Assembly (NCBI GenBank): GCA_024275575.1
Contig: JAJRYV010000023.1
Span: forward strand, 1-49,260
Reading direction: 5' to 3'
Origin: a bacterium
Lineage (GTDB): Bacteria > Zhuqueibacterota > Zhuqueibacteria > Zhuqueibacterales > Geothermadaptataceae
Length of the DNA: 49,260 nucleotides
The number at the start of each line of letters is the position of its first letter. Within the stretch, counting starts at the first letter, position 1. Made by a program: the position numbers and the translations under genes. Under the pieces are notes generated by a model. The model had not been told where the DNA came from and searched no databases. It was given only the letters and a program-made list of their open reading frames with translations. Below, in pieces: positions 1 through 49,260 of the stretch.

Positions 1-681
1 GTTTTCGCCTTGATTATGTGCTTTGGTGTATCGACTGATACTTATGCCCAGTTCGGCAATAAGGTCGAGGACACCCCACATAACTTGCGCCATGCGACAG
101 ACAATGGCATGCCTGTTGAAGACCTCGGAGAGATCTGTGTTTATTGCCATACGCCTCACAACAACAATACCAGTATCGATGCGCCCCTGTGGAATCGCAG
201 CACCCCCGCAGGTCCGTACTCTATGTACAGCAGCGCGACCCTCGATATGACCATTGCTGGTACTGCCCAGGGCGTATCTCTTGCATGTCTTTCCTGTCAT
301 GATAACACCATCGGTCTCGATAATGTTATCAATATTCCGACTTCCCAGTTCGGTAATGTCAGTCCGGCAGGTGCAACGATTTCCAGTTGTGCAACCGGTT
401 GTCACACCGGCACGGGCGCCGGCGGCCTGAACTTTGAAGGCACGGTTATCGGAACCGATCTGACCAACGATCACCCGATTTCCCTGACTTATGATGCCGC
501 CCAGGATCCAAATTTCCATCCGGCAACAAATGGCAAAGTTGGCGTATTGCCGCTTTATGGTGCGAACAAAGATCAGGTGGAATGTGCTTCTTGCCACAAC
601 CCGCATGATAACTCAAACCGCCCATTCTTGCGCATGTCCAACGCCAATAGCGCCATGTGTATGACTTGTCACGATATTTAA
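1..681 (+). CDS. Secreted multihaem c-type cytochrome, 5' end outside the window
   Basis: The frame is open from base 1, and the first residues (VFALIMCFGVS...YAQ) look like the end of a signal peptide, so the true start lies upstream of the window. Four canonical haem-binding motifs are visible (CVYCH, CLSCH, CASCH, CMTCH). A fifth candidate, CATGCH, is a CX3CH spacing. The layout, with motifs followed by stretches such as HTPHNN and NPHDN, is that of periplasmic or exported cytochromes using the 'doubled CXXCH' style. It is the first gene of a + strand cytochrome island, followed by a prolyl isomerase, an outer-membrane barrel candidate and two lipoprotein cytochromes. Its likely role is electron transfer in the periplasm or at the surface. 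The redox partner cannot be read from sequence. Confidence 0.85.
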   Translation, partial: VFALIMCFGVSTDTYAQFGNKVEDTPHNLRHATDNGMPVEDLGEICVYCHTPHNNNTSIDAPLWNRSTPAGPYSMYSSATLDMTIAGTAQGVSLACLSCHDNTIGLDNVINIPTSQFGNVSPAGATISSCATGCHTGTGAGGLNFEGTVIGTDLTNDHPISLTYDAAQDPNFHPATNGKVGVLPLYGANKDQVECASCHNPHDNSNRPFLRMSNANSAMCMTCHDI

Positions 682-751
682 TTGGTACTCAATTCAATAT
701 CAATGCACGAATCGTGATTGTAAAATAACTGCCGGAACTTAAAGTGCATGG

Positions 752-786
752 TGGGGTGAATTTGATTTCACCCCATCTATTTTTTT
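752..786 (+). terminator. Rho-independent terminator or attenuator
   Basis: TGGGGTGAA (752-760) pairs perfectly with TTCACCCCA (767-775) across a 6-base loop, followed by TCTATTTTTTT. It follows the cytochrome gene. It ends directly before the AGGA ribosome-binding site (788-791) of the prolyl isomerase, so downstream transcription must read through it or start very close by. Confidence 0.8.
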
Positions 787-798
787 CAGGATATGCCA

Positions 799-1794
799 AT
801 GTCAAAAAAGCCCCAACTCATTTGTGTTTTGTTATCCCTGGTAACCTCAGTCGTTGCCTTTGGCCGCCCCCCTGCTGTGACGCAGGAAAACAATACGGTC
901 GTTTATGTAAACCGGGCAGAAATCAAAGCTGCACGGGTGGCTGCAGAAATCAATAAACAATTGCCTTTGCAATCATACCACTCGCGGGTTTCTCCTGAAA
1001 AAATTGAAAAAATTCGCAGCGAAGTCATTCAAAAACTCATCGAAGAAGAACTGCTCTTCCAGTATGCTAAAAAACTGAGAATAAAAGTTTCGAAAAAGGA
1101 AATCGATAACAGTCTGCGGGAAATGCAGAAAGAATATCCATCGGAAAAAGCGTTTTGGCAAAGGATTAAAAGAGCGGGTTCGGACAAGAAAAAATTACGC
1201 CAGGAAATTAAGCGCGTTTTGGCCATCAATAAGGTCAAAAAACAGGAAATCACCGACATGATTTCCATCAGTTCCAACGAAGTTGAAAACTATTATAAAA
1301 ACAATAAAGAAAAATTCATCAAACCGGCGCAATTCCATGTGCTGCATCTGTTGATTTCAGTCAATCCTGGCGCCATGAAAGAATGATGGCTTGAAGGCAG
1401 AGACAAAGCATTGAATGTGCGTGCGGCCATCGAAAACGGACTTGAATTTGCACAGGCGGCAGAGCAGTTTTCCGCTGATTCTTCGAGTTTTAACAAGGGT
1501 GGCGATATCGGCTGGTTTCACCAAGGCCAGCTCTTGCCTGAGCTGGAAAAACGTATGCAGGAAATGGCGATCGGTGAATTGAGTCAGCCCATCCAGACGA
1601 TCTATGGTTATCATCTGATCAAACTGCTCGGAAAAAGACCTTCACACCAGGTGCCGTTTATTGAAATAAACAAGGAAAAATTAAAGAATAAGCTCATTAA
1701 AAAACAAAGCGATACCAGGACTGAAAAACTACTGGCAAATCTGCGTCAGGCTGCTAACATCCGGATTATTCCATATAAGACAAATGAAGAATAA
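799..1794 (+). pseudogene. SurA/PrsA-type parvulin prolyl isomerase with an in-frame TGA
   Basis: ATG 799 is chosen because AGGA lies 7 bases upstream and a signal peptide (MSKKPQLICVLLSLVTSVVA) follows. A SurA-like N-terminal helical region occupies about residues 25-175. The parvulin domain follows, with FSADSSSFNKGGDIGWF and QTIYGYHLIKLLG typical of the fold. Codon 196 (1384-1386) is TGA, but the same frame continues as conserved parvulin sequence (WLEGRDKAL...) to TAA at 1792. The family assists folding of periplasmic and outer-membrane proteins, and the barrel gene next door is a natural client. As read, the gene yields a product lacking the catalytic domain. The break may be a nonsense mutation, a sequence error (GGA to TGA would restore Gly) or, less likely, selenocysteine recoding. 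The family call is firm; the functional status is not. Confidence 0.85.
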
Positions 1795-1947
1795 ATCGAT
1801 TTGCTTTGATATCATTATTTTGCAAATTCAACATTTTACTCATAATTCTTCGTTTCAGCCGGTAATAATGAAAGAAAACAGAGCCGATGCTTGCTTTTTT
1901 TGATTATTCCGGGTTGTATTTAACTTATGATGAGTTATCTCTAAAAA

Positions 1948-3912
1948 ATGGAATTTTTTAACGATAAATCGAGAAAGCTGGGTTTGATTGCTCTCGCTTT
2001 CCTTTTCGGGTCATCACTGGCTGCCCAGGGCGTTGCTCCATTCCGTATTTTCGACTGGCATGGTTCATTGTTGCTGCATTCACTGCATGAAAAACGTTCT
2101 GCTAAGAATGATGTTAAAGAAGAAAACTACCGGGAATCGTTGAACTTAAGCAATCATGGATTTATCATCAATCCCAAACTCTGGTCTTTTGAATGGGATG
2201 GTAAACTTGCTTTCTCGCAGGAAAGTTATATCAGCAGCAATGCCACGGAAGTTATCCGCGGCCGTTTGACGAATCAATCATTGAGCAATTCTTTTCTGCG
2301 TGATTCATCCCATCCGTTTCGCCTGGGTTATAGTCATAATTCGAATATCATCAATTTATCCTATAACGGACGCAACGAATTTGATATCAATACCTATCAT
2401 GCAACCTTTGACCTGCTCAATATCCCGCTGGTTTCGCGTTTCTCCGCAGAATGGCGTGATATCAAAGATAAATGGCAGCGTGGTGATTACAGTAATATTC
2501 GCGATCAGGTGCGCAGGAATTTTACTTACAGCGGCACTCACGAAGGGGCAAAATACAAAACCAGTGTGCGCGCCCATGTATTCGGCAGCGATGACCGGCT
2601 GAGTGATGATCGCACCTATTCAACCTATTCTTTGAATTATAAAACGATACGTCTGTTCGGTGATAGCCTGAAAAATTCATGGATCAGCGACGTCGATGCC
2701 CTGCACCGTGACGGACGAAAGACTTACAGCAGCATGCGGCTTTCACAATATATGGAAGCCTTGTTTTTTCGCAAACTCGACTCTTCCATGCGTTACGCCT
2801 TCAAGACGTATAATTCGCTTGGCATTACTTCTCTGGAAAATTCGGCCTCAGGAAATTTTGACTATCCGGTTACGGAAGATATCCATGTCGGCGGCGGTTT
2901 GGGCGCTGCGATTGGCACCTCGAGTTCGGGACAGTTCAATGCCGGAAATTTGAGTGGCAATATTTCTTATAGCAAAAAAATACCGCTCGGCGGTATGTTT
3001 CAGGCGTCGTTTTTTCGGACGCTGGCTCGCACTTCGCGTGATGTTGAAGTGACCGAACGCGTTATTGTTTACGAAGAGCACTTTTTTCTTGGAAATGCAC
3101 CTATCGTTCTCAACGAACGCCATGTCAATCTTTCGAGTATCGTAGTCATCGATAAAGACACGAAGATGATCTTTGAAGAGGGTGAAAATAAAGATTATTA
3201 TATTCGCGACTTTGGCGACCGGGTAGAGATTCATCGTAATTTGCTCGGACGTATTGAAGAAAGTTCAGGGGTTTTGGTGGATTATCGTTATGAAACTCTG
3301 CCGAGCCTGAAATATAATACCGGAACGCAATTGGTTAGCGGCACACTTTCGTTCAATAAACTAAACTTGTATTTCCGGCAATCGCGGCATCAAGTAGATA
3401 TTCTGGCCGGTGAACTTGAAGCGCGCGGTGCGACGCTGGGTGATATCGATGTGCTGGTAACCGGCATGCAAGTCGGCACACGAGGAAAACAGGCGGGTGT
3501 TTCTCTGACCAGTGAGTTTAAAAGCCAGGATGCCACTGATTATGCTTATGACTCAATCACATTTCGTAATACTTTGTTTATTATTCCTGTAGAAGCAATT
3601 ACACTGACGGCTTCGGTTTCTTATCTGAATATGGTGCATAAACTGAAAGACTACGAATTATCGGATTTTTCCGTCTCTACTGAACTGAAATGGCGACCAA
3701 CACTGGATTTGTTCATCGCCAGCTATCTTAAATTACGAAACAGGGATGAATCGCAACGGAGCAAGGAGCTCAATTATGAATATGGCGTTGCAATTCAACG
3801 ATCATGGCGAATTATTCGTTTGAAACTGAAATTCGATAAAAGAGAATGGGAACTTTATCCGCAACAAATTGAGGAAAAACGGACAACCATTGAACTCGAA
3901 CGAATTTTTTAG
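1948..3912 (+). CDS. Outer-membrane beta-barrel candidate of a porin-cytochrome cluster
   Basis: This 654-residue protein has an N-terminal signal peptide (LIALAFLFGSSLAAQG). It then shows long alternation of polar and aromatic residues typical of transmembrane beta strands (for example WSFEWDGKLAF, FNKLNLYFRQSR). It ends in LERIF; a terminal Phe is the usual signal for BAM-dependent outer-membrane insertion. There are no CXXCH motifs. The size and position between a periplasmic cytochrome and two lipoprotein cytochromes match the role of MtrB/PioB- or OmbB-like porins that sheath haem chains across the outer membrane. Sequence similarity to those families is not evident by eye, so function rests on context and architecture. 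No clear Shine-Dalgarno precedes ATG 1948. Confidence 0.7.
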   Translation: MEFFNDKSRKLGLIALAFLFGSSLAAQGVAPFRIFDWHGSLLLHSLHEKRSAKNDVKEENYRESLNLSNHGFIINPKLWSFEWDGKLAFSQESYISSNATEVIRGRLTNQSLSNSFLRDSSHPFRLGYSHNSNIINLSYNGRNEFDINTYHATFDLLNIPLVSRFSAEWRDIKDKWQRGDYSNIRDQVRRNFTYSGTHEGAKYKTSVRAHVFGSDDRLSDDRTYSTYSLNYKTIRLFGDSLKNSWISDVDALHRDGRKTYSSMRLSQYMEALFFRKLDSSMRYAFKTYNSLGITSLENSASGNFDYPVTEDIHVGGGLGAAIGTSSSGQFNAGNLSGNISYSKKIPLGGMFQASFFRTLARTSRDVEVTERVIVYEEHFFLGNAPIVLNERHVNLSSIVVIDKDTKMIFEEGENKDYYIRDFGDRVEIHRNLLGRIEESSGVLVDYRYETLPSLKYNTGTQLVSGTLSFNKLNLYFRQSRHQVDILAGELEARGATLGDIDVLVTGMQVGTRGKQAGVSLTSEFKSQDATDYAYDSITFRNTLFIIPVEAITLTASVSYLNMVHKLKDYELSDFSVSTELKWRPTLDLFIASYLKLRNRDESQRSKELNYEYGVAIQRSWRIIRLKLKFDKREWELYPQQIEEKRTTIELERIF

Positions 3913-4036
3913 TACAGTTTGACAATCCGGGGTTGGCTGGGGAGTTCTCTGACCTGGGAGAATCAAAATTGAATTGCCACAAAAACCTACAACATGCCGG
4001 CATTCTTTTGGCCGTACAGAGGACGGAGAAATGAAA

Positions 4037-4336
4037 ATGCCCTGGATACGCTCAAGCATTTTATTGGTAATCTCAATTTTTCTTATTATTTTTGCGACAT
4101 GCACGGAAGCACCTGTTACTCCTGAAGAGGAGGAATGGCGTGATCCGGCTTGCATCTCATGCCACCCTGAGGGGATCGAGGGGTTCAATGAAGAGATGAC
4201 GATGCATACGACTCGGTTCGTAAAAACGGATAATGGGCCATGGCATGCGAACCGACAATCGCACTGTTATTATTGCCATGCCTATAACGAAGATATGAAC
4301 ACTGGGTTCTGTATTTATTGTCATGGAGCAAAATGA
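4037..4336 (+). CDS. Small three-haem lipoprotein cytochrome c
   Basis: ATG 4037 lies 8 bases after GGAG (4025-4028); ATG 4031 is an alternative. The 99-residue product starts with MPWIRSSILLVISIFLIIFATC, a lipoprotein signal with the lipobox Cys in FATC. Three haem motifs follow: CISCH, CYYCH and CIYCH. The mature part is short and His-rich. The gene ends (TGA 4334-4336) one base before the start of the large cytochrome, so the two are translationally linked. It plausibly acts as a small electron relay at the outer membrane beside the barrel and the 28-haem lipoprotein. No named family is recognised beyond multihaem cytochrome c. Confidence 0.8.
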   Translation: MPWIRSSILLVISIFLIIFATCTEAPVTPEEEEWRDPACISCHPEGIEGFNEEMTMHTTRFVKTDNGPWHANRQSHCYYCHAYNEDMNTGFCIYCHGAK

Positions 4337-4337
4337 A

Positions 4338-6953
4338 ATGAGATTTGGTTTTACCTGTTTGATCACTGTTCTTTTCACAACAGTTTTCGTGTTTTCCTGC
4401 AGCGACCCACGCGTGGCACCGACGCAGGTTGATGGTGATGTTGCCGTGCACCCGGAGGGCTGGATATCCTCCAGCTCAAGTGAATTTCATGGAACCAGGC
4501 TGGCGAGCGAGAATTATGACTTGACACAATGTCGTCAGTGCCACGGTAATCAGTTCGGCGGTGGCCTTGTTGAAGTCTCCTGTTATAAATGTCATACTTA
4601 TTTCCCGCATAATGACAAATGGGTCGGAAATGAGGAGGGCTCGCATGGTTTCCTGTTGCGCGGCCTTGAATACGATTATACCGTTTGTCGCTCATGTCAC
4701 GGTGAAGACCTGCAGGGTGGCAAAGTCGAAGTTTCCTGCAACAAATGCCACAAAGAATTCCCCCATGCACCAAACTGGATTTTCCCCGGCGATAATTTTC
4801 ACGGCGACTATGTCAAAAATAACGATCCCGAAAAAACATCATGCAAAACCTGTCACGGTGAAAATCTCGATGGTGGCACTTCCAAAATTTCCTGTAATAA
4901 ATGCCATGAAAACTACCCTCACCCGGAACAATGGACCGTTAGCAGCAGTGAAGATTTCCACGGGAAATTTTTGCGCAGCAAAGAATTCGATTTGAGCATA
5001 TGCCAGCTTTGCCACGGCGATAATTTTTCCGGCGGTTCATCGAATGTTTCCTGTTATAAATGCCATACACAATACCCACACGTGCCGACATGGCTCGGCG
5101 GAACGCCCGAATCACACGGTGCCGTGCTCAAAGCAGCGGAATATGATTTCAGCACTTGTGAAAGCTGCCACGGAAGTGACCTGCTGGGCGGTTCTTCCGG
5201 GGTGTCCTGCAAAAAATGCCACACCACTTTCCCACATGAAACCGGGTGGGTGAGCGATTCGCCACAATCTCATGCGGCAATACTCAAGTCCATGGATTAC
5301 AACCTGGAATCGTGCACTCTCTGCCACGGGACAGATTATGCCGGTGGAAGCTCGGAGGTGTCTTGCTATAAATGCCATGCATCTTTCCCGCACAAAACCG
5401 GCTGGGTTGGCGAAGGCGAAGCCACGCATGGTCTGTTCCTCAACAATCTCGGCTATGATTTCACCTCCTGCCGCCCCTGCCACGGCGAAGATTTAAAAGG
5501 CGGCTCCACCGAAATTTCCTGCAGCAAATGCCACGCAGATTATCCACACGCTGAGGGATGGATTAACGGCGATAGTGGGCACGGCGCACAATTGCGCGAC
5601 AAGGGCTACGATATGTCGACCTGCAAAAATTGCCACGGTGATGACCTGCAGGGCGGCACCTCCGCTATTTCCTGCAATAAATGCCATGCTGATTTCCCCC
5701 ACAAACCCGGCTGGAAAGACGGCGCCGGCGACGAATCGCACACGACATTTTTACGGGCGAAAAACTATGATAACAGTTCGTGTAAAATCTGTCACGGCGA
5801 TGATCTGCAGGGCGGCACAACGGGTATTTCCTGCAACAAATGCCACGCCGATTATCCCCACGAGCCGGATTGGATCGGCGGCGGCGCCAACGCCCACAGC
5901 ACGATTTTGCGCGATAAAGGTTACGATATGTCGACCTGTAAAAATTGCCACGGCGAAGATCTGCAGGGTGGTACCTCTGGCGTATCCTGTAATAAATGCC
6001 ATGCCGATTTCCCGCATGCACCGGGCTGGAAAGCGGGTAGCGGTGCTGAATCGCACACAACATTTTTAAGTGCGGCAAATTATGATTACACCTCATGCAA
6101 AGTCTGCCACGGTGAAGATTTAAAAGGCGGCACTACTGGTATTTCCTGCTACCAATGTCATACAAGTTTTCCCCATCCGCCGGAATGGATCGGCACCGGA
6201 GCAGGTTCGCACCGCGCCTTTATTCAGGATAATAATTATGAATTCAGCGGTTGTACCAACTGCCATGGTGAAAACTATGACCTGGTTAAAGGCGAATTGT
6301 CCTGTCGCTCGTGCCACACACAGCCTGATGGCCCGGAAGCCTGTACGACCTGCCACGGGGTATTCAATGCCGATCCGACGATTTTAACAAACGTCGCACC
6401 ACCGCGCGGCCTCGATGGCGAAGAATTAAATACCGATGTTGCAGTCGGCGCTCATCAGATTCACCTGACACGAAGCGGGGCGGTTGAGGCCGCCTGCCAG
6501 GGTTGTCACAATGTTCCAGAAATCATGGCCAGCCCGGGGCACATCGATGCCGATGCTCTGGCTGAAGTGTTCATTACCAACCCGGTAGCGCTAACACCGA
6601 GTTTTAACGGCACAGTAGTTCCGACACCGCTTTACGAGCCGGCGAGTTCTACCTGTCAAAATTCGTACTGCCACGGGAATTGGAAATTGTCGAAATCACA
6701 ATCGGAAAAAGCCTGGATTTACAGCGATAGCACGATGGAAGGCAGTAATGCGACACCTAACTGGAGCGATCCGCAAACTGCAGAATGCGGCAGTTGCCAC
6801 GGTTTGCCGCCGAAGGGACACAATCCCTACGAATTGGCGAATTGTGTCTGGTGCCACTATGAAGTCGTCGATGAAACGGGTACGATTATCGATTCGAGCA
6901 AACATATCAACGGCAAAATCAATTATACCGACTTCGAATACGATATGTACTGA
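4338..6953 (+). CDS. Giant multihaem lipoprotein cytochrome: 28 CXXCH plus one CX4CH
   Basis: ATG 4338 is preferred over 4323: GGAG lies 9 bases upstream and it gives a clean lipoprotein signal (MRFGFTCLITV...FVFSC). The 871-residue product has 12 tandem units (residues about 65-660), each with two CXXCH motifs in the pattern CxxCHGedLxGG...SCxKCHxxfPHxxxW. The C-terminal part adds CTTCH, CQGCH, a CX4CH (CQNSYCH), CGSCH followed by GLPP, and CVWCH. The CX4CH...CXXCHGLPP arrangement is the one described for Geobacter-type CxxxxCH/CXXCH domains. The protein could bind up to 29 haems. As an outer-membrane lipoprotein behind a barrel and a small lipoprotein cytochrome, it is a good candidate for the extracellular terminus of an electron conduit. 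It ends in tandem TGATGA. Confidence 0.92.
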   Translation: MRFGFTCLITVLFTTVFVFSCSDPRVAPTQVDGDVAVHPEGWISSSSSEFHGTRLASENYDLTQCRQCHGNQFGGGLVEVSCYKCHTYFPHNDKWVGNEEGSHGFLLRGLEYDYTVCRSCHGEDLQGGKVEVSCNKCHKEFPHAPNWIFPGDNFHGDYVKNNDPEKTSCKTCHGENLDGGTSKISCNKCHENYPHPEQWTVSSSEDFHGKFLRSKEFDLSICQLCHGDNFSGGSSNVSCYKCHTQYPHVPTWLGGTPESHGAVLKAAEYDFSTCESCHGSDLLGGSSGVSCKKCHTTFPHETGWVSDSPQSHAAILKSMDYNLESCTLCHGTDYAGGSSEVSCYKCHASFPHKTGWVGEGEATHGLFLNNLGYDFTSCRPCHGEDLKGGSTEISCSKCHADYPHAEGWINGDSGHGAQLRDKGYDMSTCKNCHGDDLQGGTSAISCNKCHADFPHKPGWKDGAGDESHTTFLRAKNYDNSSCKICHGDDLQGGTTGISCNKCHADYPHEPDWIGGGANAHSTILRDKGYDMSTCKNCHGEDLQGGTSGVSCNKCHADFPHAPGWKAGSGAESHTTFLSAANYDYTSCKVCHGEDLKGGTTGISCYQCHTSFPHPPEWIGTGAGSHRAFIQDNNYEFSGCTNCHGENYDLVKGELSCRSCHTQPDGPEACTTCHGVFNADPTILTNVAPPRGLDGEELNTDVAVGAHQIHLTRSGAVEAACQGCHNVPEIMASPGHIDADALAEVFITNPVALTPSFNGTVVPTPLYEPASSTCQNSYCHGNWKLSKSQSEKAWIYSDSTMEGSNATPNWSDPQTAECGSCHGLPPKGHNPYELANCVWCHYEVVDETGTIIDSSKHINGKINYTDFEYDMY
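4530..6317 (+). repeat. Twelve tandem two-haem repeats, about 52 residues each
   Basis: The first haem motifs of successive pairs recur at a mean spacing of about 52 codons (about 157 bases). Units 8 to 11 are closest to each other in protein and DNA (shared blocks such as GGTTACGATATGTCGACCTG and CTGCAGGGCGG), which points to recent internal duplication. Unit 12 is degenerate: the GG after CHG is replaced by DLVKGEL. Confidence 0.85.
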
Positions 6954-7089
6954 TGAAAATAAAATTCGATCCGGGTGTGAGCTTGAGTTCTCGCGCCCGG
7001 GCCGGATGATGATTGATAAATATAAACCGGTTTCGACTCTGTTTATATAGACAAACAACCTGTACACAAATAATACTGCAAAAGGAAAA

Positions 7090-7809
7090 ATGATGGCAAA
7101 CAGGATAAAATTCGCAACAATCATTTTGCTTTTTCTGATTTTCGCCTGTACAAAAAAAGATGATCAGACCGGGCAGCAAACGAAAAATGATACTGCCGGG
7201 AATAATATGCATCAAGTTGTTGCGGAAGAAGTATTGCACGCATCAAATTATACGTATATCAAGGTAAAAGAGGGAGCAAAAAGTTACTGGATTACCGTCA
7301 ATCACCGTGAAACTGAAATCGGCGAAAAACTCTATTTCACCGGTGGGCTGCTCATGAAGGATTTTAAAAGCAAACCCTTAAAGCGCACTTTCTCAGAAGT
7401 CTTGTTTTTGCAAAAAATCAGCAATGACCCGTTTGAACTGGCAGCGAAATCTCGCCCGGAACCGGTGGCGATAAAAGCGCCGGAGGTCTCGACGCCGGTC
7501 GAAACAATTGAGGGTGAAACTTCGCTCGCTTAATTGTTTGACAATATGAAGAAATATGAGCATAAACGTATCACAGTGCATGGTAAGGTCAGCAAATTGA
7601 TGAGCGGCGTCATGGGCCGGACTTTTTTACATCTAATCGATAATCAGGCCGGATCGACAAAGTATGATCTGACCGTGACCACCCGCGACCAGGTCGCAGT
7701 GAATGATTTTGTAACGGCGCAGGGCGTTATTACCCTGAATAAAAATTTCGGTTCCGGCTATTTTTATGAAATCATCATGGAAGACGCCCGCATTCAAAAG
7801 CGGAATTAA
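7090..7809 (+). pseudogene. NrfJ-like plus OB-fold lipoprotein interrupted by TAA
   Basis: AGGA precedes ATG 7090, and a lipoprotein signal follows with the lipobox Cys in LIFACTKK. The first half (VVAEEVLHASNYTYIKVKEG) is the small domain seen in NrfJ-like periplasmic proteins that accompany multihaem cytochromes. The second half resembles an OB-fold nucleic-acid-binding-like domain (HKRITVHGKVSKLM, KYDLTVTTRDQVAVNDFV). TAA at 7531-7533 splits the two, yet the same frame resumes at once. The intact paralogue at 14430-15140 reads LAELFGN where this one reads LA-stop-LFDN, so a GAA Glu codon has become TAA. It follows the cytochrome operon. It may be a decaying copy, a sequence error, or two separately translated halves. 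Confidence 0.75.
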
Positions 7810-7830
7810 ACAATAATTTTACCATCCCCG

Positions 7831-7859
7831 GGCAGCAAATCACCAGTGATTGTGCTGCC
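7831..7859 (+). terminator. Strong hairpin, possible terminator
   Basis: GGCAGCAAATCAC (7831-7843) pairs with GTGATT-G-TGCTGCC (7846-7859), giving 13 base pairs with a 2-base loop and one bulged G. The tail is TTCTTC, not a proper T run. It ends the cytochrome-associated region. Confidence 0.5.
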
Positions 7860-8096
7860 TTCTTCGTGTTGCCTCAAACTGTATCGCACTTTCCTGTTTT
7901 TCTTTTGAAAAAAATTTCTATTTTAACTTCTTGACCTTTCCCACTCAATATAATTATCCCTGTCGCTATCCGGCAATAGTCGTGCGGCGAGAGTGCCTTT
8001 GCGCTATGTTCGGAAAGTATTTTTGTATCGCTACGAAAGCGGACGAATTGATTGAATACGAATCGTTATCGTTGATGCCAGACTTTGGAGACAGTT

Positions 8097-9482
8097 GTGG
8101 ACACCCAATTTATACAATTCATTTTTTCAGCAGCTCTGATCATTTTTTCTTGTGTGCATGCACAAAAAACAGATGAACATGAGAAATTCATCGATGAGCT
8201 TTATCAAACGACATTAAAAAATGGTGCAACATACGATTTACTCGGGCAGCTTTGCCATAAATTCCCCAGCCGCCTCAGTGGTTCTCCGGGAGCTGCTGCG
8301 GCAATTGAATGGACAAAAACGGTGATGCAGCAATACGGCTTCGACCGTGTTTTTCTGCAGGACGTCATGGTTCCCCATTGGGTGCGTGGCGCCAGGGAAC
8401 AGGCGGCGATCATCAGTGGTAGGCAGCGTACAGAACTCAATGTGCTGGCGTTGGGGCGGTCTGTCGCCACCCCTGCCGGCGGCATCACTGCAGAGGTTGT
8501 TGCGGTAACCTCGCTGGCCGAAGTTGCCGAATTTGGTCGTGAGAAAATCGCCGGGAAAATCGTCTTTTACAACCGGCCGTTTGCGCAGGAATTTGTGAAC
8601 ACATTTCGTGGATATGTCGCCACTGTCGATCAGCGCTCGAAAGGCGCCTCGACAGCAGCAAAATTAGGCGCTGTAGCCGTGGTCATCCGTTCCGTCGGTA
8701 CCGGTGATGATGATTTTCCGCATACGGGATCGCTGCATTACGCAAAGGATTCAGCAAGAATTCCGGCGGCAGCTCTGAGCTCCCATGGCGCCGATCAACT
8801 TGCACGACGATTGCTCAAAACCCCAAATCTCAGGTTTTTCCTCAAGCTCCATTGTCAATATCTGCCTGATGTGAAATCACACAACGTTATCGGCGAGATT
8901 ACCGGCAGTGAAAATCCCGATCAATTTATCATGCTTGGCGGCCATATCGACGCCTGGGATACAGGACAGGGCGCCCACGACGACGGCGCCGGCACGATGC
9001 AGACGATTTCAGCCTTGCGAACCTTGCAGCAAATGGGATACAAACCTAAAAATACTTTGCGTGCGGTGATGTTTATCAATGAAGAAAACGGATTGCGCGG
9101 TGGCGGAAAATATGCTGAACTCGCGGTGCAAAACAAAGAAAAACACCTCGTCGCCATCGAGTCTGATGCCGGCGGATTTACACCACGAGCGTTCGGTATC
9201 AAAGGCGGGGATTCATCCCTTGCAAAAATCCGTACCTGGCTCGATTATTTCCCCGATAATACCATTACCGCTATCAAAGCGGGCCACGGCGGCGCCGATA
9301 TCAATCCGCTAAATCGTGCCGACGGCACACCTGTCGTCGGTTTCATCCCGGATTCGCAACGCTATTTTGATTATCATCATTCACCGGCAGATATTTTCAG
9401 TGCGATAAACCGCCGTGAACTGGAATTGGGTACGGCCTCGCTCGCTGCGCTCATTTATTTGGTGGATCAGTTTGGAATGTAA
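8097..9482 (+). CDS. Secreted M28-family zinc aminopeptidase with PA-type insert
   Basis: GTG 8097 has GGAG six bases upstream; TTG 8085 is the other choice. The N-terminus (IQFIFSAALIIFSCVHAQ) is a signal peptide. Residues about 120-250 form a protease-associated-type domain. The catalytic M28 domain follows: HIDAWDTGQGAHDDGAG near residue 283 supplies zinc ligands and the bridging Asp, and NEENG near residue 328 supplies the catalytic Glu and another ligand. The late HHSPADIF supplies the final His. The length is normal for a PA-containing glutamate carboxypeptidase- or plasma-carboxypeptidase-like enzyme. It probably cleaves N- or C-terminal residues from peptides outside the cytoplasm. 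It stands alone on + between the cytochrome island and the convergent tRNA-Sec. Confidence 0.88.
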   Translation: MDTQFIQFIFSAALIIFSCVHAQKTDEHEKFIDELYQTTLKNGATYDLLGQLCHKFPSRLSGSPGAAAAIEWTKTVMQQYGFDRVFLQDVMVPHWVRGAREQAAIISGRQRTELNVLALGRSVATPAGGITAEVVAVTSLAEVAEFGREKIAGKIVFYNRPFAQEFVNTFRGYVATVDQRSKGASTAAKLGAVAVVIRSVGTGDDDFPHTGSLHYAKDSARIPAAALSSHGADQLARRLLKTPNLRFFLKLHCQYLPDVKSHNVIGEITGSENPDQFIMLGGHIDAWDTGQGAHDDGAGTMQTISALRTLQQMGYKPKNTLRAVMFINEENGLRGGGKYAELAVQNKEKHLVAIESDAGGFTPRAFGIKGGDSSLAKIRTWLDYFPDNTITAIKAGHGGADINPLNRADGTPVVGFIPDSQRYFDYHHSPADIFSAINRRELELGTASLAALIYLVDQFGM

Positions 9483-9510
9483 TTCGCCCCTGCCGGCGGA
9501 AGGAAATTAG

Positions 9511-9605
9511 CGGGAACGTGTGGGAATCGAACCCACCTGCCCGGGCAGAACCCGGGCACAACGGTTTTGAAGACCGCGGCCACCACCAGATGTGCATGCG
9601 CTCCC
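9511..9605 (-). tRNA. selC: tRNA-Sec (anticodon TCA)
   Basis: On the minus strand the anticodon loop is CTTCAAA with anticodon TCA (9568-9570 on +), identical to the loop of bacterial selC. The variable arm is long: TGCCCGGG pairs with CCCGGGCA in 8 base pairs (9538-9558 on +). The T arm is GTGGG-TTCGATT-CCCAC. The acceptor begins GGGAGCGC and ends CGTTCCC plus discriminator G, giving an extended stem with one G-U and a mismatch at its base. The D arm pairs only with a bulge. No CCA is encoded. At 95 nt it has the usual length. selB lies 2 kb away on the same strand. Confidence 0.95.
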
Positions 9606-9684
9606 GAAAGAGTTGACAATAAACGAAAGTTTCGAAAAAGAGGCAAGGCCTAAAGTGAGCTGTTTTGAGGGGGAAAATCGATTT

Positions 9685-10827
9685 TCAATATGCAAGTTGA
9701 AAACGAAAAGTATTGAGCATGAGCGCAAGGTTGATGTTCATCGGTTCCAGGCGCAGTGTATAGTTGAAAAATTCCCGCCGCAGGGGATAACCTTTTCGCA
9801 TTTCGTTAAAAAGTTCCATCCGTTGCTCTGGGGTAAACTCATATAGTAGTCGCATCCGGGCGTCTGTCTTTTTTAGCCCGCTTATGGGTGTTAGCGCCTC
9901 ATAAAGCGCATTTTCGATCCCGGCGTCAGCGCGAATAGTCAAATTCGGCTGTTCCACTTCCGGCAAGCGTGGTACCCAATCCGGTGTGAAATCGAAATGG
10001 CGGCAAAAAATATCGTGGATAATTTTTGTCCCGTTGGCCTTGCCCTCCAAGGAATATCCGGCGATATGCGGTGTGGCAATATCCGTGTGCCGCAGCAAAT
10101 CCACATCGATATCCGGCTCGTTTTCCCAAACATCGAGTACAAGCGCGGCGCCGGCATGCTCCTTTTTCCAGCGCAAAAGGGCGGTATTATCGATCACTGC
10201 ACCACGACAGGTGTTGATGAGCAAGACATCTTCACGCAGTTTTGCTAACCGGCCGGCAGCAAATAAATGAAAGGTTTGATCTTGCCCCGACCGTATGAGT
10301 GGCACATGTAAAGTGATAATGTCGGCCTGCATGAGAGCGTCCAATTCGATAAAATTTTCGCCGGCCTGCCGGCGTTCGAGCGGCGGGTCGTTTTTTAAAA
10401 CCTGCAAACCGCAGGCTTGTGCCAGACGCACGACGCGGCTGCCCACATTGCCCACCCCGATGACCCCGATCGTCAATTCCCCAAGCTGCATGCCGCGTTC
10501 GATTGCAAGCTGCGCGATCGCTGCGAAAACGTGCTCGGCAACAGCGTCGGCGTTGCAGCCGGCAGCGTTGGCAAAGGTTATTCCCGCACTTTTGAGAAAT
10601 GACGTATCGATGTGGTCGGTGCCGATGGTTGCGGTGCCAACAAATTGGATGGTGCTGTTTTTCAAAAGGCGCTCATCAACACGCACAGTCGAGCGTACGA
10701 TGAGTGCATCGGCGTCACCGAGGATTGCCGCTGTGATTTTAGCTGCCGGCAGCAAATGGATTTCACCGAATTGCCCAAAGGCTACGTCGCCAAAAGCGAT
10801 GTGTTCATCGACGATGATTTTTAACAT
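9685..10827 (-). CDS. pdxB: Erythronate-4-phosphate dehydrogenase
   Basis: The 380-residue product is a D-2-hydroxyacid dehydrogenase of the PdxB type, which oxidises 4-phospho-erythronate in the DXP-dependent route to pyridoxal phosphate. Visible features are FVGTATIGTDHID near residue 80, NAAGCNADAVAEHV typical of PdxB, the NAD-binding GVIGVGNVGSRV, NTCRGAVID, and the catalytic His in TPHIAGYSLEGK. A C-terminal dimerisation-type extension (YEFTPEQRMELFNEMRKGYP) is present, as in PdxB and unlike short hydroxyacid dehydrogenases. ATG 10827 begins directly with MLKIIVDEHIAFG. It lies between tRNA-Sec and the selB operon on the same strand. PLP is the cofactor of SelA, a possible metabolic link, but co-regulation is not shown. 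Confidence 0.88.
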   Translation of the reverse strand: MLKIIVDEHIAFGDVAFGQFGEIHLLPAAKITAAILGDADALIVRSTVRVDERLLKNSTIQFVGTATIGTDHIDTSFLKSAGITFANAAGCNADAVAEHVFAAIAQLAIERGMQLGELTIGVIGVGNVGSRVVRLAQACGLQVLKNDPPLERRQAGENFIELDALMQADIITLHVPLIRSGQDQTFHLFAAGRLAKLREDVLLINTCRGAVIDNTALLRWKKEHAGAALVLDVWENEPDIDVDLLRHTDIATPHIAGYSLEGKANGTKIIHDIFCRHFDFTPDWVPRLPEVEQPNLTIRADAGIENALYEALTPISGLKKTDARMRLLYEFTPEQRMELFNEMRKGYPLRREFFNYTLRLEPMNINLALMLNTFRFQLAY

Positions 10828-10900
10828 ATTAGCCTGATCATTGATTCGAAGCCGTGCTTTTATTGATAAACCCTGGTAGTCGCATCAAACTACAGGTTCT

Positions 10901-11605
10901 TCAATTTTGTTTTTTATGCAATGATTTTTTGCTGTCACCGGTGATGATCCAGTAACCTGCCCAGATGCAAATCAGGCCGATAAATTCTGTGATATAAAGC
11001 ACTTCAACATGCCCTGCGCGTGCGGAGGCACCACCGATGCCGGGCAGTAACCCGCCGATAGCGATGAAAACATTGCCGCCAAAACGGTTTTTATATGCCG
11101 CGCCCAGTTGCCGGTATTTCCAAGCTGACCACACTGCACCGCCCACGAGGAAAACGAAAGCGAATGTATTGATAAACGGCGAAAAAAGACGCACCCACTG
11201 CCACTGCAAAACATTGCCCGAAAGCCGTGCACCATCAACCAATGCGGTATTTACCGGTGATACCAGCACACAGATCGATGCAGTAAAGATGAGCGCGACG
11301 ATCGCCATCATCCAGCGTTTTGCTGCGGTATCACGCATGAGCAGGTAAACTGTTCCGAGTGCCAGCGGCGCGCCGCCGAGCAAAGCACCGCTGATGTACC
11401 ACAATTTAAAAACGATGACATGCCAGCCCAAAAGCGTCGTCAGGCTTTCCAGCAAAGTGCCAAGCCCAAACGCAACCACTCAGGCAAACCACCAGAATAA
11501 ATAGAGCGCCGATGGTTTTTGCCGCCAGTGGCGCCACATTTTCAGGCTGAAAAAAAGAGCGATGCATGTCGTCAGCAACGGGATGTAGTGAATCAGATTT
11601 TTCAT
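10901..11605 (-). pseudogene. Seven-helix membrane protein with in-frame TGA, overlapping selB
   Basis: ATG 11605 overlaps the shifted-frame stop of selB as ATGA. The 235-codon frame encodes roughly seven hydrophobic segments (for example IHYIPLLTTCIALFFSL, LWYISGALLGGAPLALGTVYLLM, VFIAIGGLLPGIGG) and a basic tail (KKSLHKKQN). Codon 42 (11480-11482) is TGA, but coding sequence is obvious on both sides: ALYLFWWFA before it and VVAFGLGTLLES after it. A start at GTG 11479 would remove the first helix. GGA to TGA would restore a Gly-rich helix. Because selB and selC are adjacent, selenocysteine insertion must be considered. A weak stem (GGCTT/AAGCC) begins 14 bases after the TGA, but no canonical SECIS loop is evident. 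The function is unknown. Confidence 0.7.
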
Positions 11606-13520
11606 TCTTCGGCTCCAATTCCCGGAAAACGCAGGTCACCTTCACGGGTGGTTATTTCAAGACTGTCAAAATAATTGAGCAGGGGCAGGGCATATTTGCG
11701 GCTGACGTCATCGATTATTTTTTAAATTCCGCCACGGTGATTTGGCCGTTTTTCTGTAAATAGTGGATCAGTCGTGCGCGCGCTGTCGCTACCGCCTGTT
11801 GGTGAAAATAGAGTTCGCCGCTGATGCGTATGGCATTACCCTCGACAGCGAGCAGGTTCAACAAACCGGCGACAGCGGTAACGTCGTGATTGAATTTCGC
11901 CGCAAACTCGGCGACAGACGGCGGCGCGAATGCACTTTGCTCCAGCATCCCGGCAATTTCTTCTTTCAATGTTTTTTGTTCGTTGCTTAACTGGACAGTA
12001 AAATTTTTCAGGCGCAAAAATCCACCGGATTCGGCCAGCCTGTTTTCTGCGATCATTTTATCGAAACAAAACTGTAAAAACGGGGCGGCATAGTGTTTAT
12101 CCAGTTTTTGCACCAGCTCTGCTTTGCTGATGCCGATCTGCACCGGATTCTGCTGATGGAAATCGGCCAAAAGCTGTTCGATTCGTTGCTGAAAGTGTTG
12201 ATAACGCAGGGCGTGTGTCAGGCTTTTTTTGCTGATTCTCCATAAAATATTTTGTTTTTCCAGTAATGTGATTTGGTCGCTGACGATTTTTCCCGCCAGC
12301 CCTGTTTTGGCGATGATTTCCTGGTGTGTCGCCAAACCTGCAGCACTACGTAGGAATTGTTCCTGAATCAGCTCGGCAGGGTCTTCTTTTTCCAGCGCAT
12401 GCAATCGTTGTAAAGTCTCATCGAGCGTTTTACGTTTCAATGGCGCTGGTTGCATATCGAGAATGACGCCGCCACCGAGGGTGAGCATCGGGGAATACTG
12501 GCGGATGACAAACAGATCGAGACGCCGCGCCGCGAGGCTTTTCTCCAGGGTGATCTGAACGAAGTCAGTGGTGCCGGCGCTGACTTTTTGTCCTTTTAAC
12601 GGCCGAATACGCCCCATGATTTCGGCAGTACCGCAGTGGATGCGCACGCGTGTATTGGATTTAAGATCAGGACTGCTTTTGAGCAGCGTCACTTTACCCT
12701 GGAATTTTTTCGAGGCTTTAAACAGACCCGGCGCTGCCAAAACATCACCGCGGGCGATTTTATCTCTCGCGATACCGTGCAGGTTTATCGCCGCTCGGTC
12801 GCCGCTGGTTACCTGTTGAGTTTCGCTGTTATGTTTTTGAATGCCGCGAATGCGGCTTTTTTTCCCGGCGGGCAGAATCTCGATTTCGTCACCGACGCTC
12901 AATTCTCCGGATAAAATCGATCCGGTTACGACGGTGCCGAATCCTTTCATGGAAAAGCTGCGATCGACGGGCAGCCAGAAAATGCCGCGATCATGCCGCG
13001 GCGGCAGTTCCTGCAGCAAGCGGGGCAAGGCATTTTTCAATTCAGCAATACCGGAACCGGTGGTTGCGGAAACAGGGAAAATCGGCGCTTTTTCGAGAAA
13101 GGTGCCCTGTCGCAAATTTTCGATATCCTCTTGCACCAGCGCCAGCCAGTCTGCCTCCACCAAATCGATTTTGTTGATGATGACAATGCCGCGGCGAATG
13201 TGCAAAATTTTCAGAATGTCGAGATGTTCCCGCGTTTGCGGCATGACACCGTCATCGGCGGCGATGACAAACAAAACCAGATCGATGGTTGAGACACCGG
13301 CCACCATGTTTTTAATGAATTTTTCATGCCCGGGCACATCGATAATCGTTGCGTTATCACTGAAATGGGCGAAACCGATGTCGATTGTCAGACCGCGTTT
13401 TTGCTCCTCTTTTAGCCGGTCCGTATTGATACCGGTAAGCGCTTTGACGAGTGCTGTTTTCCCGTGGTCGATGTGGCCGGCAGTGCCGATGATTAGATGC
13501 TGCGGCGTAGAGTTGGGCAA
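11602..13520 (-). CDS. selB: Selenocysteine-specific elongation factor SelB, frameshifted near its end
   Basis: SelB is the GTPase that brings Sec-tRNA to UGA codons marked by a SECIS hairpin. G-box motifs are [11 protein letters not shown] (G1, residues about 12-22), [12 protein letters not shown] (G3), NKID (G4) and SATTGSG (G5); winged-helix domains make up the C-terminal half. Start TTG 13520 is chosen because GGAG lies 8 bases upstream and the GTPase fold begins at once; an in-frame TTG at 13631 would add an unlikely leader. In frame, the protein stops at TAA 11715-11717 after 601 residues. In the -1 frame, 38 more residues ([19 protein letters not shown]...) match the normal SelB end, giving 639. 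The shift occurs at a run of six A (11718-11723). This may be a homopolymer error or real -1 slippage. Confidence 0.9.
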
Positions 13521-13648
13521 AAAGAAATCTCCGTTTGTTGAAAAATGAAAGGGAATATAAAACTTCCGGCGGGGCTTTTCAACGAATTGTTCGAGGGTGT
13601 CGCTTTGACTTGTTGCATCGCTCAGGAACAATGCCTAAGCAGGTTTGT

Positions 13649-14392
13649 TTATGACACAGCGCTGACTGAAATCAACGGCATGCTCTCCGCATGCCACGGT
13701 TCCCCGGAAAAAGCGCCGTAAAAACTGTTTTTCCTGAAACCGGCGCTTTGCAGCATTGCTTCCATTTCATTTTTTAGCAATGGGTACAGTTCGACTTCAT
13801 TTTCAATTTGCCGTGCTTCTTCTTTGAGGGTCAAAACCGTTTTAAAGGTGATTTTGTTGCGCTCAGCATTGTAGGAATAATAGCGTTCAAAGCGGATTTG
13901 CTCATTTTCGATCACCGGCAATTGCGGCAGTTTTTGCCGCAATGCACGATCATAATTGACAATTTGCACAAAGAGCCTGCCGCCGCTCTGCAAACGCTGC
14001 CGCGCCTGTTGAAAAAATATTTCAAACTGCCCGGGCGAATCCAGATGCACGAGCGTATTGCCAAAGCAGATGACGGCGTCGAACGTTTGCGTTACGAAAT
14101 GCTGCCCAAAATCGAGCATATCAACGCGGATAAAATCGATTTTGCGGTTGGACGAGGTCGCTTTTTGCCGGGCGATTTCCAGCATCTCCTCATCGAGATC
14201 GAGGGCTGCCACATGATCAAATTTTTGCGCCAGTTGCCGGCAGAGATTGCCGGTGCCGCAACCGATTTCCAACGCCGATTTCCCGGCACAACCGCCCAAA
14301 ATGTGTGCGTCGATAAATTCGGCCTGCACTGGAGCGGCTTTGAAAATTAAATCATAATAGCGTGCGATGCTGGTGTAAAATTTTTTAGACAT
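13649..14392 (-). CDS. Class I SAM-dependent methyltransferase
   Basis: ATG 14392 (MSKKFYTSIARYYDLIFK) is chosen because the family begins with this 'YDLIF' helix. The longer upstream frame runs into the neighbouring lipoprotein gene and lacks a ribosome-binding site. Motif I for S-adenosylmethionine is ALEIGCGTGNL near residue 40, with an acidic motif II (VAALDLDEEML) and DAVICFGNTLVHL as motif IV. At 247 residues it is a typical small-molecule methyltransferase of the Methyltransf_25/11 type. The substrate is unknown. It is co-directional with selB (128-base gap) and lies 37 bases after the NrfJ-like lipoprotein, suggesting a shared transcript. Confidence 0.8.
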   Translation of the reverse strand: MSKKFYTSIARYYDLIFKAAPVQAEFIDAHILGGCAGKSALEIGCGTGNLCRQLAQKFDHVAALDLDEEMLEIARQKATSSNRKIDFIRVDMLDFGQHFVTQTFDAVICFGNTLVHLDSPGQFEIFFQQARQRLQSGGRLFVQIVNYDRALRQKLPQLPVIENEQIRFERYYSYNAERNKITFKTVLTLKEEARQIENEVELYPLLKNEMEAMLQSAGFRKNSFYGAFSGEPWHAESMPLISVSAVS

Positions 14393-14429
14393 GTCAGTGA
14401 GAATTTTGTTTTGTGAAGAATTATTCAGG

Positions 14430-15140
14430 CTACATGCCTTTTTGCAGTTGTGCGTCTTCCATGATAACCTCGTAGAGATAGCCGGCGCCGAAATCTTTGT
14501 TGAGGGAAATCGTACCGGTAAATTTGACGATATCACCGACTTTCACCTTGTCCTGCGTCGTTATCGACAGATCGAGTTTTTCACTGCTGTCTTTGGGATT
14601 TTGAATATGCAGGAAGTTTTTATTCATGATTTCAGGCAGAAATTTGGTCACTTTCCCGGAAACCGTTACACGTTTGTTGGCATATTTTTCCTTGTTGCCG
14701 AAAAGTTCCGCCAGGGGGAGTTCGCCTGCAACCGTTTCGACCGGCCCTTTGGCCAGCATATCGGGCTGCATTTTTTTAAATGGTTTTATGGCCAGACCAC
14801 TACCCGGAGCCTGTGCCTGCCGCCTTACGCTTTGCACAAAATAAATTTTGTCGAATGTCCGGTTCAGTTCCTTGCTGTGGAAATCACGCATTTCCAGACC
14901 GTGATCATGATAGATCGCTTCGCCCTGGTTGACTGTCGTTTTGGTGCAGGCCAGCCAGTAGCTGGCGGAGGGGGATTTAACTTTTAAATAAGTGTAAGAA
15001 GTCGCTTGTATCACTTCATCGACAACGACTTGCTGAGCAGCGCCCGCTAAAGTATTTTGTTGCCGGGCCGGTTTTTTTTGCTCGCACGCGAGGGTTAATG
15101 CAAATGCCACAATAATTAAAAATGCGAATTTAACTTTCAT
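14430..15140 (-). CDS. NrfJ-like plus OB-fold lipoprotein, intact paralogue
   Basis: AGGA lies 7 bases before ATG 15140. The 236-residue protein has a lipoprotein signal with Cys in LTLACEQ. The NrfJ-like domain spans about residues 35-110 (VVVDEVIQATSYTYLKVKS; SKELNRTFDKIYFV). A linker is followed by an OB-fold-like domain at about 150-236 (KRVTVSGKVTKFL; KVKVGDIVKFTG; DFGAGYLYEVIMEDA). It matches the broken copy at 7090-7809 along its entire length, including the last 30 residues, and supplies the template showing that the other copy's TAA replaces a Glu codon. NrfJ-like proteins occur with periplasmic multihaem cytochromes. A periplasmic role in cytochrome function or maturation is inference. 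Confidence 0.75.
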   Translation of the reverse strand: MKVKFAFLIIVAFALTLACEQKKPARQQNTLAGAAQQVVVDEVIQATSYTYLKVKSPSASYWLACTKTTVNQGEAIYHDHGLEMRDFHSKELNRTFDKIYFVQSVRRQAQAPGSGLAIKPFKKMQPDMLAKGPVETVAGELPLAELFGNKEKYANKRVTVSGKVTKFLPEIMNKNFLHIQNPKDSSEKLDLSITTQDKVKVGDIVKFTGTISLNKDFGAGYLYEVIMEDAQLQKGM

Positions 15141-15339
15141 CAGTAATCCTTTGACAATTTGAGGTGGATGATTTTCGCGCTAATATAATAAAAAATCAAG
15201 AGATTGGAAAATTGTTTGTTAAAAAAATATCTTCATCTAACAGCAGAGCGGAGGCATTTACTGCGGCGCTGCAAAATTCTCTGAATTGACGCTGCACCTC
15301 ACAGGGAAATGCGGCGCCGAGTTCGGTGTTTTTTGTATT

Positions 15340-17094
15340 TTAGCGCAAAATAAAGACACCCTGTTTTTTATAGGGGGCGCTGCCGTGTTTCGTATAAGCG
15401 GTGTGCCCGTTGATGAAAACGTATTCGGGTTCATCGATTTTTAACCCGGATTTTGTTTTATTCATTTTATAAACCACCAGGTCGGCGAAATCATTGACAC
15501 GGATGCGGCCACGACCCAGCAGGCCTTTTTTGAGAAAATGCTGTGCGTTCTTTTTCCCGTCATAACTCTTCAACAAATCAGTCCAGTTTTTATCAGCGCG
15601 GATATTTTTTGCGATATACTGCGGCCGGTGCAGCCAATGCACAATTTTTTCAGCGAGGGGATGATAGCTCTTATTGTTATTTTCATGCGTCAGAACTGCG
15701 ATAGCGCCATCTGCGAGGGCGTCGCCCAGGGCAGTGGCCTGTTCATTCAGCGGAATATTTGCCAATGTATCGAGCGATACAACGAATGCAATATTGATGC
15801 GCAGCGACTGGTTTTTAAGCTTGTCGAGCGTATTTTTCAGGCGTTCATTGCGCTGCAAATCATATTCGACGAGCAGAGTCGTGTAACCTTTTTTCAAATA
15901 GTCTTCGACAAAAACATCATCGAGAAAACAGTCTCCGCAACCGGACGGCAACAGCCCGATCAAACCGGGCAGTACCAGCAACTCGCTGCCATCGATTTTT
16001 TTTTTCGCAGTGAACGAATGCATGTCACCAATATCCATAAAAACACCGTGTTTCTCCAGTTTCCAGTCGTGTGTGGATTCGATGTAATTGACGCCGAGAT
16101 CGCATTTAAACGGCTCCGGATTGATGCCGTCGAGAATTTTTACATCTTTGAGCAACAGGTCGAATAATTCTTTGTCATAGGTTGGCAATGCATCGTAAAG
16201 CCCCGGGTTCGCATGTTTGTAGCTTGTCGTCGCGATAGCGTGACAGGCTTCGAGAATAGCGATAAAGTTTAGTTTTACAAGAAATTCCGGCCCATCCTGA
16301 TACCAGCCGCCGGTTTCCAGCAATACCGTGCGTGTCCCCCATGATTGAAAGTTATCACCGAAAGCAGCCGGCATAAATTCCGCATCATAGCGGGAAATGT
16401 GTTCGTAAATATAGGGCGATAGCGCCTGATGCATGACCGAGGCCAGGCGTTTCGCCTCGATTCGGTTGCGATTGTTATTATGATTTTCATCAAATGGCGG
16501 CACCATCAGCGCGATGGCAGTCAATTTGTTGGTATTCTCGATCGTTCGCCGACCGTTCATATCGTGCAAATTGAGTCCGAACTCCGGTCGCAGCCGCTCG
16601 TGCAGTGATTTTAAAATACGCGCCTCGGGTGATGCCAGCTCGCGCGCATCGCGATTGAGATCGAGCCCCTGGGCGTTACGGCGCAGAAACAGTTCACTGC
16701 CGTCAGGATTTACCATGGGGATAAAATGCAGGGTTGCGCCGGCGAGAATTTCTCCGGCAAAAGGATTTTCTTTTTCAGTGAGTAGGAAATTAAAAATATC
16801 GATGAGCGCATTGGTCGCTGTGGGTTCGTTGCCGTGCATTTGCGACCACAGCAAAACTGAGCGTGGGCCATCGCCGATTGTGACGTGATAAATATCGCGG
16901 TTTTCAACGGATTCTCCCAGCAAATCGAGCTTGAAATCAGCAGGATAATCGCGGGCAAATTTTTTCAGAAACTTGATCAACTGTTTATGTTTCAGGTTTT
17001 GCGGCACTGGCGGCGATAGTTTGTACTGCTCAAAAAGGGCAGAAAGCTCCGCATGATGATAATCAATTCTTGGGGGGATCGACGAAGAATCCAT
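15340..17094 (-). CDS. M14-family zinc carboxypeptidase, cytoplasmic type
   Basis: AGGAAA lies just upstream of ATG 17094, and no signal peptide is seen. The M14 catalytic domain fills residues about 35-300: zinc ligands in MHGNEPTATN (HxxE), substrate-binding NPDGSELFLRRNAQGLDLNRD, third zinc ligand in NLHDMNG, and catalytic Glu in TVLLETGGW. The remaining 280 residues form a second region with ELLVLPGLIGLLPSGCGDCF and a C-terminal stretch (VYKMNKTKSGLKIDEPEYVF) that resembles the beta-sheet tails of amidohydrolases. At 584 residues it is longer than a minimal carboxypeptidase. It is the last of three minus-strand hydrolase genes, beside the D-aminoacylase-like gene. Peptide or cell-wall fragment turnover is a plausible role. 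Confidence 0.82.
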   Translation of the reverse strand: MDSSSIPPRIDYHHAELSALFEQYKLSPPVPQNLKHKQLIKFLKKFARDYPADFKLDLLGESVENRDIYHVTIGDGPRSVLLWSQMHGNEPTATNALIDIFNFLLTEKENPFAGEILAGATLHFIPMVNPDGSELFLRRNAQGLDLNRDARELASPEARILKSLHERLRPEFGLNLHDMNGRRTIENTNKLTAIALMVPPFDENHNNNRNRIEAKRLASVMHQALSPYIYEHISRYDAEFMPAAFGDNFQSWGTRTVLLETGGWYQDGPEFLVKLNFIAILEACHAIATTSYKHANPGLYDALPTYDKELFDLLLKDVKILDGINPEPFKCDLGVNYIESTHDWKLEKHGVFMDIGDMHSFTAKKKIDGSELLVLPGLIGLLPSGCGDCFLDDVFVEDYLKKGYTTLLVEYDLQRNERLKNTLDKLKNQSLRINIAFVVSLDTLANIPLNEQATALGDALADGAIAVLTHENNNKSYHPLAEKIVHWLHRPQYIAKNIRADKNWTDLLKSYDGKKNAQHFLKKGLLGRGRIRVNDFADLVVYKMNKTKSGLKIDEPEYVFINGHTAYTKHGSAPYKKQGVFILR

Positions 17095-17174
17095 TGAAAT
17101 TTCCTGTTGTAGTGTTGCGTGTCTTTTAGTTAGTTTATTTTTCAGAAAATTGACAGGCCAAGCTTGTCGTTTGA

Positions 17175-18827
17175 TTAAAGGATCATTCCCGGTTTTTTAC
17201 CTGTATGTCGATCATTTTCCAGCACGAGAACGCCGTTGACAAACACGGATTTGAAGCCGTAGCTGAACTGTTTCGGTCGGGCAAATGTCGCCCGGTCGGC
17301 GACGGTGTCGGGATTGAAAATGACGATATCGGCCCACAGCCCCTCAGCGAGGCGGCCACGGTCGCTAAATCCCATAATTTCAGCTGGAAAGGCCGTCATT
17401 TTGCGGATTATTTCAGCAAGATCGAAGAGGTCTTTTTCTCGGCAGTAATGCCCCAAAACCCGGGCAAAAGTGCCGAAATTGCGTGGGTGTGGGTTGCCGT
17501 TCGCCAGCGGCCCTGTTTCGGCTAAAGCGGAACCGTCCGCAGCGATGGCGGTGAACGGATTCTGCAGAATTGCGGTGGTATTTTTTTCGCTCATAGCGAA
17601 TCCGACCATACCGCCGCGCCCGTTCTCATCGAGCATCAATTGCAATAGAAAATCGAACGGCGCTTTGCCGCTTTCCCGGGCCAGATCGCCGAGTTTTTTG
17701 CCGACAAAGTCGATGTTTTTTTTGAGAGAAGAAATTTGTACCGCATTCCAATTGCCGAGGGATGCTATTTTTTCTTCCACAGCACTGCGAATTTGCAAAC
17801 GTAATCCCGGGTTTTGCAAGCGCTCGACAAATCGCTTTCGGCCGCCTTCGCGTGACCACAGGGGAAAAAGATTGGTCAAACCGGTGCTGAATGCGATGTA
17901 GGGATAGCGGTCGCAGGTTACGCGAATACCTTGTGCCCGCGTCTCTTCGAGTAACTGGAAAATTTGCGGCAGGTTGTGCCAGTTACGTTTTCCCTGCACT
18001 TTGAGATGACTGAGGTGTAATCCAACCCCGGCTTTTTCAGTAATTGTGATGGCTTCCCGGATGGCTTCGATGAGGTGATCATCTTCGTTACGCATGTGGG
18101 TTGCGTAGACCCCGTTTTTTTGCATGCAGCCGACGATTGCCGCAATTTCATCGGTTGAGGCAAAGCTGCCGGGTGTGTATTCAAGCCCGGTGGAAATGTG
18201 CCGCGCTCCTTGTCTTAGGGCCTGGCGGAAGAGTTGCTTCATTTGCGCAGTTTCATCGCTTGTGGCCGGCCGGTCTGCCATGCCGATGACGTTTTCCCGC
18301 AGGGTTCCGGCGCCAACCATCGAAGCGACATTCATGGAAATACCCTTGTTCTGCAGAACGGCAAAATAACCGGCAAAGTCAGTCCATAGTTTTTCGACGC
18401 CATATTCCCGGGTGTAATATGCTGTTTTTTCTTCCACCATCGCCGGGCTCAACGGTGCCAGGGAATCGCCGTCCTGCCCCATCACTTCGGTAGTAACCCC
18501 CATATGGATTTTTGACTGGGCGCGGCCATCGATAAGCAAATCGTCATCACTGTGACCATGGATGTCGATGAAGCCCGGACAGACGACGAGATTATTAGCA
18601 TCGATAAGACGACGCGCACGTCGTTTCTGCAACGTACCAATAGCTGCGATTTTACCATTTTTTAAAGCGATATCAGTATGCAGTGGTGTTTTTGAAAACC
18701 CATCGTAGATGACGCCGCTGTGAATGATCATATCAAAGTCGTGATGCCGCCGGCAGCCGGTGTAAAATGGCAGCGATGTCGCAGCAGAAAGCAACGCACT
18801 TTGTTTGATAAATTTTCGCCGGTTCAT
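17175..18827 (-). CDS. N-acyl-D-amino-acid deacylase-like amidohydrolase, exported
   Basis: The 550-residue protein begins MNRRKFIKQSALLSA...FYTGC, a twin-arginine-type signal that also carries a lipobox-like Cys, so the enzyme probably folds first and is then exported and possibly lipidated. The amidohydrolase fold starts at FDMIIHSGVIYDG. Metal ligands appear in GFIDIHGHSDDD (HxH), with further His residues in YATHMRNEDD and LHLSHLKVQG, and the catalytic Asp in FAMSEKN or IAADGSA. The usual NCGxSxAP of D-aminoacylases is replaced by GQDGDSLAP, so this is a divergent subgroup. It probably removes acyl groups from D-amino acids or D-peptides. Neighbours are an M14 peptidase and an MBL hydrolase. 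Confidence 0.85.
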   Translation of the reverse strand: MNRRKFIKQSALLSAATSLPFYTGCRRHHDFDMIIHSGVIYDGFSKTPLHTDIALKNGKIAAIGTLQKRRARRLIDANNLVVCPGFIDIHGHSDDDLLIDGRAQSKIHMGVTTEVMGQDGDSLAPLSPAMVEEKTAYYTREYGVEKLWTDFAGYFAVLQNKGISMNVASMVGAGTLRENVIGMADRPATSDETAQMKQLFRQALRQGARHISTGLEYTPGSFASTDEIAAIVGCMQKNGVYATHMRNEDDHLIEAIREAITITEKAGVGLHLSHLKVQGKRNWHNLPQIFQLLEETRAQGIRVTCDRYPYIAFSTGLTNLFPLWSREGGRKRFVERLQNPGLRLQIRSAVEEKIASLGNWNAVQISSLKKNIDFVGKKLGDLARESGKAPFDFLLQLMLDENGRGGMVGFAMSEKNTTAILQNPFTAIAADGSALAETGPLANGNPHPRNFGTFARVLGHYCREKDLFDLAEIIRKMTAFPAEIMGFSDRGRLAEGLWADIVIFNPDTVADRATFARPKQFSYGFKSVFVNGVLVLENDRHTGKKPGMIL

Positions 18828-18992
18828 CGATTCTCCAATGCAATTTTAGTTTTCATGTTAATTAACTTAAAAAATAAATTAAAAAGTGCAAAAGTATATT
18901 CACGTATTCGTTCATCTTATTTGGAAATAATCGGAAGAATGCGTTGATGACCGGAAAATTTGATCAAATTGCAATGGATTGACAGTACGAAA

Positions 18993-20033
18993 CTATTTCG
19001 GGGATGTCTGCCGGTAACGCCAGATATTTGTATCGTCTTCAAATCGCACAATTTCACCTTTTGCATGCAGATAATTGAGATGGGCCAGGGCTTCACCGAC
19101 GGCGAAGAAGATATGCTGCATGCCGATTTCAGTTCCCAGCATGGCTGCGCTGATTTCTGTAGCTGTGCGCGGTTCATTGCAGGCATTATAAATGATCTCC
19201 AGACGTTCATCGTGATGATGGGTGAGTTGCAGCAAGCGCTGCGGGATGTTTTTCGTCGGGTAGCCATGTGCCGGCAGCATGATCGTTTCCGGGCCAAATC
19301 GTTCGAAATCCTTGAGTGATTCGAGGTAATATTGCAGCGGATTGGCGAAGGGCTCATCCGGCCAAACGCTGATATTGGGGCTGATATGCGGCAAAATCTG
19401 ATCGGCTGCGATCAGCAAATCTTCCTGCTCGTTGTAAAGCGTCACCTGTGCCGGTGAATGCCCGGCGCTGCATTGCATTGTCCACATTGAATTTGTCAAC
19501 CGGAGTTGCTGCCGGCTTTCGAGGCGAATAAAGCTGTGCGGTACCGGGGCAATCGTGCGGGCGTAAGAATTCCCATCGGCGCGGAGGTAGTTTAAAAACT
19601 CTTCTTCACAGCCGCAGCGGTGGTAGAAATCAACCATGATTTGGCCGAGATCGCGATCGTTGAGGAGAAAGAGCGCACGCGCTGCGAGCCATTCTGTCTG
19701 ACTCATCAAAAGCTCGGCGCCGTATTCGCTTGCAAACCATCCGGCCAGTCCGATATGGTCGGGGTGATAGTGGGAAACGATGATGCTCTGCAACGGTTTA
19801 TCACGGCAGACTTTCTCTAAAACGGCTTTCCAGAGTATTTTACTCTTTTCATTATTAACACCGGTATCGACAAGCGTAAATCCTGTTTCGCTTTCCAGTA
19901 GCCAGCAGTTGATGAAAGCCGGTAAAAAGGGCAGGGGCATGCAGACCCAGTTCACGCCGGGTGCGATTGCAAGCGTAGTGCCGGGTTCGGGCAGTTTATC
20001 GTGAAGAGTTGTCAACCTGGTTTTTAACGGCAT
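18993..20033 (-). CDS. MBL-fold metallo-hydrolase with C-terminal winged-helix-like tail
   Basis: The 346-residue protein has the metallo-beta-lactamase signature SHYHPDHIG at residues 87-95 (HxHxDH), preceded by FTLVDTGVN. Further metal-binding sites are CSAGHSPAQVTLY and LPAHGYP. The last 70 residues (ITEISAAM-like region EPRTATEISAAMLGTEIG, then LAHLNYLHAKGEIV) look like the winged-helix tail of LACTB2-type MBL proteins. No signal peptide is seen. ATG 20033 is taken because the product begins with a short leader directly before the fold. The substrate is unknown; the group includes thioesterases, glyoxalases and nucleases. It is the first gene of the minus-strand hydrolase run, separated by 165 bases from the D-aminoacylase gene. 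Confidence 0.82.
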   Translation of the reverse strand: MPLKTRLTTLHDKLPEPGTTLAIAPGVNWVCMPLPFLPAFINCWLLESETGFTLVDTGVNNEKSKILWKAVLEKVCRDKPLQSIIVSHYHPDHIGLAGWFASEYGAELLMSQTEWLAARALFLLNDRDLGQIMVDFYHRCGCEEEFLNYLRADGNSYARTIAPVPHSFIRLESRQQLRLTNSMWTMQCSAGHSPAQVTLYNEQEDLLIAADQILPHISPNISVWPDEPFANPLQYYLESLKDFERFGPETIMLPAHGYPTKNIPQRLLQLTHHHDERLEIIYNACNEPRTATEISAAMLGTEIGMQHIFFAVGEALAHLNYLHAKGEIVRFEDDTNIWRYRQTSPK

Positions 20034-20226
20034 TGATTTTCCTCGTTAAAATTTAAGCGCTAAAATACAAGATTAAGCCCGCATATGCAAGCAGGGAAAA
20101 AATCAATAGGAGCGGCGACTCTGATGCAGGATAGCAGACATCTTTAAAGGATACTGCGAGTGATGGCCTTGCTCCCGGTACCTCAGGCTATGAGATGATA
20201 CATTGTAAGGATTATATTGCACACAT

Positions 20227-20275
20227 CGATCAAGCAAGCAGGAAAATTAAAAAAAAGGTTTGACTCGCTTGATCG
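20227..20275 (+). promoter_or_regulatory. Inverted repeat overlapping a promoter spacer, candidate operator
   Basis: CGATCAAGC (20227-20235) and GCTTGATCG (20267-20275) are exact reverse complements, 31 bases apart. The right arm lies inside the spacer just after the -35 box TTGACT (20260-20265). This arrangement fits a repressor or activator site, or a hairpin if transcribed from further upstream. Confidence 0.4.
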
Positions 20276-20289
20276 CAATGTGATATATT
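20260..20289 (+). promoter_or_regulatory. Sigma70-type promoter for the secreted protein gene
   Basis: TTGACT (20260-20265), an 18-base spacer and TATATT (20284-20289). Transcription would begin near 20296 and leave a leader of about 160 bases before ATG 20456. No known riboswitch fold was recognised in that leader. Confidence 0.5.
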
Positions 20290-20455
20290 GAAGTGTGGCA
20301 TAATTGAAAACGAACTGGTTTACAAATAGGCAAAAAAGGACTCGCTGTCTGATAGCACAGAACCCTTGTTGCATACAAGATAAAAAGAGGGATGTTATAG
20401 TCGAAGAAAATGGGCGGGGCAGTTCAGAATATCCAGTTTAACAGGAGGAGTATCC

Positions 20456-21397
20456 ATGAAAAAATCAATTGTGATGTATTTACTGGCAGCGACTATTGCG
20501 ATGAGTTTCTCATCTATTTGCCTGGCCCAGGACTCTGTATCGCCCGGTGCCAAAGCTCTCGGCTTAAAAATGTGGGAAGAAGCGAAATCCTCTTTGCAAC
20601 GCCTGGGAGTGGCTGATGCGGAATCGTTCAAGGGCAAATATATGAAGTCTTTGGATAGAGTTTTAAAACGAGTCGATGCTTTGTCTCTGGAAAAGAAAAA
20701 CGCACTGCTCAAAGCAGACAAACCTTTGCAAGCTATCTTCAAACTCAACATTAATAATGGCCTCAAAGGGAAGCAGAAGATATTTCCTCCCCCGATCGCT
20801 CGTTATACCAAACTCTTTGCGCATCCAAATCTGTCAGCCGAAGAAGCAACTAAACAAATCAAAGCTATCGTGGGAAGTTGGAACAACGAATGGAAGAAGA
20901 ATAAAGAAACACGGAATTGGCTTATCGACGCCAATGGCAGGGTCGTTGCGAACGGGACAAAGCGCGGCAAGGCCAAAGAACAGACTGAGTTTACACTCAA
21001 TTTAAAACAAAAAAATCGTGTTTCTGTGAAGAAAGATGGTTCCGAACAGAAGTATGTGTTTTTTCAGCACGGAGGCAAGTTTTATATTTCATCGAACCTG
21101 GTATATGATGTGTTTCCCTTTACCGACCGCAATAAATTTATAGCCAAAAATAAAAGAGACTATGTGGTTTATAACAATGGCAAATGCTCAGTCATCACAA
21201 TGAGTGGGGCGGTAGCGCCGGCTCAAGGCGTCTATGTTGAGGGCGGAGAAGTTGACATCTTTAAGGTGAGTTACCAGTTTGATGGTGAGGTCAATCATTG
21301 GGGTAAGCCAAAAACCAATGCGTTGAAGTTTTATGTACTCGGAAACAATATGGTAAGTGCAGACTTGTTTGAAACAGGTATGTTTACTAAAAAATAA
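20456..21397 (+). CDS. Secreted protein of unknown function
   Basis: A strong AGGAGGAG lies 6 bases before ATG 20456. The 313-residue product has a signal peptide ending near ICLAQDS. Residues about 30-115 are helical and charged (LKMWEEAKSSLQRLGV, YMKSLDRVLKRVDAL). The rest appears mostly beta, with YVFFQHGGKFYISSNLVYDVFPF and the C-terminal LKFYVLGNNMVSADLFETG. No cysteine cluster, metal motif or transmembrane segment was seen in the mature part. No family is recognised. It stands alone between the MBL gene and a convergent Lrp regulator, with its own promoter, so it is a single-gene transcript. The strong ribosome site suggests abundant production. Confidence 0.85.
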   Translation: MKKSIVMYLLAATIAMSFSSICLAQDSVSPGAKALGLKMWEEAKSSLQRLGVADAESFKGKYMKSLDRVLKRVDALSLEKKNALLKADKPLQAIFKLNINNGLKGKQKIFPPPIARYTKLFAHPNLSAEEATKQIKAIVGSWNNEWKKNKETRNWLIDANGRVVANGTKRGKAKEQTEFTLNLKQKNRVSVKKDGSEQKYVFFQHGGKFYISSNLVYDVFPFTDRNKFIAKNKRDYVVYNNGKCSVITMSGAVAPAQGVYVEGGEVDIFKVSYQFDGEVNHWGKPKTNALKFYVLGNNMVSADLFETGMFTKK

Positions 21398-21473
21398 TGA
21401 TTGACGTCCCTGGTCGTGATAGAATAATTTGCCGGCAAACGATTGACTGCGCCTGGCCAGGGTGAAAACACTT

Positions 21474-21959
21474 CTATTTACGCTGTTTCATCTTCAAGTA
21501 ATTGAGTGGAATAACCGAGGTCTCTTTTACGCTGGAAAGCACAACCATCGTACGTGTATCTTTAATGCCTTCCCAACTGTGGATGATATTGATGAGCTGC
21601 TCCAGCGTTTCCGTATCGCGGGTGCGGATTTTTAGCACATGAGACCCGTCGCCGGTGATGGTGTGGCATTCGAGAATTTCCTGGTGTTCAAGGGCTTTGG
21701 CGATAAAATCGGGATGACGTTTCGATGAATCCGCCTGTAAGAGAATAAATGCGGTAACGCTGAGTCCCATTTTTTTGGGATTGAGAACCGCGTAGTATCC
21801 TTCGAGAACGTTATTTTCCTCAAGTTTTCGCAAGCGTTCACTGATGGAGGGGATGGACAAATTGACGGCTTCCGCCAGCTCATTTCTTTTGGTACGGCCC
21901 TGGCGCTGCAAGATTTCGAGTATTTTAACATCGATCGCATCGAGTTTGTCGTTATGCAT
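21474..21959 (-). CDS. Lrp/AsnC-family transcriptional regulator
   Basis: ATG 21959 (MHNDKLDAIDVKILEILQ) is chosen because the family starts this way and AGGG precedes it; the longer frame adds a non-family leader. The N-terminal winged helix-turn-helix covers residues about 5-60 (GRTKRNELAEAVNLSIPSISERLRKLEENNVLEGY), with the sensory RAM domain after about 70 (VTAFILLQAD; ECHTITGDGSHVLKIRTRD). At 161 residues it has the usual length. Members bind amino acids or related ligands and act as global or local regulators. The target is unclear: the neighbours are a convergent secreted-protein gene and, upstream, the end of the sensor-kinase operon. Confidence 0.9.
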   Translation of the reverse strand: MHNDKLDAIDVKILEILQRQGRTKRNELAEAVNLSIPSISERLRKLEENNVLEGYYAVLNPKKMGLSVTAFILLQADSSKRHPDFIAKALEHQEILECHTITGDGSHVLKIRTRDTETLEQLINIIHSWEGIKDTRTMVVLSSVKETSVIPLNYLKMKQRK

Positions 21960-22169
21960 TGCACTACCCTTTAGTATTGGAGAAAAAATGTTTGGTGAGG
22001 TCAAAGTCGCCTGAGAAAAAGCACATTACTAATAAAGGTAAAATACCGTCAGAGTCAAGAATAATTTGTCCGTGCAGTACTTAATTTTTTAACTATAATC
22101 ATGAATAATTTAAATCAATTTATCAGTCGATGGGAAATCCTAAATAAGTAAAGCCTGTTTGATTAAATA

Positions 22170-24203
22170 TCAGGTTAGTGCAGCACGCAAGGTTTGGCCG
22201 ATAACCGTCAGTTCATATGGCTTTTTCAGCAAAGCTGTAATTCCGAGCTCATCCAGCGCATTGGGATTGATGTTTTCGCTGTAACCGGTGCTGAGAATGA
22301 TGGGCACCTCCGCACGAATGGCGTGCAATTCATTGGCTACCTGAACCCCCGTCAATTTCGGCATGGTCTGGTCGGTGATGACGATGTCGAAATCGTTCGG
22401 GCATTCACGAAAGGCATCGATCGCATTCGGGCCGCTGGAGCAGGAAGTCACCTGGTAGCCGAAATGCTCCAGCATCCGTTGCAGAATTTCGACCACAGCC
22501 GTTTCGTCATCAACGATCAGCACTTTTTCATCGCCTTGATAATTATCCAGGCTGACCTGTTTTATTTCAAGTTCATTCCCCTGCATCTTATCCTCTTTGG
22601 CGACAGGAAAATAGACGGTGAATGTCGAGCCAACCCCCGGTTCACTTTCAACGCTGATATAGCCGTTATGACTGTTGACAATGCCCTGCACCACTGCGAG
22701 GCCAAGACCGGTGCCGTCACCGACGTCTCTCGTAGTGAAAAACGGATCAAAAATACGGCTGATATTCTTCTTTTCAATGCCGACCCCCGAATCTTTCACT
22801 CGCAACCGCACGTGCCGTCCGGCTTCGAGATTATCGGTAAAACGCACATCCTTATTATCGAGCTCAACTTCATCAAGATAGACTTCGAGCATACCACCGG
22901 TTTCGCTCATGGCGGTGCAGGCATTAACGCATAAATTGGTAAAGACCTGATGAATTTGCGTCGGGTCTGCGGTTACTCTGCTGCAATCTGCATCGATAGA
23001 TTTACGGATTTCTATCGTCGCCGGAATGGAAGCTTTTAAAAATTTAAGCGCTTCTTTTAAAATGACATGAATGAAAACCGGTTTGTTAACCTGTCCGCCT
23101 TTGTAGCTGAAAAGCAGAATTTGCTGTACCAGCTCACGCGCCCGTTCGGCCGCATTGATCACCTGGTTGAGATCGTATCGCGCTTCTGCCTGCCCCTCCA
23201 GTTCTTTCATCGCCAGCTCGGTGTAGCCAATGATCGGTACCAGAACATTGTTGAAATCGTGGGCGATACCACTGGCGAGCGTGCTGATCGTTTCCATTTT
23301 CTGTGCATGGCGTAATTGCTCCTCCAGCTTTTTCTGTTGGGAAATATCGGAGAGGGCGCAGACGAATCCGATGACTTGTCCATTCTCATCTCGTTTGTAA
23401 GTCCAATCGACCTGAATATCCATGGCAAAGCCGGCCTTATGCTGAATTTGTGTAAAATAGGGCTCCGGATCAGGCAAATTTTCAACGAGATAGTTACGAT
23501 ATTGCTGTAAGTTTTTCTGTTTCGAAGATTGCTCATAAAAATCAGAAAGCCGCATTTGCAGCAGCTCTTTTTTGGTATAGCCGGTTATTGTTGAAAGGGT
23601 CGAATTGGGCTGGATAATGGCGCCATTTATATCACATTCAAAAAGCCCCATGGGTACCGTTTCTATGAGCGTCTGCAGTTTATTTCTGCTTTCCAGTAAC
23701 TCTTTTTCAGCATGCCGGTGCTCATTTATTTCTTTGCGCAGCGCTTTATTGGCAAGGCTGAGTTCGGCAGTGCGTTTGTTGACTTCTTCTTTCAGGGTTT
23801 CGCTGTATTGTGTTAAATGCTGATGAAAAGCACGATGGACGTAGGATAACAGATCACGCACATCCCCCATTTTTTTTACGAAGGCAAAGGCTTCCTCATT
23901 GACTGCAGTCACTGCACTGTCGAGGGTGGCGAAGGCGGTATTGATGATGGCGCGCAGTCGGGGGTTCTTCTTTTTCAGCTTTCTTAACAGATCGAGCCCG
24001 TTATCATCGGGCAGGCGCAAATCGAGAATTGCAACATTGACTTCGAATTTCTCCATCGCCAGCAAAGCTTCCCGTGCCGATTTACAGCAGATGGGATCAA
24101 GGTTTTCCTCTTTGAGAATATCTTCCAGCGTGAAGAGTTGTGACGGATCATCGTCTACAACGAGGACCAGATTGTTGTCATGAGCCTGTGGTGCCATCTT
24201 CAA
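22170..24203 (-). CDS. Hybrid histidine kinase: REC-PAS-HisKA-HATPase-REC
   Basis: The 677-residue protein lacks transmembrane segments. Receiver 1 spans about 10-130 (LVVDDDPSQ; phospho-Asp in AILDLRLPD). A coiled stretch (about 130-180) leads to a PAS domain (about 180-300; MGLFECDINGAIIQPNS). The HisKA box has an intact His in LASGIAHDFNNVLVPI. ATPase boxes are NLCVNACTAM (N), VKDSGVGIEKKN (G1) and GDGTGLGLAVVQG (G2). Receiver 2 spans about 555-677 (VLIVDDETA; VITDQTMPKLTG). It overlaps the upstream kinase gene by 26 bases, so the two are coupled. The first receiver could accept phosphate from another kinase, although the upstream kinase lacks its own His. No output transcription factor is encoded nearby. 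Confidence 0.9.
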   Translation of the reverse strand: MKMAPQAHDNNLVLVVDDDPSQLFTLEDILKEENLDPICCKSAREALLAMEKFEVNVAILDLRLPDDNGLDLLRKLKKKNPRLRAIINTAFATLDSAVTAVNEEAFAFVKKMGDVRDLLSYVHRAFHQHLTQYSETLKEEVNKRTAELSLANKALRKEINEHRHAEKELLESRNKLQTLIETVPMGLFECDINGAIIQPNSTLSTITGYTKKELLQMRLSDFYEQSSKQKNLQQYRNYLVENLPDPEPYFTQIQHKAGFAMDIQVDWTYKRDENGQVIGFVCALSDISQQKKLEEQLRHAQKMETISTLASGIAHDFNNVLVPIIGYTELAMKELEGQAEARYDLNQVINAAERARELVQQILLFSYKGGQVNKPVFIHVILKEALKFLKASIPATIEIRKSIDADCSRVTADPTQIHQVFTNLCVNACTAMSETGGMLEVYLDEVELDNKDVRFTDNLEAGRHVRLRVKDSGVGIEKKNISRIFDPFFTTRDVGDGTGLGLAVVQGIVNSHNGYISVESEPGVGSTFTVYFPVAKEDKMQGNELEIKQVSLDNYQGDEKVLIVDDETAVVEILQRMLEHFGYQVTSCSSGPNAIDAFRECPNDFDIVITDQTMPKLTGVQVANELHAIRAEVPIILSTGYSENINPNALDELGITALLKKPYELTVIGQTLRAALT

Positions 24204-26640
24204 GTTCTCGTAGTTTGTGCAGTTTTTCCAGCAAAACGGCGTGAAATATAAGTATTATTTGTTCTTTAAAAACAGGATTCCTCGATTTTGCTAAATCATC
24301 AATATCCGGCAAAGCAATCATCACAGTCACCCCCATGCCTGGTTCGCTCTGTAAACTGATTTTTCCGCCATGTTTCTCGATGATTTGTTTGCAGATGCTC
24401 AGTCCCAGCCCGGTGCCTTTGGCCTTGGTGGTGTAAAGCGGTTCGAAAGCGTTTTCCAGCGCTTCCTTATTCATGCCCGGCCCGTCGTCGCTGATGATGA
24501 TGGATACGGTATGATTATGTTTGTTTTTCCGGGCTTTAATCGTAATCGTGCCGTTTTCTTTTAACGCTTGTCGCGAGTTGGTGATGAGATTAACAAGCAC
24601 TTGCTGCAGTTGCACCGGGTCAGCGAGAATGGTGAAACCATCCTGAAGGATTTTTTTTTCAAATTTGATTCCATTTTTGAGTTGGCAGCGTGAGAGTGTT
24701 TCATCGATTAATGATTCCAGCTTGATTTTTTCTTTGCTCACCAGTTTTTCCCGGGTGATCTCCAGCAAATCATCGATGACTTTCCCGGCGATGATCAGCT
24801 CGTTATCGATGAGCTTCAGGTGCTGCCGTACTTTTTCCGGTGCGTCGCTCCATTTTCGGGTGAGAAAAAATATCGACTGGCGAATGGCGCCAAGGGGGTT
24901 GCGCAATTCCCGGGCAATGCTACCGGAAACTTTGCCGATCGCCGCCAGTTTTTCCTGGCGGATCATTTTGTCCATCAATTTTTCCATTTCACGGGTCGTT
25001 TTTCTCACTGCCTTCTCGAGAAGTACATTTTGTTTTTCAATCTGATTCGCTGCTTTTTTAAGCTCGGTGATATTATTCGTGGCGACCAGAGCGCTGGCGA
25101 CCTGCTGGTCATCTCCCTCGATTGTATTGACGATAAATCGCAAATCGATGTACAGAATTTCGCCTTCCAGGGTTTTGAGTTCCGTCGTATCGGTAAAAAA
25201 ATTATGCCCCTCCATCAGGGCGATCATTTCTTCTTTCAAAGTCTCATAAGCTTTTTCGGTGAATGTATTTTCGAGCCGTTCGATGAGATCATCTTTATCT
25301 TTTGCCTTAAACAACTCCACCGCGGCTTTGTTGACTTTCATTCGCCTGGTACAATTGAGCAATTCCTCCGGATATCGTTCGAAATAGCTGCGAAAATTTT
25401 GAACCCCGTTATTTTTTAATTTGCGATAATAAAGCAGCACCTCGCTGATATCCTCTTCCCATAAACTGATGGGCACATCTTCGAAAAGCTGTCGGAAACG
25501 GCGTTCGCTTTCGCGCAGCGCTTTTTCCGCCTGTATACGCTCGGTTACATCGCGAACGATCGCCTGGATGTAGGTTCTGTTTTTCAGCGTGAGCTGATTC
25601 AGCGTTACTTCGGCGTCGAATGGCGTTTTATCCACATGACAGTGTCGCCAATAAAAGTATTGCGGCTCTCCCTGCACGGCTTTATTGATTTTATCACTGG
25701 CGCTTTCGGCTGAAGAACGGCCATCGGGTTGTGTCGGCGGCGAAAGTTCGCTGGGCATTTTGTTGAGTAATTCTTCCCGGCTGCCTTTGAAAATTTCAGT
25801 CGCTTTGGAATTGCAATCGATGAAGCGCAGTTCATTTTGGTGCAATTCACAAAGAAAATTAGCGTCGCCGGAGGCTTCGAAAAGAATGCGGTAGCGTTCC
25901 TCGCCTTCGCGCAGGGCATTCCCGGCTTCCTCATTTTGTCGCTGCCGCAGTTGCAGTTGGCCGAGCATTTTGTTGAACCCATCGTAGAGCAGTCCCAGCT
26001 CATCCTTGCCTTTTTTACCAACGCGCCGGCTGTAATCGGCGTTTTTTGAGATTTCTTCTGTTACGCCGGCCAGCGATAAAATGGGTTTCGAGATATAACC
26101 CTGCAACCATAAAGCGAGAAAAAATGAAAACACGAGTGCTATCGCGACAAAGGCCGCCATTATTTTAAAATGCCTGATGACAGTTTGTTTGTGCTCGAAT
26201 GTCGATATGAACAGATGAATTTCGCCATATTTAACGCCTTTGAAGAAAGCATCTTCTTTGAGTAAAAAAAGATTGGAGGTAAAATCGACATCCTTGTTGG
26301 TGAAATTATGTGGGAATTTTGCCGTGTTTCCCGTCGGCGGGAAGAAAGTGAGTTGCCGGCCGCTTGTATCGTGGACGCAGGCGTAATCAATTGTTGTAAG
26401 TGAATTGAGGCTGTTCAGCACTTCACGTGCTCCCATCGCATCGTTGAATATCAGTGTCGGTGCAATATTTGTGGCAACAACTTTTGCAATAACGCTTGAA
26501 CTTTTGATCAGCTCCTGCCGGAAGCCCTGAATATCCTGTATGGTAAACGTCACTGCAATCAGGATTACAGCAGTCGTGACGATTGTGAGAATGATGAGCA
26601 ATAATTTATTTTTAATCGACAGGCCACTGAGTTGAGTCAT
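24178..26640 (-). CDS. Membrane sensor kinase (HAMP-PAS-PAS) lacking the phospho-acceptor His
   Basis: The 820-residue protein has a transmembrane helix at about 12-32 (LLLIILTIVTTAVILIAVTF), a periplasmic sensor region, a second helix at about 160-182 (FVAIALVFSFFLALWLQGY) and HAMP. Two PAS domains follow (about 250-370 and 375-530), then a coiled-coil and kinase core. The HisKA box reads GSIARELRNPLGAIR: residue 577 is Arg (codon CGG, 24910-24912 on +) where the autophosphorylated His is expected. ATPase motifs look intact: NLITNSRQAL, ISDDGPGMN, KGTGLGLSICKQI. It may act as an allosteric or trans kinase, or a sensor for the hybrid kinase. Its ATG overlaps the stop of the YfiR-like gene. 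Confidence 0.88.
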   Translation of the reverse strand: MTQLSGLSIKNKLLLIILTIVTTAVILIAVTFTIQDIQGFRQELIKSSSVIAKVVATNIAPTLIFNDAMGAREVLNSLNSLTTIDYACVHDTSGRQLTFFPPTGNTAKFPHNFTNKDVDFTSNLFLLKEDAFFKGVKYGEIHLFISTFEHKQTVIRHFKIMAAFVAIALVFSFFLALWLQGYISKPILSLAGVTEEISKNADYSRRVGKKGKDELGLLYDGFNKMLGQLQLRQRQNEEAGNALREGEERYRILFEASGDANFLCELHQNELRFIDCNSKATEIFKGSREELLNKMPSELSPPTQPDGRSSAESASDKINKAVQGEPQYFYWRHCHVDKTPFDAEVTLNQLTLKNRTYIQAIVRDVTERIQAEKALRESERRFRQLFEDVPISLWEEDISEVLLYYRKLKNNGVQNFRSYFERYPEELLNCTRRMKVNKAAVELFKAKDKDDLIERLENTFTEKAYETLKEEMIALMEGHNFFTDTTELKTLEGEILYIDLRFIVNTIEGDDQQVASALVATNNITELKKAANQIEKQNVLLEKAVRKTTREMEKLMDKMIRQEKLAAIGKVSGSIARELRNPLGAIRQSIFFLTRKWSDAPEKVRQHLKLIDNELIIAGKVIDDLLEITREKLVSKEKIKLESLIDETLSRCQLKNGIKFEKKILQDGFTILADPVQLQQVLVNLITNSRQALKENGTITIKARKNKHNHTVSIIISDDGPGMNKEALENAFEPLYTTKAKGTGLGLSICKQIIEKHGGKISLQSEPGMGVTVMIALPDIDDLAKSRNPVFKEQIILIFHAVLLEKLHKLRELEDGTTGS

Positions 26641-27218
26641 AATCCTTCCCCTGTCATCTCGATGATGCGTGCCAATTTTAAAAAAAGTTGATAGCTTGCG
26701 TGTAATTTCGATCGCAAAAAGGCTTGTTGATTGATCTCAAAACGAACAGAAGCTTCGACGAGATAAAAATTGATATGAACGCCTTTTTTCGCATAACCTT
26801 GCGAATCACTGACTGTCAAAATGGGTTGATCCGCAACATGTTGCAGGATGTCGGTCAGTTGGGTTTTGTGTGATTGTGCGATGAAGAGCAAGTTTGTTGA
26901 TTCGAGCTCATGCACCGCTTTAATATAACGAATTTCAACCTTTTTATTTTTAATATCATGCTTTTCATATAAAATTTCCAACAGGGATTCGAAGGGATTG
27001 TCGCCGAGGACACTGATCACGAATGGGGCGCTGGTATCGGCCACATTTGTACTGCGCGGCCACTCGATGAAACGGGTGAATCGTTCCAGAAGAGCGGCTT
27101 TGAGTGTGTATTCCTCTGTTTGGGCGGATAAATTTTCTGTATAGGATAAAAATGGCAATAGTAGTAAAAAGACCGGTTTTACCGGCAAACGAAAAATTGA
27201 TGCTCTGCGTGGAATCAT
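26637..27218 (-). CDS. YfiR-like (DUF4154) periplasmic protein
   Basis: ATG 27218 (MIPRRASIFRLPVKPVFLLLLPFLSY...LSAQ) gives a signal peptide; the longer frame adds a non-signal leader. The mature part matches the YfiR/DUF4154 pattern: EYTLKAALLERFTRFIEWP near the start, FVISVLGDNPF, IKAVHELESTNLLFIAQS, ILTVSDSQGYAKKGVHINFYL, and RFEINQQAFLRSKLHASYQLFLKLARI at the end. In Pseudomonas, YfiR restrains the diguanylate cyclase YfiN from the periplasm. Elsewhere the family is often fused or linked to sensor kinases. Here its stop overlaps the start of the membrane kinase (ATGA at 26637-26640). It probably acts as that kinase's periplasmic input subunit, which is inference from the operon. Confidence 0.85.
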   Translation of the reverse strand: MIPRRASIFRLPVKPVFLLLLPFLSYTENLSAQTEEYTLKAALLERFTRFIEWPRSTNVADTSAPFVISVLGDNPFESLLEILYEKHDIKNKKVEIRYIKAVHELESTNLLFIAQSHKTQLTDILQHVADQPILTVSDSQGYAKKGVHINFYLVEASVRFEINQQAFLRSKLHASYQLFLKLARIIEMTGEGL

Positions 27219-27413
27219 ATTTTTGCCGACTCTTAATCTGTGCCCAGGCAATACCATCAAAGCTGGAGTAGAAATAAAGTCTTGATTGCGAGCCTGAAAA
27301 ATCTCCTTATTAAGGTAAGCCCGAACCATGTGAATTTGATTTTCCTGCAGGTGTTTCTGATACCGGCCCCCACCGCCCGGTCAGGATTTTCATGCGGCAA
27401 CCGGATCTGTTGT

Positions 27414-27439
27414 CCCCCTGCAGGGGGTTGTTTTTTTTT
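27414..27439 (+). terminator. Perfect palindrome followed by a T run
   Basis: CCCCCTGCAGGGGG (27414-27427) followed by TTG and nine T. It has the shape of a Rho-independent terminator on +, but no + strand gene lies upstream. It may end antisense transcription or be part of the nearby repeat. Confidence 0.4.
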
Positions 27440-27464
27440 ACTGCTTTTGCCGCCAAACGATTGA

Positions 27465-27521
27465 TATTTCGGATGCTCAGGCTTAGGCAGGCTCAGCCTC
27501 CGTTCGGCAGATTCCGAAATA
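27465..27521. repeat. Inverted repeat, REP-like
   Basis: TATTTCGGA (27465-27473) and TCCGAAATA (27513-27521) are exact reverse complements enclosing a GC-rich segment with GGCTTAGGCAGGCTCAGCC. The interior resembles the GAGC/GCTC-rich palindromes at 45869-45964. Confidence 0.5.
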
Positions 27522-27884
27522 GAAATTCAATTGGGAAGTCTTTTTTAATAGAATAGTTAGTGGAAAAATGGACAGATAATAAACCGTTTATTGGCGGCAG
27601 GTGCAAGCAAAAAAAATGTAACAGCAGACAGATGAATTGTGGTAATAACGTTTAGCGAGTCGCAGCACGCAGTGCCGTTTTGCAACCGTTGTCACCGCGG
27701 ATGCACTTGCCGAAACCACGAGGGGCAACACTTTACAAATTCTTCGCACATAACACGTGAAGTGCATCGTACATTTCACGCACAAAATATGAAAGGTGAT
27801 TGATTTTATAATGATGGGTTTCACCGGACGGTTATAAAGAAATTATCGTCGTTACTGGTTGCAGAATTTATCAACTTAAACAAG

Positions 27885-29636
27885 CTAAATCCGCGCCTGA
27901 TAAGTATAAAGCTGAAAATACCGACCCTCTTTTTTGATCAATTCGTCGTGTTTGCCGCGTTCGACAATGCGCCCTTCTTCGATGACGAGAATTTTGTCGG
28001 CTTTGCGAATTGTACTCAATCTGTGGGCAATGACAAACGTGGTGCGTCCGCCCATAAGCCTGTCGAGGCTGCTTTGAATGTAGCGCTCGCTCTCAGTGTC
28101 GAGGTTAGAGGTGGCCTCGTCGAGAATGAGAATTTTCGGATCAGCCAAGATCGCGCGGGCGATGGCGACACGCTGCCGCTGGCCGCCAGAGAGTTTAACG
28201 CCCCGTTCGCCGATGCGTGTCTCCAGCCCGTCCTCAAAACGGTCGGTGAATTCTTTCACGTATGCTGCAGCAACGGCTTCGTGCAATTCTTCTTCGCCGG
28301 CATCGGGACGGCCGAAAAGAATATTCTCCCGAATTGTGCCTTCAAATAAAAAATCATCCTGCAAAACCACGCCGAGGTGACGGCGATAATCATTGATTTT
28401 AACTGTCGATAGGTCGATGCTGTCAATTTTGATGACACCTTTCTCCGGTATGAGAAAAGATGCTGCCAGCCCGGCGATGGTGGTTTTGCCGGAGCCGGAA
28501 CTGCCCACCAGCGCGGTTACCGAGCCCGGCGCAGCGCTGAAACTGACATCGTGCAATATCTGTTTCCCTGCTTCATAAGAAAATGAGACATTTTCAAAAT
28601 CTACCTGCCCGATGAAATCGCGCAAGGAGACGGTGCGTTTGGGATCGTCTTCCTCTTTTTCCAGCGATAAAATTTCTTCCATACGGTCGAGCCCGGCAAA
28701 GGCTTCGGTGAGCTGGCTGCCGATGTTGCTCATCTGCACGATAGGAGCGATGAGAAAACCGAGATAGAGGGTAAAAGCAAAAAAATCACCCACGGTCATT
28801 TCGCCATTCATAATCATGCTGCCGCCGACGCCCATGATCGTGATGCTGGCGATACCCATGAGCAGGGTTGCCAGGCTGGTGACGAAGCTGGTGGTGGTCA
28901 GGGTTGTTTTAACATTTTGAAAAACCCGATCGACGCCCGCCGCAAAAGTTTTTATTTCATGTTTTTCTGCATTGAAGCCTTTGATGACGCGAATGCCTGC
29001 CAGTGATTCCGTCAACCGACCGGTGACCTCGGCGTTAATCTGCCCGCGCTTGCGGAATATCGGCCGGATGTAACCGAAAGCTCTGAGGGAGATGACCCCA
29101 AAAATGAGCAGCGGCACGATCGTGTAAAGCGTCATCATTGGACTGATACTGATGAGCAGAAAAAGTGAGGCTAATGCCGTGAGCATACCGCCGAAAAGCT
29201 GCACCAGTCCGGTGCCGATCAGGTTGCGCACCCCCTCGACGTCGGACATGATGCGCGAAACCAGCTCGCCGGATTTTGTATTATCAAAAAACCGCAGCGG
29301 CAGATAAATAATGTGTTGCTGCATTTGCGAACGCAGCTCGGAAATCAAATGCTGCGCCTCGACGCTGAGCAGTCGGGTCAGGGAAAACGAGGTTACGGAT
29401 TGAACCAGCAATGCCGCCCCGACGATGATGACCAGCCATTTCAGCATATTCAGATCGTTTTCAGCGATGACGTTATCAATGAGATATTTTGTTGAACCGG
29501 GCAGGACGAGTCCGGCGGCGCGGTTGATCAGAATCAGAAGCAGGCCGAACAGCACCAGTTTTTTTCGTGGCCAGATGATATTTTTAAATGCATGGCGAAT
29601 ACTGCCCTGCGGCATAGTTTTTTTGGATTTATCCAT
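27885..29636 (-). CDS. ABC exporter, fused permease and ATPase (MsbA-type)
   Basis: The 583-residue half-transporter has six transmembrane helices in residues about 25-310, then the nucleotide-binding domain: Walker A GSSGSGKTT near 380, Q-loop LQDDFLFEGTIRENILFG, signature LSGGQRQRVAIARA near 480, Walker B ILILDEATSNLD near 503 and switch His in VIAHRLSTI. ATG 29636 starts MDKSKKTMPQG before the first helix. As a homodimer it would flip lipids, lipopolysaccharide precursors, peptides or drugs outward; MsbA-like and multidrug members cannot be told apart by eye. It is not operonic with its neighbours: 610 bases separate it from the polysaccharide locus and 666 from the YfiR-like gene. Confidence 0.9.
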   Translation of the reverse strand: MDKSKKTMPQGSIRHAFKNIIWPRKKLVLFGLLLILINRAAGLVLPGSTKYLIDNVIAENDLNMLKWLVIIVGAALLVQSVTSFSLTRLLSVEAQHLISELRSQMQQHIIYLPLRFFDNTKSGELVSRIMSDVEGVRNLIGTGLVQLFGGMLTALASLFLLISISPMMTLYTIVPLLIFGVISLRAFGYIRPIFRKRGQINAEVTGRLTESLAGIRVIKGFNAEKHEIKTFAAGVDRVFQNVKTTLTTTSFVTSLATLLMGIASITIMGVGGSMIMNGEMTVGDFFAFTLYLGFLIAPIVQMSNIGSQLTEAFAGLDRMEEILSLEKEEDDPKRTVSLRDFIGQVDFENVSFSYEAGKQILHDVSFSAAPGSVTALVGSSGSGKTTIAGLAASFLIPEKGVIKIDSIDLSTVKINDYRRHLGVVLQDDFLFEGTIRENILFGRPDAGEEELHEAVAAAYVKEFTDRFEDGLETRIGERGVKLSGGQRQRVAIARAILADPKILILDEATSNLDTESERYIQSSLDRLMGGRTTFVIAHRLSTIRKADKILVIEEGRIVERGKHDELIKKEGRYFQLYTYQARI

Positions 29637-30164
29637 TTTTCTCCCGGCAATTCATATCGTTTGCGGTATTTTTTTGTTATGATTTTGCCTGACTAAAGGT
29701 TTTTAAACGAGGCCAGGGAGGAAATTATTTCATTTTTCCATTTTGCCCCTGCTATGATCATATATTTTGTTGCAGTGTACATGGAGAATAAATAATGAAT
29801 TTTACTTCGTGGTTGCTGAGAAGCGCAATTGCTTCGCCGAATTTCGTTTGGTCTAAAAATATGACGGAATGACGCGCGCCCGGATGGACACTATGTATCT
29901 TAAAACCTTTCAGATTTCCAAAATCTGAAAGGTTTAGTTCTGCACTCTCTGTGGACGCTGCATAAATTCAGGTGCAATGCGGCAGGAAAATTTTTGGGGA
30001 AAATATTTTTTACTGCGAGTTTGTTCTGCCGAACATGAACCCGCCTTGTACTACATCGGACTATTTTAGAGGGTGATTGGTCAGGCCATGCACCTCGTAG
30101 CATTTCTTTAATTAGATTGATGATTAAAAACAGCAAGTCGATAATTTGTGCGTATATGTATTAA
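29637..30164. other. Intergenic region with a REP-like hairpin
   Basis: The gap separates the ABC exporter (minus) from the polysaccharide operon (plus). It contains the 15-base-pair hairpin at 29903-29935. No gene is supported in the rest; the possible 78-residue minus-strand frame over the hairpin has no protein-like character. Confidence 0.5.
29903..29935. repeat. Perfect 15-bp hairpin with 3-base loop
   Basis: AAACCTTTCAGATTT (29903-29917), loop CCA, AAATCTGAAAGGTTT (29921-29935). It shares its AAA-N9-TTT arm design and 3-base loop with the hairpin at 45696-45728, which suggests one dispersed REP-like family. Confidence 0.7.
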
Positions 30165-30193
30165 TTGACTTTCCATAGATAATTACCTATATT
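30165..30193 (+). promoter_or_regulatory. Sigma70-type promoter of the polysaccharide operon
   Basis: TTGACT (30165-30170), a 17-base spacer and TATATT (30188-30193): near-consensus boxes with ideal spacing. Transcription would start near 30200, leaving a leader of about 47 bases before rfbB. Confidence 0.65.
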
Positions 30194-30246
30194 TTACGCT
30201 TCACTCGCCACGGGTGAAGCAATAATTCAAGTTGGAGAAATTCAGA

Positions 30247-31245
30247 ATGGTGAAGTACCTCATCACAGGTGGTGCAGGGTTTATCGGTAGCAATTATGTT
30301 CGTAACCTTTTGAAAAACAATCAGGACGTCACAGTTGTCAACCTCGATAAATTAACTTATGCCGGCAATCTCGATAATTTAAAAGACCTCGAAGGTGATA
30401 ACCGGTACAAATTTATTAAAGGAGATATCGGTGACGCGGCTCTCGTTGACGGACTGGTGCGCGATGCTGATATTGTCATCAATTTTGCCGCCGAAAGCCA
30501 TGTAGATCGCTCCATCGGCCGCCCTGATGATTTCATCACCACGGATGTTTTCGGGACTTTTGTCTTGCTTGAAGCAGCGCGCAAACATGGTGTGAAAAAA
30601 TTTGTGCAGATCAGCACGGATGAGGTCTACGGCAGCACGGAAGGGGCGTCGTTCGTTGAAACCGATCCGCTGATGCCTTCAAGCCCTTATTCGGCTTCGA
30701 AAGCAGGAGCAGACCGGCTGGCCTATTCCTATTTTGTCACCTACGATGTGCCGGTAATCATCACCCGTTGCTCCAATAATTACGGACCGTTTCAGTACCC
30801 GGAAAAGCTGATTCCGCTTTTCGTCACCAATGCGATGGATGATAAACAATTGCCGATCTATGGTGATGGTTTGAATGTGCGCGACTGGATTCATGTTGTC
30901 GATCACAATGATGCAGTTGATTTCCTCATCGAAAATGGCGCCGATGGCGAAGTATACAATATCGGCGGTGGTAATGAACGCACAAATCTCGAAATCACCT
31001 CGATCATTCTGGAGAAGCTCGGCAAACCGGAATCGTTGAAGAAATTTGTTGAAGACCGCATGGGGCACGATCGTCGTTATTCAGTTAACTGTCATAAAAT
31101 TAATATGCTGGGCTGGCAGCCTCAATACGAGTTCAAGCAGGCCATGCGCGAAACCATCCAATGGTATGAAGATAACCGCTGGTGGTGGGAGCGCATAAAA
31201 AGCGGCGAATACCTCGAGTATTACAGAAGCCATTACAAAGAGTAA
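30247..31245 (+). CDS. rfbB: dTDP-glucose 4,6-dehydratase
   Basis: ATG 30247 is chosen (GGAG 9 bases upstream) over TTG 30232. The 332-residue protein is an extended short-chain dehydrogenase: NAD-binding TGGAGFIGSNY at the N-terminus, DKLTYAGNLDNL typical of RfbB, FAAESHVDRSI, STDEVYGS and the catalytic YSASK motif. It ends in the substrate-domain GHDRRYSVN, close to the RfbB consensus. It converts dTDP-glucose to dTDP-4-keto-6-deoxyglucose, the branch point to rhamnose and other deoxysugars. No rmlA, rmlC or rmlD is in the window, so the rest of that pathway must lie elsewhere. It is the first gene after a strong promoter, followed at 30 bases by the UDP-sugar dehydrogenase. Confidence 0.92.
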   Translation: MVKYLITGGAGFIGSNYVRNLLKNNQDVTVVNLDKLTYAGNLDNLKDLEGDNRYKFIKGDIGDAALVDGLVRDADIVINFAAESHVDRSIGRPDDFITTDVFGTFVLLEAARKHGVKKFVQISTDEVYGSTEGASFVETDPLMPSSPYSASKAGADRLAYSYFVTYDVPVIITRCSNNYGPFQYPEKLIPLFVTNAMDDKQLPIYGDGLNVRDWIHVVDHNDAVDFLIENGADGEVYNIGGGNERTNLEITSIILEKLGKPESLKKFVEDRMGHDRRYSVNCHKINMLGWQPQYEFKQAMRETIQWYEDNRWWWERIKSGEYLEYYRSHYKE

Positions 31246-31275
31246 GTCCCTGCGATAGATGAGGAGAATTTAAGG

Positions 31276-32628
31276 ATGAGTTTAGAAACAAAAATTTCAC
31301 AGCAAACCGCCAGGATTGGCGTTATTGGCCTGGGTTATGTCGGCCTGCCGCTGGCAGTGGAATATGCAAAGGCAGGTTTCAATGTCCTCGGCGTCGATAA
31401 TGATGTGCAGAAGGTAAGCAAGCTCAATGATGGGAAAAATTACATCGACGACGTCAATTCTGCTATCTTGAGCAAGGTCGTCAAAGATGGTCATTTGATT
31501 GCCGAAGCCAGCTATGAAAATCTGGCCTCGGCTGATGTTATTTATATCTGTGTGCCGACGCCGTTTACCCCGAACAAGGAACCGGATGTCCGGTTTATCG
31601 AAGAAGCGGCCAACGGTGTTTTGGGGACGTTGCGCAAAGGCCAGTTGGTCATTCTGAAGAGCACGACTTATCCGGAAACGACGGAAAAGCTGTTGCAGCC
31701 GATCCTCGAATCTTCCGGTTTGAAAGTCGGCACGGATATTTTTCTCGCTTTCTCACCGGAACGTATCGATCCCGGCAATAAGAAATTTACCACAGCCAAC
31801 ACACCGGTAGTCGTCGGCGGCATCACAAAAAAATGCACGGAATTAACGGTGCAGATATCGGAAAAAATCATCAACAAGGTCGTACCGCTCTCCAGCCCGA
31901 AGGCTGCGGAAATGACAAAATTGCTGGAAAATATTTTTCGTAGCGTTAATATCGCTTTAATGAATGAACTCGCTCGCCTTTGTGATCGCATGGGTGGCAT
32001 CGATATCTGGGAAGTGGTGGAAGCTGCGGCGACAAAACCTTTTGGTTACATGCCGTTTTATCCCGGCCCCGGCATTGGTGGGCACTGTATTCTCGTCGAT
32101 CCCTATTATCTCGCATGGAAAGCAAAGGAATACGATTTCCACTCCAATTTTATCGAACTGGCGGCGCAAACCAACGAAAATATGCCTTATTATGTCCTCG
32201 ATTTGATCATCCGCTCCCTGTCGATGAACGGCGGCGCCATCGCCAATGCCAAGTTTTTGCTGCTCGGCGCTTCTTTTAAAAAAAATGTCGACGACATTCG
32301 CAACTCACCGGCGCTGAAACTCATGGATTTGCTAAAAATGCGTGGTGCAGAAAATTTGATTTACAACGATCCCTGGGTGCCGACACTCACCCGCAACGGC
32401 ATCACTATGCAATCGACCGAACTGAGTGAAGGTTTATTGCAGAGCATGGATTGCGTCATCATCGCCACCGACCACGATGATTATGATATGGATTTTATCG
32501 CCAAACATTCGAAGCTGATCGTCGACACGCGCAATTCGACAAAAAATGTAAAGGAATTGTACAAAGAGAAAATCCAGCGTCTCGGCTGCGGTACAAACCC
32601 CTACATTCCCGTCCGTGATGAGCATTGA
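31276..32628 (+). CDS. Nucleotide-sugar dehydrogenase (UDP-N-acetylhexosamine 6-dehydrogenase type)
   Basis: GAGGAG precedes ATG 31276. The 450-residue protein has the N-terminal NAD fold (GVIGLGYVGLPLA), TTYPETTEKLL, SPERIDPGNKKF, and the catalytic Cys in GPGIGGHCILVDPYYL, with the C-terminal domain carrying GASFKKNVDDIRNSPA. The GGHCIxVDPxYL form is that of the WbpA/WecC/Vi-polymer branch, which oxidises UDP-GlcNAc or UDP-ManNAc to the uronic acid, as opposed to UDP-glucose dehydrogenase. This implies an acidic amino-sugar in the polymer. The stop TGA lies 14 bases before the next ATG, and TGA is clearly used as a terminator here. Confidence 0.9.
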   Translation: MSLETKISQQTARIGVIGLGYVGLPLAVEYAKAGFNVLGVDNDVQKVSKLNDGKNYIDDVNSAILSKVVKDGHLIAEASYENLASADVIYICVPTPFTPNKEPDVRFIEEAANGVLGTLRKGQLVILKSTTYPETTEKLLQPILESSGLKVGTDIFLAFSPERIDPGNKKFTTANTPVVVGGITKKCTELTVQISEKIINKVVPLSSPKAAEMTKLLENIFRSVNIALMNELARLCDRMGGIDIWEVVEAAATKPFGYMPFYPGPGIGGHCILVDPYYLAWKAKEYDFHSNFIELAAQTNENMPYYVLDLIIRSLSMNGGAIANAKFLLLGASFKKNVDDIRNSPALKLMDLLKMRGAENLIYNDPWVPTLTRNGITMQSTELSEGLLQSMDCVIIATDHDDYDMDFIAKHSKLIVDTRNSTKNVKELYKEKIQRLGCGTNPYIPVRDEH

Positions 32629-32642
32629 TTTTTTAGCATCCT

Positions 32643-34898
32643 ATGAAAGTTCAAATTTCAAATCAGCGGGAACAAGCTATCGGTAACGAAATAAAGCCAC
32701 CTGATGTTTCCATCGCGATTATCACCTGGGATGCGCGCGATGATTTGAAAAAATGCCTCGATTCCATCTATCGATCCATCGGAAAATTTTCTTTTGAAAT
32801 CATCGTCGTCGACAACCATTCACATGACGGTAGTTGTGAATTCGTTGAGGAAAACTATCCGGATATTGAGCTGATCCGCAATAAAAAAAATCTGGGTGTT
32901 GCCCGGGCCCGCAATCAGGCGATCAGGGCGGCCTGCGGGCGTTATATTCTTCTGCTCGATGTCGACACCGAAGTTCAGCCCGGCGCTCTGAATGAACTGA
33001 TCAATTTCGCCGATGAAAATACGGAGGCCGGCATCATCGGCACCAAACTCGTCGATGGTGAAAATCGTCTGCAGCATACCTGTCGCCAGTTTCCCTCGAT
33101 CCTGACCTATATTTTCCGCAAGCTCAATTTCATGCCTTTTTTTGAGCAGAGCCGGCGCCTGCGTGAGCATATCATGGCTGATTGGGATCACAACCAGGTT
33201 CGCGAAGTGGACTATGTCGTCGGCGCCTGCCAGCTCATTCGAAAAGAGGTCATCAAAGACGTCGGCCAACTCGACGAACGCTTTTTTTACGGCCCGGAAG
33301 ACGTCGATTTCTGCCTGCGCGCCCATTTACACGGCTGGAAAATTTTCTATTTCCCGGATGCGACTGTCGTTCACTACAGCAACAATAAACACAAGAAGCC
33401 ATTTAGCAAACAGACATTTAAACACCTCTGGGGCCTGTTCTATTTTTTTCAAAAACACGGTTATCTGTTCAATGCCAGGAGCAAGGATTATGCGGTGATC
33501 ATGCCGCGTGGGCTGGAAACAACGTTGTTGGTGCTCGTTGATTTTCTCGCGGTCGTATCCGTATTTTTTACCTGGTCGGCGTTGCGTGGCATGCTCGGTG
33601 TATTTACTTTGAGCGAACCCGTGCCGCTGCTGGTTGCAAGCCTGTGTGTGTTCAGCTTCTGGTTTCTTCTTTTTTTCTTTTTCGGTCTCTACCGCGCCTG
33701 GTATGCCTACTCTCGCTTCGATGAGGTCCTGACGGTTTTCAAAGCGGTGACCATCGGCGCCATCATCATTTTTTTCGTCACAGCAAACCCCGGCGATCTG
33801 TCGACGCTGCCGAAATTCAGCCGTTTGCTCATCGTTTCCTACTGGTTTCTCATGGGCACGATCACTGCGGGCGGCCGATCGATTTTGCGCACACTGCAAC
33901 GGCGTATGCTCGAAGCGGGTTTTGGCTTGCGCCGAACCGTTATCGTCGGTTCGGGAAAAGAAACCCGCGCCCTTTTCGATAAGGTCGCCCATTTCCCGGC
34001 GCTGGGTTACCGCACTGTTGGTTTTGTTTCAACGCGTCCGCTAAAAAGCAAAAAAGCTTACAAAGGCGTGCCTGTTCTGGGTCACATTCGCCAACTCGCG
34101 CGGATTATCGATACAAAACGCATCGAGGATGTTTTAATCGCCCTGAATTACAAAGATCAAAAGCAGGTGATGCAAGTTTTGCACCAGTGCGCGGATAAGG
34201 AAGTGAAACTGAAAATCACCCCGGATTTGTACGGTACGATCATGGGGCGGGCGCGCACGAATCAGATTTACGGCACGACTTTAATTGAGATATTACCGCA
34301 GCACATGCAGCCGTGGGAACAGAAAATGAAACGGCTGATCGACATCGTCGTTTCTGCAACAGTATTGATTTTGGGCTTGCCAATCTGGCTTTTTGTGGCT
34401 TTATTAATCCGGCTTGAGACGCCGGGCAGTGCGCTCTACAGTCAGGCGCGCACCGGTTTGCGGGGCAAACCGTTTAAGATTTACAAATTCCGCAGCATGG
34501 TGAGCGATGCGGAAAAGAAAAGCGGCCCGACCTGGGCGCAAAAAGACGATATGCGTATCACCCGTGTTGGCAAATTTATCCGCCAGACCCGGTTAGATGA
34601 AATTCCGCAATTCTGGAATGTCCTGCGAGGTGATATGAGCTTGATCGGGCCACGCCCGGAGCGTCCTTTTTTCGTGGAGAAGTTGCGGCGGAAATTTCCG
34701 CTCTATTCCCGGCGCCTGCGCATCCGCCCAGGCATCACCGGCTGGGCGCAGGTCAAAGGCAATTACGATACCACCATCGAAAATGTACAGCAGAAAATCC
34801 AGTTTGATTTGTTCTATCTCGAGAATATGTCGCTAAGGATGGATTTTAAGATTATGCTGATGACAGTTTATGTGGTGCTGGCGCGGAAGGGGCAGTGA
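32643..34898 (+). CDS. Fusion of GT2 glycosyltransferase and polyprenyl-phosphate sugar-1-phosphate transferase
   Basis: The 751-residue protein combines two activities. Residues about 20-260 are a GT-A family 2 glycosyltransferase (SIAIITWDARDDLKKCL; VVDNHSHDGS; DxD in LLDVDTE; a rhamnosyltransferase-like EDVDFCLRAHLHGW). Residues about 285-410 hold the transmembrane helices of a WbaP/WcaJ-type protein, about 430-535 its CoA-binding-like domain, and about 560-751 the catalytic sugar transferase (KRLIDIVVSATVLILG; KFRSMVSDAE; QTRLDEIPQFWNVLRGDMSL; GPRPE; RPGITGWAQVKG). The enzyme could load the first sugar phosphate onto undecaprenyl phosphate and add the next sugar from one polypeptide. These are normally separate genes. 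Its last 199 bases are repeated at 35458-35656. Confidence 0.9.
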   Translation: MKVQISNQREQAIGNEIKPPDVSIAIITWDARDDLKKCLDSIYRSIGKFSFEIIVVDNHSHDGSCEFVEENYPDIELIRNKKNLGVARARNQAIRAACGRYILLLDVDTEVQPGALNELINFADENTEAGIIGTKLVDGENRLQHTCRQFPSILTYIFRKLNFMPFFEQSRRLREHIMADWDHNQVREVDYVVGACQLIRKEVIKDVGQLDERFFYGPEDVDFCLRAHLHGWKIFYFPDATVVHYSNNKHKKPFSKQTFKHLWGLFYFFQKHGYLFNARSKDYAVIMPRGLETTLLVLVDFLAVVSVFFTWSALRGMLGVFTLSEPVPLLVASLCVFSFWFLLFFFFGLYRAWYAYSRFDEVLTVFKAVTIGAIIIFFVTANPGDLSTLPKFSRLLIVSYWFLMGTITAGGRSILRTLQRRMLEAGFGLRRTVIVGSGKETRALFDKVAHFPALGYRTVGFVSTRPLKSKKAYKGVPVLGHIRQLARIIDTKRIEDVLIALNYKDQKQVMQVLHQCADKEVKLKITPDLYGTIMGRARTNQIYGTTLIEILPQHMQPWEQKMKRLIDIVVSATVLILGLPIWLFVALLIRLETPGSALYSQARTGLRGKPFKIYKFRSMVSDAEKKSGPTWAQKDDMRITRVGKFIRQTRLDEIPQFWNVLRGDMSLIGPRPERPFFVEKLRRKFPLYSRRLRIRPGITGWAQVKGNYDTTIENVQQKIQFDLFYLENMSLRMDFKIMLMTVYVVLARKGQ
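34700..34898 (+). repeat. Direct repeat, first copy (intact gene end)
   Basis: First copy of the 199-base direct repeat whose second copy is at 35458-35656. The copies flank about 560 bases that contain the DUF4258-like/DUF2283 pair. Confidence 0.9.
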
Positions 34899-35006
34899 GG
34901 GAAACTCTCAACACTGGGTCGAGAGTTAGCTTTGACGCAGAAAAAACAAAAGTATTTTTTATTGTGTTATTGCCTTTTGGCAGCAATAAGAGTATTATTA
35001 TTCATA

Positions 35007-35246
35007 ATGAAGACAACAATATACTTCGATTTTAGAAGACAAAAGCCTGATCGTAAAAACATAGAAGATTAATGGATACAGAGAGTGATCGGCTCCCCTA
35101 TGAGAAAAGAAGTGCAGTCTGATGGACGAATTAAGATCTGGTGTAAAATAGAAGAGGTTGATAAATACTTCAGGGTAATCCTGCTTGATGATGGTGAAAC
35201 CGTGCACAATGCTTTCTTTGATAGAACTTTCAAAGGAGATGAATAA
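35007..35246 (+). pseudogene. DUF4258-like small protein with in-frame TAA
   Basis: A 79-codon frame runs from ATG 35007 (MKTTIYFDFRRQKPDRKNIED) to TAA 35244, interrupted by TAA at 35070-35072. After the stop the same frame is still family-like: WIQRVIGSP, QSDGRIKIWCKIEE and KYFRVILLDDGETVHNAFFDRTFK. A GAA Glu codon would fit at the break. A remnant of 48 residues could be made from ATG 35100. DUF4258-like and DUF2283 genes are frequently adjacent and suspected to be toxin-antitoxin-type pairs; here the DUF2283 ATG abuts this gene's stop. The family call is by pattern memory and moderate. Confidence 0.6.
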
Positions 35247-35444
35247 ATGAAAGTTAAATATTTTGAAGACACGGATACGCTTTATGTAGAGTTGTCAGAT
35301 TCTGCTGTTGCTGAAACTAAAGAATTAAATGAAAACATCTATGTTGATGTCGATGCTGACGGGAGAGTTGTAAGTCTCACAATCGAACATGCAAGAGCAA
35401 CTTCCGGCAAACTGGATTTTTCATATGAAACTGTAACAGCATAA
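35247..35444 (+). CDS. DUF2283 family small protein
   Basis: The 65-residue product has the DUF2283 pattern: MKVKYFEDTDTLYVELSD, then a charged turn, NIYVDVDADGRVVSLTIEHA, and a short tail. ATG follows the TAA of the preceding gene with no gap, and AAAGGAG lies within that gene's last codons. Members are soluble 60-80-residue proteins, often beside DUF4258-like or other small partners, and are suspected antitoxins; no mechanism is established. Lying within a polysaccharide operon between two copies of a transferase 3' end, it appears to be inserted cargo. Confidence 0.8.
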   Translation: MKVKYFEDTDTLYVELSDSAVAETKELNENIYVDVDADGRVVSLTIEHARATSGKLDFSYETVTA

Positions 35445-35457
35445 CAGCAGAAGCCTC

Positions 35458-35656
35458 GCTCTATTCCCACCGCCTGCGCATCGGCCCCGGCATCACCGGA
35501 TGGGCGCAGGTCAAAGGCAATTACGATACCACCATCGAAAATGTACAGCAGAAAATCCAGTTTGATTTGTTCTATCTCGAAAATATGTCGCTACGGATGA
35601 ATTTTAAGATTATGCTGATGACAGTTTATGTGGTATTAGCAAGAAGGGGGCAGTGA
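35458..35656 (+). pseudogene. Decapitated duplicate of the sugar-transferase 3' end
   Basis: These 199 bases align without gaps to 34700-34898, with about 15 mismatches (roughly 92% identity), including a long identical core (GGGCGCAGGTCAAAGGCAAT and onward). The encoded end (TGWAQVKGNYDTT ... VVLARRGQ) keeps the frame and the TGA stop, but there is no start codon or N-terminal part. Several of the differences near the end are synonymous, suggesting descent from a second functional transferase or partial gene conversion. It marks a deletion or recombination boundary downstream of the DUF4258/DUF2283 pair. Confidence 0.9.
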
Positions 35657-35706
35657 AGTAAAGCTCGTACGAAAGAAAGATTATCATTAAAAACATGGAC
35701 TAAGTT

Positions 35707-36837
35707 ATGGCAAAAAGTGATAATAAAGCTTTGATAGAATTTATAAAGTTAATGAAAAAGTGGCAGCGTTTTCTAAAGTGGAATATTGGATCATTTACAA
35801 TTTTAGCGTTAATTATTAGTCTTTTACTACCCAAATGGTACAAAGGTGAAGCAAAAATATTAACAAGCGGAGGCGGGCTGGGTTCTCTCGGTCTCTCCAG
35901 TTTTGTGAGCAATTTGCCTTTAGGCGGATTAAGTCTTTTACCAAAATCTGATGAATCTCTTAAATATTTGGCAATATTGAACAGTCGCACAGTGTTTATG
36001 AAAATCATTAATAAATATAATCTGCAAGAGCGTTATGATAAGCCGGATTGGGAAAAGACCTTTCTTGAATTACAGGATAATACAAGTTTTGAAATCAATG
36101 TGGATGAAACAATAAGTATATCTGCTTGGGATACTTCACCTGAGCTGGCAGCAGATATGACGAATGAATTTGTTAAGCTGCTCGATAGTTTGAATATTCA
36201 ACTCAATGTCGAATCGGCAGGAAACGAGCGCAAGTTTCTGGAAGAACGCCTGGAAGTGTGCAATAAGGATCTCTCGGAAGCAGAAATGAAATTTAAAAAA
36301 TTTCAAGAACAAAACGGAGTTCTCGAGATCACTGAGCAGGCTAAAGCAGCGATAGCAACGATTTCTGAACTGGAAGCTATGATCATTCTTAAAGAAACAG
36401 AAAAACGCTTTAAAAACAACTATCTGGAAAAAGGAAATGCGGAGCTCAAAAGGTTGGATATAGAAGTAAAAGAATACAAGAATTCTCTTCGCCGCTTGAA
36501 ACAGGGAGAACCAAACGGCGCTGGTGAATCATTTCACATACCGACAAATTCAGTCCCGGAACTGGCATTGCAATATTTCCGTCTTTTTCGTGATGTTGAA
36601 ATTCAAAACACGATTTTAAAATTTATCACACAACAATACGAACAATCCAAAGCCATGGAAGCGAAACAAACCCCAACAATTCAGGTGCTGGATTGGGCTG
36701 TCCCCCCTGTTTATAAAGATTATCCCAAAAGAGCGTTTATTGTCATTGGCGCATTCATCTTTTCCTGTCTGCTTTCAGTTGCCGGCATTTTATTCCTTGA
36801 AAGATGGCGAGTGATAAAACAAGAACTTGATGAGTAG
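35707..36837 (+). CDS. Wzz-type polysaccharide chain-length determinant
   Basis: The 376-residue protein has a transmembrane helix near residues 24-42 (IGSFTILALIISLLLP) followed by the Wzz-family WYKGEAKIL. A long periplasmic segment includes coiled-coil stretches at about 170-260 (LEERLEVCNKDLSEAEMKFKKFQEQ). A second helix lies near 341-361 after the Pro-rich DWAVPPVYKDYPKRAF. No tyrosine-kinase domain is attached, so it is the plain polysaccharide co-polymerase type. It would control polymer length together with the Wzy-like protein encoded 10 bases downstream. No clear Shine-Dalgarno precedes ATG 35707. Confidence 0.88.
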   Translation: MAKSDNKALIEFIKLMKKWQRFLKWNIGSFTILALIISLLLPKWYKGEAKILTSGGGLGSLGLSSFVSNLPLGGLSLLPKSDESLKYLAILNSRTVFMKIINKYNLQERYDKPDWEKTFLELQDNTSFEINVDETISISAWDTSPELAADMTNEFVKLLDSLNIQLNVESAGNERKFLEERLEVCNKDLSEAEMKFKKFQEQNGVLEITEQAKAAIATISELEAMIILKETEKRFKNNYLEKGNAELKRLDIEVKEYKNSLRRLKQGEPNGAGESFHIPTNSVPELALQYFRLFRDVEIQNTILKFITQQYEQSKAMEAKQTPTIQVLDWAVPPVYKDYPKRAFIVIGAFIFSCLLSVAGILFLERWRVIKQELDE

Positions 36838-36846
36838 AGATCAGGA

Positions 36847-38232
36847 ATGCAAGTTATTAAGAATTGGACAGCGCTGCATCTGAAAGATTATCGAATTTTT
36901 ATTTTCTCGATTATTCTGCTTCAGGTTCTTGCGCTGGTAAACCTTTTAATTAAGCCTCAATTACCAATAGTTGTCGGATTCGTCCTACTCGTTATTTTTC
37001 TAATTACAACGGTACAATATTTAAGAGCTATGCAAGCTTTTGTGGTCATTGCGATCATCGTTTCTGAAGCACTTTATATCGAGACGGGCGGCCCGGTAGT
37101 AAGAGCTATCGATCTTGTTTTGCTCCACTTAGTTACTATTACTTTCATAAAATGGCTCTTAAATCCTAAGGACACAATCGAAGCTTTACCCACATTTTAT
37201 TTTGGCTTTATGTTGCTTGTTGGTGCAGCGGTACTTTCACTCCTGGGCACGATTTCTATCAAAGGTACGGTTATCGAATTTATTCAGTTGGCAGAGCTGA
37301 TTATTGCCTGTATTTTATTTTATAATTTAATAAAAACAAGAGAAGATATTAAGTTTATCTTTTTAGTGATCCTGTGCTATGCTTTATTGGATTCATTTTT
37401 TATCATTGGCAAAAGTGTAACCGGACAATTAATCGGTCGCAGGGTTGGGTTGTGGGGTTCTGTAGCGTTTGAATTGTGTTTTGGTATGGCTCTGTCTTTG
37501 GCATTTTTTTATATGTCACAAAAAATCTGGATTAAAACTTTATTTATAATTAGTGGGTTTATTATAACAAACGCTATTTTGCTAACACAGGGGCGGGCGC
37601 TATTGCTGGTCGGTCTCATCATGACAATGGTCTGCAATTTTCTGTTTTCGATTCAAAAGAAAAAAACAAGTCTTTTCATCATTCTGACACTTTTGACGCT
37701 CAGTATGGTTTTAATTGCATACATGACCCAGGGTGCGACTATTCAAACCCGCTATACTTCAATCGTCGAAGGGGGTAATTTCCGTGATTTACGGCTGATC
37801 GTTTGGGCTGTTTCCCTCATGGCCTGGCAGAGTTCACCTATTTGGGGAATCGGTTTGGGTAATACCGGCCTGGCAATTTCACTTTATTCTCCAAAACCAT
37901 TTGGTATTGCATTGCTCGCATTGGAAGGTGTAAAAACCGCACATAATGAGTATCTGAATTTTATATTACAAGCAGGCATCGCAGGGGGAATTGCGATCGT
38001 ATTTTTTTATTTTATTCTTTGGAAAAAGGCATATTCTCTTTATAAAAGATGCAAGGGAAGGGATAAAGAATACATAACAATCATTTTAGCTTTTATCAGT
38101 GGAGTCGTCGTTTTCGGTATGTCCAACGACTTGATTTTAGCGGGGAATGGGATGATTGTCATGTTGTTAGTCGCTTTGGTTGCTCGGATTGGTACACTGC
38201 AACAATTTGAAGATCAAACAGGAATCCTTTAA
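36847..38232 (+). CDS. O-antigen ligase/polymerase-like membrane protein (Wzy)
   Basis: The 461-residue protein has about twelve hydrophobic segments. The O-antigen ligase/polymerase signature lies near residue 364 (AHNEYLNFILQAGIAGGIAIV), in the large periplasmic loop region following SSPIWGIGLGNTG. Wzy proteins join lipid-linked repeat units in the periplasm, and the Wzz-like neighbour sets their number. WaaL ligases share the fold and cannot be excluded, but linkage to Wzz, Wzx and Wza favours a polymerase. An AGGA touches the ATG, an unusually tight spacing. It is the last + strand gene of the polysaccharide operon and faces wzx across a 117-base gap. Confidence 0.85.
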   Translation: MQVIKNWTALHLKDYRIFIFSIILLQVLALVNLLIKPQLPIVVGFVLLVIFLITTVQYLRAMQAFVVIAIIVSEALYIETGGPVVRAIDLVLLHLVTITFIKWLLNPKDTIEALPTFYFGFMLLVGAAVLSLLGTISIKGTVIEFIQLAELIIACILFYNLIKTREDIKFIFLVILCYALLDSFFIIGKSVTGQLIGRRVGLWGSVAFELCFGMALSLAFFYMSQKIWIKTLFIISGFIITNAILLTQGRALLLVGLIMTMVCNFLFSIQKKKTSLFIILTLLTLSMVLIAYMTQGATIQTRYTSIVEGGNFRDLRLIVWAVSLMAWQSSPIWGIGLGNTGLAISLYSPKPFGIALLALEGVKTAHNEYLNFILQAGIAGGIAIVFFYFILWKKAYSLYKRCKGRDKEYITIILAFISGVVVFGMSNDLILAGNGMIVMLLVALVARIGTLQQFEDQTGIL

Positions 38233-38349
38233 CATTATACTGTTTTTAGGGGCACTATTGGTATGATAAGGAGAATTTCCTAATAAATAAGCCTGCCATA
38301 GCGTTGACTCTGCAATTCTAAGTATGACTAAAATAGCAAGAGTCATTTA

Positions 38350-39525
38350 TTAATTTTTTCTCGCAATTATCAATCCACTTGCCCCTAAAAATCGTATTAT
38401 CCACACGATAAGCAATGAGGATGCCGCCCCGGTTAAACCAAACTTTGCAGTCAAAGCAGCGGTCAATACGACACTGATAATAATTGTCATGACATTCAGT
38501 TTGAAAAGATTCTTCAAGTGCCCGGAACGAATCGTAATAAAACTTTCTGGTAAGATATAAAAAAACTGGAAAACCCGCGCCAATCCAAGTATTGGGATAA
38601 GAGAAACTCCAGCATCATACTTGCCTTTAAAAGCGACATGAACCAACCAGGGGCCTAAAAAATAGTAAGAGAAGTAAATTACTATCCCCACTGTCAGTGC
38701 AATGAGAGCAATGGTGAAAAGATGATTTTTATCCAGTTTTTTTATGTATGGCAGCAAGACAAAATTAGCAGCTTGCAATATAATATCAAAGATTTTAAAA
38801 ATAGAGATTATTGCAAAGTATAGTGCGAGTGCTTCAAATGAAATGAGTTCCGGGATGATGAATTTATCGATTGATACCATCATCAGTAACGCCAAATCAG
38901 ACCCCAGAAGTAGATAGCCATTCGTCCAAATTGATTTTGGAACGGTATTTCCCCCTGCCGGGAATTTCGTGTAGCCATAGAGATACACTAGAATTCCCAA
39001 ACCGAAAAAGGCAGAGCCATAAAACAGCAAAACAAGGTTGATCGTAATCTGTGGTTGAAAAATGAAATAAATACTAAGAATAAAAGTGAGTATATTTATT
39101 CCTCTAAAAAGAAAGAATGAATGAACAATTCGTCCCTGCGTTCTTAAAAAAGAAGGGACAAACTCCAGGAATGCACTGGCAAGGGTTGCTATAAAAAGAA
39201 AGACAATAATGTGTAAATCAAATTGATAAATCAGCGAAGCACTGAAAACAAATAAGGCTATTATTAATGTACTGATTAGTGATAAGTGTTGATAATATCG
39301 TTTAAAATTATAGGTTGAAATCTCAAAATTTGAACAAAAACGGACAATGGAGTTTCGTTGGCCCAGTAAGCTGATGGGATAGGTAAAGCCAATTAGCGCC
39401 AGAAGCAAGCTATAAAGACCAAAATCATATTCCGATAATTGGCGCCCAAGTATAATTGTTTTTCCCAAGCCGCACAGAAGTGAAATACTTTGGAGAAGCA
39501 GTACCGAACTGAATTTTTTAAGCAT
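38350..39525 (-). CDS. Wzx-type lipid-linked oligosaccharide flippase
   Basis: The 391-residue protein consists of about eleven or twelve transmembrane helices with the MATE/Wzx N-terminal style (LLLQSISLLCGLGKTIILGRQLSEYDFGLYSLLLALIGF). It has many basic residues in short loops and no soluble domain. It would flip undecaprenyl-linked repeat units across the inner membrane for Wzy. It lies 24 bases downstream of the Wza-like gene on the minus strand, so the two form an operon converging on the rfbB-wzy operon. It is slightly shorter than typical Wzx (400-480). Confidence 0.82.
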   Translation of the reverse strand: MLKKFSSVLLLQSISLLCGLGKTIILGRQLSEYDFGLYSLLLALIGFTYPISLLGQRNSIVRFCSNFEISTYNFKRYYQHLSLISTLIIALFVFSASLIYQFDLHIIVFLFIATLASAFLEFVPSFLRTQGRIVHSFFLFRGINILTFILSIYFIFQPQITINLVLLFYGSAFFGLGILVYLYGYTKFPAGGNTVPKSIWTNGYLLLGSDLALLMMVSIDKFIIPELISFEALALYFAIISIFKIFDIILQAANFVLLPYIKKLDKNHLFTIALIALTVGIVIYFSYYFLGPWLVHVAFKGKYDAGVSLIPILGLARVFQFFYILPESFITIRSGHLKNLFKLNVMTIIISVVLTAALTAKFGLTGAASSLLIVWIIRFLGASGLIIARKN

Positions 39526-39549
39526 AATTTAGCAGTGCACCAATTTGTC

Positions 39550-40821
39550 TTATTTGTTCGGATTAATGATACCGACAGCTTTCGCAGCGATTAGAATTGA
39601 TGATATATAGCCGGCCGCTTTTAGGATCTTTAAAATTCTCGCCTGGTAAGAAAAGGGCACGAAAACAGAATCTCCTCGTCTCACTTCTAAGTTTGCTCCT
39701 TTCTTTTTTATACCAGTGCCGGAATCATAAACTTCGATTCTTTTTAGCGAACCCATCTCGTCCGTACCACCGGCAAGACCGGCGTAGTCGAGCGCTTTCA
39801 GACCGGCAAAATAGGGGAAATAGCCGGGGTTTCTAACAGCGCCATGCACATAGACGTATTCTTTTAAATAAGACAAAAATAGTTTGTCGCCGGCTTTGAG
39901 TTTTGCCGTTGATGCGTTTAAACGATTATTGCCTGCTGAATCAAAATCTAAACGGATCAGTTCTTCATCACGCTGGAGAAATATCTCATTTAAATTAGTC
40001 GAGCGGTCAATAGCTCTTATCCGGTAAAGAAATGCCTCGATCGTCTCTCCGGTAATGATTTGGTGGACACCGTGAACATCTGCATTTCCTTCGACATAAA
40101 CAGTGCCTTGCGTCATTTCCAACGGTGGAACGAAAATAGCATCTCCACCCTGGAGAAAGGCATCTTGCGATAAATCCGCATTATTATACATCCTTGACAA
40201 ATCGATCGTGTCAACAGTTCCATTTTTATGTTTTATCTGAATTCTGTCCAGCGCCGCCCAGTCGGAAAAACCATCGGCCTGCTGCACAAAGCTGGTGACT
40301 TTATCCACGGCAGAGCCAATGTAGGCCCCCGGCGTGGTCACTTGCCCCAAAACGTGAACTTTAATAAGACGTGGTTGGGTTAAAATAGCGGCAAATTCGA
40401 TCTTGCTTAAATCATATTTTTGCCGGCTTCTGTCCTTTATCAATGCCAGCGTTTCACGGAGGGTTTTTCTTCGAACATCAAATCCCCCTAAGGTTGGTAT
40501 AAATAAGGTCCCATCGACAGAAACTGAAACGGTGAAAAATTGATCTTCGGGGCTGCCGACACCAAAACTAACGGTGAAAATATCTCCCGGCCCAACAACG
40601 TAATTATTTGGATCAATTGGCCCTTCGGACGCAATCTGCAAGTTGTTGTCTTTAAGCTTCTCTTTAAATGCTTTATTTTGTTGATTTGTCTCTTTTTTTT
40701 GATCGGTGGAAAGTCGATAATCTACGAATTCATTATCTGTCCGAAACCGTTGGGGGAAAAGTGGGTTTGTATAAAACCATGAGCTCAATATTAGTATTGA
40801 AATAAAACCTGTTGATTTCAC
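39550..40821 (-). CDS. Wza-like polysaccharide export protein
   Basis: GTG 40821 is chosen: GGGAG lies 7 bases upstream and the product begins with a signal peptide (MKSTGFISILILSSWFYTNPLFPQ). The longer frame from 40893 has no ribosome site. The Poly_export domain begins near NYVVGPGDIFTVSFG, followed by SLBB-type beta-grasp modules (IKVHVLGQVTTPGAYIG; VYVEGNADVHGVHQI; YVYVHGAVRNPGYFPYF). The C-terminus has a hydrophobic helix (ILKAAGYISSILIAAKAVGII). There is no lipobox. It should form the outer-membrane exit channel for the polymer. It is the first gene of a two-gene minus-strand operon with wzx. Confidence 0.87.
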   Translation of the reverse strand: MKSTGFISILILSSWFYTNPLFPQRFRTDNEFVDYRLSTDQKKETNQQNKAFKEKLKDNNLQIASEGPIDPNNYVVGPGDIFTVSFGVGSPEDQFFTVSVSVDGTLFIPTLGGFDVRRKTLRETLALIKDRSRQKYDLSKIEFAAILTQPRLIKVHVLGQVTTPGAYIGSAVDKVTSFVQQADGFSDWAALDRIQIKHKNGTVDTIDLSRMYNNADLSQDAFLQGGDAIFVPPLEMTQGTVYVEGNADVHGVHQIITGETIEAFLYRIRAIDRSTNLNEIFLQRDEELIRLDFDSAGNNRLNASTAKLKAGDKLFLSYLKEYVYVHGAVRNPGYFPYFAGLKALDYAGLAGGTDEMGSLKRIEVYDSGTGIKKKGANLEVRRGDSVFVPFSYQARILKILKAAGYISSILIAAKAVGIINPNK

Positions 40822-41476
40822 TTTAAATCTCCCTATGAAGTCAGTTTGTTGTTTATTAATCCTGAAAAAAATATAGATATTTCTATTTATCAAATTATCC
40901 GTTCATTTTTTTGCAGCAAAGGGTTTAAATTAAGAATTAAATTGAAAAACGAAATAATTATCAGTTTTCCGGGTAAAAAATACTCATACTATACCCTTGG
41001 AGAGACTGTGTGAAAACGAGAAGTGAAATAACTTTTCGTATTTCAGTGCAGCCCATATAAGGGCTGCATTCCAGTTAAATTGCATTTTCACATAGTCTGG
41101 GAGACCGGGAACAAGGATGAATTTCCCACTTGACCAATCAAAATGTAGATATTCAATTCTTACTTCACCTGCTCAAAATGATGGCGCCACAGCGCTTCAT
41201 TCCGGGTTGTTGTTGTGACAATACTGCTATGACCGTAAAATTCAACGGATAATTCGCAAAATAAGCACAGGAATTTTGCGCATTATATTCAAAAGTGGAT
41301 ATTTATACTTGTAAGCATGAATTTTAAAAATGAGCGGCTGGCTGCTCTGGGCTAAAACATAAAATCAGGATGAATAACAGATTTGAATAAATTTAGAGAA
41401 TTATGCTGCACGCCAGTATTATATCTTTCTCGATAAAACGATTCGCAAGACCACCTATGAAATTGGAGTATTTGAC
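40822..41476. other. Intergenic region with a structured element
   Basis: This 655-base gap lies between divergent transcripts (Wza-like gene and the small secreted protein). A structured palindromic element lies at 41003-41098. No gene is supported in the rest, and it should carry the promoters of both flanking genes; no confident boxes were assigned. Confidence 0.5.
41003..41098. repeat. Cloverleaf-like palindromic element
   Basis: Outer arms AGACTGTGTGAAAA (41003-41016) and TTTTCACATAGTCT (41085-41098) pair over 14 positions with one G-U. Inside are two hairpins: CGAGAAGT/ACTTTTCG (one G-U) and TGCAGCCC/GGGCTGCA. The second hairpin recurs in similar form at 46109-46130. It could be a small mobile palindromic element or a structured RNA. 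Confidence 0.55.
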
Positions 41477-42184
41477 ATGCATCAGGGAAGGATCACCAAA
41501 ATACTATCATTGTTTCCCATATTATTTTTTCTCACCAATTCGCTTTTTGCTCAATTGATTCCGGGAAGAACTTATAAAGTTGCCGTTCTCCCATTCAACT
41601 CAGACCTTGCCGAGGGCGAGGCCTTAAAGCCTGTTTACAAGTTGATACAGACTTTTAAAAACATGCCGCAATTCAGACCGGTAAACATGCAAACGGTTCT
41701 GCATGCACTGGCCCAAAACAAGGTTAATAAGACCAACTGCAGCGATGCAGGTTGTGCGCGCAAAATCGGTTATGCGCTGCGTTCACATTTCGTCGTGCAC
41801 GGCCAGATCAACACTACTTATAGCGGATATTTTGTCGCCCTGCAGATGACCCACACAAAGACGGGTAGAGTTTTAAACAAGGTGACACGAAATATTCCGG
41901 GTGATTTAAACGATTTATCGGCGGAAATGGTGGATATTGCCAAGCGTCTCGTCAACTCAAGTAACAATATCCCCATTTCAAATTCCCAGCCTGCTAAAAA
42001 TTCGACGCTCAAAAAGAAAAGCAGCATAAAAAAATGGACCCTGATCGGATTGGCCGTTGCCGGCGGGGTCAGTGTTGGTGTCCTGGCGACGCAGGGCGGT
42101 GGTAACGGCAACCCGGACAGCGGGAACAAGACCGGCACAGTAACTGTACTTCCAGGGCCACCGCCACTCTCAGGCGGTAATTAG
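41477..42184 (+). CDS. Secreted CsgG/DUF2380-like protein
   Basis: GGAG lies 8 bases before ATG 41477. The 235-residue product has a signal peptide (ILSLFPILFFLTNSLFAQ). Its core resembles the nucleotide-free Rossmann-like domain of CsgG/FlgT/DUF2380 proteins (YKVAVLPFNSDLAEGEALKP; KTNCSDAGCARKIGYALRSHFVVHGQI, i.e. the 'xCxxxxCAxxIGxxLxA..vvxGxI' pattern). A hydrophobic segment near 195-212 (WTLIGLAVAGGVSVGVLA) precedes a Gly/Pro-rich tail. Such proteins often assemble at the outer membrane. It is followed at 61 bases by the large sorting-domain protein, so the pair may be co-expressed. The exact function is unknown. Confidence 0.7.
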   Translation: MHQGRITKILSLFPILFFLTNSLFAQLIPGRTYKVAVLPFNSDLAEGEALKPVYKLIQTFKNMPQFRPVNMQTVLHALAQNKVNKTNCSDAGCARKIGYALRSHFVVHGQINTTYSGYFVALQMTHTKTGRVLNKVTRNIPGDLNDLSAEMVDIAKRLVNSSNNIPISNSQPAKNSTLKKKSSIKKWTLIGLAVAGGVSVGVLATQGGGNGNPDSGNKTGTVTVLPGPPPLSGGN

Positions 42185-42245
42185 GACCCGACTTTTCGAC
42201 TAAAACCGGCGAAATCCCCTCGTGCACATTGCAAGGACTTAAAAA

Positions 42246-45200
42246 ATGAAGAAGCGAAATTCTTTTTATAAAATATTGATCCTGTTTGGCCTGCTGAGCA
42301 GTATCCTGACGGCACAGGACAAACCACAGATTGTCGAGCATGTTTTTCTCAAAGACGGGCAAATCATCGAGAAAGCCGGCATCGGCGACGTGACTGTCGA
42401 ATTGAAATTCAGTATGGCGATGAATACAGCAGTGGTGCCGGAAATTCACTACAGTTTGAGCAACAGCAACTTTACTCTTGTGCTGCCGGCACGCGGAGCA
42501 TGGGAAAGCACCACACTATGGCAGGGCTCGTTCACTATCAGCAGCAACCTACCGAGCACGGGCGATGGACTTTATTATTTCCGGGTTAATGGCGCCGAAT
42601 CTGTCGATGCCGCAATAATGGATTCCGTTGTATCAAATACAACCCTGGAAATTTGCCGCCCGGATGTCAGATTTAGCAAATCGCTGATCAATTTGGGATA
42701 TTTTCTTTCGGGAAATACGGTTCAGGTTCCCCTCGAGATTTCCAATCCGGGTTGCGACAAACTCACCATCAGCAGCGTCTCCGTGGGCGCTCCGTTTTTT
42801 GTTACCAATATCGCGCCGAATCATGTTATCCCCAGTGAAAGTTCATTCACGATTAATGTGGGCATCACCACCAACAAACGTGCCCGCTGGGATGATACGG
42901 TTACCGTTGTTATTCCACAACTGCGGCCAAACACCTATAAAATCCCTGTTAGTGCTATCTCACACGGTCCGCAAATCAGCATCAGTCCGGCGGATGTCGA
43001 TTTCGGCGATGTGGAGTTAGGCAGCGATTCGACTCGGCGTATTGTTGTGTTCAATCACTTTGCTGCTGATTCCTCTCTGAGTGATACATTGACTATATAT
43101 TCTGAATCGAGTTCAGCGCCGGCGGTCTTTTCAATTTCTGCTTACAGCCGGACCATCGCACCGGGAGATTCAAGCATTCTTTTTATTACTTTTAAACCCA
43201 ATAAAGCCCTGCGTTATATCGGGTATTTTATCAATTTACAAAATTCCGACGCCGTACAGAAGAATGCCCGAATCCCTGTTCGTGGCCGCGGTATCGATAA
43301 TGATCCGCCACCGCAAATTCCTGGTCTGGAGATCAACTGGAATACGGCTTTTGCCGGATATACCAATAGTGACAGTATTCGTCTTTGCTGGCAACAAGTC
43401 ACTGAATCGAGCGGGATTTCCGAAATTCGCTGGAAATTCTCTCAGGAACCGAAAGCGCCCATCACCAATACTGATCTCGGCCTCGGCGGGGCAATCGATC
43501 TCGATGAATCCACCACCTGCGTTTACATTCCGTTGCGTTCGAGATTGACCAATGGTCGCTGGTATTGTTATCTCTGGTTTGTCGATGGTGCGGGAAATTC
43601 GGGTTATACCAGTCCGGTGAAAACAGTTTTGAATTATGATACCCGTATTCCCGGTGCGCCTACATTGCTCGAACGCAATATTGAGATTTCGCAATGGTTT
43701 AGCCCGCAATATCCGTTTAATCTGCGTTTCCTTTTGCCGCGAACGACGACGACCGGGCGCAACGATATAGAGGCTGTTCGCTGGACCTATGGTAATCGAC
43801 CGGGTTCGGCAACCGATTACGACCGGCAGCAAAATCTCGGCGCGCACGATGATACGGTGACCGTCACTATTCCATTCGATGACATCGAATGTGGTGAGGA
43901 CAGCCTGTTCGTCTGGCTCGTCGATTCCACCGGTAATTCCAGCGCCAATAATGTCACGATTATTCCCTACAGCTATGACGGCTGCCCGCCGGTGATCACC
44001 CGGCTCGATACGCAAGAAACGTCAATCGGCGATATCGGCGCGGTATTCAAAGATACGGTGCTCATCGAAGATGAAAGCTCAATTTCCGAAGCGATCGTTT
44101 ATTATCGTTTTGGCGGCGCCGAAGCGGAAGAACCGCCGGCGCGGGCGACGCGAATCGCAGAATCTGATTCGTTTGTTATCTTGATTCCCCAAGGCGCTAT
44201 GACCCGGCGTGGACTCGAATACAGGCTGAAAGCGACCGATCAATTTGGCCAATTTGCTTTCGGCCCCGCAAGCAAAAATGCTTGCACCTCCCACGGAGAA
44301 ATCTGGTTTCCGATCCGTACGCGCGTCAGCGATCAGGGCAACTATGCTATCGATAGCCACGGTAATCCTTTGCCGCTAAAATCGGGTACGGAATTATCCC
44401 ATTATCAGATGATTTCCGTGCCCTATGCGATCGACAGCGCCTCTGTTTCATCTGTACTCGATGATGACCTCGGGAAATACGACAATACGAGCTGGCGTTT
44501 TTTCGATTATGTCGACGGTACGGCACAAAACCCCTGGGTCGAAGGTTACAAATCACGAGATTTTGAACCTGGGCGTTCATTTTTTATCATCACAAACCAG
44601 CAGGATATCGTTTTTGACGCCGGCCGCGGTACGACAGTGGCAACAGTTTGCCCGGATACGCTTACACTTAACGAAGGTTGGAATTTTATTGCTACGCCAT
44701 TCGCTTTTCCGGTGCATAAATCTTCCCTGCGGCTGGTCAATTCCACCACGAATCTGACATTGCGTTCCTATGTTGCTGGTTGGGATATCACGAATATACT
44801 CGAACCCTGGATGGGATACGCGCTCTATGTGGTGCGGGAAACGGCTAATTTGCCCATCTATCTCATTATTCAGCCGGATGCAATCGAAAGCAACGCACGA
44901 AAGATCAAACCGGCTCCCGCGGTTCTCGCTGTCGGTGAATGGAACTTGAAAGTCGCCGCACAAGCCGGGGAGTTTACGGATAATTTTAATTGGCTTGGCC
45001 AGAACCGCAATGCAGCCGATCAATTTGATGCTTTTGATCTGGCCGAACCACCCGGCATCGGGCAATACGTCGCGCTTTCCTTTCCGCATGCGGACTGGCA
45101 GCAACCGGCAACGGAATTCAGCGCTGATTTTCGTGCGACACAGAATGTGAACCAGCAATGGCAGATCGAAATAAAATCCACAGTGCCGGGGGAAGCCATT

Positions 45201-45686
45201 TATCTGCAATTTGACTTGCAGGGCCATCCTGCCAGCGGACAGTTGATTTGTCTTGTCGATGAAGAGGTCGGGCTGAAGATCGATCTGCGGCAGCAAACGC
45301 AATACACGCTGCCGGCGCTGGAAAATGCCACGATGAAATCGTTGAAAATTATCAGTGGCTCACGTTCGTTCATCGAAGAAAATACGGCGCAACTGGCCGA
45401 AATACCGCAAGCCTATAATCTGGCGCAGAATTTTCCCAACCCGTTTAACCCGGAAACCAGCATCAGTTTTAGACTGCCGCAAAAAAGCCATGTTCAGATT
45501 GCGATCTATGATCAGCTTGGCAGATTGGTGCGCCTGCTCGCTGATGAAGAAAAAGCCGCAGGCTATCACAAAACCTTCTGGAAGGGGATCAACAACGCGG
45601 GACAGCAACTGCCATCCGGTGTCTATTTCCTGCAAATGCGCTCCGGCAAATTTAATCAGACGCGAAAAATGCTCTTGTTGCGATAG
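42246..45686 (+). CDS. Large secreted protein with Hydin-like repeats and T9SS-type C-terminal sorting domain
   Basis: AAGGA lies 8 bases before ATG 42246. The 1146-residue protein has a signal peptide (ILILFGLLSSILTAQ). Residues about 140-345 contain two Ig-like modules of the choice-of-anchor/ASH-Hydin type (RFSKSLINLGYFLSGNTVQVPLEISNPG without the run shown whole; SPADVDFGDVELGS). The middle has further beta-rich modules. The last 90 residues form the sorting domain (NFPNPFNPETSISF; VQIAIYDQLGRLVRLL; LPSGVYFLQMRSG; final KMLLLR). In Bacteroidota such tails direct type IX secretion and surface attachment; similar tails occur in Calditrichota and KSB1-type genomes. No catalytic motif was found. 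A surface adhesion or structural role is inferred. Confidence 0.88.
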   Translation: MKKRNSFYKILILFGLLSSILTAQDKPQIVEHVFLKDGQIIEKAGIGDVTVELKFSMAMNTAVVPEIHYSLSNSNFTLVLPARGAWESTTLWQGSFTISSNLPSTGDGLYYFRVNGAESVDAAIMDSVVSNTTLEICRPDVRFSKSLINLGYFLSGNTVQVPLEISNPGCDKLTISSVSVGAPFFVTNIAPNHVIPSESSFTINVGITTNKRARWDDTVTVVIPQLRPNTYKIPVSAISHGPQISISPADVDFGDVELGSDSTRRIVVFNHFAADSSLSDTLTIYSESSSAPAVFSISAYSRTIAPGDSSILFITFKPNKALRYIGYFINLQNSDAVQKNARIPVRGRGIDNDPPPQIPGLEINWNTAFAGYTNSDSIRLCWQQVTESSGISEIRWKFSQEPKAPITNTDLGLGGAIDLDESTTCVYIPLRSRLTNGRWYCYLWFVDGAGNSGYTSPVKTVLNYDTRIPGAPTLLERNIEISQWFSPQYPFNLRFLLPRTTTTGRNDIEAVRWTYGNRPGSATDYDRQQNLGAHDDTVTVTIPFDDIECGEDSLFVWLVDSTGNSSANNVTIIPYSYDGCPPVITRLDTQETSIGDIGAVFKDTVLIEDESSISEAIVYYRFGGAEAEEPPARATRIAESDSFVILIPQGAMTRRGLEYRLKATDQFGQFAFGPASKNACTSHGEIWFPIRTRVSDQGNYAIDSHGNPLPLKSGTELSHYQMISVPYAIDSASVSSVLDDDLGKYDNTSWRFFDYVDGTAQNPWVEGYKSRDFEPGRSFFIITNQQDIVFDAGRGTTVATVCPDTLTLNEGWNFIATPFAFPVHKSSLRLVNSTTNLTLRSYVAGWDITNILEPWMGYALYVVRETANLPIYLIIQPDAIESNARKIKPAPAVLAVGEWNLKVAAQAGEFTDNFNWLGQNRNAADQFDAFDLAEPPGIGQYVALSFPHADWQQPATEFSADFRATQNVNQQWQIEIKSTVPGEAIYLQFDLQGHPASGQLICLVDEEVGLKIDLRQQTQYTLPALENATMKSLKIISGSRSFIEENTAQLAEIPQAYNLAQNFPNPFNPETSISFRLPQKSHVQIAIYDQLGRLVRLLADEEKAAGYHKTFWKGINNAGQQLPSGVYFLQMRSGKFNQTRKMLLLR

Positions 45687-45695
45687 GGAAATTTA

Positions 45696-45728
45696 AAAGC
45701 TGCCAGGTTTCTAAAACCTGGCAGCTTT
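45696..45728. repeat. Perfect 15-bp hairpin with 3-base loop
   Basis: AAAGCTGCCAGGTTT (45696-45710), loop CTA, AAACCTGGCAGCTTT (45714-45728), ten bases after the stop of the sorting-domain gene. Its AAA-N9-TTT arms and 3-base loop match the design of 29903-29935. There is no T run, so it is unlikely to be the terminator. Confidence 0.7.
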
Positions 45729-45777
45729 AACACAACACCGCAAAAATAACTTTATCCGATCGAAAGTTACTTCCTTT

Positions 45778-45820
45778 GATCCCTTGCAAATAATCAATAT
45801 CTTGCAAGGGATCTTTTTTT
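45778..45820 (+). terminator. Rho-independent terminator of the sorting-domain gene
   Basis: GATCCCTTGCAA (45778-45789) pairs perfectly with TTGCAAGGGATC (45802-45813) across a 12-base loop, followed by seven T. Confidence 0.85.
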
Positions 45821-45868
45821 CTTGAATCTGTTCAGTCTCATTCGCGCTCAATAGAACCAAGCAATGTC

Positions 45869-45964
45869 CTGAGCTTGCCGATGGGGCGTCTCGCTGAGTA
45901 ACGCTCCCTGAGCCTGAAGGGCACGCTTCGCTCCGTAGTGCCGCTCCCGCTTCGGCAAGCTCAG
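45869..45964. repeat. 13-bp inverted repeat with GC-rich interior
   Basis: CTGAGCTTGCCGA (45869-45881) and TCGGCAAGCTCAG (45952-45964) are exact reverse complements. The interior repeats GAGC/GCTC words (CTGAGTAACGCTCCCTGAGCC). It resembles the 'CTTCGGCAAGCTCAG' intergenic repeats common in environmental genomes. Confidence 0.6.
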
Positions 45965-46102
45965 CGTTCGCCTGGTGCGCTGAGCGGAAACTTTTTCTTT
46001 GAACCAAATCATGAATATGCAGTCAATTATCCTCCATCCTGCATTGTTCGTGAATTTATAATATTTTAAATCCACATTCATTTAATAAACAATTTGCTAA
46101 CG

Positions 46103-46161
46103 CCGGAGTGCAGCTCCTCTATGGGCTGCAACTCGCATTGCATAAAGGCAATGCACTCCGG
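46103..46161. repeat. Palindromic element with two nested hairpins
   Basis: Outer arms CCGGAGTGCA (46103-46112) and TGCACTCCGG (46152-46161). Inside are TGCAGCTC/GGGCTGCA (46109-46130) and GCATTGC/GCAATGC (46135-46154). The first inner hairpin is close to one in 41003-41098, so both may belong to one dispersed family. Confidence 0.6.
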
Positions 46162-46325
46162 GGGCAGACAAAACAAAGTTATTATGAATAGAGCAGGTTA
46201 GCTCCGCAGTTAAATTTGATAGCAAACAGATGCCGCTATATTAAAACATGCAGTGACACAAACACACTCTCGTTGAAACGAGCTCTGTAATTGAGCCGCC
46301 TTCAGGTGGGTTCGTATTTTATGAG

Positions 46326-46345
46326 CTGCGGAATTTATTCCGCAG
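46326..46345. repeat. Short perfect palindrome
   Basis: CTGCGGAAT (46326-46334), TT, ATTCCGCAG (46337-46345). It lies about 70 bases upstream of the M14 peptidase start and could be a hairpin or a protein-binding site. Confidence 0.45.
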
Positions 46346-46417
46346 TGGATATTGCAAACCGTTCCGGTAAAATGCAGAGCTAAGGGTTGAATCAATTAAC
46401 TTAATGCAGGATAGTCA

Positions 46418-48217
46418 ATGAAAAGATCAATCAAATTTCTAATAGCATTATTTGCCGTTATTTTCATTTCACAAAGCCATTGTGCAGCGCAAATTCTACC
46501 GCCCGAATTGTCCTGGCAGGGCCGCAGCGAAAAATTCATCCGCCCGACAGATGATTCCTGGGTTAGCCCGGCAGAGCGTTCGGGGTTAACACAAACGCCC
46601 GATTACCCGGCCACCATCGCCTGGCTCAGAAAACTCGTCGACCACTCGCCCTATTTATCGATGTTATCCATCGGCAAGAGCGGACAGCAGCGTGATTTGT
46701 GGCTGGTCACCGCAGCGAAACCAGGAACAGCAGCGCCGGCTGATCTACAAAAAAATGGCAGGCCGACGCTGCTTTTTCACGCTGGAATCCATGCCGGTGA
46801 AATCGACGGCAAAGATGCGGGTTTGATGTTTTTGCGGGATCTGGTTTTGAAAAACAGCCGACTTCTCGACAAAATCAACATCCTTTTCATTCCCGTGCTC
46901 AATCCCGACGGCCACGAAAACAGCTCGCAATTTGCCCGTGTCAATCAGCGCGGCCCCGAGAAAATGGGCTGGCGTACCAATGCCCGCAATCTCAACCTCA
47001 ACCGCGATTTTACCAAGGCGGAAACACCGGAAGTACGGGCTTTGCTGCGTCTTTTGCAAAAATGGCAAGTAGACCTTTACATCGATATTCATGTCACCGA
47101 CGGCATCGATTACCAACATGATATCACTTACGGTTTCACCACGAAAAATCCCTATTCGCCTCAAATTGCCGCCTGGCTCAAACAGACACTTTCGAAGAAT
47201 GTCAATAAAGCGCTGCACGATTTTGGGCATTTCCCGGCGCCGCTCATTTTTGCAATGGATAACAAAAACCTCGAGGCTGGGGTCGTTAACTGGACGGCCT
47301 CGCCGCGATTTTCCAACGGTTATGGCGACGCGCGCCACCTGCCGACAATTCTCGTCGAAAACCATAGCCTCAAATCTTTTAAACAGCGTGTTCTCGGTAC
47401 CTATGTTTTCCTGCAAGCCGTTTGCAATACTCTTGCTGAAAATGGGCAAAACCTGCGGGCAGCCATTGCCAAAGACGAGACCATGCGCCGGAAAACTTTG
47501 CCTGTGAGTTGGGCCTACGATCACCAAAATGAGCCAACTGATTCCTTGGCATTCCTCGGTGTAGCCTATGAAAAATTCAATTCCGCTATTTCCGGCGCAG
47601 AAGAGGTGCGTTGGCTCGGCAAAATAAAAAAATACAAAGTGCCGTACTACTCACAAAAACCGGCGAGTTTGGTGGAAATACCACAGGCTTACTGGATTCC
47701 GGCATCGCGCCCGGATATCATCGAAAAACTGCGCTTGCACGGCATTGAAATGCAAGAAGTGCAAAAGCCGCAAAAAGTGATGGTTGAGCTTTACCGGCTG
47801 CAGAAATACAAGTTAGCGCCTGCGCCTTTCGAGGGCCGCGTTCGCCTGGAAGTTGAAAAGGTGAAAAGTGAAAAGCACGAAGTTACCTACGCGCCGGGTT
47901 CGGTACGCATCTCTACCGACCAGCCGAAGGGTGATTTGCTGGTATTATTACTGGAACCGGAAAGCCAGGACTCGTTCCTGCAGTGGGGATATTTTCATGA
48001 AATTTTGCAACGCACCGAATATATCGAGGGATACGTCGTCGAGCCGTTGGCGCAAAAGATGCTCGCCGAAAACCCGCAACTGAAAGCTGAGTTCGAACAA
48101 GCGCTGCAGGATGAAAAGTTTGCTCAAAATCCACGCGCCCGCCTGCAATGGTTTTACCAGCGCAGCCCTTATTACGACCGCAATTATCTGCTCTATCCGG
48201 TTGGCCGGCAGAGATAA
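46418..48217 (+). CDS. Secreted M14-family zinc carboxypeptidase
   Basis: The 599-residue protein has a signal peptide (FLIALFAVIFISQSHCAAQ). The M14 domain spans about 60-340: HAGIHAGEIDGKDAG gives the HxxE zinc pair, NPDGHENSSQFARVNQRGP and TNARNLNLNRDF the substrate-binding loop, DIHVTDG the third ligand, and ILVENHSLK the catalytic Glu region. The C-terminal half (about 360-599) includes IPQAYWIPASRPDIIEKLRLHGIEM, a domain often attached to M14 enzymes of this subgroup. It differs from the cytoplasmic M14 enzyme at 15340-17094 in having a signal peptide and in its C-terminal domain. It probably trims peptides outside the cell. AGGATA lies upstream of ATG 46418. Confidence 0.87.
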   Translation: MKRSIKFLIALFAVIFISQSHCAAQILPPELSWQGRSEKFIRPTDDSWVSPAERSGLTQTPDYPATIAWLRKLVDHSPYLSMLSIGKSGQQRDLWLVTAAKPGTAAPADLQKNGRPTLLFHAGIHAGEIDGKDAGLMFLRDLVLKNSRLLDKINILFIPVLNPDGHENSSQFARVNQRGPEKMGWRTNARNLNLNRDFTKAETPEVRALLRLLQKWQVDLYIDIHVTDGIDYQHDITYGFTTKNPYSPQIAAWLKQTLSKNVNKALHDFGHFPAPLIFAMDNKNLEAGVVNWTASPRFSNGYGDARHLPTILVENHSLKSFKQRVLGTYVFLQAVCNTLAENGQNLRAAIAKDETMRRKTLPVSWAYDHQNEPTDSLAFLGVAYEKFNSAISGAEEVRWLGKIKKYKVPYYSQKPASLVEIPQAYWIPASRPDIIEKLRLHGIEMQEVQKPQKVMVELYRLQKYKLAPAPFEGRVRLEVEKVKSEKHEVTYAPGSVRISTDQPKGDLLVLLLEPESQDSFLQWGYFHEILQRTEYIEGYVVEPLAQKMLAENPQLKAEFEQALQDEKFAQNPRARLQWFYQRSPYYDRNYLLYPVGRQR

Positions 48218-48715
48218 AAAGGTCAGCAATGGCATGTTGTACTCAGCGTTTGCTCTGAAAACAGCCTGTTGCCGGCAGCGCGGCTCTTCTTTGAATGAGC
48301 TATCCTGATCTATGTTAACTGAATGACGTTGACTGTGGAACCACACATCGTTTTAGCAGCGCACAATGCGGACGTTGAGCCTGCGGGACATCTTCTCATC
48401 TTGTCCGAAACGCGCCTTCCTGCGGCAAGCCTGGGAGCGCTTCTCGTGCGCACGCTGAACAGACACTTTTTGCCACTGATATACACAGATAAAACACTGA
48501 TTTGAAAGCATTCGTGATCGATCTGCGTCAATCAGCGGCTTTTAGGTACGCAGGAACTGCTTGTAGCCGGATTGCTGCTGCGATTGTGAAAAATTGTCAC
48601 CAGATCGGTTGAAATTTCGGTTTTCATTGATTTAAACGTCGCTATCCGCTATCCTTAATTCGTCTTTCTTCTCGCCAAAAAAAATCTTCTCCAAACTCAA
48701 AATAAGGAAAATCCA
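48218..48715. other. Intergenic region, no gene recognised
   Basis: This 498-base gap follows the M14 gene. Short frames on both strands lack protein-like composition. The segment near 48410-48470 contains GCGCTTCTCGTGCGC-type dyads like the other repeats. No terminator or RNA gene was recognised. Confidence 0.5.
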
Positions 48716-49260
48716 ATGCGCCGGCTGAAAAAAAAACCGCATATGATCCTTTGTTTTCTGTCTCCCGTCCTTTTTGCTTTCAATCTATTCGCACAGCCTG
48801 TCCCTGATCGTGAATTCGTACAGGAATTTCATCAGCCGTATACTATTCAGATCTCATCGGCAGCTAATGATCTTTTCACCATTACAGTCGATCACGAAAA
48901 CAATGTCTGGGCCGGTGGCCGCGCCGGGTTGTTTGTGCTGCCGGATGGAAAAACAGACTGGCTCGCGTTGTTCGATGAAAATAATACTGGGCCGGTATTC
49001 GACTTGCTCTGCGATGCTTCCGGAACAGTCTGGGTTGCCGCGTGGAACGGTTTGTATAAATTTGAAGCGAAAAATGCACTGCATCCTTCTGCACTGCATA
49101 AAACACCCGGCATCGAGGCGCCGCTTTCTGCAATCACACAAGCGGGTGAAAAAATCATCGCTGTCGGGCCGGATGGCTGGTGGAAAATCTCCGGGGAAAT
49201 AGCGACAGCCTTTTCACAACCCTGCTCGCGCGCGGTACAGGATATCCTCATCGCTGAAGA
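48716..49260 (+). CDS. Secreted beta-propeller (Reg_prop-type) protein, 3' end outside the window
   Basis: AAGGA lies 8 bases before ATG 48716, and the frame stays open to the last base, so 181 residues are seen. A signal peptide (MILCFLSPVLFAFNLFAQ) is followed by propeller blades: ITVDHENNVWAGGRAGLFVL, then DLLCDASGTVWVAAWNGLYKFE, and a weaker IAVGPDGWWKIS. This 'D..G.vWva...GLy.f' repeat is the two-component-regulator propeller type, found at the N-terminus of large sensor kinases and in secreted lyase-associated proteins. Which it is depends on the missing C-terminal part. Confidence 0.8.
   Translation, partial: MRRLKKKPHMILCFLSPVLFAFNLFAQPVPDREFVQEFHQPYTIQISSAANDLFTITVDHENNVWAGGRAGLFVLPDGKTDWLALFDENNTGPVFDLLCDASGTVWVAAWNGLYKFEAKNALHPSALHKTPGIEAPLSAITQAGEKIIAVGPDGWWKISGEIATAFSQPCSRAVQDILIAE

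Follow-up and report, generated by a model that had tools for sequence, protein, structure and literature searches.

Do the multihaem cytochrome genes at the left end of this 49,260-nucleotide stretch of DNA (here "the window"; contig C138, genome G000) form only an outer membrane electron conduit of the MtrCAB or OmcB type, as an earlier note on the sequence had proposed, or are they part of something larger? The host bacterium belongs to candidate division KSB1 and is uncultured. The barrel, the linkage and the repeat array of that proposal stand, but it missed the membership of the secreted cytochrome in the OmcE nanowire family, and because of this membership the locus is most likely, judging from sequence, a nanowire-plus-conduit operon. 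It is not settled how cytochrome nanowires leave the cell and make electrical contact with the outer membrane, and for that join a compact operon combining an OmcE-type cytochrome and a single barrel family offers a testable candidate.

Organization of the operon

The genes for the cytochrome, the isomerase, the barrel and two lipoproteins are all called on the plus strand with small gaps between them (Table 1, in window coordinates), which bears out the single strand and close spacing first reported. Window position 1 is a contig edge (C138:1) and not the operon start; the operon extends 5' of it onto contig C30, where two further cytochrome copies, an NHL lipoprotein (PF01436, E=6e-33; a single NHL gene), a sigma-54-type regulator and a haem-sensor kinase are encoded. 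The whole operon, split across the C30/C138 break in G000, lies on contiguous DNA in the sister genome G001, where its parts are a haem-sensor kinase, an NtrC-type regulator, a sigma-54 site, an NHL lipoprotein, cytochromes, a prolyl isomerase, the barrel and lipoprotein cytochromes. Since G001 holds the orthologues in identical order, the locus is far beyond what chance would produce. A -24/-12 sigma-54 site is conserved in all eight genomes that have the upstream DNA, and the haem-sensor kinases carry CXXCH in 9 of the 9 checked. What the window probably contains is the 3' half of an operon for extracellular electron transfer under sigma-54 control.

Table 1. Features of the operon within the window
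Feature	Position	Strand	Basis
OmcE/UetA-type secreted tetrahaem cytochrome, third tandem copy, 5' end on C30	1..681	+	OmcE profile match, four CXXCH
CX3CH motif (CATGCH) in cytochrome insert	388..405	+	Conserved in KSB1 relatives of families f1, f7 and f15
SurA/parvulin-type peptidyl-prolyl isomerase (UetB-like), broken in this assembly	793..1794	+	PF13616, SurA_N_3
In-frame TGA splitting the isomerase	1384..1386	+	ORF calls
Predicted large outer membrane beta-barrel, C-terminal Phe, 654 residues	1948..3912	+	AlphaFold2, Foldseek
Soluble insert of barrel, ~residues 380-450, with several invariant residues	3085..3297	+	Alignment, model
3-haem lipoprotein, 3 CXXCH	4031..4336	+	BLASTP
Lipoprotein with 28 CXXCH and 1 CX4CH, 871 aa, two-haem units of ~52 residues	4338..6953	+	Motif count, repeat analysis
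Constant C-terminal domain of repeat lipoprotein family (GSu CX4CH...CXXCH motif)	6300..6950	+	PF09698 / TIGR01904

The secreted cytochrome

The first gene is real, as the earlier note held, but its reading frame there has no start and is cut by the contig edge; the missing start codons (MKKSFVVM..) are the terminal codons of C30. By sequence its product belongs to the OmcE nanowire family: it matches OmcE (PDB 7TFS) with a profile E-value of 1.2e-38 over positions 14-234 of 235 (E=1e-25 in a single-sequence search), and its four CXXCH motifs and four further histidines are invariant or nearly so among 79 aligned sequences. The histidines needed for the OmcE inter-subunit bond are among the four that lie outside the motifs (PMC12954529), and all four are kept here. 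Loci with uet order (for example L157 and L133) begin with a gene of this family as well. The insert that carries CX3CH has a canonical CXXCH in pentahaem relatives, and the CX3CH is possibly a fifth haem site or a disulfide. By its homology with OmcE the protein may form filaments; what such cytochrome filaments do in living cells is itself a matter of dispute (PMC11077965, PMC13194489).

It is improbable, in our estimation, that the locus is instead a plain porin-cytochrome conduit in which the tetrahaem protein is a non-polymerising shuttle, periplasmic or at the surface, the barrel conducts electrons and the 29-haem lipoprotein serves as terminal reductase. The barrel and the multihaem lipoproteins do share one operon, relatives have a DmsE/MtrA-like cytochrome adjoining the barrel, and a second porin-cytochrome-like locus of the genome (L196) contains homologues of the 29-haem protein. 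However, OmcE and 9YUQ are the only PDB relatives of the cytochrome, which argues against a simple shuttle, as does the retention of the four OmcE histidines, and tandem cytochrome copies next to an isomerase better fit an abundant, assembled product.

The prolyl isomerase

Read through the TGA, the isomerase matches PF13616 (E=8e-22) and SurA_N_3 (E=1e-16) and aligns with the isomerases of Uet-type loci over 290 columns (hhalign E=1.2e-41); its identification as a chaperone-type enzyme was correct, but the gene is not an intact open reading frame. Precedents for such a folding factor are UetB of the Uet cluster and OscH of the osc cluster (PMC13194489). Aligned relatives have Gly at the position of the stop, and the consensus of the Uet-type isomerases has Ala. 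Selenocysteine at this position was rejected, although genes for tRNA-Sec and SelB are present within the window, as the relatives carry Gly and not Cys. The hairpin 3' of the TGA is of moderate stability only (z -2.4).

A second broken gene, with a TAA at 7531, lies just downstream of the operon genes of the window, and the two stops together would fit a real nonsense codon in a system that is being lost from this strain. We regard such decay as highly improbable, because the operon genes other than the isomerase are open and 57-63% identical to those of G001, and each of the stops is a single G-to-T change from the expected codon, compatible with sequencing or assembly error.

The predicted outer membrane barrel and its neighbours

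The barrel candidate ending in Phe, for which structure prediction and a comparison with the MtrB and PioB families had been suggested, is modelled by AlphaFold2 as a large barrel of ~27-28 strands with a soluble insert (mean pLDDT 88.4, pTM 0.70), and it is predicted to span the outer membrane. Foldseek likens the fold to several large outer membrane barrels at low TM-score (Cir, LptD and MtrB), and PDB searches returned nothing useful. No HMM match to the MtrB/PioB barrel family PF11854 was obtained in this protein or anywhere in the genome, so membership in MtrB is rejected, in agreement with the initial suggestion of a conduit of a different lineage. Sequence comparison does not connect the barrel with any proven conduit, and to the Uet-type barrel UetC it shows weak similarity, with an hhalign probability of 97 (E=2e-10) over 276 columns, in the N-terminal half only and between barrels, which are generically alike.

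The barrel is found in 18 of 82 genomes of the phylum, where the OmcE-like and NHL genes adjoin it wherever flanking DNA was examined, and also in many other phyla, in whose named genomes all 24 called barrel/OmcE-like pairs are on the same strand and at most 3.7 kb apart. The operon ranges from KSB1 to Bacteroidota, Planctomycetota and Proteobacteria, and the synteny proposed as a check on linkage is thus observed, the genes not being scattered. In other KSB1 genomes a gene for a DmsE/MtrA-like lipoprotein, a shorter or longer relative of the decahaem MtrA/DmsE type, lies directly 5' of the barrel gene. It is absent from this genome, and the host genus instead has lipoproteins of 3-5 and 28-32 haems encoded downstream of the barrel; the missing product may be replaced by that of an unlinked gene.

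The barrel could alternatively be the export channel for the nanowire cytochrome, with isomerase, NHL protein and barrel forming a secretion machine and electrons passing through another conduit such as that of C111. We think this possible, though on balance unlikely. The absence of an MtrA-like barrel partner and the presence of the L196 locus agree with it, and the osc proteins are proposed to fold (OscH) and secrete (OscE-G) OmcS (PMC13194489, PMC12977616). Against it, a multihaem lipoprotein beside the barrel is always kept in relatives, and here two lie directly 3' of it, consistent with electrons passing through or at the barrel.

The haem lipoproteins

The three CXXCH motifs of the smaller lipoprotein were counted as first described, and the protein is related to a 14-haem cytochrome encoded at another KSB1 locus, namely to its C-terminal 65 residues (BLASTP 45% over 65 aa, E=2e-19). 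Motif counts and a DNA repeat period of 156/159 nt likewise agree with the earlier account of the larger one as a tandem array of two-haem units; its 58 His are exactly 2 x 29, and it has 60 Cys. Another KSB1 porin-cytochrome locus has parts to which both lipoproteins are related. The C-terminal domain is conserved in 16 members of the repeat-lipoprotein family, whose two-haem units differ greatly in number (6 to 32 CXXCH). With members of 7, 9, 13, 17 and 29 haem sites among them, these proteins offer a natural length series of a single modular haem chain, in which the dependence of electron transfer on length could be studied. The 28-haem lipoprotein is a lineage-specific addition and not part of the system core. 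Its origin by recent duplication of the C111 paralogue is unsupported, as it groups only with the G001 copy (99/99). PDB searches with the family gave nothing useful, and the AlphaFold2 model (pLDDT 48) is uninformative without haems. The lipobox and the relatives suggest a surface location.

Proposed mechanism

The operon most likely serves to pass electrons between the cell and its environment. The three OmcE/UetA-type cytochromes, homologous to OmcE, would be secreted and then assemble extracellularly into a nanowire, and the isomerase, from its linkage and the UetB and OscH precedents, may help to fold the cytochromes or the barrel in the periplasm. The barrel would hold a haem wire or form the base or exit of the nanowire. 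In most relatives the part of this wire would fall to the DmsE/MtrA-like lipoprotein, whose gene immediately precedes that of the barrel, and the two lipoproteins of the host genus are candidates for its role. The 29-haem lipoprotein may be a long outer membrane rod connecting the cell to the nanowire, to a mineral or to a partner, and the NHL propeller a partner in assembly or at the surface. The haem-containing kinase and the NtrC-type regulator, evident in the sequence, would control the operon through the -24/-12 site. We consider this explanation as a whole, nanowire, barrel conduit and haem lipoproteins under sigma-54 control, a likely one. Rather doubtful is the more far-reaching idea that OmcE-type cytochrome, isomerase, NHL propeller and barrel are one cross-phylum machine whose barrel is both conduit and nanowire base, and that in the KSB1 genus a modular 29-haem rod, evolving in length by gain and loss of two-haem units, has taken the place of the haem wire at the barrel.

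Relationship to known systems

The likeness to the OmcE nanowire of G. sulfurreducens consists of full-length homology, four CXXCH, four further histidines and secretion; the KSB1 proteins differ in the CX3CH insert and in having three tandem copies. As a kind of system the locus has already been described as the undecahaem electron transfer (Uet) cluster uetABCDEFGHIJ of Ca. Tenderia electrophaga (Tenderiales) and Gallionella, which likewise unites a tetrahaem cytochrome (UetA), an isomerase (UetB), a barrel (UetC) to which the one here may be remotely related and NHL proteins (PMC10734462, PMC12575090). Uet has two NHL genes (UetH/I), whereas the KSB1 operon has one, and no homologues of the trihaem UetD/E/G were recognised, the recognised relative of the KSB1 3-haem protein being the 14-haem cytochrome. 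A profile search for the undecahaem UetJ gave no full-length match in six genomes (G000, G001, G003, G004, G019 and G028), and filing the locus as Uet was rejected for this absence. Unusual here are the absence of the DmsE/MtrA-like gene from the genus and the carriage of the 3-haem and 28+1-haem lipoproteins instead, which also sets it apart from Uet.

The osc (OmcS companion) cluster of G. sulfurreducens similarly joins to its nanowire cytochrome OscH, a folding factor, and proteins for which a part in secretion is proposed (PMC13194489, PMC12977616), but OmcS is hexahaem and has no sequence similarity to OmcE, and the osc proteins are likened by description only. MtrCAB, MtoAB and PioAB share a large barrel with multihaem cytochromes, and KSB1 relatives have the DmsE/MtrA-like cytochrome by the barrel; the barrel here is nevertheless outside PF11854 and the genome is without an MtrA-like gene. 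PCC3 of iron oxidisers, compared by description, has a ~21-haem periplasmic cytochrome and an inner membrane protein, and no OmcE-like gene is described for it, but it resembles this locus in joining a barrel to a very haem-rich, repeat-built extracellular cytochrome (median 34 haems) (PMC5566968).

An OmcE-like cytochrome linked to a large barrel

The window is the complete contig C138 (49,260 bases) of a 4.96 Mb genome, taken to be that of a candidate division KSB1 bacterium, and its first gene encodes a cytochrome that is, by sequence, a relative of OmcE. The cytochrome profile has only two matches in the PDB, OmcE (7TFS, E = 1.2e-38) and 9YUQ (E = 1.5e-35; titled "putative multiheme cytochrome c"), and across an alignment of 79 sequences drawn from many phyla the four CXXCH motifs and four further histidines are kept, with a single exception at one histidine. 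In the OmcE filament, a neighbouring subunit's histidine is described as coordinating one haem (PMC12954529). In the KSB1 cytochromes of families f1, f7 and f15 an insert bears CX3CH, where pentahaem relatives (Nitrospirota, Schekmanbacteria and others) carry a canonical CXXCH, often with a histidine shortly before it; no conserved extra distal histidine was found in the KSB1 cytochromes when aligned with these relatives. The CX3CH could hold a fifth haem or, alternatively, form a disulfide.

Searches of Pfam, NCBIfam and the PDB gave no sequence relative of the 654-residue protein at useful E-values. Its AlphaFold2 model (26 homologues; pLDDT 88.4, pTM 0.70) has about 27–28 long strands, a terminal Phe and a soluble insert near residues 380–450 with several invariant residues, and Foldseek matches it to large outer-membrane barrels, including TonB-dependent receptors, LptD and MtrB, at TM-scores of 0.2–0.4. 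A large barrel, in line with the barrel candidate of the earlier note, is well supported; an identification as MtrB is not, and the features of MtrAB were not found in the genome.

Within the phylum the barrel family occurs in 18 of 82 genomes, and in the loci whose surrounding DNA was examined the barrel adjoins genes for an OmcE-like cytochrome and an NHL lipoprotein; the isomerase gene is also nearby in families f1, f7 (two members) and f15. Of 80 OmcE-like loci from named genomes of many phyla, 30 also have the barrel; where both genes were called they lie on one strand no more than 3.7 kb apart (24 of 24 loci). The porin-cytochrome conduit proposed in the earlier note is borne out in part: its genes are linked, not scattered, in related genomes, and its barrel holds.

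Features of the operon and associated loci (L004 lies on contig C30 and L196 on contig C111 of the same genome, G000; other L numbers are further loci compared)
Feature	Location	Strand	Remarks
Secreted cytochrome, 4 CXXCH	window 1-681	+	
CX3CH of KSB1 OmcE-like cytochromes, non-canonical	window 388-405	+	also L004, L018, L020-L025, L076, L077
SurA/parvulin isomerase	window 793-1794	+	interrupted by TGA at 1384
654-residue protein (barrel)	window 1948-3912	+	
3-haem lipoprotein	window 4031-4336	+	
871-residue lipoprotein	window 4338-6953	+	28 CXXCH and one CX4CH
Gene after operon	window 7090-7809	+	broken by TAA at 7531-7533; Glu in own paralogue and G002
tRNA-Sec	window 9510-9605	-	
SelB-like elongation factor	window 11715-13631	-	
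Intact paralogue of 7090-7809	window 14430-15140	-	
Operon histidine kinase	L004 5205-6677	-	orthologues in L018, L020-L023, L027, L081, L161
711-aa cytochrome, 15 CXXCH	L004 8599-10734	+	
1285-aa cytochrome, 17 CXXCH	L004 11007-14864	+	
Second KSB1 porin-cytochrome-like locus	L196 3862-7419	-	also L185-L195, L199

The upstream half of the operon and its putative regulation

Two paralogues of the cytochrome turned up in a DNA search of the same genome, both at one end of contig C30. Reversed, this contig reads kinase, NtrC-type regulator, NHL lipoprotein, two cytochromes and then a third, of whose gene it has the first 26 bases. These bases encode MKKSFVVM.., the codons missing from the window's first gene, and a one-base gap between the contigs restores the frame and length (235 aa) of the third cytochrome. 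We infer that C30 and C138 abut and that the operon begins on C30. In G001, of the same genus, a single contig (L018) carries kinase, regulator, NHL lipoprotein, two cytochromes, isomerase, barrel, and 5-haem and 32-haem lipoproteins.

A -24/-12 element (TGGCATTACTGTTGCG and similar) lies upstream of the NHL gene in all eight genomes with upstream sequence examined, against a chance rate of 0.3–2% per genome in shuffles. The operon kinase has one CXXCH in its N-terminal, sensor half in 9 of 9 copies checked, so it is probably a redox sensor using c-type haem and the partner of the NtrC-type regulator. C30 also carries two further large cytochrome genes that neighbour the operon and run opposite to it.

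The repeat lipoproteins

Directly upstream of the barrel, every lineage examined except the window's own genus has an "FFFDGV" paired-CXXCH lipoprotein (5–21 haems) that matches DmsE-type cytochromes (TIGR03508, E = 2e-30) with a score under that family's cut-off. It was not found in the window's genome; in G001 the only match is weaker and lies at another place in the genome.

For both lipoproteins downstream of the barrel (5-haem and 32-haem in G001), relatives are encoded in a second locus that several KSB1 genomes, and this one, carry. The products of that locus are a 430-residue barrel candidate without a Pfam or NCBIfam match, a 9-haem protein whose tail is of the type IX secretion type, a cytochrome of 12–14 haems (14 in L196) and a lipoprotein cytochrome in which CXXCH occurs 6 to 22 times. 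The window's 3-haem protein aligns with the 14-haem cytochrome over the latter's final 65 residues (45%, E = 2e-19). Members of the repeat lipoprotein family (6, 8, 12, 16, 22, 28 or 32 CXXCH) differ in their number of two-haem units, which lie between an N-terminal piece and a C-terminal CX4CH domain that are both constant. In a constant-domain tree, whose deeper forks are weak, the window and G001 copies form one group (99/99) that excludes both the C111-type copies and the 22-haem copy carried by G003, a relative from the host's family; long haem arrays may have more than one origin.

Proposed function and comparison with Uet

The best explanation, built on the observed homology, linkage, predicted barrel and haem motifs, is a nanowire-plus-conduit operon. 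The isomerase would fold the cytochromes or the barrel, the OmcE-like subunits would polymerise outside the cell, the barrel would join the periplasm to the nanowire, and the 29-haem lipoprotein would form an extended rod at the outer membrane. OmcE is described as rising 34 angstroms with each four-haem subunit (PMC12954529); by arithmetic, a line of 29 haems would span roughly 250 angstroms and could cross the periplasm or stand well off the surface. The three main readings of the operon overlap; one, in which the barrel would be the nanowire's export channel, does not conflict with the nanowire part of the nanowire-plus-conduit explanation. What cytochrome filaments do physiologically is a matter of dispute (PMC11077965, PMC13194489).

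The operon has features of UetA and UetB of the undecahaem electron transfer cluster (UetA–UetJ), and its barrel may be remotely related to UetC. A profile search with A7, the alignment of UetJ-type undecahaem cytochromes, gave no full-length match in G000, G001, G003, G004, G019 or G028, and the operon is for this reason not assigned to Uet. As described, Uet serves electron uptake, whereas OmcE serves export. We note that the first ~215 positions of A7 (loci L028, L075, L161, L117, L138, L104, L108, L092 and L142) match the OmcE-like tetrahaem family (alignment A2), which suggests that UetJ contains an OmcE-like module.

Interrupted genes

The tRNA-Sec and SelB-like factor indicate selenocysteine machinery in the host, so in-frame TGA codons merited checking. 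Selenocysteine is unlikely at the isomerase TGA, where relatives have Gly. The gene after the operon is intact (241–281 aa) in G001, G002, G019 and the in-window paralogue. A single G-to-T change in a codon (GGA, GAA) specifying the expected residue would produce each stop, which fits an error in sequencing or assembly, or decay that set in very recently.
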